NCBI GenBank assembly: GCA_031254105.1
Contig: JAIRVB010000037.1
Coordinates: forward strand, 1 to 46,963
Length of the DNA stretch: 46,963 nucleotides
Direction of reading: 5' to 3'
Source: Chitinispirillales bacterium
GTDB taxonomy: Bacteria; Fibrobacterota; Chitinivibrionia; Chitinivibrionales; Chitinispirillaceae
Made by a program: the position numbers and the translations under genes. A model generated the notes under the pieces. It ran no database searches. It had not been told where the DNA came from and was given only the letters and a program-made list of their open reading frames with translations. Below are positions 1 to 46,963 of the stretch, in pieces (positions within the stretch are counted from its first letter, which is position 1; the number at the start of each line of letters is the position of its first letter).

Positions 1-356
1 TTTTTGCTGGAATTTATGATAGAGGTTAAGAGTTTTATGAGTCCTGTGCAATCTTTAATTATGCTTTTAAATTCTGAATTTGATATATATCCAGTTTCAT
101 GAAGCAATTCTAACCAATACTCTGTTTCGCTGGCTTCTTTTAACGAAATGTTTAATTTAAACACAAAATCAGCCTTACTTTGCCCTCTGATTGCTTCTTT
201 TACATTTGCGCCAATACTCGTACCCGAACGTAAAAGCTGCTTCGACAAAACAAATTCTTTCTTTTCTCCACATAAATATTGATAAAGTTTTACTATACGA
301 ACCGCGAAACTTTTGCTCTTATCAACTACAACATTATCCCGTTTTATAAACTCCAT
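1..356 (-). CDS. Four-helix-bundle protein of the S23/IVP family (3' end off window)
   Basis: The minus-strand reading frame opens at ATG 356 and stays open to the window edge (118 codons), so the C-terminus is missing. The protein starts MEFIKRDNVVVDKSKSFAVR and contains LSKQLLRSGTSIGANVKEA, the hallmark of the 23S-rRNA intervening-sequence (IVP/S23) four-helix-bundle family, followed by the usual KADFVFKLNISLKEASETEYWLELL helix. The family averages about 120 residues, so nearly the whole protein is here. Relatives are encoded in rRNA intervening sequences and include Avd of diversity-generating retroelements; their biochemical role is poorly known. It starts inside the truncated DUF1016 reading frame, with an AT-rich tandem repeat just upstream, which suggests it arrived as an insertion. 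Family call is confident; the insertion scenario is inference. Confidence 0.8.
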   Translation of the reverse strand, partial: MEFIKRDNVVVDKSKSFAVRIVKLYQYLCGEKKEFVLSKQLLRSGTSIGANVKEAIRGQSKADFVFKLNISLKEASETEYWLELLHETGYISNSEFKSIIKDCTGLIKLLTSIINSSK

Positions 357-953
357 CCTAAATAATTATGAATTATGAATTGTGAATTATGAATTACGAA
401 AGCCTCATTTTTATTACGGGAAAGAGCCAACCGCTCATACAAGCTGCTGCCATATTGCCGCTGAAGCTGCTGATAAGTCCAATGCTGCTTTTGCGCCTCT
501 CTCTATCTCGTAAAACTTGCGCTCATTCTCGTTCTTTATACGCATTAAAATCAAATAATGCGACCAGCTGAGATTGAACGGATACAATTGGTCAGACGCC
601 GTATGACGTTTTCTTTTCTTTGAATCGTTTCCCAATTCGTCAGATGGCGTCTGACGAATTAGCGATGAATAAACTTTATAAAATGTTCTGGCGTTTTTTA
701 AATTTGTTTCCGAAAAACCTTTACCAAAACGCTCGTTGAGATACTTAGACAGCTCTTTCAATAAACCACGCCCATATTCAGCGCGCGCCTTGCCGCCCTG
801 CTCCTCTTCAATAATCATGCGGCCAACCTCAAAATAGGTTATGCACATTGTCAAGTCGGCAGTGCGGCTGACGAAACGGCGGGCCTGGTCGATCAGGTGA
901 GCTACGGTTTCGAAGAAGTCGTTTGATTTTTTGCGTTTTATTGGTTTAACCAT
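344..953 (-). pseudogene. DUF1016 (YhcG-type) protein, N-terminal domain, frameshifted and truncated
   Basis: From ATG 953 the protein (SNDFFETVAHLIDQARRFV, then YFEVGRMIIEEEQGG and YGRGLLKELSKYL) matches the helical N-terminal domain of the DUF1016/YhcG PDDEXK-nuclease family, often found beside restriction-modification genes. The frame as read ends at 435 with an unrelated tail after YEIER. Shifting frame at the short AG tract around 494-508 restores family sequence (QKQHWTYQQLQRQYGSSLYE, then RLALSRNKN), so loss of one GA dinucleotide is the likely lesion. Even after correction the gene runs into the tandem repeat and stops at 344, lacking the roughly 150-residue nuclease domain. An AGAGG ribosome site precedes the start. 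It lies downstream of the methyltransferase and nuclease genes on the same strand. Probably non-functional, unless the AG tract is phase-variable. Confidence 0.75.
364..400. repeat. AT-rich tandem 9-10-bp word repeat (AATTATGAAT type)
   Basis: Four near-identical copies of a word like AATTATGAAT follow each other directly between the S23 gene and the broken end of the DUF1016 gene. It coincides with the point where DUF1016 homology stops, so it may mark an insertion boundary. Confidence 0.75.
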
Positions 954-1076
954 TTTCTGTAGTACCTCTTTTCAAAATCGAATAGGTTTTGAAAAGATTG
1001 GCTACTGTGTTGATTGCGTTGGTTTGGAATTGTTGGTGTTTGAATTTCAGTTTCATGTGTAGTCGCTTTCGTTACA

Positions 1077-1985
1077 TTAAGCAAATAACTCAAAAATACT
1101 CTTTGCTACTTCTCCAGTTTCTGCCGCCCAGCGTATCTTTTTCTTTAATCCATCAACAAGTGAAATTTTTTTGTGTAATAAAGCATATATATCTTGACCA
1201 TCAAGCGTAATAAGATTCGTTGCTCTTCCGCGACCGAAAGCCTCAAGACCTTCTTTAGAAAAACCACTGTAGCTTATAATAATCCCTCTTGTCCACGATG
1301 ATTTTCCCATTATCTTTCCATTAAACGTTAACATGTCACTATTACCCAAAGGCTGCTTTTTCCATTTTGCTTCAATCAAATAATACTCACTATCTAATTC
1401 CAAACTTCCATCAATTTGTTCCCCACTCAACCTAAAAGATGGTCTTGGAGTCAATTCAAATTCACAAAACAATTTATTTAAAAATCTTTCAAAAGCAAAT
1501 CCTCTCACATTAGGATCAAGATTTTGTATTAAAAGAAACTCGTTGAGAAGTACATCATAATCAATTTGCTTATTTTTATCATTTTTAGGTTCAATATCTT
1601 TATCTTTTACTAAGCTGTTTAAAAAACTATTATCCCATAATTCAGGAATTTTGAAGCCTAATATAAGTATCAATTCGTTAAGTTTGGCTATCTCATTCTT
1701 CGTCATAGGGTTCTTTTTGGCCTTATAAGTAATTCCCTTATTAACAATAGTTATTATTAACTTGCAGAATTTTCCTCTTTCGAATTCGTATGTACTAGAA
1801 AGTAACGTACTTATAGTAGGCAGTTTGCTACCGCCTATAAAAAATTTTAATAATCCAAGTTCATTTGCGACACCTTGAAATGATACCGCTTGGTTTGCAC
1901 GAGGATGTGGCTTGTTAGGTAAAAAATCATATAACAATTCAGCGATATCATTTATGGCTTTTACATGTTTTGGTGTCAGTGACAT
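1077..1985 (-). CDS. Mrr-like PDDEXK restriction endonuclease
   Basis: 302 residues. The N-terminal 150 residues are not recognisable. The C-terminal half (about 160-275) has a PDDEXK nuclease core of the Mrr/restriction-endonuclease-like type: helix RGFAFERFLNKLF, then GEQIDGSLEL with Asp192, then YYLIEAKW with Glu205 and Lys207. It starts at ATG 1985 behind a strong GAGGAG site. The methyltransferase stop codon at 1995-1997 lies just before that site, so the two are almost certainly co-translated. This implies it is the cutting partner of the upstream Mod enzyme, in place of the usual Res helicase-nuclease. Substrate specificity cannot be read from sequence. Confidence 0.8.
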   Translation of the reverse strand: MSLTPKHVKAINDIAELLYDFLPNKPHPRANQAVSFQGVANELGLLKFFIGGSKLPTISTLLSSTYEFERGKFCKLIITIVNKGITYKAKKNPMTKNEIAKLNELILILGFKIPELWDNSFLNSLVKDKDIEPKNDKNKQIDYDVLLNEFLLIQNLDPNVRGFAFERFLNKLFCEFELTPRPSFRLSGEQIDGSLELDSEYYLIEAKWKKQPLGNSDMLTFNGKIMGKSSWTRGIIISYSGFSKEGLEAFGRGRATNLITLDGQDIYALLHKKISLVDGLKKKIRWAAETGEVAKSIFELFA

Positions 1986-1994
1986 ATTCTCTCC

Positions 1995-3902
1995 TCACAA
2001 TGTTTTTATCCCAATACCCTTATCCCTCAAAGTCAACCTCACATTACTCTTCTGCTCCGAATTCTCAAAACAAGCATCCGCAAAAATAATCCGCCCTGGG
2101 GCGTACTTTGCCATAGCTTCCGCATCTTCCGGCGTTACACTTTGAGCCAAACAAACGATAAATTTCATCTCTTCACCAACGCTAACACCATAAACCGTTT
2201 TACCGTTTATATTTATAGGCATAATAGGGGTCGATAATTCCTGACCCAGCTTCAACATAACCTCGTAAACCACATCCATATTGGAACGGTCGGGTTTTAT
2301 AATGTCAAGCATACCGCGGATACGGGCTTCAAGTTCTGCCAGCGCGTTTTCGCCTGTGATGGGTGAATCGTCCCAAAGTTTAAGATTGGATGAATCTAAT
2401 TTGAACACCCGAAAACCTATGTCGAGTGTTTCTGTTGTTAAGGGGTTGTCGGTTTTTATTTTTTCGCCTGCTCTGCGGATACGCTCTTTGCCGATTTCGC
2501 AGATGTTTTTGTATCCGGCTTTGAACGCTTCGGATTTTTCATCACATCGTTCGGGAAGCTGTACCATGATAAAACGACGATTGCCACCGTCTTCGGAATT
2601 GAGTTGCATAACAGCATGAGCAGTTGTAGCAGAACCAGAAAAGAAATCCAACACAATAAAAGGTTCTTTATCCTCTGTTAATGGAGCACCTTGCTCCACA
2701 AACAACTTTACCAAGTCAACAGGTTTTGGAAAATCAAAATATTCTTGTTCATCAAACAGCGTTCTCAATTCACGGGTAGCTTGAGTATTAAATACTGTAT
2801 CCAAAACCGTGCTGAAACCAGCAAATTCACCCGTTAAGTCTTTAACATATTTTTTACGTCGTGGGCGTCCCGTTACTTCTTTTGGAAAAATAACCTCACC
2901 TTTTTCTATTAACTCCTGCATACGAGATTTTTCATACCGCCAACCAGTTGGAGAACATTTATACGTTATACCTGTTACAGGATTAGTTAAATCGTAATGA
3001 AGATTTGGCCGCTGAGAAGCCGTAGCCAACCCCGTCATATCCGCACTCATCCAATCGCCTTTGGGATCATTATCTGGGTTAGAATACTTACTCATATCCG
3101 GAGACTTACCTCTAATTCGCCCACCATGTTTTGAATAACATAATAAATACTCATGATCTTCAGATACGCCCGTTTTTGAGCGACTATCAACCATCTGCCT
3201 GCGTTTCCAGATAAAAGTTCCTAAATGGTTCTCTTCGCCAAATACTTCATCACATATTTTCCGAAGATTGATAGCTTCATTATCATCAATACTAATAAAA
3301 ATCACCCCATCATCCCTAAGTAAATTCGCCGCTAATCTAAGCCTCGGATACATCATATTCAGCCAATTCGTATGAAACCGCCCCATGCTTTCAGGGTTAC
3401 TTTTTGTTGTCTGCTGTGTAATCTCCCGATACCGCGCCAGCGGGTCTGCGAAATCGTCTTCATACACAAAGTCGTTTCCGGTGTTATACGGCGGGTCAAT
3501 ATATATCATCTTGACTTTACGGTAATATGCGGTTTGCAGAAGTTTCAACACTTCAAGGTTATCGCCCTCAATATAAATATTTTGGGTGCTATCCCAATTT
3601 ACACTTTCCTCTACACACGGGCGTAAAGCCGCCGCGCTCCGTTTTCCGGCAAGCTGTAAACATTCCTGTTTGCCTTTCCACCGGAACTCATATTTTTCGC
3701 GGTTGTTTTCGTCAACCGTTTCAAACTGGCCGCATACAGCTAACAGTTTTGTCACATCTAATTTGCCGTCAACAAAACACTGGGGAAATATCAAACGGAG
3801 CTTATCCTGTTCGGCAAGTTCGATATCCATTGACAGGCCATCTATTTTTTCATGCATTGCCACGTTCTCCGAAATTTCAATTTGAAGCGGTTGATTACTC
3901 AA
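1995..3902 (-). CDS. mod: Type III-like site-specific DNA (adenine-N6/cytosine-N4) methyltransferase, Mod
   Basis: 635 residues. A beta-class amino-methyltransferase: catalytic motif IV DPPYNTG at 136-142 precedes the target-recognition region, and the SAM-binding motif I (LDFFSGSATTAHA) is at 418-430. Supporting motifs are IEGDNLEVLKLL and GVIFISIDDNE. The arrangement and N-terminus match Mod subunits of Type III restriction systems. The listed start is TTG; an in-frame ATG at 3857 sits 9 nt after a GGAG and is an equally good or better start, giving 620 residues. A normal Type III locus continues with a roughly 900-residue Res subunit; here a 302-residue PDDEXK nuclease follows 9 nt later. 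The protein should methylate a short asymmetric site, with specificity in residues 230-400. Confidence 0.9.
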   Translation of the reverse strand: MSNQPLQIEISENVAMHEKIDGLSMDIELAEQDKLRLIFPQCFVDGKLDVTKLLAVCGQFETVDENNREKYEFRWKGKQECLQLAGKRSAAALRPCVEESVNWDSTQNIYIEGDNLEVLKLLQTAYYRKVKMIYIDPPYNTGNDFVYEDDFADPLARYREITQQTTKSNPESMGRFHTNWLNMMYPRLRLAANLLRDDGVIFISIDDNEAINLRKICDEVFGEENHLGTFIWKRRQMVDSRSKTGVSEDHEYLLCYSKHGGRIRGKSPDMSKYSNPDNDPKGDWMSADMTGLATASQRPNLHYDLTNPVTGITYKCSPTGWRYEKSRMQELIEKGEVIFPKEVTGRPRRKKYVKDLTGEFAGFSTVLDTVFNTQATRELRTLFDEQEYFDFPKPVDLVKLFVEQGAPLTEDKEPFIVLDFFSGSATTAHAVMQLNSEDGGNRRFIMVQLPERCDEKSEAFKAGYKNICEIGKERIRRAGEKIKTDNPLTTETLDIGFRVFKLDSSNLKLWDDSPITGENALAELEARIRGMLDIIKPDRSNMDVVYEVMLKLGQELSTPIMPININGKTVYGVSVGEEMKFIVCLAQSVTPEDAEAMAKYAPGRIIFADACFENSEQKSNVRLTLRDKGIGIKTL

Positions 3903-4007
3903 CTCAGTTTGTTTTTTGTGTTATTTAAATATACATTAAACATTCAATATTTAATGACAAATTCGCGGTTTACAGTACAATAATCGGGTTGACTTATTAG
4001 CTTGGCT

Positions 4008-4086
4008 CATGATGTAGTTCACAGGTACATAGAAGATATGATAAGATCCGCGCTGCGGGCCGGTCAGGTATGGAGATGATAAACAA
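4008..4086 (+). pseudogene. Remnant of tyrosine-recombinase C-terminus (left copy)
   Basis: A short decayed stretch reads VVHRYIEDMIRSA in one frame and then, after a shift, GRSGMEMINN. The second part matches GWSGMEIITNY of the better preserved integrase tail at 6066-6296, and a 16-nt stretch is identical at nucleotide level (4062-4077 versus 6151-6166). It directly abuts the tRNA-Pro fragment, as the other tail sits next to the intact tRNA. The nucleophile Tyr is not preserved. Confidence 0.4.
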
Positions 4087-4128
4087 TCGGAGTGGAGGGA
4101 TTTGAACCCCCGGCCACTTGAACCCCAT
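4087..4128 (-). repeat. 3'-half tRNA-Pro fragment, probable att site (direct repeat of 6326-6367)
   Basis: These 42 bases match the 3' half of the intact tRNA-Pro(GGG) at 6326-6367 with one mismatch, in the same orientation, and stop in the anticodon loop. A direct repeat of a tRNA 3' half is the classic mark left by a tyrosine integrase that uses the tRNA as attB. The 2.2 kb between the copies is therefore a candidate island, and sequence to the left may be an older one. Confidence 0.85.
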
Positions 4129-4200
4129 AGAGTAAACAGGGGGCAAAAATAGCTTAAATGCGCTGTTTTGAGGGTTTTAACGCTAAATCAGAGTCTCAAA

Positions 4201-4240
4201 ATGTAGCTATTTTGTAGCTTGTAGCACTAAATGTAGCACC
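4201..4240. repeat. Four GTAGC direct repeats next to the att fragment (arm-site-like)
   Basis: GTAGC occurs at 4203, 4214, 4221 and 4233, mostly as TGTAGC, within 35 bp just inside the presumed island end. Two similar words (GTGTAGCA and ATGTAGTACC) occur near 6224-6243 at the other end. Closely spaced direct repeats flanking an att core are typical of integrase arm-binding sites; this role is inferred. Confidence 0.45.
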
Positions 4241-4337
4241 GCTTCTGTAAACTATTTCGCTGAGGAGCGTCCACTATTTTCTCTCTACAAACAACAACTT
4301 ATTTGCAAAATTACGGTTTATTTTCCTAAAAAACACA

Positions 4338-4592
4338 TTAGCGCAAATGAACATAACAAAACTTATCGGAAGTTATATCGCAAAAGAAGCGAAAATCTGT
4401 TTCGGCTCCGCTTTCGGTAAGCCAACGCCTTCTCCCCATACGGGCAGTCAAAACGAACCCCTCTTGCTTTAGCGGCGGCAATTCCGTGCGCATCGTTTCA
4501 CGTGTCGAGTTGAAATATTGCATCGTTCTTGCGAAAACCGATACAGTCATGGTAAAATAATCACATCGCAACGCAAAAGGCGGGAGACGCAT
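4338..4592 (-). CDS. Small reading frame of doubtful reality, weakly winged-helix-like
   Basis: An 84-residue frame divergent from the AlbA_2 gene, with starts 5 nt apart. The middle (YFNSTRETMRTELPPLKQEG then FVLTARMGRRRWL) loosely resembles the recognition helix and wing of a winged-helix regulator, and a shorter version could start at the internal ATG 4550. No ribosome site is convincing and there is no recognisable family. It may be a remnant or chance frame. Confidence 0.2.
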   Translation of the reverse strand: MRLPPFALRCDYFTMTVSVFARTMQYFNSTRETMRTELPPLKQEGFVLTARMGRRRWLTESGAETDFRFFCDITSDKFCYVHLR

Positions 4593-4597
4593 GACGC

Positions 4598-6037
4598 ATG
4601 GACAAGAAGAAATTACGTAGTATCCTTGCCGTCGGTGAAACGGTAACGGTCGAGTTCAAACAGTGTTCAAATGGTATATCTCCGAGTACCTATGAATCTG
4701 TATGCTCATTTTTGAACCGTTACGGCGGCGATATTTTTCTTGGCGTTGAAAACAATGGAACGGTCAGCGGGATTCCGGCGAATGCGGCATCGGATATTAT
4801 CAAAAACTTCATCAAGACGATTGGCAACCCTGAAGTCATATTGCCTACTGTCTACCTTGCGCCGGAGATTTTGAAATATGAAGGTAAAACTATCGTACAT
4901 ATCCATGTGCCGCCCAGCTCTGAAGTTCATAGTTATAAGAAAGTAGTCTATGACCGCGCAGACGACGCGGATGTAAAAGTAACTGCCACCGGACAGATCG
5001 CCGCGCTTTATATCCGCAAACAGAATATTTTCACTGAGAAGAAAATCTATCCTTACGCAAAAGATAAGGATTTACGGTTTGACCTTATACCCCGTATCCG
5101 CCAAATGGCAATGAACCGCTATCAAGACCATCCGTGGAAAAACTTGTCAGATTCGGAGCTTTTGCAAAGCGCAGGTTTGATTGGCGAAGACATGGAAACT
5201 GGCAAAAAGGGCTATAACCTTGCGGCAATTATGCTGCTTGGCCGGGATGATGTTATTTTGTCGGTCAATCCGGTATACCGTACAGACGCGCTTTTGCGAA
5301 AAGTAAACATTGACCGTTATGACGACCGGTTGATTGTTGAAACAAACCTTATCGACAGTTATGGATTGCTTATGCAATTCGCCGGGAAACACTTGTTAGA
5401 CAAATTTTACCTTGAGGGTGATGCGCGGGTCAGCCTGCGCAATATAATCGCCAGAGAAATGTTAGTGAATACACTGATACACCGAGAGTTCACAAGTTCA
5501 CATTATGCAAGATTCATTATTGAAAAAGACAGAATGTTTACCGAAAACGCCAATCGTGCCGTCAATAACAGCGTTATCACACCGGATAATTTTGAACCAA
5601 ACCCGAAAAATCCGATTATCGCGGCGTTCTTTCGTAATATCGGTTTGGCTGATGAGCTTGGCTCAGGTGTAAGAAAGCTGTACCGTTATGTTCCGCAATA
5701 TTCCGGCAAAGCGCCGGAACTGATTGACGGTGATATATTTCGGGTAATCGTTCCTTTAGATGATAAATATTCGTATGAAGCGGAAGCAAGCAAAGACTTC
5801 GGTTTAAATTTCGGTATAAACTTCGGTTTAAATTTCGGTATAACTGTAACGCAACAAAAAATCATTGAGTTAATGAGCAGCAACCCACATATAAATATAC
5901 AGGAAATCGCCGATAAAGTAGGTTTAACAAAACGTAGCGTCGAGTATTCTATCCGAACCTTAAAAAAAGCAGGTATCGTTAAACGTGCCGGAGCAAGGAA
6001 AAAGGGCAGTTGGATTGTTTCTATAAATAAATCCTGA
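4598..6037 (+). CDS. AlbA_2 (Schlafen-type) domain, HATPase_c_4 and winged-helix protein
   Basis: 479 residues. The N-terminus (about 10-135) is an AlbA_2/Schlafen AAA_4-type domain: GETVTVEFKQ, then CSFLNRYGGDIFLGVENNG. The middle (about 285-390) has the GHKL-like RecG_C/HATPase_c_4 signature AREMLVNTLIHRE and NPIIAAFFRNIGLADELGSG. A C-terminal winged helix (about 415-475) reads QEIADKVGLTKRSVEYSIRT. Such proteins are widespread, often annotated as putative transcriptional regulators or ATP-dependent helicases, and are frequent on mobile elements and near defence genes; the exact function is not established. Between the ATPase and the winged helix is a four-unit FG(L/I)(N/T) repeat encoded by a 12-nt tandem repeat at 5803-5850. 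It is the only convincing cargo gene between the two tRNA-Pro copies. A GGGAG lies 11 nt before the start. Confidence 0.85.
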   Translation: MDKKKLRSILAVGETVTVEFKQCSNGISPSTYESVCSFLNRYGGDIFLGVENNGTVSGIPANAASDIIKNFIKTIGNPEVILPTVYLAPEILKYEGKTIVHIHVPPSSEVHSYKKVVYDRADDADVKVTATGQIAALYIRKQNIFTEKKIYPYAKDKDLRFDLIPRIRQMAMNRYQDHPWKNLSDSELLQSAGLIGEDMETGKKGYNLAAIMLLGRDDVILSVNPVYRTDALLRKVNIDRYDDRLIVETNLIDSYGLLMQFAGKHLLDKFYLEGDARVSLRNIIAREMLVNTLIHREFTSSHYARFIIEKDRMFTENANRAVNNSVITPDNFEPNPKNPIIAAFFRNIGLADELGSGVRKLYRYVPQYSGKAPELIDGDIFRVIVPLDDKYSYEAEASKDFGLNFGINFGLNFGITVTQQKIIELMSSNPHINIQEIADKVGLTKRSVEYSIRTLKKAGIVKRAGARKKGSWIVSINKS

Positions 6038-6065
6038 CAAATCGCTATACAACCCCACAAAATAA

Positions 6066-6296
6066 AACCAAGTTTTTCCGGTCAGCTACAGCATTGAAAC
6101 AGCCATCTCTCAGGAAATAGAAGACTGGAGAATAGTAAGCGCCACAGGGTGGTCAGGTATGGAGATTATTACGAATTATAACCCCGATAATGCTCACCTT
6201 ATCGACCGTTACGATAGGGAGCGTGTAGCAAAATGTAGTACCGAGGCAAAATTAAGCGATGAATTTGTCAACAGACGAAACCTTGTAACTTGTTAA
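6066..6296 (+). pseudogene. Tyrosine-recombinase C-terminal remnant (right copy, facing tRNA-Pro)
   Basis: A 76-codon frame without a start codon, beginning after TAA 6063. It contains IEDWRIVSATGWSGMEII followed by TNYNP, which fits the terminal integrase block in which a His/Trp follows Gly and the nucleophile Tyr comes about nine residues later. The Arg-His-Arg part upstream is missing. It stops 30 bp before the 3' end of tRNA-Pro and points at it, the normal place for an island integrase. Frame and motif are seen; the identification is by pattern, not database search. Confidence 0.55.
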
Positions 6297-6325
6297 CTTG
6301 TTAATTTAGCAAAGTTTAGAACAAA

Positions 6326-6399
6326 TCGGAGTGGAGGGATTTGAACCCCCGACCACTTGAACCCCATTCAAGTGCCCTACCAGGCTGGGCTACACTCCG
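6326..6399 (-). tRNA. tRNA-Pro (anticodon GGG)
   Basis: On the minus strand the sequence folds as a complete cloverleaf. The acceptor is CGGAGTG/CACTCCG, the D-arm is AGCCCAGCCTGGTAGGGC, and the anticodon arm is CTTGA-ATGGGGT-TCAAG with anticodon GGG. The T-arm is GGGGG-TTCAAAT-CCCTC and the discriminator is A. CCA is not encoded. The 3' half is duplicated at 4087-4128, so this gene is an integration target. Confidence 0.92.
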
Positions 6400-6700
6400 A
6401 GAAGACACATAATATAAATAAGGCAGCGTGGATTGCGCAAGAGCTATCGTTATGCAAACTCCCTCTCCTGTACTTAATACATTGAGAACTTCATCTCCTC
6501 AGGGCAAAACTTGCGTTTTTTATATGTTTTGCCCAAATAACCATTTGGAATTGCAATTGCTTTAACTAACCTTCAGAAGCGCGTTACTGTTAACAAAGCG
6601 TAATAACGGCAATGGCGGATAGTGTTATATCTAAGCCAAAACCGCTGTTGTGCTGAGGTGCGCCTTAATCCCATGTTCTCAACAGAAGAGAGGTAAGGTT
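6400..6700. other. Intergenic region upstream of tRNA-Pro, with a 9-bp hairpin at 6502-6534
   Basis: No gene is seen. A perfect inverted repeat GGGCAAAAC/GTTTTGCCC with a 15-nt T-rich loop lies at 6502-6534. It is not followed by a T run on either strand, so it is not a clear terminator. The promoters of tRNA-Pro (leftward) and of the exported protein (rightward) must lie here, but I cannot place them. Confidence 0.5.
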
Positions 6701-7420
6701 ATGAAAAAACTGCTTACTGCCGCAAGCTTAACTTTTTTACTCTGCGTTTACGCGCAGTCAAGTGTTCCGGTGCAGGATATGTCACCGGATGCGCTGGCGC
6801 TGGAGTACTATGGACTGCTTAACGGGCAAAATACTCTTAATGATGACAAGTCGGTTCTTGCTATGCATATGATGCGTCTGCACTATTCGCCGGCTCCTAC
6901 GCTCCGGCTGAGCCTTGGTGTTGGAAACAGTAATTTTTACGTTGACCAGAAGGTGCGTTGTCAAACAGGGTTTTCACTTAGCGCCGGAGCGGCTCTGTTT
7001 GTCCCAAATATTCACCCGCTTATATCTCTTACCACCGGATTTGACAGTTACTATGTAAGCGGTTCCAGCGCCGAGGCCAGGAGTGTTGGAATTTTAAATG
7101 TTCCTTACGCCGGCGTTATTATTCACATGAGTGAATTTGTGGATCTTGAAATTGGAGGCAGCTATCAGTTCTTTGATCTGCAAAAAAGACATCCTGACGA
7201 TCCTGCAATAACCACGAGTATTGAGGAGCAGATAAGGATTTACTCATCACTTACACTGCATGATCCGGAGAGCGGAGTGTATTTGAGCGGCGGATTGAGT
7301 TCCTCTACAAATCAGCAGAAGTTAGACAGAAAAACCTTCCCTACCAACACTTCGGTATGGTTTCAGTTTGGAATTATTCTAAAACAGGATAAAGAAACCG
7401 CAAATTCAAGTGAATGGTAA
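6701..7420 (+). CDS. Exported, outer-membrane-barrel-like protein of unknown function
   Basis: I place the start at ATG 6701, after AGAGAGGTAAGG, giving 239 residues that begin with a signal peptide (MKKLLTAASLTFLLCVYAQS, cleavage likely after the Ala-Gln region). An upstream in-frame ATG at 6650 would add 17 residues and bury the signal. The mature protein alternates polar and hydrophobic residues in short strands (LRLSLGVGNSNFYV, FSLSAGAALFV, IRIYSSLTL, VYLSGGLSS, SVWFQFGIIL), as in an 8- to 10-stranded barrel. No conserved family is recognised. It is monocistronic, with a hairpin terminator 50 bp downstream. Confidence 0.7.
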   Translation: MKKLLTAASLTFLLCVYAQSSVPVQDMSPDALALEYYGLLNGQNTLNDDKSVLAMHMMRLHYSPAPTLRLSLGVGNSNFYVDQKVRCQTGFSLSAGAALFVPNIHPLISLTTGFDSYYVSGSSAEARSVGILNVPYAGVIIHMSEFVDLEIGGSYQFFDLQKRHPDDPAITTSIEEQIRIYSSLTLHDPESGVYLSGGLSSSTNQQKLDRKTFPTNTSVWFQFGIILKQDKETANSSEW

Positions 7421-7469
7421 GGCAGAGGCGGTTTAAGGTTTCTCCATCTGTTTTACTAAAGTTTTAAAC

Positions 7470-7507
7470 ACAGGGAGCGGATAAGTTAGACTTTATCTGC
7501 TCCCTGT
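7470..7507 (+). terminator. Strong hairpin after the exported-protein gene
   Basis: A 15-bp stem (ACAGGGAGCGGATAA against TTATCTGCTCCCTGT, one G-U pair) with an 8-nt loop lies 50 bp downstream of the stop codon. There is no T run, so it may stabilise the mRNA end rather than act as an intrinsic terminator. About 200 bp follow without a recognisable gene before the ankyrin gene. Confidence 0.55.
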
Positions 7508-7714
7508 AATATGGTGACTTAACAATACCTTGCTGGCCGAACCGCTCCCCGTCTGGTATAAAATTTGAAAACCAATGTTTATAAAGTTGATGAATTAAAA
7601 AAACTTGCATTTACCGATAAGCCGATAGTATGTTTGACAGTTGATTTTTGACTATTTGTTCACTATTGGCATCGTTATTTTAATTGTTCTAACTATCTAA
7701 AGGAGTTGTATCAC

Positions 7715-8332
7715 ATGGATCTGATCAACGCCTGCTCAAAAGGGAACCTTGCCGACGTTAAAAAAGCTGTCAGCGAGGGAGCAGATGTTAACAAGCCCGA
7801 TCTTGCCGGCAGGAGCGCGCTTCTGGAAGCAGCATGGAACGGAAACGCGGACATTGTAAAATTTCTTCTGGAACAGGGAGCTGATCCCAATTCCGCGGAC
7901 AAAAGCGGTTTTACTCCTGTTATGAGGGCGGCTGAAGAGGGTCACCACCTGATTGTTGCCTCTCTGATTCAAAAAGGCGCAAACGTAAACAACCGCGGAT
8001 ACGTACGCGGCACCACGCCGCTGATGCTTGCCGCGGAAAACGGTCACCTTAAAGTCATTACGGTTTTGCTTGATAGCGGAGCAAAAATAAACGCTGTTGA
8101 CCAATACGAAGAAACCGCTTTGGCCAAAGCTTACCGCACCTACCAGACAAAAGCCGCGCAGCTGCTTGAGTCTAAAGGCGGCAGAGGAAAACCAGACCGC
8201 AGCAGCCTAACTCATTCAGACAAAGAACTCCGTCACGTAACCCACGCGTCCGCGCCTAAGTTAAGCGGAGGGGCTCAGGATATCCCTGAAGAGGAACCTG
8301 CTGCCGACGAGACCGAGTTTGATGAGGAGTGA
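7715..8332 (+). CDS. Ankyrin-repeat protein, cytoplasmic
   Basis: 205 residues from ATG 7715, 9 nt after AGGAG; a TTG three codons earlier lies against the ribosome site and is less likely. Residues 2-150 form four to five ankyrin repeats (DLINACSKGNLADVKKAVSE, SALLEAAWNGNADIVKFLLE, TPVMRAAEEGHHLIVASLIQ, TPLMLAAENGHLKVITVLLD). The last 55 residues are charged, acidic and probably disordered. There is no signal peptide or membrane helix, so it is a cytoplasmic protein-interaction module. Its partner cannot be deduced; the downstream radical SAM gene is on the same strand, but a 107-bp inverted-repeat element separates them. Confidence 0.85.
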   Translation: MDLINACSKGNLADVKKAVSEGADVNKPDLAGRSALLEAAWNGNADIVKFLLEQGADPNSADKSGFTPVMRAAEEGHHLIVASLIQKGANVNNRGYVRGTTPLMLAAENGHLKVITVLLDSGAKINAVDQYEETALAKAYRTYQTKAAQLLESKGGRGKPDRSSLTHSDKELRHVTHASAPKLSGGAQDIPEEEPAADETEFDEE

Positions 8333-8338
8333 TTTTGT

Positions 8339-8447
8339 AGAACTCAGAACTTAGAGCTCAGAAAAATCAAAACAAATCCGCGTTAATGGAAATAATAGAA
8401 TAAAACGTTTGTTTTGTCTGAGTTCTGAGTTCTTGGATCTGAGTTCT
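8339..8447. repeat. Large imperfect inverted repeat built of GAACTCAGAAC-type words
   Basis: The left arm (8339-8376) and right arm (8408-8447) are complementary over most of their length, with ACAAA/TTTGT at the loop side and AGAACTCAG/CTGAGTTCT words repeated within each arm. About 30 bp separate the arms. It nearly fills the gap between the ankyrin and radical SAM genes and resembles a small non-coding mobile or REP-type element. Confidence 0.7.
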
Positions 8448-8452
8448 AAAAT

Positions 8453-9739
8453 ATGAAAACCGCCCTTGTTATCAACCCCTACGTGTGCGACTTCAAGCTC
8501 TATGATGAATGGATGCACCCGCTTGGGCTGTACTTTTTGATCGGCAGACTGCAATCCGCCGGTTTTGACACACGCTATATCAACTGCCTGAGTCCAAAAG
8601 CGGATACGAAAAAATTTGGAACCGGTGAATTTCCATGGATCGAAATTAAAAAGCCTCCGCAGTACAGCTCAATCAGAAGACGTTATAAATTGTATGGAAT
8701 ATGCGCCGAAGAGTTCAGAAACAGTCTTGAACAGTGCGCATCCCCGGATATTATCTGTATAGGCAGCATGATGACATACTGGCTGCCGGGCGTAAGCGAA
8801 ACCATCAGACAGGCGCGGCTTGTTCATCCAAAAGTTCCGGTGGCCATAGGAGGAATAGGGGCGATACTTTTTGGTGATTATATACGCTCCAATCACCCGG
8901 ATGTTTACGTAATTGATAAGGAAACAGATATTGCCGGGGTACGGCTTGGGCCTCGCGTATTTGAACACTTCTTGCGGAATGGGAGTCTGCTTACCGGACT
9001 GAAAGCAGCTGATATTAAGCGCCATGGGCCGGTTTTATGCACTCTTGGGTGTCCGCTTTCCTGTGAATACTGCGCTTCGAAAACGCTTCAGCCCCGTTTT
9101 TCAGTCCGGCCTGTTAAACAAATAGTTGAGGAGATTAAATTTCTGGCGCAGGAACGCGGGATAAACGATTTCGCGTTCTATGATGACGCCCTGCTTGTTG
9201 AACCGCAAAATACGGTTATCCCTCTGGCGCGGGAACTTGGAAGCCTGAAAGATACGCTCAGGTTCCATACACCTAACGGCCTCCACCTAAAATATGTTAA
9301 CAACGAGACTCTTAATTGTCTTAAAGCTTTAAATGTCACTACTTTACGCTTCGGGTACGAGAGCGCGGGGCGGCGCTACCTTCAAGCAACCGGACAAAAA
9401 ATATCAATAAATATTCTGAACGAAAAAGCCGCTCTTTTAAACAACGCGGGACTGGCCAAAACCTCAGCCGCTTACGTAATGGCCGGCTTGCCCGGCCAGA
9501 GTGTCAAAGATGTTTTAGAGGAGATCGATATAGTCGTTTCCGCGGGACTGCGGGTGAAACCGGTATTCGTGTCCCCTATTCCCCAAACTACTACCTTTGA
9601 CTACTATTCACGCATATACCCGCAAATAACTTCTGACCCGCTCTGGCATAACGATACTTTTTTTATAACGAAAATCGCGGGGTGGAGCGAGGAGGCGGCG
9701 GAAACGGTGAAAAGACATTGTACGGATAGAAACAGATAA
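8453..9739 (+). CDS. Radical SAM protein with B12-binding-like N-terminal domain
   Basis: 428 residues. The N-terminal 170 residues form a Rossmann-type domain as in B12-dependent radical SAM enzymes (LVINPYVCD, PLGLYFLIGRLQSAGFDTRY, PDIICIGSMMTYW, VPVAIGGIGAILFGD). The cluster motif is CxxxCxxC (Cys200, Cys204, Cys207), followed by the usual ELP-like radical SAM barrel (GINDFAFYDDALL, TLRFGYESAG, AYVMAGLPGQ). The DxHxxG cobalamin-binding motif is not obvious, so B12 binding is uncertain. Substrate unknown: family members modify lipids, tRNA, peptides or heterocycles. No ribosome site is evident at ATG 8453, and no biosynthetic neighbours give a hint. Confidence 0.85.
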   Translation: MKTALVINPYVCDFKLYDEWMHPLGLYFLIGRLQSAGFDTRYINCLSPKADTKKFGTGEFPWIEIKKPPQYSSIRRRYKLYGICAEEFRNSLEQCASPDIICIGSMMTYWLPGVSETIRQARLVHPKVPVAIGGIGAILFGDYIRSNHPDVYVIDKETDIAGVRLGPRVFEHFLRNGSLLTGLKAADIKRHGPVLCTLGCPLSCEYCASKTLQPRFSVRPVKQIVEEIKFLAQERGINDFAFYDDALLVEPQNTVIPLARELGSLKDTLRFHTPNGLHLKYVNNETLNCLKALNVTTLRFGYESAGRRYLQATGQKISINILNEKAALLNNAGLAKTSAAYVMAGLPGQSVKDVLEEIDIVVSAGLRVKPVFVSPIPQTTTFDYYSRIYPQITSDPLWHNDTFFITKIAGWSEEAAETVKRHCTDRNR

Positions 9740-9777
9740 TCTCCGGCCTTTTATATTTTAAATCCCATCCGTAAAAA

Positions 9778-10080
9778 TTAATCTTGAAACCGCCTTAAAA
9801 AACCAGGATTATCCCTAACTATTTCAAGCATACGGCGAGACGCCCCTTCCGGCTTATTGCGGCCGCTTTCCCATGCTTCTACTGTTTTAGCAGAAACTCC
9901 CATAGACCCGGCAAACATTGCCTGACTTAAGCCTGTTCTTTTACGGATGCGTTTAATTTCTTCTATATTGAAAGTGCTTACAGGTTTTATGGTCAATTTA
10001 GTTTTTCGAACTTTGATTTTGCCCTGCTGATGCTCCGCGGCTTCCGTCAACCCCCGCATAATACTTTTGTAAACGCTCAC
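9778..10080 (-). CDS. higA: HigA-like XRE-family antitoxin
   Basis: 100 residues with a helix-turn-helix of the HigA/XRE type at about 38-92 (STFNIEEIKRIRKRTGLSQ, then FAGSMGVSAKTVEAWESG). The start is GTG 10080 and overlaps the TGA of the upstream toxin remnant, as expected for a toxin-first, translationally coupled higBA pair. Antitoxins of this type bind the toxin and repress the operon. The toxin frame upstream is truncated, so this is now probably an orphan regulator. Confidence 0.8.
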   Translation of the reverse strand: MSVYKSIMRGLTEAAEHQQGKIKVRKTKLTIKPVSTFNIEEIKRIRKRTGLSQAMFAGSMGVSAKTVEAWESGRNKPEGASRRMLEIVRDNPGFLRRFQD

Positions 10081-10199
10081 GGTGTATTCCTCTTTTTGCT
10101 TAATCCTTGCTCCAAACGAACAATCATATTTGAAATTTCGTTTCTTTCTGATTTGGATAAATTATCTTTTTCACTTTTAGAGTATGATGTGAGGAACTT
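10077..10199 (-). pseudogene. HigB-like toxin, C-terminal remnant only
   Basis: In frame just upstream of higA and ending in the overlapping TGA, the minus strand reads KFLTSYSKSEKDNLSKSERN and continues EISNMIVRLEQG. This matches the conserved C-terminal end of RelE/HigB-type toxins (a YxKSEKxxLs-type segment). The N-terminal two thirds, with most of the fold and active site, are missing; upstream of 10200 the frame loses homology and has no start. The toxin is therefore inactivated while the antitoxin survives. Confidence 0.65.
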
Positions 10200-10269
10200 T
10201 GTATGTAGTGTAATATAAATGTTTTAAAATGTATTTAGTTAGGATATTTTTTAGCGGAGGTATATTAGT

Positions 10270-10305
10270 AGTAAGGGCAGCCGTTTGGAGACGGCTGCCC
10301 TTACT
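10270..10305. terminator. Perfect 15-bp hairpin upstream of the toxin remnant
   Basis: AGTAAGGGCAGCCGT and its exact complement flank a 6-nt loop. There is no T run on either side, so it may be a bidirectional terminator or a dispersed palindrome. Its GGGC-GCC core resembles the hairpins at 34037-34066 and 32129-32156. The rest of 10200-10429 holds no recognised gene. Confidence 0.55.
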
Positions 10306-10429
10306 CTGCTTTCAGCTGATCTTCTACCTTACACCAAGGATAAGCGAAATCTTCTCTTTCTCCGCCGTCTCCTGTTGTAGTTATCCAAGATAACAGCCCT
10401 CAGAAACATGCTCCTTACGCGCCAGCGTC

Positions 10430-10765
10430 CTAACTAAAAACGGTTTCGAGATCTGTAGAGATCAGGTGGACTTTATCCTGATCACCGGGCTTTCTGTTTT
10501 TAATTCCGACGAAACTTTCTTCTGTGTTGTAGAAAACCACAGGTTTGGTTTCGATTTTTTTGGCGATGTCAAAATAATCGTAGATCGCTCTGCCTTTAGA
10601 CCATGTTTCGGCATTGATAAACAGTGTGTCAAACGAGGCGGAATCGACAGCAGTCAGAAATTCGTTTGACGAGGAGCAGAGCGCCGCGTCAAGCTTTTTC
10701 TTATCCAGAGCTTCGCGCAGCTTTGGATTTTTTTTGTGTGTGTCATCCAGTACTAAAACTTTCAT
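10430..10765 (-). CDS. Degenerate receiver-domain (CheY-like) protein
   Basis: 111 residues with the beginning of a response-regulator receiver fold (MKVLVLDDTHKKNPKLREAL, acidic Asp7-Asp8). Where the phosphoacceptor Asp should stand (strand FDTLFINAETW) there is Asn, so phosphorylation is not expected. A Lys-Pro near the end of the fold is weak. It starts 26 nt after the TPR gene, behind AAGGGAG, so the two form a small operon. A pseudo-receiver could act by constitutive or phosphorylation-independent binding; the partner is unknown. Confidence 0.65.
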   Translation of the reverse strand: MKVLVLDDTHKKNPKLREALDKKKLDAALCSSSNEFLTAVDSASFDTLFINAETWSKGRAIYDYFDIAKKIETKPVVFYNTEESFVGIKNRKPGDQDKVHLISTDLETVFS

Positions 10766-10791
10766 GTTACATCTCCCTTAATAAAGAGCTT

Positions 10792-11460
10792 TTAGTTTGC
10801 GACATTTAAGGAGGCCAGCAAATTTTCCGCTTTCTGATGATACATAACAGCCAAAGTATCTGATATCAACTCTTTACAAAACGCGCTTGAGACGCTGGCG
10901 TTATCTTTGTTAAGCAGCGCAAGCCGCCATCGCGCCGCGGCGTGGCGGTGCTGGGCACTACGGTCTCTGAGAACTCTTTCAAGAGATTTTATGGCGGAAG
11001 CAACATCGCCTTTCTCTTCATACGCTGCCGAGAGTCCCTCGTAGGCCTGCGCCTTTACAAAACCGCTCTGCGCGCCTCCAACCGCGGTTTCAAACCATGT
11101 GACCGCCTGATCGTAGTTATTCTGCTGCAGATAGATGCTGCCCATCATGAACGCGCTCATTGTAGCTAAGGGGGTATGTCTGAAATTATTTGCGACATCA
11201 CTGAATGACGCAAGCGCTTTATTAAACTGTTCATCGTTGTAATCAAGCATACCAATACCAAAAATTTCCTGAGCTTTTTTGGTGCTTGACTCTTTCATAT
11301 TGCTGTAAATCAGTCCCCCGCCGATAATAACCAGAGCCGCGGCGGCACAAATTACAAGAGCCGTACCGTTTTTTGTAAAAAAATCCTTTGCCTTTATAAT
11401 GCTCTCAACAAGCGGATCCGCCTGCGGTTCCATAACTTTCTTTTTTTGTTGAATATCCAA
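10792..11460 (-). CDS. Membrane-anchored TPR protein (YfgM/TPR_21-like)
   Basis: 222 residues. The start is TTG 11460, 9 nt after AGGAGG. A basic N-terminus is followed by one membrane helix (about 32-54, ALVICAAAALVIIGGGLIY), and the rest is tetratricopeptide-like helix pairs (ALASFSDVANNF, AFMMGSIYLQQNNYDQAVTW, AYEGLSAAYEEKGDVASAIK). Topology and repeats match YfgM-type proteins that hold a periplasmic TPR domain near the Sec translocon, though no BamB partner is adjacent. The gene for a pseudo-receiver follows 26 nt later. Confidence 0.75.
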   Translation of the reverse strand: MDIQQKKKVMEPQADPLVESIIKAKDFFTKNGTALVICAAAALVIIGGGLIYSNMKESSTKKAQEIFGIGMLDYNDEQFNKALASFSDVANNFRHTPLATMSAFMMGSIYLQQNNYDQAVTWFETAVGGAQSGFVKAQAYEGLSAAYEEKGDVASAIKSLERVLRDRSAQHRHAAARWRLALLNKDNASVSSAFCKELISDTLAVMYHQKAENLLASLNVAN

Positions 11461-11703
11461 AACTTACTTCCTCCTTGGCATTAACTCTTTTTAATGATAA
11501 AATTATACTGGTAGAATTCTACTACGCTCAGGATTACACTGAATTGTGGCGCAGCAGTATATACAGTATATAAAAATGGTTCTTCAGAAGGGTAAAAGTC
11601 AAGGGGGGCCAATATCAATACCTTAAAAATTTGGAAACACGCGTTTTTCAATCAGGATCGAACATGCGGGGCATGTCATTACATCAAAGGACAGCGGTAA
11701 ACT
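11461..11703. promoter_or_regulatory. Divergent promoter region between TPR and SpoIIE genes
   Basis: On the minus strand a perfect TATAAT lies at 11507-11502, about 45 bp before the TPR start, but without a good -35. On the plus strand TTGTGG at 11544-11549 and TATATA at 11567-11572 are 17 bp apart and could drive the phosphatase gene. Both are predictions from consensus only. Confidence 0.35.
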
Positions 11704-13287
11704 ATGGATCTTACTTCCAATTTTGAGCCATACGCGGAGATGGATCTCTCTTCCGGTTTTAAACCATACGCGGAGAAGGAAGTTATTCCGCATTTAGACT
11801 TGCGCGTTCAAAACGAACTTCTCAAATCACAGCTTATAAACGCGTCTTTGATAAATGAGCTTACGAAGGTTCTGCACTCCAGTACTGATCTCAAAAGCAT
11901 AACCAAAACCGCGCTGCTGTCGTTTCAAGATTTTCTGGATTTTGACCGCGCTGTGCTTTTTGCGATAAACCGTAAAAAATTTCGCCTCGAACCGCGCGAC
12001 TGGATAGGAATTGACGACGCGGCAGCCCGCAAATTTTCTATTACGCTTGGCTTTGACGGCGGAGAGATAACAGACGCGATATTTCTGAACAAGCATATAT
12101 TTGTCGAAGAACCCGATCCCGATGATGACTGTTTCTCCTTAGATCTCAACTCCTCCTCCTATCTGTTAATACCGCTCTTAAACAAGCCTAACCGCAAATG
12201 CCGCGAAATAAAAGGGTGCGGCAAAAAATCATGCCAGTGTTACGATGGCATTAACCCCTACTGCTGGAGCGTTTCAAATGAGGGCGCTGAAGAACAGACC
12301 AGCGAAGATGAAAGGCGCAAAAACTGTCTCTCGTGTGCCGCGTTCAAAGCTGAAGGAGTATTCTGGCTTGACAGGAATATAACTAAAAAACCGATAACAA
12401 GCGACGATATCGCCACCCTTACAAGTATCATAAATCTTGTGGGACTTATAACCGAGAACATACGCATGATGAACTCGCTTGACGCGGCAAATCAAGATCT
12501 TAAAAATGTAAATGAAAGGTTACGTACTGTCAATCACGAACTGCAGGACGCTCAGGCGAAAATCCGGCAGGATCTGGAACAGGCAAGCGCCATTCAGCAA
12601 AAACTTCTCCCCCATGATATTAAGAGCTCCAAAGATTATTCCGTAAGTTCCCATTATTCATCGGCTAATACGGTAGGCGGGGATTATTTTGACCTTTTTA
12701 AAATAACGGAAAAAACTTATGGTCTTATAATGGCCGATGTATCCGGTCACGGCATCGCCTCCTCTCTTATTATGTCAATGGTAAAAATCCTGCTTAAAAC
12801 TTATTCGGCAAATGAGACTTCTCCTAAGAAAACTCTTGACCACATAAACCAGGTCTTTATTGAAGAGATAGCGACAAGTCATTTTGTAACTATTTTTTAC
12901 GCTGTATTTGACGTAGAAAAAAAGGAGATTAAATACACCTCGGCAGGTCACTGCCCAAGTATCTATATAAACAAAAAAACAGAAGAATGCACACTCCTTA
13001 AAGCCGACGGCCTTTTTTTGGGTGTCTTTCCGGATATGATGCTCAGTGAAAAAAAGCTTGATTATATACCCGGAGAGCACCGGCTCATTTTATACACAGA
13101 TGGGCTTACCGAAGCTGTCAATCCGGATAATAAAATGTACGGTACCGAAAAACTGACCGTTACCGCGGGCAAAACCTCAAACCTCACCCCAAAAAATGCT
13201 ATTGAAGCTATTCTTGAGGATCAGAAAATTTTCTGCAATTCGATGCCGCCGGAAGATGATACAACATTGCTTATTATCGATTTTTGA
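11704..13287 (+). CDS. GAF-SpoIIE (RsbU-like) PP2C serine phosphatase with Cys-rich GAF insert
   Basis: 527 residues. A GAF-type domain covers about 45-255, a coiled coil about 255-300, and a SpoIIE/PPM phosphatase 300-527 with the metal-binding motifs GGDYFD (325-330) and ADVSGHG (344-350), SAGHCP, and PPEDDTTLLII at the end. Such proteins dephosphorylate anti-sigma-factor antagonists in partner-switching systems; no STAS or kinase gene is adjacent. The GAF domain carries a cysteine cluster (Cys166, 172, 177, 179, 187, 208, 211) in a pattern like the CWE-xxC-xxxC motif of redox or metal-responsive sensors. The first 24 residues are a tandem duplication of MDLTSNFEPYAE, so translation could also begin at the second Met. 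Confidence 0.9.
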   Translation: MDLTSNFEPYAEMDLSSGFKPYAEKEVIPHLDLRVQNELLKSQLINASLINELTKVLHSSTDLKSITKTALLSFQDFLDFDRAVLFAINRKKFRLEPRDWIGIDDAAARKFSITLGFDGGEITDAIFLNKHIFVEEPDPDDDCFSLDLNSSSYLLIPLLNKPNRKCREIKGCGKKSCQCYDGINPYCWSVSNEGAEEQTSEDERRKNCLSCAAFKAEGVFWLDRNITKKPITSDDIATLTSIINLVGLITENIRMMNSLDAANQDLKNVNERLRTVNHELQDAQAKIRQDLEQASAIQQKLLPHDIKSSKDYSVSSHYSSANTVGGDYFDLFKITEKTYGLIMADVSGHGIASSLIMSMVKILLKTYSANETSPKKTLDHINQVFIEEIATSHFVTIFYAVFDVEKKEIKYTSAGHCPSIYINKKTEECTLLKADGLFLGVFPDMMLSEKKLDYIPGEHRLILYTDGLTEAVNPDNKMYGTEKLTVTAGKTSNLTPKNAIEAILEDQKIFCNSMPPEDDTTLLIIDF

Positions 13288-13303
13288 TTTTGGGCAAAGG
13301 TTT

Positions 13304-13346
13304 TACATTCAAAATCACCGTACTGGGCATTGACTTTTTGAATGTA
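13304..13346. repeat. 11-bp inverted repeat after the phosphatase gene
   Basis: TACATTCAAAA and TTTTGAATGTA are separated by 21 nt, just past the stop codon. It may act as a terminator between the converging phosphatase and small-protein genes, although the stem is AT-rich. Confidence 0.4.
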
Positions 13347-13365
13347 GGTTGCAGCAACATAAATT

Positions 13366-13602
13366 CTACTTATTAAGCCAGTCCGCTCCAAACTCAGCCT
13401 CCGCTTCCGACAAATTCCAGCCGCCATTAATCAGAAAATCCACCCCCATTGTCCTTTTGGCAGACATCGCCAAATAAGGAGGCAGAGGAATCGTTTTTGA
13501 AAGACGCATATATCCATCTTCATCACCGGCGTCTAATAATTCAAACGCCCTGAGTCCTATATCTAACTTCTCATCCAACGACATCGTTTCAACTTTATCC
13601 AT
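13366..13602 (-). CDS. Small conserved-looking protein of unknown function
   Basis: 78 residues from ATG 13602, which follows a run of G (GGGGGG, 5 nt spacing); the longer frame to 13629 lacks such a site. The sequence begins MDKVETMSLDEKLDIGLRAF and continues with DEDGYMRLSKTIPLPPYLA, then GVDFLINGGWNLSEAEAEFG. The compact, charged, non-repetitive composition looks like a real gene, and I have an impression of similar small proteins in spirochaete and fibrobacter genomes, but no function. No signal peptide or membrane segment. It converges with the phosphatase gene and borders the toxin-antitoxin cluster. Confidence 0.6.
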   Translation of the reverse strand: MDKVETMSLDEKLDIGLRAFELLDAGDEDGYMRLSKTIPLPPYLAMSAKRTMGVDFLINGGWNLSEAEAEFGADWLNK

Positions 13603-13740
13603 AAATACCCCCCATGCCTGATAACACATGATTAATGCGCAATAACTTAAAATGAATATACAAAATGTTATTCATTAACGCCACTCAAAAACACTTCGCA
13701 CCTTCCGAACTGCCGCGTCTTGCGCAACCCGAAAGTAACC

Positions 13741-13850
13741 CGGGCATCGTTCTATCAACATCAAAAACCAAAAACACGAGTTTATCGTATTAACATTTTA
13801 CCCGCGGACAGGTCGGAACCTGTTCGCTTCAACAGTAATCGTTCTATCAC
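13741..13850. repeat. REP-like palindromic repeat, copy 1 (with partial neighbour)
   Basis: Core GCGGACAGGTCGGAACCTGT with the closing TCGC lies at 13804-13827, followed by CAACAGTAATCGTTCTATC. Just upstream (13745-13780) the same flanking words (ATCGTTCTATCAACATCAAA, then CACGAG) appear without a core, so one and a half units lie in tandem. Other copies are at 14401, 15300, 15372 and 16270. The rest of 13603-13740 shows nothing else. Confidence 0.75.
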
Positions 13851-13922
13851 CAGCAATGCAAGCGCAAAGATAACGGCATTAATTATTTTGATAAAAAGAA
13901 TATTTTAGCCTGGAGACGCGAA

Positions 13923-14085
13923 ATGCCCGGTAAGCAATGTTGAACATTGACTAGAGTGGTATGATGTTGATTTAAAAGTTGCGCGTGGAATGCTCAAAAT
14001 GAAACTTTATGTACACGCCGGCTTTCAATGCCATCAAGTTACGGAGGAATTTCTATCATGGATAAAGAACAGGCTCTCAGCATAG
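13923..14085 (+). pseudogene. HEPN-domain toxin, truncated and frameshifted
   Basis: An ATG at 13923 behind GGAG starts a frame that hits TGA after six codons. One base out of register, from 13951, the sequence EWYDVDLKVARGML and then YVHAGFQCHQVTE matches the first two helices of HEPN-domain proteins (consensus W...A..DL..A..ML....Y....F.CHQA.EK). It ends at TAG 14085 inside the start of the MNT gene. The remaining HEPN helices with the RxxxxH active site are absent. HEPN and MNT genes normally form a toxin-antitoxin pair, so this is the decayed toxin of the next gene. Confidence 0.65.
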
Positions 14086-14384
14086 CTGAAAAATATGCCG
14101 AAAAAGTCGCAAAGGAATTTAAACCTAAACAAATATTGCTTTTCGGCTCCTATCTTTATGGAACTCCGAATGAATACAGCGATATCGATATTGCCGTTAT
14201 TTTTGACGAATACAACGGCCCCGGAAGCTGGTGGGATGGAGCCGCCCGCATGCAGGCTATACGCAGAGAAATTAATGATACAGACATAGAACCGCATCTA
14301 ATGGAACTAAACCATGACTACAGCGGTTTTGCACATCATATTCAGAAAATCGGGAAGATACTATATCCCCAAAATATTACCTGA
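14058..14384 (+). CDS. MNT-type minimal nucleotidyltransferase antitoxin, orphaned
   Basis: 108 residues from ATG 14058, about 10 nt after GGAGG; the longer frame from 14028 is less likely. Residues 23-50 hold the polymerase-beta nucleotidyltransferase motif LLFGSYLYG followed by SDIDIAVIF, with both metal-binding Asp present. MNT proteins neutralise HEPN RNases by adding AMP to the toxin or by binding it. Its own HEPN gene directly upstream is a pseudogene, so this protein has no obvious local target, but the HepT at 15490-15837 could be one. Confidence 0.85.
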   Translation: MDKEQALSIAEKYAEKVAKEFKPKQILLFGSYLYGTPNEYSDIDIAVIFDEYNGPGSWWDGAARMQAIRREINDTDIEPHLMELNHDYSGFAHHIQKIGKILYPQNIT

Positions 14385-14400
14385 ACCATAGCATCCATTC

Positions 14401-14455
14401 GAGCAAACAGTTTACTCGCGGACAGGCCGGAACCTGTCAGCGCAAACAGTACTGG
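14401..14455. repeat. REP-like palindromic repeat, copy 2
   Basis: The unit reads GAGCAAACAGTTTACTCGCG then GACAGGCCGGAACCTGTCAG and CGCAAACAGTA, matching copies 1, 4 and 5 in flank and core. The core hairpin is 14417-14442. The remaining gap to 14640 holds no recognised gene. Confidence 0.75.
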
Positions 14456-14640
14456 TCCAAACGGCCTCTCTCGGCATTTGCCTTACTTGCTTCAACCATA
14501 TCATTCTATCTATATTCTGATAAAAGCTCTAAAAACGGAAAAATATGACAGAAAAACCAACGCGCTCCAAAAGCGAACCGTAAACGCCTCTCAATGAAAT
14601 CTCGTTGAAATACGTAATAATATTGAACTGGAGAAAAAAA

Positions 14641-15069
14641 ATGAGGGTTTATTTAGATAACTGTACTTTCAATCGTCCGTTCGATAATCAAAATCAATTG
14701 AAAATAAGATTAGAAACAGAAGCAAAGCTGTTTATACAGCAAAGTATATTATCCGGTACGCATGAGTTAGTTTGGTCTTATATATTGGAATATGAAAACA
14801 GCCAAAATAAATTTGATGATAGACGTAAAACTATTTATGATTGGAAGAGTATCGCAAAAATACACTGTACTGAAAATGATACAATTATTGAATATGCCCA
14901 AAACCTGCAAAATATGAACATCAGAGCTAAAGACGCTTTACATATTGCATGCAGCGTTCATACGAAATGCGATTATTTAATAACAACTGACAAACAGTTA
15001 TTTAATATAAAATTAAACGACGTCAAAATAATAAATCCTTTGTCATTTATAAATGAAATGGAGAAATAG
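14641..15069 (+). CDS. PIN-domain ribonuclease toxin (VapC-like)
   Basis: 142 residues from ATG 14641, 7 nt after GGAG; the longer frame from 14605 lacks a site. PIN-domain acidic residues are in place: Asp6 (MRVYLDNCTF), Glu50 (YILEYE), Asp98 (AKDALHIA) and Asp117 (LITTDKQLF). The YLDNCxFNRPxD start marks a PIN subfamily distinct from classical VapC. It is predicted to cut RNA. The small partner gene starts 2 nt after the stop, so the toxin comes first in this operon. Confidence 0.85.
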   Translation: MRVYLDNCTFNRPFDNQNQLKIRLETEAKLFIQQSILSGTHELVWSYILEYENSQNKFDDRRKTIYDWKSIAKIHCTENDTIIEYAQNLQNMNIRAKDALHIACSVHTKCDYLITTDKQLFNIKLNDVKIINPLSFINEMEK

Positions 15070-15071
15070 CT

Positions 15072-15272
15072 ATGTACGCAGAAATGGCATTAAGGAGCAA
15101 AGGTATGGAAGTTTTAATTAATAATTTGGGACGTGTAGAAGCCGAACGGTTTATAAGCCTTATTATAAGGGAACCATTTGATTACACTGAGTGGCAAAAA
15201 GATCTGTTTAATAATATGTCTGTAAAAGAACTAAGCGCCCGTGCTATGAAAGAATACAAAAATGACAAATAA
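15072..15272 (+). CDS. Small partner/antitoxin of the PIN protein
   Basis: 66 residues, beginning MYAEMALRSKGMEVLINNLG and containing VEAERFISLIIREPFDYTEW then MSVKELSARAM. This looks like a family of short proteins found beside PIN genes, and position (2 nt downstream, coupled) and size fit an antitoxin. No DNA-binding fold is evident. Partnership is inferred from context. Confidence 0.7.
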   Translation: MYAEMALRSKGMEVLINNLGRVEAERFISLIIREPFDYTEWQKDLFNNMSVKELSARAMKEYKNDK

Positions 15273-15299
15273 AGAACCGCTTGACATTAGCTAATTACC

Positions 15300-15450
15300 A
15301 GACGGTTCCTGTCCGCGCAAGCAGTATCGCTCTCAAAGCAAAAGTCAAAAGCAAGAGGTTTTCGAACAAGCGTTTTACCCGCTGACAGGTAGGAACCTGT
15401 CAGCATCAGCGCCAACTTTCTAACAACAAAAATCAAAAGCAGAAGGGGGA
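15300..15450. repeat. REP-like palindromic repeats, copies 3 (partial) and 4
   Basis: A half unit (GGTTCCTGTCCGCGCAAGCA, 15304-15340) is followed by a complete one whose core is a perfect 10-bp stem, GCTGACAGGT/ACCTGTCAGC, with loop AGGA at 15381-15404. The flank CAAAAGTCAAAAGCAAGAGG between them recurs after copy 5. Nothing else is seen in 15273-15489. Confidence 0.75.
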
Positions 15451-15489
15451 TGAGCAAACGTCATCGCTGCAACAGCAATAAAACGTATT

Positions 15490-15837
15490 CTATTTTTGAG
15501 CCAGCAGTTCCAAACAATATTCTTTAAGTTTGGGAATATCTTTAACCATTGTTCCGTGCAATTTCTCCAAACTGAATTTTTTATAGTGATGCGCGGCTAT
15601 GTTTCTCATTCTTTTTATGTCTGCCCAGGGAACTTTGGGGTTCGCCGCTAAAAATTCTTTTGAGAAATGAGTTACCAACTCACCGATTTGAAGAACGCAC
15701 ATAGAAACGGCATTTTTATAGGTAGCGTTTGTTTTCAATGATTTTAAAGAATCATCAAACATTACTATTGCCTGTCTTACCTCGTCACAGTATTCAACAA
15801 TGTGTTCCAGTATATCTCTGTCACGTTCTTTCAACAT
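15490..15837 (-). CDS. hepT: HepT-like HEPN-domain RNase toxin (DUF86)
   Basis: 115 residues from ATG 15837, which overlaps the end of the mntA gene by 17 nt. It is a DUF86/HEPN protein (DILEHIVEYCDEVRQAIVMF, then NAVSMCVLQIGELVTHFS, VPWADIKRMRNIAAHHY). The catalytic RxxxxH motif is intact (RNIAAH) and followed by His-Tyr, as in HepT. HepT cuts RNA or tRNA and is neutralised by MntA through polyadenylylation of the Tyr next to the motif. Antitoxin-first order and overlap make this an intact type VII toxin-antitoxin pair. Confidence 0.9.
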   Translation of the reverse strand: MLKERDRDILEHIVEYCDEVRQAIVMFDDSLKSLKTNATYKNAVSMCVLQIGELVTHFSKEFLAANPKVPWADIKRMRNIAAHHYKKFSLEKLHGTMVKDIPKLKEYCLELLAQK

Positions 15838-16132
15838 ACAGTAACACCTCATCTTTCGCTATTCTATTCAAAAATTTTTCATCCAATGCATCGGTCGTCA
15901 ATATATCCACCTTCATTTTCAGTGATTCTTCCAGATCATTGTATAGCCCGCCCAGTTCGAAATATGTTTTGATTTTTCCTGCGTCAATCCTCAAATCCAA
16001 ATCACTTTTCGCTTTTGCCTCTCCACGGGCGTAAGAGCCGAATAAATACACCCGCTCGACTCCGTGACGCTTGGCAATAGGGGTAACCTTTTGCCGGATC
16101 TCCTCAATCGTATATTTTGGCTTTCTTCTCAT
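15821..16132 (-). CDS. mntA: MntA-like nucleotidyltransferase antitoxin
   Basis: 103 residues from ATG 16132 behind GGAG (5 nt spacing); the frame extends to 16243, but its first 37 residues look non-coding. The nucleotidyltransferase motif VYLFGSYARGEAKAKSDLDL is complete. It is expected to AMPylate the partner HEPN toxin encoded just downstream and overlapping by 17 nt. The pair is on the opposite strand from the PIN and MNT modules. Confidence 0.9.
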   Translation of the reverse strand: MRRKPKYTIEEIRQKVTPIAKRHGVERVYLFGSYARGEAKAKSDLDLRIDAGKIKTYFELGGLYNDLEESLKMKVDILTTDALDEKFLNRIAKDEVLLYVERT

Positions 16133-16269
16133 AAATACTCCATTGTCCCAAAATAACGTTTTACTCATCAAATATAATATACAACTATAATACGGGGATA
16201 AAGCGTTTTTTGTTGATGGATAGCCAAACTCAACTCTTTGCACATGTTTAGCTTCAAATTAGAAGTGGT

Positions 16270-16350
16270 CGAGCAAACATTTTACCCATGGGCAGAACCT
16301 GTCCGCTTCAATTGCGTCTTTCTAAAAGCAAAAGTCAAAACAACTTTTGC
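16270..16350. repeat. REP-like palindromic repeat, copy 5 (degenerate)
   Basis: GAGCAAACATTTTACCC is followed by a shortened core (GGGCAGAACCTGTCCGC), CTTCAATTGCG and the flank TTCTAAAAGCAAAAGTCAAA. Part of the left palindrome arm is lost. The remaining gap 16133-16533 holds no recognised gene. Confidence 0.65.
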
Positions 16351-16533
16351 CGAAACTGTTTAAGATACGCATTTTATGATGACAGTTGAACGCATCACAC
16401 CTAAATTAGAGTTTTTTTGAGAATATAATAATTCAACTTTAAAATAGATGTCCAAATGCGGAAATAGAAGATCAGATCACCTAATTTTTGTATCTGAGAT
16501 AGTGATTATTGGTATGCGGGATATATCATTTTT

Positions 16534-16602
16534 CCGCGCCCTGAATGGGCGCACAGCCGCTCAGGCTGTCTTTATAGCCCCATGCTTTAGCGTGAGGCGC
16601 GG
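16534..16602. repeat. Compact multi-stem structured element
   Basis: CCGCGCC and GGCGCGG close the element, enclosing GCGCCC/GGGCGC and ACAGCC/GGCTGT hairpins. On the minus strand it directly follows the PorV-type gene and is trailed by AAAAA, so it could terminate that operon. Nested GC stems also fit a REP-type element. Confidence 0.5.
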
Positions 16603-16625
16603 CAGATGATGTAAACCCTCAAATA

Positions 16626-18518
16626 CTAAAACCCAAGCCTGAGCGAAACGTTCAACACAGGAAAGAGTTCCAAAGTATTGTATTCGTAAGCAATATCCAG
16701 ATTGAGAGATTTCCCCCAAAGCGGCTCGGTGTCAAACCTGAAACCCGTTCCGCTTGTAATCTTCCACCAGTTGGATTCTTCGTCAAGAATTGCTCTTTGC
16801 AAACCTACTCTTACCGCTATAAACCGGAAAATTTCGTACTCTATACCTCCGGACATAATCCAGGGCTGATCCTCATAGAGAGGAATTTGCCCCTCGGCGA
16901 TAAAGAAAGATGAATAACCCGCTCTGTAACTTCCGCCCATAGTAAGAGTTGCCGGATGCGCCTCATAATACTGCCCGCCCGTAGTCTCATTTTTCCATCT
17001 ATTTACAGAAGGCACACCTCTTAAAAGAGCTCCGTATCTGATCTTTTCCGAAAGTTCCAACATGATTCCCATATCAAGCCCAGCTCCTATTGACTGCCCT
17101 TTGGGGGAATCCGGCGAGAGATTCTTTATGGAATTGCTGATTATCTTAACCGCCGCTCCAAAGGAGAGCGGGCCTATGGGGGTGTAATTTAATTTGTAGC
17201 CGGCCGCGGAAACAAAATATAATTCGGTCATCGCGCCGTCGCGGTCTGTTGAAACGAGCAGTGCCTGGCCAAATCCAAGATCCCGCGCAGCCTTGTTGGC
17301 GTAAGTAAGAGCAAGCAGATCCAAACCAAAACGGTGTTGATACCCGGCAGCCGCCTCACGCTGGCCAACCCAGGCCAAACCCGCGGGATTGTAAAGCACG
17401 CCGTAAGCATCGTCCGACGCCGCCACATAAGCGTTAGCCAGAGCCGCGGGACGGGCAAATATGGGAATCTGATCCGCCGAAGCGGCAACACCGGAAAGTT
17501 TTTCTTTGGTATAGCCCATGTAATAAACACCGTCTGATTTCCCCTTGCTGGTTCCATAGTTAAGCAAAGAGTAAAGCGTACCTGTAACCGTAACGGCCGC
17601 GGTTGACCAAAGGGCTTCTCTCCTGTTATCGATATAAGGGCCGAAATAACCTGTCATCTCATGACCGCCTGTATGGCCGTGAACAAGATCCACAGCGTGA
17701 AACAGCACACTCTTAGCCTCTACGCCATCCCCTCCCTGCACATTCGCGCTCTCAATCGGCTTGTTTATAGACACATCAATAAGAGTAATACGCACACCGA
17801 CCCTGGAGCCGCTTCGATCTACAGTACCGTAGATCACTCTGTCCAATCCAAGCGCTTTACCAATGTCATGAACGCATTTGGGTTCACGGCAGCGGTTGGG
17901 CATACGCTTTTTGGCGGAAAGCTCCAGCGCGCTCTCAATATCCCGCGGTAAAAACAGCGCGTAAAGACCAAGCGAATCTAATTTGAGCGCCATTGCCTCA
18001 GTAAGTTCAGAAGCCAGCTCATTATGTCCGGTAAGAGACTCAAGAGGCAGGATTCCAAGTCTCACGCCGGACTTCCTCAAAGCCGCAGCCGTGTCTTGCG
18101 GCTCCTCCGCGGATGCTAAAGTTTCCCGCGGTTCACCCGCCTCTCCATCTTCATCATCTTCATCAGTTACAGCTACCTCTTCCTTTTGCGCTTCTTCCAA
18201 CTCTTCGGATTCGGAAGCTGTCTGCGCTGTGTCCGGAGCGCTCATAACTGATGCCGCGGATTCTTCAGGCTCATCTTCAGCAGCCGCGCTGTTTTCCTCA
18301 GCGTCTGCGGTTTTCGCGGAATCCGATGGAACCTCAACAGATTGCGCTGCGGTTTCAGTTTGTACCGTACTACTACCGGCAGCATCCGCGGACACGGCCG
18401 TTTCAACTGATTGTCCGGCTGTATCTGTTTTTTGCCGCTCAGCAGTTGGCTGCTGTCCCAAAGCCAGTGTTACCAAAGATACGCAACACAGTAACGCCCC
18501 TGTCCAAATTGATCTCAC
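16626..18518 (-). CDS. TolB/CsgG-like periplasmic domain fused to PorV/PorQ-type outer-membrane barrel
   Basis: 630 residues. Signal peptide 1-21, then an Ala/Glu/Ser-rich acidic linker to about 148. Residues 150-280 form a domain like the N-terminal part of TolB/CsgG-family proteins (GVRLGILPLESLTGHNELAS, LDRVIYGTVDRSG, VRITLIDV). From about 285 on it is a PorV/PorQ (UPF0164) barrel with the family signature FARPAALANAYVAASDDAYG followed by VLYNPAGLAW, and a C-terminal Leu-Gly-Phe. PorV/PorQ proteins act at the outer membrane in T9SS-type secretion. It follows the 1540-aa sorted protein in the same direction (49 nt), suggesting the two work together. Last gene of the presumed operon. Confidence 0.75.
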   Translation of the reverse strand: MRSIWTGALLCCVSLVTLALGQQPTAERQKTDTAGQSVETAVSADAAGSSTVQTETAAQSVEVPSDSAKTADAEENSAAAEDEPEESAASVMSAPDTAQTASESEELEEAQKEEVAVTDEDDEDGEAGEPRETLASAEEPQDTAAALRKSGVRLGILPLESLTGHNELASELTEAMALKLDSLGLYALFLPRDIESALELSAKKRMPNRCREPKCVHDIGKALGLDRVIYGTVDRSGSRVGVRITLIDVSINKPIESANVQGGDGVEAKSVLFHAVDLVHGHTGGHEMTGYFGPYIDNRREALWSTAAVTVTGTLYSLLNYGTSKGKSDGVYYMGYTKEKLSGVAASADQIPIFARPAALANAYVAASDDAYGVLYNPAGLAWVGQREAAAGYQHRFGLDLLALTYANKAARDLGFGQALLVSTDRDGAMTELYFVSAAGYKLNYTPIGPLSFGAAVKIISNSIKNLSPDSPKGQSIGAGLDMGIMLELSEKIRYGALLRGVPSVNRWKNETTGGQYYEAHPATLTMGGSYRAGYSSFFIAEGQIPLYEDQPWIMSGGIEYEIFRFIAVRVGLQRAILDEESNWWKITSGTGFRFDTEPLWGKSLNLDIAYEYNTLELFPVLNVSLRLGF

Positions 18519-18567
18519 TTGCGCCTCCGCACATTTATTACCATCATTATAATCAACGTTTTTTCCA

Positions 18568-21500
18568 TCATTTCATCAAGACCACAGGCTTCATTACGCG
18601 CTTCTGCTTGCCGTCATGATCTTTAATAATCGCTGTCACAAAATAACGGCCGTTTCTGCACATCGGCCTGTTTTTGTTCTTTTCATTAAAATTTTCAGAC
18701 CATGTCTCCTCACGGCTTGTCGTCCTGCCGTCCCACCAGATTTTGTGCTCCCCTACATCGGCGTTAAGTTTCTCAACAGCCCACACCCTGTGACCCAAAG
18801 AGTTAAAAATATGAACCTTTATGCTGGCGACACGCTCACCCGGTGTATTTACTCCAACCCTGATACAGGTTCCCGCCTGCGCGTTGGGCCCGTGCTCCTT
18901 AACAGGACGGATAAAGGGAGAAAACGGATGCGGAGATACATTAAGGCTTGCGGAAAAACCGCCCGGTTTCGTTACAAGCGCATACTCTGAAAAACTTGAC
19001 ACCGCGGCGCTTACTGTTGAGCCGTCTTCAGAAATGTTGCTTTCTTTGGTAAGCGCAACCCAAAAAAGACTGTCCGGATTCCACCTCGCTATCCAGAAAT
19101 TTTGATTCTTCCGCGCCTCTTCTCTTAAAGCCGCGGGTATACCAAGAATAACCGTAATCTTGCCGCCCGTAAAATCAAGCCTCGTTCCCCCATCTTTTGG
19201 GGTTATATCAAAGGAAACGGAATCCGCTAACCGAAACCCGCCGCCGCTCTTCTTCATCTGGTTTTTGACGTCCGGCAGAGATACCTCAAACCGTTCAACA
19301 TATCCGGCTCCGATACTTCCGGGCTGGAACGCTGCTTTTAATCCCTTAAAGTTAGTGACCGTATCGGCTCTGTTTGACGGTTTAAGCACATAGCTCACGC
19401 TAAGTCCGGCCTCCCTGCCATTTTGCGCCGAACTCACATCCACGCCGGTATTCACGCTTACGGAACCGGAAACAGGGTTAAATTCCGCGTTTATCCCACC
19501 CGCCGAAGCAAATACGCGAACTCTGCCCAAAAATCTGGCGTTAGGAGTATATTTTCCATATCCGTCTATACTGCCCGCCTCCCCGGGAGAGATTGACCAC
19601 TGGGGGGAAACAACAACCTGTTTTCCCTGGGCGTCGGTACCTGTGGCGGTAAACTGCGCCTCATCGGTGTTTGCCACAGCCTCAGATGCTCTAAAACCTA
19701 TTCCCGAAACAGTCATGCTTTTTAGAACGCTGCCGCTGACGCTAAACGGAACCTTGTAGACATTGCTCACTCCATCCGCTAATTTAACAGATTTGCTCAA
19801 CGTGGCGATCAAAGTATCCGTATCCGATTTTTTGGATCCGGTACGAACCGTAACATTTATACCGCGCTCCTCTAATTTATTGTCTGAACTCCCTTTAAGG
19901 CTCCACACTACCGAATTGCCCAAACCGGCCATATCGCCGTACGGTAAAAATGAGGAGCCGGCAAAAGCTCTCAGAGAAAATTGCGCGCCGTATGAGGACG
20001 GCAGAACAAGAGTGCCGGAACCGGTTCCGGGAACAACTTCAAAATGGGTGATAATTGTGGATTCCGGTCTGATAAATGACCTGTAGGTCTGCTTTTGCGA
20101 TCCGTAAATATCTCCGCCATTCGCGGGGGTATAAACTCGAAAATAGTAGTAAAGGTTAGAACCGTCTCTTACGCCGCCGGCGAGGACAAATGAATATGAA
20201 TTGCCGTTCCTGACACCTTTTACCGAACTGAACGCGGAGCTGCCTTCACTTCTGTAATACAGCCGCGCGCTGTCTGAGGCGGCTGTTCCTGTTACCCTGA
20301 CAGTATCGTTAAGGGAAAGCGTATCAGAACGTGTATGCGTGAAGGGAAAAAAGATTGTGTCGGTAACTGTCTGACCGCTTCCTGATACAGAAAATTTACG
20401 GTAAGAAAGATTCAGATACCCGAAACGCAAACCATCCGCGATTTCAGCTTCAATAACATAATCGCCCGCTCCCGCGTTTGTAATAGAATCTCTGGCGGAA
20501 ACAGTATTCATAAAAGGTGAGACCGGCTTAATACTTATAGAATCCAAAGGTATGCCTTGATATAAAAGATTTACTACATTCCATTTTATCTTATTATTCC
20601 CGAATTCCAGCTCAAACATATTTTGAGTAAGATCCGGCTTGCCGTTAGCGGCTTCAAAAGGGATCCCGCCGGCCAGATAATACCCGCTTATTGACGCCGC
20701 GTTGAGCCTGTAACTTCCATCGGGAATATTTCTTACCTCAAAGCTTCCGTCATTGGCGCTGCGGCCGGTTGCGATAATCTGATTTTTGTTAACATCAAAA
20801 ACCCCAATATCAATACCGCTCAGCGCCCTGTTATTATCGTTTTTATCCACTACCCGCCCGGATATCATCGCCAAGCCGTACAGGGTATCTGAGAAGTTAT
20901 CCTTGGTTGAACCGGATATGGTTATAATAGTATCTGAACTTGCCGCTGTTTTTGACACGTAACCATCCGCCCAAGATTCGTACATGTATATTTTGCCGCC
21001 TTTAAGACCCGCGGAAAATTTACCGAATACGGCGTCGCTTGTCACGGTAATGATATCTGAGGGGTTATCCTTATCCCAAAATTTAATAACAGCGGATGGA
21101 ATAGGAGCAAAAATCTCATTGCCGCCCGCCGACCAGCTTCTACCCATAACCATACCGTTAACAAGCATCGCTCCGGGGTTCAAAACGATATTATGAGTCC
21201 GGCTGCCGCTAACGGTAACTTCTTCGCCGTAGGTTGTAAAACCCGCTTTTTCGGCGCTAAGCGTATAACGCCCCGCGCTTAGATGAAAGGTAAACGCGCC
21301 GTTTTGAGGGGTGGACGGGATCTCGCTTACAAGATTACCCTCTCTGAAAATACGCACCCTTGCCCCTAAAATGGCGCCGCCGTCCGGGTTTCTCACAGAC
21401 CCGTTAAAAACGATGGCGTTTCTTTGAAGCTCTATGTTCAGTTCACGGCTCTGGCCATTCCTTACGGAAACTCTTTGAGGAGAAGAGTTTTTGTAACCGG

Positions 21501-23190
21501 TTAATCCGGCATAAACCGTCCAGTCGGCGTTGGAGGCAGCGAGCGTAAAACCGCCGCTGCCGTTAGTAAGCCCGGCAACGGTATCCCCCCACTCCGATAC
21601 GCCGACCACATTTACCTGATTAAGCGGAATACCGCTCGTGTCGGTAACCTTACCGAAAATGAGCGCTTGCGCTCTTTCCATAAAAATATTCAAAGTTGTC
21701 GTTTGACCATTGGTTACAGAAACAGTACGGACTTCCGTTTTGTAGCCTTCCTTTACAGCTTGTATACGGTATGTACCCGCGGGACGCGCCCTGAAAGCGT
21801 AACCGTCTGTAATGCCTGTATAAAAAGCGAATGGTTTCTCCATGGGACCGGATAACACCTCGGAACGCAGCTCTACCACGGGAACTCTGATCTCAGTACC
21901 GCCGCTGTTTCCATCCATTACCACCTCTTTTGTTATGACCTCAAGATTTCCGAAAGGAACCTCGTAGGTAAAAGAGGCGGATGACAAAGTATCTCCCGTA
22001 GTGCCCGCGCCTCTGCTGTCAAGCGCAAACACACGCCACCTATAATTACCGCCTGTTAATACAGCCTTAGCGTTAAGCGTAGTCGAGAGAGTATCGTCAG
22101 CCCTTTTGCCGCCCCGCGATACCGTTGTTTCCCAAACTAACAAGTCGCCCTTTACACCGGCGCCAAGCAGATCATTGCCGAGCAGATCCTTGGGATCAGT
22201 TTCTATCATTAAATTTACCAGATAGGCGCCGGCGTTTGTATCAAGATTTGTCCATTTGAAATCAACAGTGTTTTGCGCGTCGGATCTTATCGTAACGTTT
22301 TTGGGAGAAACAACCTTTGGGGGATTAAGCGGACTTCCCGAAACCGTAAATTCCAAAAACGGCGGAAATGATAATTTCGGCGATGAAAAGGCCGTGTGAT
22401 TACCAAAGTTGTTAAGCACCAGCCAGGAATATGTTTTTCCCGGAGAGAGCGGAGGCGGCGCGGCCGTAATAGTTCCTGAAGGGTCGGGCTCACCATAAGT
22501 AATGCGGTTTTTCGTAGTGATCGCCTGCCACACTATACTCAAATCGCCGTTTAAGCTGGCGCTGCCGTCATCATGAATTTCTAACGGCAGCGGCCGGTCA
22601 GAAAGAATAACATGATAATACGGCACGTTAGGAACATTACTCCAGCTGAACTCAGGGGTCAGATTGCTGATCTCTCTGGATGGACTCTGCGGAACCGGCC
22701 CCCTGTCGCTGTCTATCATCAGAGTAAATTCATTTGAATAAATAGTATCACGGCCTTTAAAACTACCCACAACGCAGTAATGTATGCCTGTACTCATTGT
22801 GTTTTGCGGATTTTGATCCGCCGGCCGGAATCTAATACCTCTTCTTTGCGGCAGCCCAAACGATGAGGGATTACCCGGATCAGACGGCGCAGGAGCGTAG
22901 AGCACATTGTTGCAGTCCTTTAGCGGCGTAACCCTTTTTTCATATTTTGAAAGGTCTCCGCCCTTTGGACTGCTTGAGAAATAAACCGCCGCGCTGTCAG
23001 GTATTACCGAACCCGCGAACCCCCCTACCCAATCAATAAATATCGTATCCCCAACGTTCTTTATTTCAAGAGGAGACCTCACGACGGTAAAACGTTTTTC
23101 CTGCCCCGCAAAGACCGCGAAGCAGCAGGTCAGAACCAGTAAAACAGTGATCCCGGTTTTCTTAGCCATTTTATATAATAATCCTTTCAT
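18568..23190 (-). CDS. Giant secreted multi-domain protein with FlgD-like/T9SS-like C-terminal sorting region
   Basis: 1540 residues. N-terminal signal peptide (MAKKTGITVLLVLTCCFAVF if started at ATG 23169, which has AAAGGA about 12 nt upstream; the ATG at 23190 lacks a site). Residues 150-400 carry fibronectin/Ig-like repeats (SREISNLTPEFSWSNVPNVP). About 400-870 contains at least four carboxypeptidase-regulatory/PEGA-type beta domains (ALIFGKVTDTSGIPL, AIVFNGSVRNPDGG, MISGRVVDKNDNNRALSG). The last 115 residues have the FlgD-Ig-like pattern seen in T9SS-type cargo (VSPHPFSPF, IKVHIFNSLGHRVW, HKIWWDGR, CRNGRYFVTAIIKD). Only two or three scattered Cys. It is probably a cell-surface or adhesion protein exported by the system to which the adjacent PorV-type protein belongs. 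Confidence 0.75.
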   Translation of the reverse strand: MKGLLYKMAKKTGITVLLVLTCCFAVFAGQEKRFTVVRSPLEIKNVGDTIFIDWVGGFAGSVIPDSAAVYFSSSPKGGDLSKYEKRVTPLKDCNNVLYAPAPSDPGNPSSFGLPQRRGIRFRPADQNPQNTMSTGIHYCVVGSFKGRDTIYSNEFTLMIDSDRGPVPQSPSREISNLTPEFSWSNVPNVPYYHVILSDRPLPLEIHDDGSASLNGDLSIVWQAITTKNRITYGEPDPSGTITAAPPPLSPGKTYSWLVLNNFGNHTAFSSPKLSFPPFLEFTVSGSPLNPPKVVSPKNVTIRSDAQNTVDFKWTNLDTNAGAYLVNLMIETDPKDLLGNDLLGAGVKGDLLVWETTVSRGGKRADDTLSTTLNAKAVLTGGNYRWRVFALDSRGAGTTGDTLSSASFTYEVPFGNLEVITKEVVMDGNSGGTEIRVPVVELRSEVLSGPMEKPFAFYTGITDGYAFRARPAGTYRIQAVKEGYKTEVRTVSVTNGQTTTLNIFMERAQALIFGKVTDTSGIPLNQVNVVGVSEWGDTVAGLTNGSGGFTLAASNADWTVYAGLTGYKNSSPQRVSVRNGQSRELNIELQRNAIVFNGSVRNPDGGAILGARVRIFREGNLVSEIPSTPQNGAFTFHLSAGRYTLSAEKAGFTTYGEEVTVSGSRTHNIVLNPGAMLVNGMVMGRSWSAGGNEIFAPIPSAVIKFWDKDNPSDIITVTSDAVFGKFSAGLKGGKIYMYESWADGYVSKTAASSDTIITISGSTKDNFSDTLYGLAMISGRVVDKNDNNRALSGIDIGVFDVNKNQIIATGRSANDGSFEVRNIPDGSYRLNAASISGYYLAGGIPFEAANGKPDLTQNMFELEFGNNKIKWNVVNLLYQGIPLDSISIKPVSPFMNTVSARDSITNAGAGDYVIEAEIADGLRFGYLNLSYRKFSVSGSGQTVTDTIFFPFTHTRSDTLSLNDTVRVTGTAASDSARLYYRSEGSSAFSSVKGVRNGNSYSFVLAGGVRDGSNLYYYFRVYTPANGGDIYGSQKQTYRSFIRPESTIITHFEVVPGTGSGTLVLPSSYGAQFSLRAFAGSSFLPYGDMAGLGNSVVWSLKGSSDNKLEERGINVTVRTGSKKSDTDTLIATLSKSVKLADGVSNVYKVPFSVSGSVLKSMTVSGIGFRASEAVANTDEAQFTATGTDAQGKQVVVSPQWSISPGEAGSIDGYGKYTPNARFLGRVRVFASAGGINAEFNPVSGSVSVNTGVDVSSAQNGREAGLSVSYVLKPSNRADTVTNFKGLKAAFQPGSIGAGYVERFEVSLPDVKNQMKKSGGGFRLADSVSFDITPKDGGTRLDFTGGKITVILGIPAALREEARKNQNFWIARWNPDSLFWVALTKESNISEDGSTVSAAVSSFSEYALVTKPGGFSASLNVSPHPFSPFIRPVKEHGPNAQAGTCIRVGVNTPGERVASIKVHIFNSLGHRVWAVEKLNADVGEHKIWWDGRTTSREETWSENFNEKNKNRPMCRNGRYFVTAIIKDHDGKQKRVMKPVVLMK

Positions 23191-23207
23191 ACGGTACCGC
23201 GACTTTA

Positions 23208-24719
23208 CTAAAAGTAATAAAAAATACCTGTCCGCAGCGCGGGCAGGGGCAGGATATCCCCCTCTACGTGGAGCTTTATTTTAGAACCCATGGTAGCGCC
23301 AAGGCTCAGCACGGGAAGTATAGCCGCTTTCCCTAAACGGGGCAGACCGGCATCTTTATACGCCCCGCCCAGAATATTTTCATTATCATCAGACCTTACG
23401 TCAAGGGCAAACATTCCCAGATTAAGAAACGCTCCGTAAATGTTAAGATTTATCATCATTATATGATCGACAGTAACTCCATAGTCAATATTTAACGAAT
23501 CATCCCAGCTCAGCCCGTTTTCATGCACGGAAGTTCTGTGAATGTTATTAAGCCTCATCTCAATATCACCAAATATTTTCGTATAGGAAACCGATAAGGC
23601 GCGGGGGATAATTTCGGCGGTAATAGTATGACCCTGGGGCAGCTTCCAGCGCAAGGGTTCGGTAGACTCATAAGTGATGGAATCGACATTCGCGTCTGAA
23701 AATAAATTGATAAGATCCTGAATGGCGTTCATGTCGCCGGGATTTTTTTCGACCCTGTCAATAGCGTCGGTAATAGTCAATTCTCCCGTTTCAAGATCGA
23801 CTAAATTCGGCACTTTAAAGCTGCCGTACAGCGAGCCCTTCGCTTTAGTGTTCAGCCCGAATCTTGACGCGATTGACACCGGTCCGAGCTTAATCCCTAC
23901 CGAAGGAGTCCACGCTGAAGCCGTATATCTGCCGTTTGCGCTCCCATTTGCCATTTCAGCGGGAAAATTGATATCCTGGCGCAGGCTTGTATTCAAATTC
24001 ATACCGCCGTCGCCTTCCATATTAATTTTCGCGTCAAAATAGCCTAAAAGGTCTATATCGGCCCTGCCCCTGAAGTTCAGCGAAAAAAGATGGCGGTGAA
24101 GATAAAGCGCGAAAACAATGTCTCTATCAAGTTTATATGAATACCCGAACGTCATCGTCTCCCAGCCAAGGTTTAAGTGCAGAGGTATGCTCACTCCGCC
24201 TTTCATAAGCAGACTCATTTCAATCCCATCCACATCGATATCATCGAAAGGCGGTCTCACGTCAACAGCGGTGTTTCCAAGCGTAGTCTCATAGTTAAGA
24301 AAGAAATTCTGGGTATAGGCGAAACTACCCGCTCCCCCTAACATCGGCATGTCTACCATGACCGTATAATTGGCATTCTGACGGGCGCCCACAGTAGGTT
24401 TAAACGCGTCGCCGTTTCTGAACAGTTCATTATCATTAAAAATGGTGTCAACCGCCTCACCGCCTATGGAGCGTATATTAAGCGATGTACCAACCGGAAT
24501 GTTGAACCCGAAATATCCCATCGGGTAGTCAAAAGATACGCCCGTCAAAGACCGCAGCAGATCATAATTAAAACCGGCTGAGAGTCCCGCTTTAAAGGAT
24601 TTAAGATCAACGGCGCTGCCGGCGTCTTTAAGACCATCGAGATCCTGCGCTTTAAGCGGCTGCGCCGCCGCGGTTAAAAACGCGCAAAACCAGACGGACA
24701 CGCAAATTCGTTTTATCAT
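23208..24719 (-). CDS. Outer-membrane beta-barrel protein, first gene of surface operon
   Basis: 503 residues with a signal peptide (MIKRICVSVWFCAFLTAAAQ, cleavage after PLKA) and many amphipathic strands, ending in a barrel-type C-terminus (GIFYYF). Aromatic-rich alternating strands are seen throughout (FSLNFRGRADIDLLG, ALSVSYTKIFGDIEM, MINLNIYGAFLNLGM). No specific family recognised. It precedes the giant secreted protein by 17 nt on the same strand, so a shared operon and outer-membrane role are likely. The 145 bp upstream (24720-24864) should contain the promoter; no clear -35/-10 stands out. Confidence 0.7.
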   Translation of the reverse strand: MIKRICVSVWFCAFLTAAAQPLKAQDLDGLKDAGSAVDLKSFKAGLSAGFNYDLLRSLTGVSFDYPMGYFGFNIPVGTSLNIRSIGGEAVDTIFNDNELFRNGDAFKPTVGARQNANYTVMVDMPMLGGAGSFAYTQNFFLNYETTLGNTAVDVRPPFDDIDVDGIEMSLLMKGGVSIPLHLNLGWETMTFGYSYKLDRDIVFALYLHRHLFSLNFRGRADIDLLGYFDAKINMEGDGGMNLNTSLRQDINFPAEMANGSANGRYTASAWTPSVGIKLGPVSIASRFGLNTKAKGSLYGSFKVPNLVDLETGELTITDAIDRVEKNPGDMNAIQDLINLFSDANVDSITYESTEPLRWKLPQGHTITAEIIPRALSVSYTKIFGDIEMRLNNIHRTSVHENGLSWDDSLNIDYGVTVDHIMMINLNIYGAFLNLGMFALDVRSDDNENILGGAYKDAGLPRLGKAAILPVLSLGATMGSKIKLHVEGDILPLPALRTGIFYYF

Positions 24720-24864
24720 CAGTTAAATACCCTTGTCTGAGCTCAATAAACGGTAATTAAGGTGCAGAGGAATATAATTAATCGGAAAGACTCCGTGATA
24801 ATATTTTTTAGCGGAAAACTTCAAACGGATAGAAACGCGTACCTCTCATACGGCCGCTTGCCTG

Positions 24865-25158
24865 CTAAGAACCGGAGGCGACTCTTTTTTTCATATCGCC
24901 GGCGTATTTAAACAGAGGTACAATCCTTTGACTCAGCGGAACAACCTCACCGGTTTTAGGATTGCGCGCGGGGCGCGCTTTACGCACCTTTGTAAAAAAA
25001 GTTCCAAAACCGCGCAGTTCAATAGTATGCCCCTTTTCAAGCTCCTCAACAATAACGGAGAGAAGCTCCTCAACGGCAATTTTAGTTTCAGTTTGCGTAA
25101 GCCCTGTTAAATTGGCTACAGAAGCGATTAAATCAAGTTTGGTAGCTTTGCCAGACAT
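24865..25158 (-). CDS. hup: HU-family DNA-binding protein
   Basis: 97 residues from ATG 25158, 9 nt after GAGAGG; the 13 extra codons to 25197 are unlikely. HU/IHF features are clear: KLDLIASVANLTGLTQTE, then VEELEKGHTIELRGFGTF, RKARPARNPKTGE in the DNA-binding arm, and VPLFKYAGDMKKRV at the end. Acts as a nucleoid-bending dimer. Arm and start are more HU-like than IHF-like. Monocistronic, reading toward the surface operon promoter. Confidence 0.9.
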   Translation of the reverse strand: MSGKATKLDLIASVANLTGLTQTETKIAVEELLSVIVEELEKGHTIELRGFGTFFTKVRKARPARNPKTGEVVPLSQRIVPLFKYAGDMKKRVASGS

Positions 25159-25283
25159 AAAAACAAGCCTCTCTATAAGTGGAACATTGTATAACAAATA
25201 TTCTATTTGCAGCGGGGCGTAGTCAAGATATAGTCATTCAACTTGAAAAAGATATTATTAATGCATTAAACAAACTAAATTAC

Positions 25284-25330
25284 AGCGATGGGCTTCACCC
25301 ATCGCTGGAGCGATTGCGCCCCTTTGGGGC
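25284..25330. repeat. Twin hairpins upstream of HU
   Basis: AGCGATGGG/CCCATCGCT with a 5-nt loop is followed 11 nt later by GCCCC-TTT-GGGGC. Hairpins of this compact type recur between genes in many genomes as REP-like elements; here they lie about 130 bp upstream of the HU start. Confidence 0.55.
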
Positions 25331-25356
25331 TTTGTTATATCGGATAATGATTTAAG

Positions 25357-25390
25357 AACCCGGAAATAAGATGTTTATTTCCGGGTTTTT
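25357..25390 (+). terminator. Intrinsic-terminator-like hairpin
   Basis: AACCCGGAAATAA and TTATTTCCGGGTT flank a 5-nt loop and are followed by TTT on the plus strand. No plus-strand gene precedes it, so it more likely serves leftward transcription coming from the flavoprotein operon, despite the weaker T run on that strand. Confidence 0.55.
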
Positions 25391-25413
25391 AAAGTTATTT
25401 TTGAGTGAAAGTA

Positions 25414-25593
25414 CTATATGGCCGCAGCGGCGGCGTTTGTTTCGGGTACAGCGGTTGGGGCGTCTCTGCGAACGGTTGACGGAGCGTACTTTGATATGAC
25501 CGCGTTTAACGTTTTTATAAACGGTTCGTAATTCTGAGGGCCTTCTACTGCAGCTATATTTGTTTCAATAGACTTAGTTTTCCAAGAACCGAC
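25414..25593 (-). pseudogene. Coding-looking reading frame without start codon
   Basis: A minus-strand frame of about 59 codons (SWKTKSIETNIAAVEGPQNY, then EPFIKTLNAVISKYAPST, ending in an Ala-rich tail before TAG 25414) has protein-like composition but no ATG, GTG or TTG before the upstream TAA. It lies just past the flavoprotein stop. It could be the C-terminal remnant of a deleted gene or chance; family not recognised. Confidence 0.3.
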
Positions 25594-25618
25594 ATTAAAA
25601 ATATTAATTTATTCAGAG

Positions 25619-26350
25619 TTATGAATTCATAGCTTTTGATATAACCTTAAACATCACTCCGGCGAACGCTTTTTTGGCGATATTCATGTTACAATCATAA
25701 AAATAACTCTTGTCAAGCCATTTCTTCTCCTCCCAAAACTTCCTGTTTCCCCCGCCGGATTTCAGGGCTAATACTTTTTGTACTTGAAACATGATTATTT
25801 CGTTCATTGCGGGCTTGTACTTTTTTTTATCGGAGAGAAGCGCGTTTAGAAACGGCGAAAGCTCTTTTTCTGTAACAGGCCGGCCGGAGCGCCCGTTTCT
25901 CGCGATAAACCCCCCTTTACGGCCGCCAAGTCCTGTTGTAAATGATTCAAAAAAACGTTTTGTCTCTTTTATTCCTGTTGAGGCTGTAGTTACAACAGAG
26001 AGTATCGGCTTGCCGGCAATCTCAGGGTTATGGAACCAGATGTTTGTTCTGTCAATAAACGCTTTAATTTTTGAAGTTACTCCGCCAAGATAGACTGGGG
26101 ACGCCAGCACAAGAGCGTCGCTGTCCGAAATTTTTCGCATTAACATACGCATACCATCCGCCTGAGCGCACTCTCTTTTGTTTATACAGTTATCATCGCA
26201 CCCTTTGCAATGGTTAATTTCATAATCGGATAGATGAAGGATTTCTGTTTGCGCGCCGCAATCTTTTAATATTTGTTGAATCTGGGTTAGGAGACTGTAC
26301 GTATTTTTTTTTCTGGGACTGCCGTTGATCATCAAAACTTTTTTACTCAA
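25619..26350 (-). CDS. NADPH-dependent FMN reductase / iron-sulfur flavoprotein (Isf-like)
   Basis: 243 residues. Flavodoxin-like fold: MSKKVLMINGSPRKKNTYSL (FMN phosphate loop) and ALVLASPVYLGGVTSKIKAF. A compact Cys motif at 48-61 (CKGCDDNCINKREC, spacing 2-3-5) is like the [4Fe-4S] motif of Isf flavoproteins, which move electrons from ferredoxin. The C-terminal 90 residues are basic and less conserved. Its ATG overlaps the TGA of the hybrid kinase gene by 4 nt, so the two are translated together; this links a redox protein to the sensor. Confidence 0.85.
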   Translation of the reverse strand: MSKKVLMINGSPRKKNTYSLLTQIQQILKDCGAQTEILHLSDYEINHCKGCDDNCINKRECAQADGMRMLMRKISDSDALVLASPVYLGGVTSKIKAFIDRTNIWFHNPEIAGKPILSVVTTASTGIKETKRFFESFTTGLGGRKGGFIARNGRSGRPVTEKELSPFLNALLSDKKKYKPAMNEIIMFQVQKVLALKSGGGNRKFWEEKKWLDKSYFYDCNMNIAKKAFAGVMFKVISKAMNS

Positions 26351-28554
26351 TTTTCACACCCTTGTTTCAAATACTTTTCTAAAATTCCAAAGAATGTTTC
26401 CATATTGATAGGCTTAGCGATATGCCCGTTCATTCCCGCGGCTATACAGATGTCAATATCCTCTTTGAAGGCGTTTGCCGTCATTGCTATTATGGGAACC
26501 CTTACCGCCGAAGGGCTGTCTATTTTACGAATCAGCTTTGTCGCGCTCAGCCCGTCTAAAACCGGCATCTGAACATCCATCAAAATCAGATCATAGAGCT
26601 TTGGCTGTGCTGTAAACCTCTCAACAGCTTCCTCACCGTTCTGAGCACATGCAATATTAACGCCAGTATCGGCAAGCATCATCTCCACAATCTCTCTGTT
26701 GATCTCCACATCATCCGCCAAAAGGATCGTGCGGCCGCTCCAGTCGTATACGGTATCTGTTCCGTTAATTACCTTTTGTAAAGAATCATCATCAGGCTCA
26801 TTTACCGGTTTGCCCAGATCCGCTTCCAGTTCAAAAAAGAAACACGCGCCCTCATCCGGCTTGCTTTTTACCCAGATACCGCCGCCAAGCGCTTCAAGTA
26901 TTTTTTTACAAATAGCGAGCCCCAGCCCTGTGCCGCCGTATCTACGTGTGATACTGCCGTCAGCCTGTTCGAACGGTTTAAAGAGTTTCTCTTTCTGTTC
27001 CATGGTAAGCCCTATACCGCTGTCCTGCACTTCGACGCGCAGCTTAACACGGTTTTCGCCGATACGCCTTTGCGAGGCGTTTAGCGTTATACAGCCTCCC
27101 TGCGGAGTGAATTTCATCGCGTTGCTGAGCAGATTGACAATCACCTGTAAAAGCCTGTGTTCATCGCTTGCCACCAAGTTATTCATACTCTCATCGAAAT
27201 TGACAATGAAATTCTGCTTTTTCTCATCCATTTTCACCCTGACAATATCTTCGGCGTGCATGAGCATGGCATTAAAATTAAACGGCTCCAGCACCACTTC
27301 AAGCTTTCCGGCCTCAATCTTTGACATTTCCAGAACATCGTTGATGATGTTAAGCAGCAGCTGAGAGGAGGTCTCAACCTTCTTGATATGCGATAAGATT
27401 CTCTGGGGATCCTTCTCCCTTAACGCGGTATTTGTCATTCCGATAATAGCGTTAAGCGGAGTGCGCAGCTCGTGACTCATCCTTGAAAGGAACTCCCCTT
27501 TAGCAAGGGTTTCCGCTATAGCCTTATTGCGGTCCATATTTATTTTGCCAAGGGTTTCATTCCGCGAGACCGAACTTGCTACAATTATAGCCACGGTTGT
27601 CATAGTTTGCGCTTCAAGCGCCGTAAACGGTACGCTGTTGTCACGGGTGAATACCATCATACCCCAAAAACTGCCATGCAGATAGACCGGAGTAAAAAGG
27701 ACGCTGCGCGCGTCACTCATACCGGCAGCGTTCATGAACTCTTTTGCTAAACCGCTTCCATCCAAAACGGCATAGCCGCCTTCCACGAGGTTCTCCCTCC
27801 ACCGCGGAAGAAACTCATCATATTTGAAATACACTTTGTCATCACTGGCTCCAATAGTATGCGATCTTATTGTCCAGTGAGAGCGGACAAAGCAGCACAA
27901 GCCGTCATTGCGTTCGGTATTGCGCCATATCGCGGCGTAATTTGACTGAAGGCTCTCCCCCAGCATCGCGATAGCCTGATGCAAAACCGTTTCATAACTT
28001 TGATGGAACCCGCCGATTATCGTAGCCGCGGCAGCGTTAGCGGCGCGCAGCAGCCTGTTTTCTTCGGCAAGGGAGTCGGCGTCTATTCCAACCGAGAGAC
28101 GTTTGACTTCAGATTCCATATCGCGCGCTTTTTCCTGCGCCCACTTCAAGCGGCTCAGATCCGCGGCCATAGCTGAGAGATAGAGCGGACGGCCGTCTGA
28201 GCTGTATCCGGAGATAACCCCTGCCTCCTCTATCCATACAATGCTTGAGTCTTTCCTATACATACGGTATTCTATATGATAGTGATCCTTTTTCCCGCTG
28301 ATAACCGAATAGATGCTTGCGTTTACCAGTTCGCGGTCATCCTCGTGGATCATTGAGTCTTTTGTATGGTTGTTGTTGGGCAGATCGTCAAAACCGTGTC
28401 CGGTAATTCTCGTTGTATTAAGCGTGAGACAGATATCTTTAGTATCTAAATTCACCTTATATAAACAAGTCCCGAATAGATGAGCCAGGTGTTCCAATGT
28501 ACTCTGATCTATCCCCGCGCTTTTTTGAATGATATCGTCATCTTTATAATTCAT
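26347..28554 (-). CDS. Soluble hybrid histidine kinase (PAS-GAF-HisKA-HATPase-REC)
   Basis: 735 residues with no membrane segment. A PAS-type domain with PAC lies at about 20-140, a short coiled coil at 140-175, and GAF at 175-335. HisKA has His361 in SRMSHELRTPLNAIIG. HATPase boxes follow (NLLSNAMKFTPQGG, DSGIGL, GGTGLGLAICKK). The C-terminal receiver has acidic LLADDVEINR, phosphoacceptor Asp660 (LILMDVQMPVLDG) and Lys in GHIAKPI. Complete and presumably active. Translationally coupled to the flavoprotein downstream, so a cytosolic redox or metabolic signal is plausible (inference). The 326-bp gap upstream is shared with arginase. Confidence 0.92.
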   Translation of the reverse strand: MNYKDDDIIQKSAGIDQSTLEHLAHLFGTCLYKVNLDTKDICLTLNTTRITGHGFDDLPNNNHTKDSMIHEDDRELVNASIYSVISGKKDHYHIEYRMYRKDSSIVWIEEAGVISGYSSDGRPLYLSAMAADLSRLKWAQEKARDMESEVKRLSVGIDADSLAEENRLLRAANAAAATIIGGFHQSYETVLHQAIAMLGESLQSNYAAIWRNTERNDGLCCFVRSHWTIRSHTIGASDDKVYFKYDEFLPRWRENLVEGGYAVLDGSGLAKEFMNAAGMSDARSVLFTPVYLHGSFWGMMVFTRDNSVPFTALEAQTMTTVAIIVASSVSRNETLGKINMDRNKAIAETLAKGEFLSRMSHELRTPLNAIIGMTNTALREKDPQRILSHIKKVETSSQLLLNIINDVLEMSKIEAGKLEVVLEPFNFNAMLMHAEDIVRVKMDEKKQNFIVNFDESMNNLVASDEHRLLQVIVNLLSNAMKFTPQGGCITLNASQRRIGENRVKLRVEVQDSGIGLTMEQKEKLFKPFEQADGSITRRYGGTGLGLAICKKILEALGGGIWVKSKPDEGACFFFELEADLGKPVNEPDDDSLQKVINGTDTVYDWSGRTILLADDVEINREIVEMMLADTGVNIACAQNGEEAVERFTAQPKLYDLILMDVQMPVLDGLSATKLIRKIDSPSAVRVPIIAMTANAFKEDIDICIAAGMNGHIAKPINMETFFGILEKYLKQGCEN

Positions 28555-28880
28555 GCCGGTTTTTCCTTCCTCCGCCGATTTTGCCTCTGTACTAACTTAA
28601 TATCAACTACTAAATATACCATACCAGCATATTTATTTTACAAGAAATGTGTGATTGGAGATTTTAGATATACGCATCCACGTATTATTTATGTATCCAT
28701 GCGTTATGTGTCCTTGATGTGAATTGTACAGGGCGCCCCCAGAGAGGCGCAGTAATCATACCCACGATGCCCACAGGCATATTGTTTGCAATTTTCGTTC
28801 TCAATTCCGGATATGGTTGTGATTCGGGATACACGGGCGCCGGATAGCCTCCCTTACATAGATATACAGGGTTGAGTAAG
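28555..28880. other. Divergent intergenic region (kinase / arginase)
   Basis: No gene is supported. A 26-codon frame at 28767-28847 begins with a hydrophobic stretch but has no ribosome site. A 5-bp ATGCC/GGCAT hairpin at 28767-28780 is the only structure. Promoters for both flanking genes must lie here but cannot be placed. Confidence 0.4.
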
Positions 28881-29768
28881 ATGAATACAATAGAGATCAT
28901 AGGCATACCTTTAGATTTAGGTCAAACCCGCAGAGGCGTAGATATGGGGCCAAGCGCTTTGAGATACGCGGGACTGGCGGCTAAGCTTGAGGCGTTGGAC
29001 TATAATGTTGAAGATTTTGGCAATATTTCTGTTCCGGTGCGTGAACATCTGCCTCCGGTTTTACCTGTTGAGTACAGTCCTTACATTAAGCAGGTTTGCA
29101 GCCGCGCATATGAAGCGGGAGTTGCATCTCTGCAAAAAGAGCGCATTCCGGTTTTCCTTGGCGGAGACCACTCTATTTCAATAGGTACCATAGGCGCAGT
29201 TACGTATGAGAAAAAGGCGGGCGTGATCTGGTTTGACGGACACGGCGATTTTAACATCCCGCAAACATCACCAAACGGAAATATTCACGGAATGCCGCTG
29301 TCAATCCTTTTAGGTTACGGAATTGATGAGCTTGTAAATAATGGCAGACGCGGGGCAAAACTTGACGCAAGCGAAGTAGTTCTGGCTGGAGTAAGGGATC
29401 TGGATTACGATGAGCGCGAGCTCTTAAAAAAAAGCGGAATACGTATCTACACAATGCGTGAAATTGACGAAAGAGGAATAGCGCCGGTAATCAGAGAGTC
29501 CATAGAGCATTTGTCACATCTTGACAGAATCCACGTGAGTCTTGATATGGACGTTATGGATCCGCAGGCCGCGCCCGGCGTAGGAACGCCTGCCACAGGC
29601 GGCCTGACATACCGTGAAGCGCATCTTGCCATGGAGATCATCGCGGACAGCGGTCTGGCCTGTTCGATGGACATTGTCGAGATCAACCCAATTCTTGACA
29701 ACAGCAACTCAACCGCGCTGATGGCGGCGGGGCTCGCGGCCTCGCTTTGGGGTAAGAAAATTTTATAA
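28881..29768 (+). CDS. rocF: Arginase
   Basis: 295 residues from ATG 28881; a TTG three codons earlier is less likely. It begins [20 protein letters not shown] and PSALRYAGL, very close to bacterial RocF. The binuclear manganese ligands are in place: GGDHS (94-98), DGHGDFN (119-125, where most arginases have DAHGD), and SLDMDVMDP (220-228). Length and the [14 protein letters not shown] loop also fit arginase rather than agmatinase. Hydrolyses L-arginine to ornithine and urea. No urease or ornithine genes adjoin. Confidence 0.9.
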
Positions 29769-29947
29769 ACAACCCGCCGGAAATAACTATATTCATAATT
29801 AACGCGGAGATAGGAGCTGTCTATAATTCAATAAAAACCCTATCATATCTTAATCTTTTATTTCTGGATACAGCAATTTTATTTATGCGTCCGCTTTGGG
29901 TTGATTAAAAGATAAATTTAAAAAGAAATTTTACAGGCTCATAATTT

Positions 29948-31372
29948 ATGCGCTTAATAACTCTCATCCTGCTGTCTGTAATCTTAATGCCAAACTGCGC
30001 GAGCCGTTCACGCGGTAATAAGGCAGGGACAGACGGCGGCCCAAGCGTCCCCATCCAAAGGGCGGCTGATCCGAATTTTACACCAATCTCCTCTATAGTA
30101 AACATCCCCTTTGAAATTAAAACAAGCTATATAGAAAAAACTGTGAACCGGCAGCTTGGCGGCATACTTTACGAAACTGATACATTAACACTCGGCAGTT
30201 TCAAAAACGTTTCCATGAGCGTGAGGAAAGGCGGAAATATAAAAATACAGCTGCGGGGCAATGAACTTATCTACAGAGTACCGCTAAAAATCAGTATGAG
30301 GTTTGCGTTTACAATCGGCGCATTGGGCCTGAACCATACGGAATACAAGGATGTTGAGGCGGGAATAATTCTTAACCTTCGTTCCAAAATTTTTCTTAAT
30401 AAAAACTGGAGCCTTACCACAACGACAAAGCTTGAAGACTACAGCTGGACAAGCGATCCGGTTGTAAAGATGCGCTTTATATCTATACCTGTAAAACCCG
30501 CAGCCGATTTTTTTCTCTCAAAACAGGCGGAAGCGCTGGGAGGGATTATAGACCAAACCGTCTCAAGCGGTGTAAACGTAAAGGAGCTTGTTAACCCGCT
30601 ATGGCTCAAGCTCCAGGAACCGTTAGGGATCACCGTAGCCGAAATACAGCAGCAGATCTGGCTTAAGCTCACCCCTGATGAGGTTTACATGACCCCGGTC
30701 AGCGGACGGGGCGGCAAACTGACAACCTCAATCGGCGTACGCGCCGCGGCCGAAACCTTTATCGGAGAAAAACCGCAAAGTACCGCGCCTGTAAAATTAC
30801 CCAATTTCTCAACCCCGGGTAAAATAGACTCCGCCTTTGTCGTAAACCTCTATTCAGAGATCTCGTATGAACAGGCCACCCTTTTAAGCCAGCAGATACT
30901 CACGGGGAAAACTTTCTCATCCGGCAAACAGGAAGTCATCGTGCAGGATATTGCGATATCCGGTATGGATGGCTTTGCGATTGTAAGACTCGACCTTATC
31001 GGTTCATTTAAAGGCAGATTATACCTTATAGGCAGAGCGGTTTACGATGAAAAAACACAAACGATACTTCTTGAAGACATAGATTACGATATGACCACTC
31101 AAAGCCGTTTTCACAAAACCGCAAACTGGCTTCTGCGCGGTATAATAATCTCCAAAATGAAACCTCTCATGCGCTTCCCGCTCAAAGATAAACTTGCAGA
31201 AGCGCAGGTCTTAGCGCAGCAGATGCTCGAAAACAAAGAGGTCTACAGCAACGTTTATCTAAACGGTAAAATAGACTCCATATCAATCGGAGGCATTGAG
31301 CTTACAGACTCCTCTTTTCGTACAGTAGTTCTTGCCAGGGGGGCTCTTACAATTACAAACCATAAATTATAA
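29948..31372 (+). CDS. DUF4403-family putative lipoprotein
   Basis: 474 residues. The N-terminus (MRLITLILLSVILMPNCASR) is a lipoprotein-like signal with Cys at 17, although the lipobox (Met-Pro-Asn-Cys) is loose. The body matches DUF4403 in layout: KTSYIEKTVNRQLGG near the start, then paired beta-rich halves with ILNLRSKIFLNKNWSLTTTT, PVKPAADFFL, LVNPLWLKLQEPLGI and, in the second half, ALLSQQILTGKTF and NWLLRGIIISKM. The family resembles BPI/TULIP lipid-binding proteins and is membrane-associated; substrate unknown. It stands alone and converges with a pseudo-receiver gene 8 nt past its stop. Confidence 0.8.
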   Translation: MRLITLILLSVILMPNCASRSRGNKAGTDGGPSVPIQRAADPNFTPISSIVNIPFEIKTSYIEKTVNRQLGGILYETDTLTLGSFKNVSMSVRKGGNIKIQLRGNELIYRVPLKISMRFAFTIGALGLNHTEYKDVEAGIILNLRSKIFLNKNWSLTTTTKLEDYSWTSDPVVKMRFISIPVKPAADFFLSKQAEALGGIIDQTVSSGVNVKELVNPLWLKLQEPLGITVAEIQQQIWLKLTPDEVYMTPVSGRGGKLTTSIGVRAAAETFIGEKPQSTAPVKLPNFSTPGKIDSAFVVNLYSEISYEQATLLSQQILTGKTFSSGKQEVIVQDIAISGMDGFAIVRLDLIGSFKGRLYLIGRAVYDEKTQTILLEDIDYDMTTQSRFHKTANWLLRGIIISKMKPLMRFPLKDKLAEAQVLAQQMLENKEVYSNVYLNGKIDSISIGGIELTDSSFRTVVLARGALTITNHKL

Positions 31373-31380
31373 TTTACGAT

Positions 31381-31752
31381 TTATCTTCTCATCGCTTTCA
31401 CTATCTCCTCAAAGCGGTCTAAAGAGAAAGGTTTGGGTAAAAAAGGCAGCAGTTTTATGTCTTGGGCGCAGGTTTCAAAATCTTTCTCCGGGCCCGTCAA
31501 AACGACCTTGCCGACCACTTCGGAATTAGCCTCGTTGAGACGTTCGAGAAATGAATCCTGCTCCTCTTTAATCAGTCCGGGACTAAGAAGCACCAGATCA
31601 TAGCGGTTTTCCTTAGCTGAGATTTTTGACCAGAAACTTTGCAGATTCAGAGTACGGTCAATTTTTACATTCCTGAAGATAATTTCCAAAATATCATACA
31701 TCAGCTGATGGGAATCCATATCATCATCAGCGATCAGCACGTTTGTTTTCAT
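31381..31752 (-). CDS. Receiver-domain protein lacking the phosphoacceptor Asp
   Basis: 123 residues from ATG 31752, with GAGGGG just ahead; the frame continues to 31881 but the extra part looks non-coding. The acidic start (NVLIADDDMDSHQLM) and the Lys of LPFLPKPFSLDRF are kept, but the phosphoacceptor strand reads YDLVLLSPGL, Ser in place of Asp. It is therefore a pseudo-receiver and should not be phosphorylated in the usual way. It lies about 400 bp downstream of cheB on the same strand, so it might be read with the chemotaxis genes, although a hairpin intervenes. Confidence 0.7.
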   Translation of the reverse strand: MKTNVLIADDDMDSHQLMYDILEIIFRNVKIDRTLNLQSFWSKISAKENRYDLVLLSPGLIKEEQDSFLERLNEANSEVVGKVVLTGPEKDFETCAQDIKLLPFLPKPFSLDRFEEIVKAMRR

Positions 31753-32128
31753 AAACCCCTCATTAACATAGGTTTGGGAGCGCGAACTTCCCTCACGAAA
31801 GGTATGACTAAAACTAATTTGAAAACCAGCCTTTTGGCAACAAAAATGCGGAAATAATACATTATGAAATATCCAATCCATTATCCGTTGCTGGGACGCG
31901 CCCTATAATGTTCGTTCTGTCAAGCACATCCGCCATGCATGGACACATAAAAAATGGATTACAATTATGGGATGATCTCACTGCGCGCATGCCATATATG
32001 CGTGCAAAACTGAACAGCCGCGAGGGCTTGCCTCTGTGTTGGAATTTGGTATGCAAGAATTATCGTACACCCTAATATCAACTAATATAACCTATATTTT
32101 CTCGGTCTTGCCGTTTGATGTTTTTATC
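31753..32128. other. Intergenic region between cheB and the pseudo-receiver
   Basis: About 375 bp with no supported gene; a 64-codon minus-strand frame here lacks a ribosome site and protein-like composition. A GGGACGCGCCC motif near 31895 resembles the GC palindromes elsewhere. The pseudo-receiver promoter probably lies here. Confidence 0.35.
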
Positions 32129-32156
32129 GTGCGGCCCTAAACGCTCTCGGCCGCAC
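32129..32156 (-). terminator. Hairpin after cheB
   Basis: GTGCGGCC and GGCCGCAC flank a 12-nt loop 10 bp past the cheB stop. There is no T run on the minus strand, so it may be a weak terminator or an RNA-stabilising hairpin for the chemotaxis mRNA. Confidence 0.45.
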
Positions 32157-32166
32157 CTTAAAAGGA

Positions 32167-33213
<1,047 letters not shown>

Positions 33214-33231
33214 TTACCCCCCCCCTGCTAT

Positions 33232-33307
33232 ACATAATGCAAAAATAATGACGCATAATGCAGAAATATCAAAAACCTTTCAAAACACAGACAGGGCATG
33301 CCCTGTC
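33232..33307. repeat. Tandem ATAATGCA words followed by perfect 18-bp palindrome
   Basis: The words CATAATGCAAAAATAATG and CATAATGCAGAAATATCAAA are followed by GACAGGGCATGCCCTGTC (33290-33307). The same block (ATGCAGAAATATCAAAAA) occurs on the other strand at about 42508-42528, so this is a dispersed non-coding repeat. Confidence 0.65.
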
Positions 33308-33415
33308 TCTCCGTTCACGCTTTATTTCTGCATTTATTCCTGTGCCGCCGCCGCCCGGTAAACACGGTCAGATATTTTATTTTGCATTAAACAACGTATA
33401 TTATTTATAAAAACA

Positions 33416-33895
33416 TTATTTACAAATAGTAATTTTAACAACCATAAAATGCCCCTCAGCCTCAAAGAACAGCATCCCTTCAGAGACGGCCGTCTCATGC
33501 ACCTTTGATAATTCTTCCGCTGGTTCGGAAACAGGAGCGCTTAAGTTGAACACAGCCTCCTCGCCAAACGTTTCGGTAAGAAACCTTCCGCACACTACAT
33601 TCAAAGCTTCTTTGAGCGCGTCAACCGCGTGGTTAGCGGCTTCCTCCTCATCAGGTTCCGCTCCAAGCATATTTGCGGCTAAAATAAGACAAAGATCCTG
33701 CCCGGCGGCTATCTCAAGCCTTCCGTTTGTAGGCCCCATGAAACTCATTGACACACACTTAGTATCTTTCATCTGATTCAGGTCTACACTGCTTGCGTCA
33801 TTGGAATCACAAAAGAGAAACGCCAGCTCCTCAAGAACCAACTTGCAAACTCCATCAAGAATTCCCAAAGTTTCAGAATACATAATTCCTGCCAC
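33416..33895 (-). CDS. CheX/CheC-family CheY-P phosphatase
   Basis: 159 residues. The single conserved phosphatase helix is DALKEALNVVCG, matching the (D/S)xxxExxNxxxG motif of the CheC/CheX/FliY family; one motif copy fits CheX better than CheC, which has two. A MARGIN-like MSFMGPTNGRLEIAAG strand precedes it. The start as listed is GTG 33895, close behind GGAGG; ATG 33883 is also possible. Lies between cheY and cheB, so it probably dephosphorylates the CheY encoded just upstream. No CheZ gene is present in the operon, which fits. Confidence 0.75.
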   Translation of the reverse strand: MAGIMYSETLGILDGVCKLVLEELAFLFCDSNDASSVDLNQMKDTKCVSMSFMGPTNGRLEIAAGQDLCLILAANMLGAEPDEEEAANHAVDALKEALNVVCGRFLTETFGEEAVFNLSAPVSEPAEELSKVHETAVSEGMLFFEAEGHFMVVKITICK

Positions 33896-34036
33896 CCCCT
33901 CCAGCGCTACTTTTTTTCCGAGATCTCTATATGTACAGGCAACCTTAGCGGCTGCCCTTCCCCCATTGCGCGATTTTTTCCATCTTACGGGCGCGCCCCT
34001 GTCCTGCTATGGGGTGAAAATTATTTATTTGCGCAT

Positions 34037-34066
34037 GCAGGGGCGGCCAAATATGGCCGCCCCTGC
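34037..34066. repeat. Perfect 13-bp GC hairpin between cheY and cheX
   Basis: GCAGGGGCGGCCA and its complement flank the loop AATA, 8 bp past the cheY stop. A GGGCGCGCCC palindrome lies about 50 bp further on. Similar in style to the hairpin at 10270-10305, so likely a dispersed palindrome that may also attenuate transcription. Confidence 0.6.
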
Positions 34067-34073
34067 GTACGCA

Positions 34074-34460
34074 TTACGCGATTTTTTCCGAAAGTACCTT
34101 ATCTACCACAGACTTAAACAATTCCGGCGAAATAGGTTTTCTTAAAAAACCCTTAACCCCCTTGTCCATAAGTCCCTGCAACCTGGTTTTACTGCCCTCG
34201 GTAGATATAACCACTACCGGAGTAGTTTTGATCTGCCCGGTATCAGCCATTATATTCACCATCTCTATACCATTCATAACCGGCATATTGATATCCGCGA
34301 AAACTATATCTACCCACTCGCTTTCCATTACGTCAAGAGCTTCCCTGCCATTGCCGGCTTCAAACAGCTCCCCAATCTCAATCTCCGCCATGCCTAGTGT
34401 CTTGACAAGTATAGTACGCATGGTTGGTGAGTCATCGACAATCAGAATGTTATAGGCCAT
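34074..34460 (-). CDS. cheY: Chemotaxis response regulator CheY
   Basis: 128 residues, a single receiver domain with no output domain. Asp9-Asp10 (ILIVDDSPTMRTIL), phosphoacceptor Asp56 (DIVFADINMPVMNG), Thr/Ser in VVVISTEGS, and Lys in GFLRKPISPE are all present, so it should accept phosphate from CheA and bind the flagellar motor. It sits inside the operon, between the second cheD and the CheX-like phosphatase. Confidence 0.9.
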   Translation of the reverse strand: MAYNILIVDDSPTMRTILVKTLGMAEIEIGELFEAGNGREALDVMESEWVDIVFADINMPVMNGIEMVNIMADTGQIKTTPVVVISTEGSKTRLQGLMDKGVKGFLRKPISPELFKSVVDKVLSEKIA

Positions 34461-34508
34461 AATTACGCCCCCAGCTCCCTGCTTTTATAATCAAAAGTAA
34501 ATTTACAA

Positions 34509-34991
34509 TCATATCTCACGCTCCTCGCCCTTAGAGCGTATTAACGTTCTTCCGGTAGCCATCTCAAGCACAAGCGTACGCGAAATATCCCCCCCTGTTT
34601 CCGACCCCTTCAGTAAGATGCCGTTTTTCCAAAGAAGTTTACGGAAGAGGGTGACGTTACGTTCGCCTATTCTAAAAAAACCGTTTTGGTCAAGTATAGC
34701 GGCGCACCCGGCAGCTTTTACAATCATGCGGGAACGGTTGCCGCCGGCTTCAAAAAATTTCTGAAACAAAAGCGACACGCCGGTATCCACAAACATCGCC
34801 GGATTATTTATCGCTTTTGTCTTATCCTCAGTGGAACAGTTGGGAAGCTGGCAGTGAACCATGCCGCCGACGCAGGTTTGCGGATCATATACTGTTACCC
34901 CAAGGCAGGATCCAAGCGAATAAGTTATTATTAACTCATCAGCTTTAGTGGAAATAGTCATATCAGATATGCCGACGGTGATATTTTTCAT
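34509..34991 (-). CDS. cheD: Chemoreceptor glutamine deamidase CheD, copy 2
   Basis: 160 residues. CheD core with catalytic Cys in YSLGSCLGVTVYD and His in GGMVHCQLP, and the Thr-containing strand ISRTLVLEMATGR. About as long as the other CheD (35896-36369) but clearly different in sequence, so not a recent duplication. CheD deamidates receptor glutamines and, in Bacillus and Thermotoga, is released or bound by CheC/CheX-type phosphatases. It lies 48 nt before cheY. Confidence 0.88.
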   Translation of the reverse strand: MKNITVGISDMTISTKADELIITYSLGSCLGVTVYDPQTCVGGMVHCQLPNCSTEDKTKAINNPAMFVDTGVSLLFQKFFEAGGNRSRMIVKAAGCAAILDQNGFFRIGERNVTLFRKLLWKNGILLKGSETGGDISRTLVLEMATGRTLIRSKGEEREI

Positions 34992-35078
34992 ATATTAAAC
35001 ACCAGTCCTGTATGTATATATTCAATATTGAATCTGCCGGAATTCAAAAATACGCTCCGTTAAAAAAGTTAAAGCATA

Positions 35079-35888
35079 TTAGCCTTTTTTGTGATAAACG
35101 GAGGGCTTTATAGTATCTAAACTACACTGTAAACCCGCCAGACTCTCCGAATGCCCCACCATAAGATAACCCCCGGGCCGTAGCAGCCTCTCAAACTCCT
35201 TCAGTAATCTTTGCCTGACTGTATTGTCAAAATAGATCATGACGTTTCTGCAGAATATCAGATCAAAGGGCCCTTTCATGGGAAACGGCGGCGTTGACAA
35301 ATTAAGACGGCTGAAGGTAATCATATCCGCAATATCGGGGCTTGCCTTATAAATTTTATTAGCTCCGGGGATAACATTAAAATAACGGCTCCGAAGCTGC
35401 GGGGGCACACCCTGTATCTTCTGCTCAGTATACTCTCCAGCTTTAGCCATTTTGAGAATTCTTGTTGATATGTCGGTAGCAAGTATCCTGCAATCGCCCC
35501 GAAAACCGCCGATGTTTTCAAGAAATGTCATCGCAATGGTGTAGGGTTCCTCACCGCTTGAGCTTGCGGCGCACCAAATCCTGATTTTGTTTCTGCCCTC
35601 AGCAACCATTTTTTCAACAAAGCTCGCCATAAAATCAAAATGCGCAGGCTCGCGGAAAAATGAGGTGACGTTTGTGGATATGACATCAAGAAGTTCAACG
35701 AATTCACTGTCTGAGTCACATTCGGGACTTGAAAGATATTTCAAATAATCTTCCGGCGTGTCAAGTTCAAGCGCGCGCAGCCGCTTTCCTATACGGGCCG
35801 ATACGAGCGCTTCCTTACCCTCTCCCAGAGTGATACCGCTTTTGTCATAGATCAATTTTCTGAATGCATCAAATGTGCGCTTTTCCAT
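35079..35888 (-). CDS. cheR: Chemotaxis protein methyltransferase CheR
   Basis: 269 residues. N-terminal CheR_N helices (FDAFRKLIYDKSGITLGEGK), then the SAM-dependent methyltransferase with RIWCAASSSGEEPYTIAMTF, CRILATDIS and FDLIFCRNVMIYFD. Length and motifs are complete and there is no TPR extension. Methylates receptor glutamates. It starts 7 nt after the first cheD, so translation is coupled. Confidence 0.95.
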   Translation of the reverse strand: MEKRTFDAFRKLIYDKSGITLGEGKEALVSARIGKRLRALELDTPEDYLKYLSSPECDSDSEFVELLDVISTNVTSFFREPAHFDFMASFVEKMVAEGRNKIRIWCAASSSGEEPYTIAMTFLENIGGFRGDCRILATDISTRILKMAKAGEYTEQKIQGVPPQLRSRYFNVIPGANKIYKASPDIADMITFSRLNLSTPPFPMKGPFDLIFCRNVMIYFDNTVRQRLLKEFERLLRPGGYLMVGHSESLAGLQCSLDTIKPSVYHKKG

Positions 35889-35895
35889 AAATTTG

Positions 35896-36369
35896 CTACT
35901 TCCAGTCTTCGCTTCTGATTTTGTTGACTTTTAAAACAGCTACATGTCCTGTTGACAAATCAAAAACAACCTTTCTTCCCACGCTGCCGCCTACATCTTC
36001 CGAAAGTATCTTTATACCCTTTTCCTTAAGAATTTTACGCGCGGCTTCCGCGTTGCGGCTGCCTGTACAATCAGTAGCTCCATCCGGGTGCCCTCCTCCC
36101 AGTATATGAGCCGTAAGCCTTGCGATATCGCATCCCTCATCACACATAAGCTTAATAAGCGCGACAGTAGATACGTTTCCGTACTTGGGCGTCGCTAAAT
36201 CCTTATTGCTTGTGTGCGGGTATATAAAATGATTCATCCCCCCGCACTTTATCTCACTGTCCCACAGGCAGACAGAGACGCAGCTTCCCAGCACGGTCTG
36301 CACCGCCCCCTCCTCCCTTGATACATAGATGCATCCGGGCTCAAGGTAATGAGTCAGCTCCCCTATCAC
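35896..36369 (-). CDS. cheD: Chemoreceptor glutamine deamidase CheD, copy 1
   Basis: 157 residues from GTG 36369, immediately after the cheW stop. Catalytic Cys in TVLGSCVSVCLWD and His in GGMNHFIYPH are present, and the ILGGGHPDG loop is typical of proteobacterial-type CheD. Placed between cheW and cheR, while a second CheD lies downstream of cheR. Two deamidases could act on different receptors or one may serve mainly as a regulator of the CheX-like phosphatase. Confidence 0.9.
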   Translation of the reverse strand: MIGELTHYLEPGCIYVSREEGAVQTVLGSCVSVCLWDSEIKCGGMNHFIYPHTSNKDLATPKYGNVSTVALIKLMCDEGCDIARLTAHILGGGHPDGATDCTGSRNAEAARKILKEKGIKILSEDVGGSVGRKVVFDLSTGHVAVLKVNKIRSEDWK

Positions 36370-36864
36370 TTATACCATCCCCGCTACATTTTCCAGTTCT
36401 GAGGATGAGAGTACCTTTTCGATATTCAGCAGAATCTTTACTGACCCCTTCGCCTTGGCCATTCCCAAAATAAACGCGGTATCTATGTTTGTTCCAAACG
36501 TCGGCGCTTCCTCAATATCCTCTCCTAAAATGTCAAGGACTTCCGAAACTGAGTCAACAAGTATACCGATCTGAATAATGCCGTTTTTTGAACCAACGTC
36601 AACAACTATTATACAGGTCTGATCGGTATCTTCCGTATCTTCCATTTCAAATTTTCTGCGCAGGTCAATTACAGGAATAACCTTGCCGCGCAAATTTATC
36701 ACTCCGCGCACAAAAAGCGGAGTACGGGGAAGGCTGGTTATCGCCATCATCCCGATTATCTCCCTGACTTTGAGAATCTCAAGGCCATACTCCTCTTTCA
36801 GTAACTTAAAAGTAAGATACTTTCCAGCCAGACCAGCGCCTTTTTTTTCAGCTACCTCAGCCAT
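36370..36864 (-). CDS. cheW: Chemotaxis coupling protein CheW
   Basis: 164 residues. A CheW-like SH3-pair fold: YLTFKLLKEEYGLEILKVRE, TSLPRTPLFVRGVINLRGKV with the conserved receptor-binding Arg region, and IPVIDLRRKF. Couples receptors to CheA. Starts 24 nt after cheA behind AAGGGG. The C-terminus extends slightly beyond the fold (SSSELENVAGMV). Confidence 0.93.
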   Translation of the reverse strand: MAEVAEKKGAGLAGKYLTFKLLKEEYGLEILKVREIIGMMAITSLPRTPLFVRGVINLRGKVIPVIDLRRKFEMEDTEDTDQTCIIVVDVGSKNGIIQIGILVDSVSEVLDILGEDIEEAPTFGTNIDTAFILGMAKAKGSVKILLNIEKVLSSSELENVAGMV

Positions 36865-36888
36865 TAAATTCCCCTTGTATATTTAAAA

Positions 36889-39225
36889 TTACGCAACCGT
36901 ACCTGCAAGTTTTTCTTCCCGCGCATCAGGATCCTTTATTGTGCTTCCGCTGTCAGCCGAAAGCTTAACCGTCTCCGCTACATCAATGATCAGACTCACC
37001 TGTCCGTCAGGCATAATAGCGCCGCCGCTTACGCCGCGGATCTTTCCAACCCCTTCGCCAAGTTTTTTAATCACAGTCTGCTGCTGTCCGATAATAGTGT
37101 CAACCAAAAGTCCGGTGCGCTTGCCCGCGTCCTCTACCACCATAACAATTCCATTCTCAACTATCACAGTATTCTTTTTCCCCATAACCTCGGCTATACT
37201 GTAAAGCGGCAGCAGCTCTCCGTGACACATAACCATTTTTTGAACTCCCATCACCTCTGTGAGATCCTTAGCGGTAGGACGGAAGTTTTCCACAACAGAT
37301 AATGTAGGAATTATGTAACGCTCCCCGCCCGCGTTCACTACAAGGCCATCCATAATAGCAAGGGTGAGCGGCAGATGAATTGTAAAAACCGTCCCCTCCC
37401 CGGCCTTTGTGCGTATCTCTATACGGCCGCGCAGAGACTCCACGTTTTTCTTTACAACATCCATACCCACTCCGCGGCCCGAAACATCGGTAACAGCCGC
37501 GGCGGTAGAGAAACCTGGATGGAAAATCAGGTGATTTATTTCGTTGTCGGTAATAATAGAGTTGCTGTCTATGAGCCCCTTTTCAATCGCCTTTTTAATA
37601 ATAGCGTCTCTGTTAAGGCCTTTACCGTTATCCTCAATCTCAACACATATGGAACCGCCCTTCTGATACGCCCTAAGCGTTACTGTTCCCGCGCGCGGCT
37701 TTCCGGCCGCAACACGCTCCTCAGGCATCTCCATACCGTGGTCCGCGCTGTTTCGCACCATGTGCATAAGCGGATCGGCTATATGCTCAATAACTGTTTT
37801 GTCAAGTTCGGTGTCTTCGCCTATACTTACGAAGTTTATCTCCTTGCCGGTCTTTTTGGCCAGGTCGCGCACAAGGCGGGCCATCTTCTGGAACTGAGTT
37901 TTAAGCGACATCATGCGCAGCGACAACCCGATCTCCTGAAGCTGCCGTGTAATTTTGTCAAGCTGACGCATGTTAGCCCCAAGCCTTGTACTCCTGAGCC
38001 CCTTGAGCTCCTCATCGCCTGTAACCATCGCTTCGGTAATAACAAGCTCACCTATCATATCAATGAGCCTGTCAAGTTTTTCGGTGTCCACCTTTACGCT
38101 TTCCTTTACAACAGGAGGAGCTTTTCCGATGATCACCTGTTTTTCAAGAACCTGTGCAATATCTTCATGCGAAACAGCGCCATGCTCGACAAGAATCTCC
38201 CCGAGCTTTGAACTGGGCCTGCGTTCCTGTTCAAATAGAGCCTTTGAAACCTGATCCTGAGTTATCTTGCCCAGTTTTATCAGCTCCTCGCCAAGCCTGC
38301 CCGGTTTAGCGTTGCGGCCCATCAAATTGTCAAGCATTGAGTCAACGGTCATTATAAGCTGATCCATACCATCCTGCACATGGTACGGCATGGAATCCAT
38401 AAGCGCGGCGTTTAGAATATCTATCTCTTTTTTGAGAGCGTCAACTGTGGCAAATATAAGGTCTACAGCCTCAGATGAGAGAATAAACGCTTTTTCTCTC
38501 GCCTTGTCCATCAAACTTTCGGTAGAGTGGGCAAGCGCCTGGACCGCTCCAAGCGACAAAAATCCGGCTACACCCTTAATTGTATGAAACACTCTGAAAA
38601 GCTCGTTTATTATGTCTACATCAGCCGGAGCGGCTTCAAGTCTTAAAAGCGCGTCATTAGCGGTAAGCAAATGCTCCTGAGATTCCGCGATAAAGTCTCC
38701 CAAAAGCGCAGAATCAAGAGTAGTCAGATCCATCGTTTCAGCAAAATTCGCACGAGTACCGCCTGCCGCTCCCTTAGACTCATCTACATAAAAACCATCG
38801 CTGTCCTGTTTAACAGGAGGAGCGCTCGGAGCCTTAGCTTCAATCCCGTCGTCCGCATCCAGATCAATATTTATTTCAACGCCGTCATCATTCTTAATCG
38901 CTTCACCTGAGTCTCCGCCGGACTGCCCCGCTTCCGCGGGCCCGTATTTTATCGACCGGCGCAGAGAGGTAAGCGCGTCTGATAAAGATTTTACCCCCTC
39001 CTCAACTTTGCACACTCTAAAAATCATGTTCTCAACTGTCTGCCTGCAGGCTTTCGCGACTTCGCGAACACGCGCATCTTCGGTGCAGTCATGAAGCTGC
39101 TCAAAACTGGTATCAATGCCCGCCAAAGCCGTCAAATCGGATAAATCAGCCAAATCCGCAAGAACAAGCTCCGCCGATATCTCCTCTACCTTTTCAAACG
39201 CCACATTCAAATCGTCACTCGTCAT
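36889..39225 (-). CDS. cheA: Chemotaxis histidine kinase CheA with GspE/MshE-N-like insert
   Basis: 778 residues from ATG 39225 (AAGGAA site 9 nt ahead); the longer frame to 39270 is unlikely. The first 165 residues are helical, then acidic and unordered. HPt domain with phosphorylatable His214 (LFRVFHTIKGVAGFL). Instead of a P2 domain, residues 310-363 hold two repeats of RLGEELIKLGKITQDQV and KLGEILVEHGAVSHEDIAQV, the signature of the GspE/MshE N-terminal domain, which in MshE binds cyclic di-GMP. Dimerisation, ATPase (MVRNSADHG, DNGKGL, VSGRGVGMDVVK) and CheW-like regulatory domains follow in order. Presumed first gene of the operon. Confidence 0.93.
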   Translation of the reverse strand: MTSDDLNVAFEKVEEISAELVLADLADLSDLTALAGIDTSFEQLHDCTEDARVREVAKACRQTVENMIFRVCKVEEGVKSLSDALTSLRRSIKYGPAEAGQSGGDSGEAIKNDDGVEINIDLDADDGIEAKAPSAPPVKQDSDGFYVDESKGAAGGTRANFAETMDLTTLDSALLGDFIAESQEHLLTANDALLRLEAAPADVDIINELFRVFHTIKGVAGFLSLGAVQALAHSTESLMDKAREKAFILSSEAVDLIFATVDALKKEIDILNAALMDSMPYHVQDGMDQLIMTVDSMLDNLMGRNAKPGRLGEELIKLGKITQDQVSKALFEQERRPSSKLGEILVEHGAVSHEDIAQVLEKQVIIGKAPPVVKESVKVDTEKLDRLIDMIGELVITEAMVTGDEELKGLRSTRLGANMRQLDKITRQLQEIGLSLRMMSLKTQFQKMARLVRDLAKKTGKEINFVSIGEDTELDKTVIEHIADPLMHMVRNSADHGMEMPEERVAAGKPRAGTVTLRAYQKGGSICVEIEDNGKGLNRDAIIKKAIEKGLIDSNSIITDNEINHLIFHPGFSTAAAVTDVSGRGVGMDVVKKNVESLRGRIEIRTKAGEGTVFTIHLPLTLAIMDGLVVNAGGERYIIPTLSVVENFRPTAKDLTEVMGVQKMVMCHGELLPLYSIAEVMGKKNTVIVENGIVMVVEDAGKRTGLLVDTIIGQQQTVIKKLGEGVGKIRGVSGGAIMPDGQVSLIIDVAETVKLSADSGSTIKDPDAREEKLAGTVA

Positions 39226-39632
39226 ACCTGTAATTCCTTCTCGCCCAAAGCTGATCAAGAACGCAACCAATAATTATTAATTTACCCCCACAAGATATCC
39301 AACACAATAACCAAGTAAAAGTTAGCCCGCTTAAACCCGGCATAACCAGTAATTATCTATGAAAATATACCTCTGTGGAGGGGAAACTGCAATTCTTTAG
39401 AATAGCTCTATTAAAAAAAGTTAACGATCCGCACAAAACATATAACAATTTTGCACAGCTAATTTCATCCTCCTCACAAAGTTTTTAATCTAATTCTACA
39501 ATTCAAAAACAAAAATTTCAATCTTTTTTGGTTGTGATCATTAATACGCGCGCTACATCTGTCTCATAAACCCGCTCGCGACAGAAACAAATTAAAGACT
39601 TGGTATACTCAGCACGCGCCGATAATCACAAC
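39226..39632. other. Intergenic region upstream of cheA
   Basis: About 400 bp, AT-rich, no gene seen. It should carry the cheA operon promoter (minus strand), since the next minus-strand gene ends at 39633, but no strong -35/-10 or sigma-54/sigma-28 site could be picked out. A 14-nt word GCGACAGAAACAAA near 39577 recurs near 46752. Confidence 0.4.
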
Positions 39633-41081
39633 TCAATGAGCTCCTTTGCCTGTAAGGACTACAAGTATGGTGCGTACAAGAATCTTCAGGTCAAGCGAGA
39701 GCGACATATTTTCAAAATAATACAAGTCGTAGAGAACCTTTTGTTTCACATCTTCAATAGATGAATCGTACTTGTGCTTCACCTGCGCCCAGCCGGTTAT
39801 CCCCGGTTTCATTTTAATTCTGCGCACATACCAGGGGATCTCCTGTTTTAACTGCTCGACAAAAAACGGCCTTTCGGGGCGCGGCCCCACAAGGCTCATC
39901 TCGCCTTTCAGCACATTGATGAACTGCGGAATCTCATCAAGCCTCGTCTTGCGTATAAAACGGCCGATTGGAGTTATGCGGGGGTCATTTTCCGAAGCCC
40001 ACTGCGGCCCGCTGCGGCTCTCGGCGTCACTGTACATTGAACGGAACTTGTACATTGTGTAATTTTTTCCGTTGCGCCCTACTCTCTCCTGTTTATAGAT
40101 AGCCGGACCTGCGGAGGTTAATCTTATAAGCCCGCCGACAGCAAGCCAAACAGGCGCCCCAAGCAGTAATACCAAAAAAGAGACTGCAATATCAATAATC
40201 CTCTTTACCTGCGCCTCCCATCCCGGCATATGATCCTGCAGAAGCACCATTAACGGAACCCCGAACAACTGATGGGTTTTCTGGTGCCCCGATATGACAT
40301 CCATTAATGATGGCACCATATATATATTTATATGAAGCTCGCCGCAGTAATTAAGAACGCGGCTTATCTCATTTGCGGATCCGCTTACATGACCGATAAT
40401 AAGCCCGCCGATCTTCTCCCTCTGCGCAACCGAAGGTATATCGGAGTATGTTCCGAAAATCGGCAAGCCGCCGCAAACACTCCCCTTGCGGCTTCCGTCA
40501 TCATCAATAAACCCTGCCACCCTGTAGCCAAGTTTTGGGAAAGAGTTTATATCTCTGACAAGTTTTTCTCCGCTCCTGTTCGCCCCAACCACAAGCACTT
40601 TACTTACAGCGATCCCTTTTGAAAAGAGGATGCCGGTAAGCGTGTGCATTGCGAAACGGTTTGCGCTTGCAAAGAAAAGCATGCAGCCGCCGTAAGTGAG
40701 AATAGTAGCGAATTTTGTAGGCGTGAGGAATTTACGTATATCACCGGTCTGGGTAAACTCCATTATCTGAGGAGCGCTTGTGACAAGGAAAAACAGGAAA
40801 ATTCCCGTACACACGGTGCGGGCCACAACAAAAAATTCATCGAGACGGGATTCTTTATTCCAGTCCCTGTAAAGTCCTGTTAGAAAAAACATCACTATCC
40901 ATACAACGCTAAGCATGAGCGAGGGTTCAAGGTATGTGAACGCGGCAGCAGGAATACCGCCGCTCTCATTAACAAATAAACCCGAACTGAAGCGGATCCA
41001 GTAAGCTGTAAAAAAAGCCACATTCACCGCAAGAAGATCAAATAAAAATGTTATTACCTTTTCGGCAAAACGAACCGACAT
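39633..41081 (-). CDS. Undecaprenyl-phosphate glycosyl-1-phosphate transferase (WcaJ/CpsE-type)
   Basis: 482 residues. Four to five N-terminal membrane helices, then a CoA-binding-like Rossmann domain ([18 protein letters not shown]), another membrane segment ([20 protein letters not shown]) and the conserved catalytic sugar-transferase domain ([58 protein letters not shown]). Adds the first sugar phosphate to undecaprenyl phosphate for exopolysaccharide or O-antigen synthesis. The sugar is probably glucose or galactose, not provable here. Only 9 nt after the phosphoglycerate mutase gene, so co-transcribed with it. No other polysaccharide genes follow in this window. Confidence 0.92.
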
Positions 41082-41090
41082 AGTGGCCGC

Positions 41091-42278
41091 CTAACTGATA
41101 AAAACTTCAAAAAGAGAGGGTCCGCTTAGGGAGACGCTCCCCCGCGCAGCCTTCTCACAGTACACAGCGGCGCTATCCGCCTCTACACCAGGGCCGCACA
41201 TGCCAAACGGTACAGCCATCGCGTCATGCGTACGCAAGCTTACAGGGGTTGCGTGATCCGGCAAAACGATTATCCTCAGATCACCGCGTTTTTCCTGATA
41301 GTCAAGCATCTCCCCTACCACGTATTTATCAAACTCCTCTATCGCCAAAATCTTCTTTTCAAGCGATCCCTCATGACTGGTCTCATCAGGAGCTTCTACG
41401 TGCAGGTAAACGAAATCCTCTCCGTTTTCAAACGCGCTTACGGCGGCGGCGACCTTTCCGGCATAATTAGTACCGAGATATCCCGTAGCTCCCTCCACTA
41501 TCCGCACATTTAACCCGGCAAGCTTTCCAAGCCCCCTTATCAGATCAACTGCGGAGATCACCGATCCGCTTATCCCAAATTTCTCTTTGAGACTCGGCAA
41601 GCTAACAGCGGGCCCCTGACCCCAAAGCCAGATATCCGTAGCGGCGCAGCTGCCAATTTCACGCATACGATTGTGGTAACCGCAAGCTTTTGTGAGGACT
41701 TCGCGAGCATTATTCATTATTGACAAAATATATTCGCTGTCTTTGCCGCTGGGCAAATACCCGCTCACCTCACGTCCGGTTATATCATGCGGCGGAACAC
41801 ATTTAAGGGCGCCGCCAACGCCCCTCACTACTAAAAGATGGCGGTAACTTACCCCGGGATAAAACCGCACAGTGTCAGACCCAAGCGCGTCCTGCAGCGT
41901 CGCAATCAGCTTAGCGGCCTCTGAAGTTTCGATGTGGCCCGCGGAGTAATCCCGCATTATACCATTTTCAATAGTCACGAAATTACATCTGAAAGCTATA
42001 TCTTCCGCCGAAAGCTTAATCCCCATGCTGGCAGCCTCTACCGGAGCGCGTCCGCTGTAATACTTAGCCGGATCATATCCCATAAGAGACATGTTAGCCA
42101 CATCGCTGCCGGGCAAAAAACCATCCGGAACAGTAGAAACAAGACCAATCCGGCCCTGTGATACCACCCTGTCCATGTTTGGAGTATATGCATATTCGAG
42201 TACCGTTTTACCCCCAAGCTCCTCAACAGGAAAATCAGCCATCCCATCGCCGACTAACATCGCGTATTTGTATTTCAT
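41091..42278 (-). CDS. apgM: Cofactor-independent phosphoglycerate mutase, archaeal type
   Basis: 395 residues. Alkaline-phosphatase superfamily: metal ligand Asp11 in YAMLVGDGMADFP, PGSDVANMSLMGYDP with catalytic Ser58, GRAPVEAASMGI, then HVEAPDETSHEG and LPDHATPVSLRTHD toward the C-terminus with the second metal set. This matches ApgM, the 2,3-bisphosphoglycerate-independent enzyme common in archaea and some bacteria, interconverting 3- and 2-phosphoglycerate in glycolysis. Pairing with the glycosyltransferase gene is unexplained. Confidence 0.92.
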   Translation of the reverse strand: MKYKYAMLVGDGMADFPVEELGGKTVLEYAYTPNMDRVVSQGRIGLVSTVPDGFLPGSDVANMSLMGYDPAKYYSGRAPVEAASMGIKLSAEDIAFRCNFVTIENGIMRDYSAGHIETSEAAKLIATLQDALGSDTVRFYPGVSYRHLLVVRGVGGALKCVPPHDITGREVSGYLPSGKDSEYILSIMNNAREVLTKACGYHNRMREIGSCAATDIWLWGQGPAVSLPSLKEKFGISGSVISAVDLIRGLGKLAGLNVRIVEGATGYLGTNYAGKVAAAVSAFENGEDFVYLHVEAPDETSHEGSLEKKILAIEEFDKYVVGEMLDYQEKRGDLRIIVLPDHATPVSLRTHDAMAVPFGMCGPGVEADSAAVYCEKAARGSVSLSGPSLFEVFIS

Positions 42279-42360
42279 AAATTTTATTTCAGGTTATTTC
42301 TTGAAGTCCGAAACAGATACCGTACGACAACATTATCTTTTTAATATATCCATATAATAT

Positions 42361-42397
42361 ACTCACTGGCGCAGGTTTCATACAAAAACCAGTGAGT
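42361..42397. terminator. 9-bp inverted repeat in the gap upstream of apgM
   Basis: ACTCACTGG and CCAGTGAGT flank a 19-nt loop. It lies between two minus-strand genes and could separate their transcripts, but has no T run. A dispersed ATAATGCA-word repeat occupies about 42508-42549 in the same gap. Confidence 0.4.
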
Positions 42398-42507
42398 CTG
42401 TAAAAATTGAGCCTGTAAAACTTCTCTGTAACTTAATCTTTCAATCAAAAAGAAACGCAAAAATAAAATAACGGCTATAGAAGACAGGTCTCTCTGTACT
42501 AAAGTGT

Positions 42508-42549
42508 TTTTTGATATTTCTGCATTTTGCATTATTATTTCTGCATTAG
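42508..42549. repeat. Second copy of ATAATGCAGAAAT-word repeat (minus orientation)
   Basis: Read on the minus strand it gives TAATGCAGAAATAATAATGC followed by AAAATGCAGAAATATCAAAA, with an 18-nt identity to the element at 33232-33307. Downstream on the same strand an ACAGAGAGACCTGTC stretch resembles a broken form of that element's palindrome. Confidence 0.6.
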
Positions 42550-42567
42550 TGAAACGATCACAGACGG

Positions 42568-43584
42568 CTACTTTCTGTTCGCGTGTTTCGCGCTATAGAT
42601 ATCAATGTAGTGCTTTATCACATTTTCAGCTATCTGCCCATTGTTAACACAAAACGCCGAAATCCCTTTGTGCCTTGGGGTAGGCGTGACAAATCCGCAA
42701 TCGAATATTGTGAGGTATCCATCGCTGTCGATGCCGGTTCCCGGACTCTGATCCCACCAATAATTATATGTTATGCTCAGCCTGTTTCTTTCCGCAAACA
42801 GTATATCAACAAGCTGCCTTCTAAGTTCATCCGAGATATTTGGAAGTTTACAATTGGCAATATCTTCGAGAAATACGGCGCCCCCGGCCCCGGGCGTAAA
42901 ATTGCTCATCATGGAAGCGTAAAGCTGGATCAGCTCCGTTTTACCGGAACCGGGAAAGTGCATAAAACACATAAACTCAGCAAGCTGGCGGCAAAGCGCG
43001 TCAATCTTCTCGGTTGAGCTTAAAAAAGGCCCCTGATCCTTTAGCACCTCCATGCCAAACCTCTTTGCGACAATCTCCCGTATATCTATGCCGCCAACTT
43101 TGATAAGACTTTGCCAGGCGGTAGGTTTGAAAAAACGGGCGCGTTTGGTTATGATTGCGTCTTTGCTCGCATACTCCACAGGCGCTATTTTAGCCGACCC
43201 ATCAAAGTCCGAAAGATAGAAGACCGAGAATATCGTAGAAAGAAGGTAGTTGTTATCAAGCCAGTCAAGCCCGCTCTCCCCCGAAGCGTTGTTGCCAGGC
43301 TGCCCCGCGTTGCTGAAGCGGTTCCTCGCCATATATCTGGGACTCTTGATTATGGCGGTCTCTCCTGTTTCAAGATTTTTTACAACGCCTGTAATGTTTG
43401 GGCTTTTGATTTTCTTGTCCCTGTTTGCAAGGAGGCTTTCAAACTCGTATTTGGGCGGAAGGTGGATAAAATAATTCTGTCCTTCAAGAGCGCCTTCGAT
43501 ATCTACCTTTACGCGGGTAATCTCCTCGCCCTCAAAAGAATTTATACGCAAATTTTTAAGCGCTGTGCGGAAATCTGTCTTCAT
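42568..43584 (-). CDS. Protein of unknown function, faint kinase-like features
   Basis: 338 residues, not recognised. Soluble, no signal or membrane segments. An early beta stretch (ITGVVKNLETGETAIIKSPR) resembles a nucleotide-loop and Lys strand of protein-kinase-like folds. Near the C-terminus GIDSDGYLTIFDCGFVT resembles the metal-binding Asp strand of aminoglycoside-kinase or HipA-like proteins. The usual HxD catalytic loop is not visible; the corresponding region reads SITYNYWWDQSPG. The middle contains a helical AEFMCFMHFPGSGKTELIQL segment that is not a normal P-loop. Divergently placed from TatD. The resemblance is only suggestive, so the function should be treated as unknown. Confidence 0.65.
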   Translation of the reverse strand: MKTDFRTALKNLRINSFEGEEITRVKVDIEGALEGQNYFIHLPPKYEFESLLANRDKKIKSPNITGVVKNLETGETAIIKSPRYMARNRFSNAGQPGNNASGESGLDWLDNNYLLSTIFSVFYLSDFDGSAKIAPVEYASKDAIITKRARFFKPTAWQSLIKVGGIDIREIVAKRFGMEVLKDQGPFLSSTEKIDALCRQLAEFMCFMHFPGSGKTELIQLYASMMSNFTPGAGGAVFLEDIANCKLPNISDELRRQLVDILFAERNRLSITYNYWWDQSPGTGIDSDGYLTIFDCGFVTPTPRHKGISAFCVNNGQIAENVIKHYIDIYSAKHANRK

Positions 43585-43870
43585 ACCTTACCAATCTATA
43601 ATACAGAAATTTTTAGTAATGATTATAGCGGCGCTAAGCATAAGCCGTGCTCATACACCATAAAAGCGAACAGACAAGCTGGAACGGATCATATTCGGTA
43701 TTGTCTGCAAAGCCATACTTCAAAATAATAAAATCACCGCTCTCTCTTCAAATAACCATTATCAACAAAAGGATAGGCATCAATATCAACCCTAAGTCTT
43801 TCAAAAGTCCAGTCAGCATAAAACACGCGCATTTTGACAATGATACGCTTCGGACTTTATATTATACCGC

Positions 43871-44647
43871 ATGTTCGACTCACATTGCCATCTTCAGGAT
43901 GAGCGTATTTATGATCAGCTTGACAGTCTGCTTAGCCGTGCAAGATTGTCCGGCGTACGCCTCATGCTCTGCTGCGCGGTTAAAGAAGCGGACTGGGCAA
44001 AGATCTCACATATTGGCTCTGAGCACAGTGAAACGGTGCTGTGCGCTTTTGGCGTTCACCCCTGGTATGCTTCCGAAGTCTGCAAAGAATGGGACATTGA
44101 ACTCGAAAAACGTTTAGCCGATACCCCAAACGCTGCTGTAGGGGAGATAGGACTTGACCATACACTTGATAAGCACAATTATCAGAGACAAACAGAAATA
44201 TTTATCCGTCAACTTGAAACCGCGCGCGCTTTAAAGCGGCCGGTATCCATTCACTGCCGTAAAGCTTGGGGTACGCTGATCTCTATTTTAAAAGATAAAG
44301 GCGGTTTACGATTCGGCGGCGTAATTCACTCATACTCCGGCCCGCCAAACTTAATCAAAGAACTTGAAAACCTCGGCTGTTACATTTCGTTTTCCGGTTC
44401 AATCCTAATTACAAACGCTAAAAAAGCTCATGAATCATTGAAGATGGTATCGCCGCACCGGCTTCTTGTCGAAACAGACAGTCCGGATATGCTTCCCGCA
44501 AACGCCGCAGGCCCATTTAATGAACCTGCGAATTTACGTTTGATACTGAAACGGGCTGCGGAGATTCTGGGGGAACCAGCAGAGGATGTTGCTTTACGGA
44601 CGGAAAAAAACGGCAGGAAGCTTTTTGCTGTGGATAATACCAATTAA
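43871..44647 (+). CDS. tatD: TatD-family metal-dependent hydrolase
   Basis: 258 residues. Metal-binding HxH is at the start (MFDSHCHLQDE, His5 and His7), followed by CAFGVHPWYA, Glu in VGEIGLDH, His in VSIHCRKAWG, His in GGVIHSYSG, and the Asp of LLVETDSPDM. These are the TatD/YcfH DNase signature residues. Expected role: 3'-5' DNA exonuclease or D-aminoacyl-tRNA-related hydrolase. No ribosome site stands out before ATG 43871. The divergent 286-bp gap (43585-43870) has no other gene. Confidence 0.92.
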   Translation: MFDSHCHLQDERIYDQLDSLLSRARLSGVRLMLCCAVKEADWAKISHIGSEHSETVLCAFGVHPWYASEVCKEWDIELEKRLADTPNAAVGEIGLDHTLDKHNYQRQTEIFIRQLETARALKRPVSIHCRKAWGTLISILKDKGGLRFGGVIHSYSGPPNLIKELENLGCYISFSGSILITNAKKAHESLKMVSPHRLLVETDSPDMLPANAAGPFNEPANLRLILKRAAEILGEPAEDVALRTEKNGRKLFAVDNTN

Positions 44648-44678
44648 GTAATTTATTTTTTAAAGGGTTTAAGATAAA

Positions 44679-44719
44679 GCCGGGAAGCGGACTCGAACCG
44701 CCGGCCTACTGATTACGAA
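44679..44719 (-). repeat. 3'-half tRNA-Thr(CGT) fragment, probable att site
   Basis: On the minus strand this gives the anticodon CGT with loop AA, the 3' anticodon stem (ATCAG), a 5-nt variable loop, a T-arm (GGCGG-TTCGAGT-CCGCT) and the 3' acceptor strand TCCCGGC. The 5' half (acceptor, D-arm, anticodon 5' stem) is absent; next to the loop the sequence is unrelated. As with the tRNA-Pro fragment, it breaks in the anticodon loop. The intact tRNA is not in the window. Confidence 0.75.
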
Positions 44720-44770
44720 AAATTTGTTATCGCGATATTTCCTAATGTTCTTAACGTTTTTTGGGAAAAT

Positions 44771-44789
44771 CCACCACAGAACCACCACA
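44771..44789. repeat. CCACCACA direct repeats beside the tRNA-Thr fragment
   Basis: CCACCACA occurs twice, 3 nt apart, 50 bp inside the presumed island end, the same position as the GTAGC repeats next to the tRNA-Pro fragment. Candidate integrase arm sites. Confidence 0.4.
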
Positions 44790-44888
44790 TAGCCGTATGT
44801 ATACACATTTTCCTTTTCCGTTTGACAATTTTTTTATCTCGGCTAAGCCAATTGGTGCCTTTTGTTAATAACTACTCACAGATCAAAA

Positions 44889-45470
44889 TTATATACTTTT
44901 TAAATAGTTACAGAGTCTTTCAAACTCCCCGCAAGAATACTTCAAAGAAGACGGCGCGTTATCGCAGGCGGAATGGTCATTATGGCATTCGGAATAAAAC
45001 TTACTTGCCATTTTACCAACTGTTGTAGATTTTGTACAGGAATGTTTCTGCTTAAAGTCAGCGCTTTCGCTGACTTCGGCCCTTGGCGGCGTTTGCAGTA
45101 ACCATTCAAACCATGTTTCAATATTTCGCTTCGGAAAAATAAACAATAATTTATCTGATGCTTTAATTCCATTATTTACAAGCTGACTGTATTTATTTTT
45201 CATATCTTCCGGTCGTTTATCATCGTGATCTATATCCTGCATGATAACAAGCAACACGTTTTCCTGACCGCAAGCATATCTTTTATATTCATTGTTAAAG
45301 TGTTCGCGGACAAACTGCTCCCCTGATTGCGATCCTTCGGGAAGCTCACGCGACATATTAATCTTTCTTTCGGCAAAGCCTCGATCCACCAAAAAACCAT
45401 ATATGAAATTATAATGTTCACGGTCTTCACATAAAACACGCACCCGGTATTTTTCAAATTTACGCGCCAT
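44889..45470 (-). CDS. TOPRIM-like nuclease partner of AAA ATPase (defence-type)
   Basis: 193 residues. A TOPRIM-like fold is suggested by Glu15 (YRVRVLCEDREHYNFIYGFL), Asp79/Asp81 (VLLVIMQDIDHDD) and a basic-acidic segment FPKRNIETWFEW (113-120). SGEQFVREHF and the C-terminal SSLKYSCGEFERL also look family-specific. I recall such genes as hypothetical partners of AAA ATPases; the nearest named analogues are RloB/DUF4276, and the AriB subunit (DUF4435) of PARIS, but membership is unproven. The start overlaps the ATPase gene by 11 nt, so the two form one unit. Likely the effector that cuts nucleic acid once triggered (inference). Confidence 0.7.
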   Translation of the reverse strand: MARKFEKYRVRVLCEDREHYNFIYGFLVDRGFAERKINMSRELPEGSQSGEQFVREHFNNEYKRYACGQENVLLVIMQDIDHDDKRPEDMKNKYSQLVNNGIKASDKLLFIFPKRNIETWFEWLLQTPPRAEVSESADFKQKHSCTKSTTVGKMASKFYSECHNDHSACDNAPSSLKYSCGEFERLCNYLKSI

Positions 45471-46617
45471 TTTCCATCCACTCCATTTCTCTCAATTTAT
45501 CGAATAATGAAACCGATGGGTCTGCGCTGTTCTTTTCCGCTATAATTCTTGGCGGCTTATCTGAGATTTTTAATATTACAGCTTCTTTATGATACCAGTT
45601 CAATATCTTGGGATTATGAGAGATAATAATAAACTGGATATCCCGTTCTTCCCAAGCACTGTTAACGGCATTCAGCCACGGCTGTAATTCTCCGGGAGAT
45701 AAAAAGTTTTCAGGCTCATCAATTAAAACAGTAGAACCGTCGGGAACATTTGATAATATCGAGTATAGCGCAAATAAAATCTTTTGCCCGTCGGATAATT
45801 CACTAAGCGCCAATTCATAAGTTTTTCCATTATATCCAACACTAACTTTACAACGATACGAATCACCAACAGAAGGGTTGCTGATTGTGACAAATCCGGG
45901 AATAAAATGTTTGCATTGCTCAAAAACTAAGAGTTGCTTGTTTAATTGACGAATTGTATTGTAAAAATTCCAAGCGGCAAAATTTTCACCAAACTGGCCT
46001 ATTGTCTGTGAACCGGCGGTAAAATCCCGCGCCATCAAAGATGGGTTTAAATGTACAGATAATACATTTGACATCAATTGGCCGAATTTTATGATTTTAC
46101 TGTTATTTCTTGACCCTGTCACTAAGCCGGAAACATTCCAATCGGCGCTAAAGGATAAATCTTTCCCATCATCTGTACAAATAGTTAATTTACCATTTGC
46201 AAAGGATACTATCGTATGTTTCCTGTTTGTTGTGTGAAGAACAAGCGATTCGCTCTGTATTCTGCTTTTACGTTCTAAAAAATTGTATCTTACGGTCAAG
46301 TCATAACAATACAGTTCTTCCGCCCCGCTCTTTTCATCTTTACCGTTTAACTCAAGACTTATTATAATCTCATTGTAACCGGTTTCTTGTGGAAGCCAAC
46401 GACAAAAAACCTCTGCCGGAAAAGATGATACAACGGATTCTGCCACCCGCTCGGCAACATCAGGCAATGCAAGTAAATTCCCAAGCGCGGACAACAACTC
46501 CCGCAACGCACTTTTCCCGCTGCCATTTGGCCCGCAAATCAAATTGATACCCTCAGTAAAATCCATCTCAAAATCACGAAACATCTTGTAATTGCTAATT
46601 TTAATTTTACGCAGCAT
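45460..46617 (-). CDS. AAA/ABC-type (AAA_21/OLD-like) ATPase
   Basis: 385 residues from ATG 46617, preceded by GGTGGAG at 6 nt; an upstream frame to 46650 is unlikely. P-loop ATPase of the RecF/OLD/SMC-like type: MLRKIKISNYKMFRDFEMDF, Walker A GPNGSGKS (29-36), ABC signature-like LSDGQK (274-279), Walker B VLIDEPEN (297-304), and IISHNP switch His (332-335). About 180 residues between the P-loop and signature have no recognised domain. Lacks a fused TOPRIM domain, which is encoded instead by the overlapping downstream gene, as in split OLD/PARIS-like systems. Likely senses phage or foreign DNA features. Confidence 0.85.
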   Translation of the reverse strand: MLRKIKISNYKMFRDFEMDFTEGINLICGPNGSGKSALRELLSALGNLLALPDVAERVAESVVSSFPAEVFCRWLPQETGYNEIIISLELNGKDEKSGAEELYCYDLTVRYNFLERKSRIQSESLVLHTTNRKHTIVSFANGKLTICTDDGKDLSFSADWNVSGLVTGSRNNSKIIKFGQLMSNVLSVHLNPSLMARDFTAGSQTIGQFGENFAAWNFYNTIRQLNKQLLVFEQCKHFIPGFVTISNPSVGDSYRCKVSVGYNGKTYELALSELSDGQKILFALYSILSNVPDGSTVLIDEPENFLSPGELQPWLNAVNSAWEERDIQFIIISHNPKILNWYHKEAVILKISDKPPRIIAEKNSADPSVSLFDKLREMEWMENGA

Positions 46618-46811
46618 AGTATACTCCACCTGTTTCCATGTATCTCTCAAAATATTAAAAAACGCGGAAGTGACTATCTAATATTTTGCAAGCTCTCGCA
46701 AATTTACGCTTTCCTTATCAAGGAACCAAGTAAAATATGTTTTTCCGCGCTTGCGACAGAAACAAAATCATCAAAAGATTTAAATAAAGAAAGTTTCGAT
46801 AGAATCTTATC

Positions 46812-46963
46812 ATGGCTGGGAACCCCGAACAGGTTGTTTCAAGAGTGGCAGGCTGGACATCAACGGCTATGCTAAAAATATACTTTAGCGGCGATGGTAT
46901 AAAATCTGCCCAATCAGTAGTCTTTAACGGACAAGCACAATCAGCTCCGCAAAAACAATTTTC
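46812..46963 (+). pseudogene. Tyrosine-recombinase C-terminal-like frame, running off the window
   Basis: From ATG 46812 (no ribosome site; in-frame TAG 12 nt before) the frame reads AGNPEQVVSRVAGWTSTAML then KIYFSGDGIK and stays open to the edge. The V(A/T)GW-(8)-Y spacing parallels the integrase tail at 6066-6296 (VSATGW, then Tyr) and fits the terminal His/Trp-to-Tyr block of tyrosine recombinases. The catalytic Arg-His-Arg region is not seen upstream. Only a partial reading is available, so confidence is modest. Confidence 0.4.

Follow-up and report, generated by a model that had tools for sequence, protein, structure and literature searches.

The closest described systems are CIMEs and a set of islands in Dehalococcoides. 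CIMEs (cis-mobilizable elements, defined in PMC5704250) carry no genes for integration or transfer, are bounded by attachment sites on both sides and occur in tandem arrays at one target gene. In Dehalococcoides, tandem islands without integrase are located at ssrA (PMC3146451). A literature search for integrase-less, phage-derived islands at tRNA genes, with most subscription papers and preprints outside its scope, returned these two systems and no equivalent of the locus described here. The window, i.e. the whole stretch of DNA that was analysed, is one entire contig (C10, 47 kb) of a 3.68-Mb draft genome, and was compared with a set of 168 Fibrobacterota genomes. On balance, we favour the reading that its tRNA-Pro locus holds CIME-like mini-islands without integrase, arranged in tandem, which have kept complete phage-type attachment ends and would be moved in trans by a related integrase.

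Layout of the island at tRNA-Pro

Two 44-nt cores (4085-4128 and 6324-6367) bracket an island of 2.2 kb. The relevant features of the window are:

1-3902, minus strand: left neighbouring element or region, visible part, cut by the contig end (far end outside the assembly)
3-356, minus strand: four-helix-bundle protein, left region
435-953, minus strand: DUF1016_N protein, left region
1077-1985, minus strand: Mrr-like endonuclease, left region
1995-3902, minus strand: type III DNA methyltransferase, left region
4019-4081, plus strand: older, frameshifted relic of an integrase tail from a second island, ending 4 nt short of the displaced core; it also matches the integrase gene at locus L032 of the source genome
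4085-4128, minus strand: displaced attachment core, a copy of the tRNA-Pro 3' half (44 nt, 43/44 identical to 6324-6367)
4202-4239, plus strand: putative arm-type repeats of the far side, assigned by position (repeat scan), TGTAGCT at 4202 and 4213, TGTAGCAC at 4220 and 4232 (spacing 12)
4338-4592, minus strand: 84-aa open reading frame (ORF list) without a credible match in the family search; may be no gene
4598-6037, plus strand: cargo gene, 479 aa, with SLFN_AlbA_2, HATPase_c_4 and winged-helix domains (Pfam, all above curated cut-offs)
6107-6242 (homology; open frame 6066-6293, 76 aa), plus strand: integrase C-terminal tail facing the tRNA, with the catalytic-tyrosine segment GWSGMEIITNYNPDN (DNA homology to L032)
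6224-6240, plus strand: putative arm-type repeats of the tRNA side, assigned by position (repeat scan), TGTAGCA at 6224 and TGTAGTA at 6234, within the tail frame
6324-6367, minus strand: attachment core of the tRNA side, the tRNA-Pro 3' half up to the anticodon loop (43/44 identical to 4085-4128)
6325-6400, minus strand: intact tRNA-Pro, anticodon GGG, the target gene (ARAGORN; Rfam RF00005, 63.3 bits)

An earlier note on this DNA had read the locus as 2.2 kb between tRNA-Pro and a copy of its 3' half, with a single convincing AlbA_2/HATPase/winged-helix gene inside. Both statements hold: the copy measures 44 nt, and the gene at 4598-6037 is intact, is confirmed by Pfam and is the sole convincing gene between the two cores. 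A check on whether the copy belongs to another complete tRNA or RNA repeat found no full tRNA and no other RNA family overlapping 4085-4128. Cores that stop at the anticodon loop constitute the 'A' class of tRNA attachment sites (PMC4383910). Apart from the integrase tail of ~45 codons, the ORF list and Pfam reveal no recombinase in 4129-6323. A homologue of the cargo (58% identical) is found in a congener (G001), where it is sited outside any tRNA island. The genes of the left region form a defence-like cluster, in which the type III methyltransferase is without a visible restriction subunit.

The suggestion that relatives might show an empty tRNA-Pro site was borne out in part: the congener has an unoccupied tRNA, but its left flank lacks synteny with the window, and the congener's neighbour gene on that side is found elsewhere in the source genome. 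A precise empty site is seen only for an island at tRNA-Met, described below. On the other side of tRNA-Pro, the congener carries ~4.8 kb of extra DNA before a conserved 241-aa gene (L075:5010-9900, compared with 6443-6676 of the window), including glycoside-hydrolase and glycosyltransferase-like genes absent from the window. Contig C31 of the same genome has a 48-nt direct repeat (92%; L215:2292-2339 and 3504-3551) around a DUF1016-type gene, and is also the contig on which the AlbA_2 cargo has its closest homologue.

Integrase tails and repeat pairs

Taken alone, the 76-aa frame at 6066-6293 has no match in Pfam (PF00589 included) or in PHROG. The profile match that the earlier note had named as a check is therefore lacking for the tail itself, and its assignment comes from homology to an integrase gene with a PHROG-positive relative: the translation of 6093-6248 shares 67% identity across 52 aa with the L032 gene elsewhere in the source genome. 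On the DNA level, 6107-6242 aligns with L032:8785-8920 without gaps at ~75% identity, and the boundary is sharp, with no homology to the L032 integrase upstream of 6107. The left relic (4019-4081) aligns with 6108-6170 with two 1-nt gaps, at a score that no window in a background set of 1000 and no sequence among 500 shuffles attains. It is frameshifted, lacks the last ~50 codons and breaks off immediately ahead of the displaced core. The integrase end that had been proposed to the left of this core is hence present, but the frame at 4008 from which it was read is not the integrase frame throughout. The 16-nt identity reported left of both cores is exact (GGTCAGGTATGGAGAT at 4062 and 6151). 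Judged from these alignments, the right tail corresponds to the C-terminal end of a divergent tyrosine integrase, and the left relic is an older, frameshifted and shorter copy from the same integrase family. The source genome contains two members of this family and neither is intact, so that the earlier description of the integrase as lost is right for this genome; all four chromosomal members of the family are without an intact integrase.

A third tail is found in genome G010 (locus L036). In the numbering of L032, the homology starts at 8785 (right tail of the window), 8786 (left relic) and 8789 (G010). The three starts (window 6107, window 4019 and L036 ~883 on the minus strand) fall within ~4 nt, just before GIEDWRI, and nothing aligns upstream of this point. 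L032 is the nearest relative of the right tail (72%), and a phage integrase described below is that of the G010 tail (73%); the cuts therefore look independent. A fourth tail, in genome G020, begins ~100 nt earlier than the other three. One possibility is that the coincident start, seen in no more than three tails and at a point within a very conserved block, marks the edge of a functional attachment site.

A new observation is the presence of paired repeats of the form TGTAGC(A)C at both inner island ends (4202-4239 and 6224-6240). Nowhere else in the 47-kb window do copies of TGTAG[CT][AT] lie on one strand within 14 nt of each other. The motif was picked after inspection, and the corresponding shuffle figures (2000 dinucleotide shuffles of the island, none with two or more pairs and 4 with one pair) are descriptive and no proof. 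An independent test is provided by the exact pair TGTAGCAC-N4-TGTAGCAC, which has 3 occurrences in the 168 genomes, all in elements of the family, namely at the far end of the window island, at the integrase end of the L032 island and in the G010 tail; reversed-pattern controls in the same scan matched 2 unrelated places. In viral contigs, with a positive control that passed, the exact pair was found in at least 120 stretches, of which 90 were examined and none had an integrase box or a tRNA nearby; the pattern alone is thus near chance in a collection that large. In G010, the reading frame of the tail ends before the repeats and the pair is still exact, which argues that DNA rather than protein was kept. 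The tRNA-side pair of the window has a spacing of 10, and the third unit present in the L032 gene is missing; this end of the island may therefore be damaged. By their position, the island repeats are candidate arm-type sites, presumably those of a lambda-like bivalent integrase.

A complete prophage and related islands

A profile built from the tails and run against viral contigs retrieved two records of one phage that encodes a full-length relative of 383 aa. The protein matches the PHROG integrase family (1.2e-20), whereas its match to Pfam PF00589 is below cut-off. Its LRHHAV box, GW and YDPDN are aligned, and it has the catalytic set R...H-x-x-R...H/W...Y of tyrosine recombinases. Among the viral contigs and the phage and plasmid collections compared, it is the closest full-length integrase: the plasmid collection contains no integrase relative, and the phage collection yielded matches of 26-35% only. 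An AlphaFold model of this integrase, made from two sequences, reached a pLDDT of 37 and was discarded. Going by the IMG record numbers and named relatives, the records probably stem from termite guts.

The 35-kb record of this phage lies between a tRNA-Thr gene and a duplicate of that gene's 3' half (56/56 nt), and hence is an integrated prophage. Genes for a DNA polymerase, a helicase and a primase adjoin the integrase gene; endolysin, tail and HNH genes are located at the opposite end. The word TTGTAGCAC occurs exactly four times in the record, on one strand and in two pairs spaced 12, one pair per end. The integrase-side pair lies within the 3' end of the integrase gene and encodes CSTDCST at the C-terminus of the protein. 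GC content is 57-61% in the parts of the prophage read, compared with ~45% in the window contig.

A parallel island of 1.7 kb was found in G020 (JAITUP010000143.1, a Chitinispirillales MAG from a related genus) between tRNA-Met and tilS. It consists of a 79-aa tail from the integrase family of the window tails, HEPN and MNT genes as cargo (MntA-like match at 4.5e-14, below cut-off), a core repeat at tRNA-Met of 50/50 nt, and GTTGGCCT-N4-GTTGGCCT pairs at both ends. In two further genomes (G018 and G021), tRNA-Met directly abuts tilS with no insert, and the G020 island therefore represents an insertion of exactly this unit. The comparison of TTGTTGGCC with TTGTAGCAC, together with their common spacing, suggests a drifted specificity of one arm-binding domain. 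A GTTGGCCT pair in another genome (G166:C105) is accompanied by neither an integrase nor a tRNA and was taken as chance. The cores, end repeats and integrase homology of the window island have a matching layout in the complete prophage and in this 1.7-kb island.

The source genome itself holds a second island of the family, of 1.7 kb, at tRNA-Lys (L032:7200-9079, G000:C45). Its core repeat comprises 91 nt (84/91 identical), and its integrase gene faces tRNA-Lys and contains the LRHH...GW...Y region as well as a frameshift near the N-terminal part. Its far end has no recognisable arm repeats, which fits plain decay. In G010 (contig C34, L036:600-900), a lytic transglycosylase gene has its stop codon only ~20-35 nt away from a group formed by a tRNA 3'-half fragment, the exact arm pair and the integrase tail; these three are apparently the last remains of an island.

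Explanations and comparison with known systems

Both tails of the window belong to one family, and the best reading, already put forward in the earlier note as repeated insertion of related elements, is that of two successive insertions at the 3' end of tRNA-Pro by one integrase family, each now with the integrase end only. In the explanation we favour, the island would consist of two attachment ends of temperate-phage type, each comprised of a core and paired arm-type repeats, and on the tRNA side the arm would be embedded in the integrase gene at its 3' end; everything else, including nearly all of the integrase gene, would have been replaced by one AlbA_2-type cargo gene. A related integrase, for example that of an incoming phage, could bind cores and arms in trans and excise or insert the island. 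The tail may persist since its DNA carries or adjoins arm sites, or belongs to the attachment site, and not for its protein. Insertion of the right island would have pushed the left relic away from the tRNA (accretion). As the source genome harbors no full-length member of the family, the island should be immobile at present without an incoming helper. Several findings speak against this explanation: the left relic is without arms, the C45 far end lacks recognisable ones, the tRNA-side end of the window island may be damaged, the source genome has no intact helper integrase, and the GC content of the prophage is well above that of the window contig.

The main rival for the window island, possible but in our view doubtful, is that of dead prophage remnants, in which insertion at tRNA-Pro was followed by large deletions in place, such that the ends and a useful cargo remain and nothing is mobile. 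Such in-place decay fits the C45 island well; it agrees with the loss of an intact integrase in all four chromosomal family members, with the frameshift in the C45 copy and with a left relic that is frameshifted and armless. It accounts less readily for two independent islands, each with its own repeat word, that retain arm sets and cores at both ends. With its identical core copies, the G020 island can also have had only a short time in which to decay from a full prophage, although one large deletion could suffice. It is very improbable that the tail is retained because it is expressed as a small protein, such as an integrase fragment with a dominant-negative effect: the 76-aa frame is open and includes the catalytic-tyrosine segment, but the left relic is frameshifted, the G010 frame differs and stops early while the DNA repeats are exact, and neither a start codon nor a ribosome site could be identified. 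An SSV-type split, in which integration divides the integrase and the tail is a normal product of insertion, can be set aside: the C-terminal piece does adjoin the core, but the complete prophage has its whole integrase gene on one side with the core downstream of the stop codon instead of inside the gene, and no N-terminal piece is present at the opposite end.

To return to the favoured explanation of ends moved in trans, its extension to a lineage-wide class of reduced tRNA islands, each with just a complete phage-type attachment site and one defence-like gene and hitching on the integrases of temperate phages, seems to us rather unlikely. If it were true, the functional attachment site would have its edge where the three tails, which come from two genera, share their cut point. 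Because island finders require an integrase, they systematically overlook islands of 1-3 kb that have none. Should the islands described here still be recombined by phage integrases, single defence genes would enter tRNA sites with next to no cost in coding sequence, and the feature is more interesting if this mobility is real. Pairs of arm repeats on one strand, spaced 12 nt and close to each core, offer a cheap search handle and could name helper phages.

With respect to known systems, phage satellites (P4-like, PICI and PICMI; PMC10803314) are likewise small, phage-dependent and often equipped with defence genes, but they bring an integrase and additional genes of their own. With 6.1 kb, PICMI115 is called the smallest satellite with characterised activity (PMC10803314). 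The window island has one cargo gene only, without an integrase of its own, an AlpA-like regulator or a primase, and was rejected as a satellite of the described families. MITEs and CALINs (PMC11389934) are similar in being non-autonomous: the enzyme that recognises their ends is provided in trans. Their enzymes are a transposase and the integron integrase, respectively, whereas the window island would involve a tRNA-specific tyrosine integrase with sites of core and arm type, and its cargo codes for a protein. The tRNA islands of Islander (PMC4383910) share with the window the tRNA gene with a 3' fragment in the same orientation and the anticodon-loop crossover class. Islander accepts only islands that measure at least 2 kb and contain an integrase ORF, and the window island has no PF00589 match; islands of this kind are therefore rejected by design.

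The closest agreement is with CIMEs. Of the integration genes only the short integrase tail is left, both attL and attR appear to be kept in the form of the 44-nt cores and the repeat pairs on both sides, and the tandem layout at one target gene is seen. As to origin, the known cases derive from ICEs, IMEs or serine-recombinase islands, whereas here the only full-length relative of the integrase is that of a temperate phage, with none in the plasmid collection. The window and G020 islands differ further in having 1.7-2.2 kb, one cargo module and paired arm repeats documented at both ends. The feature in the window is real and well-supported, and it is distinguished from the known kinds by its phage-type parentage, its extreme reduction and its arm repeats at both ends.
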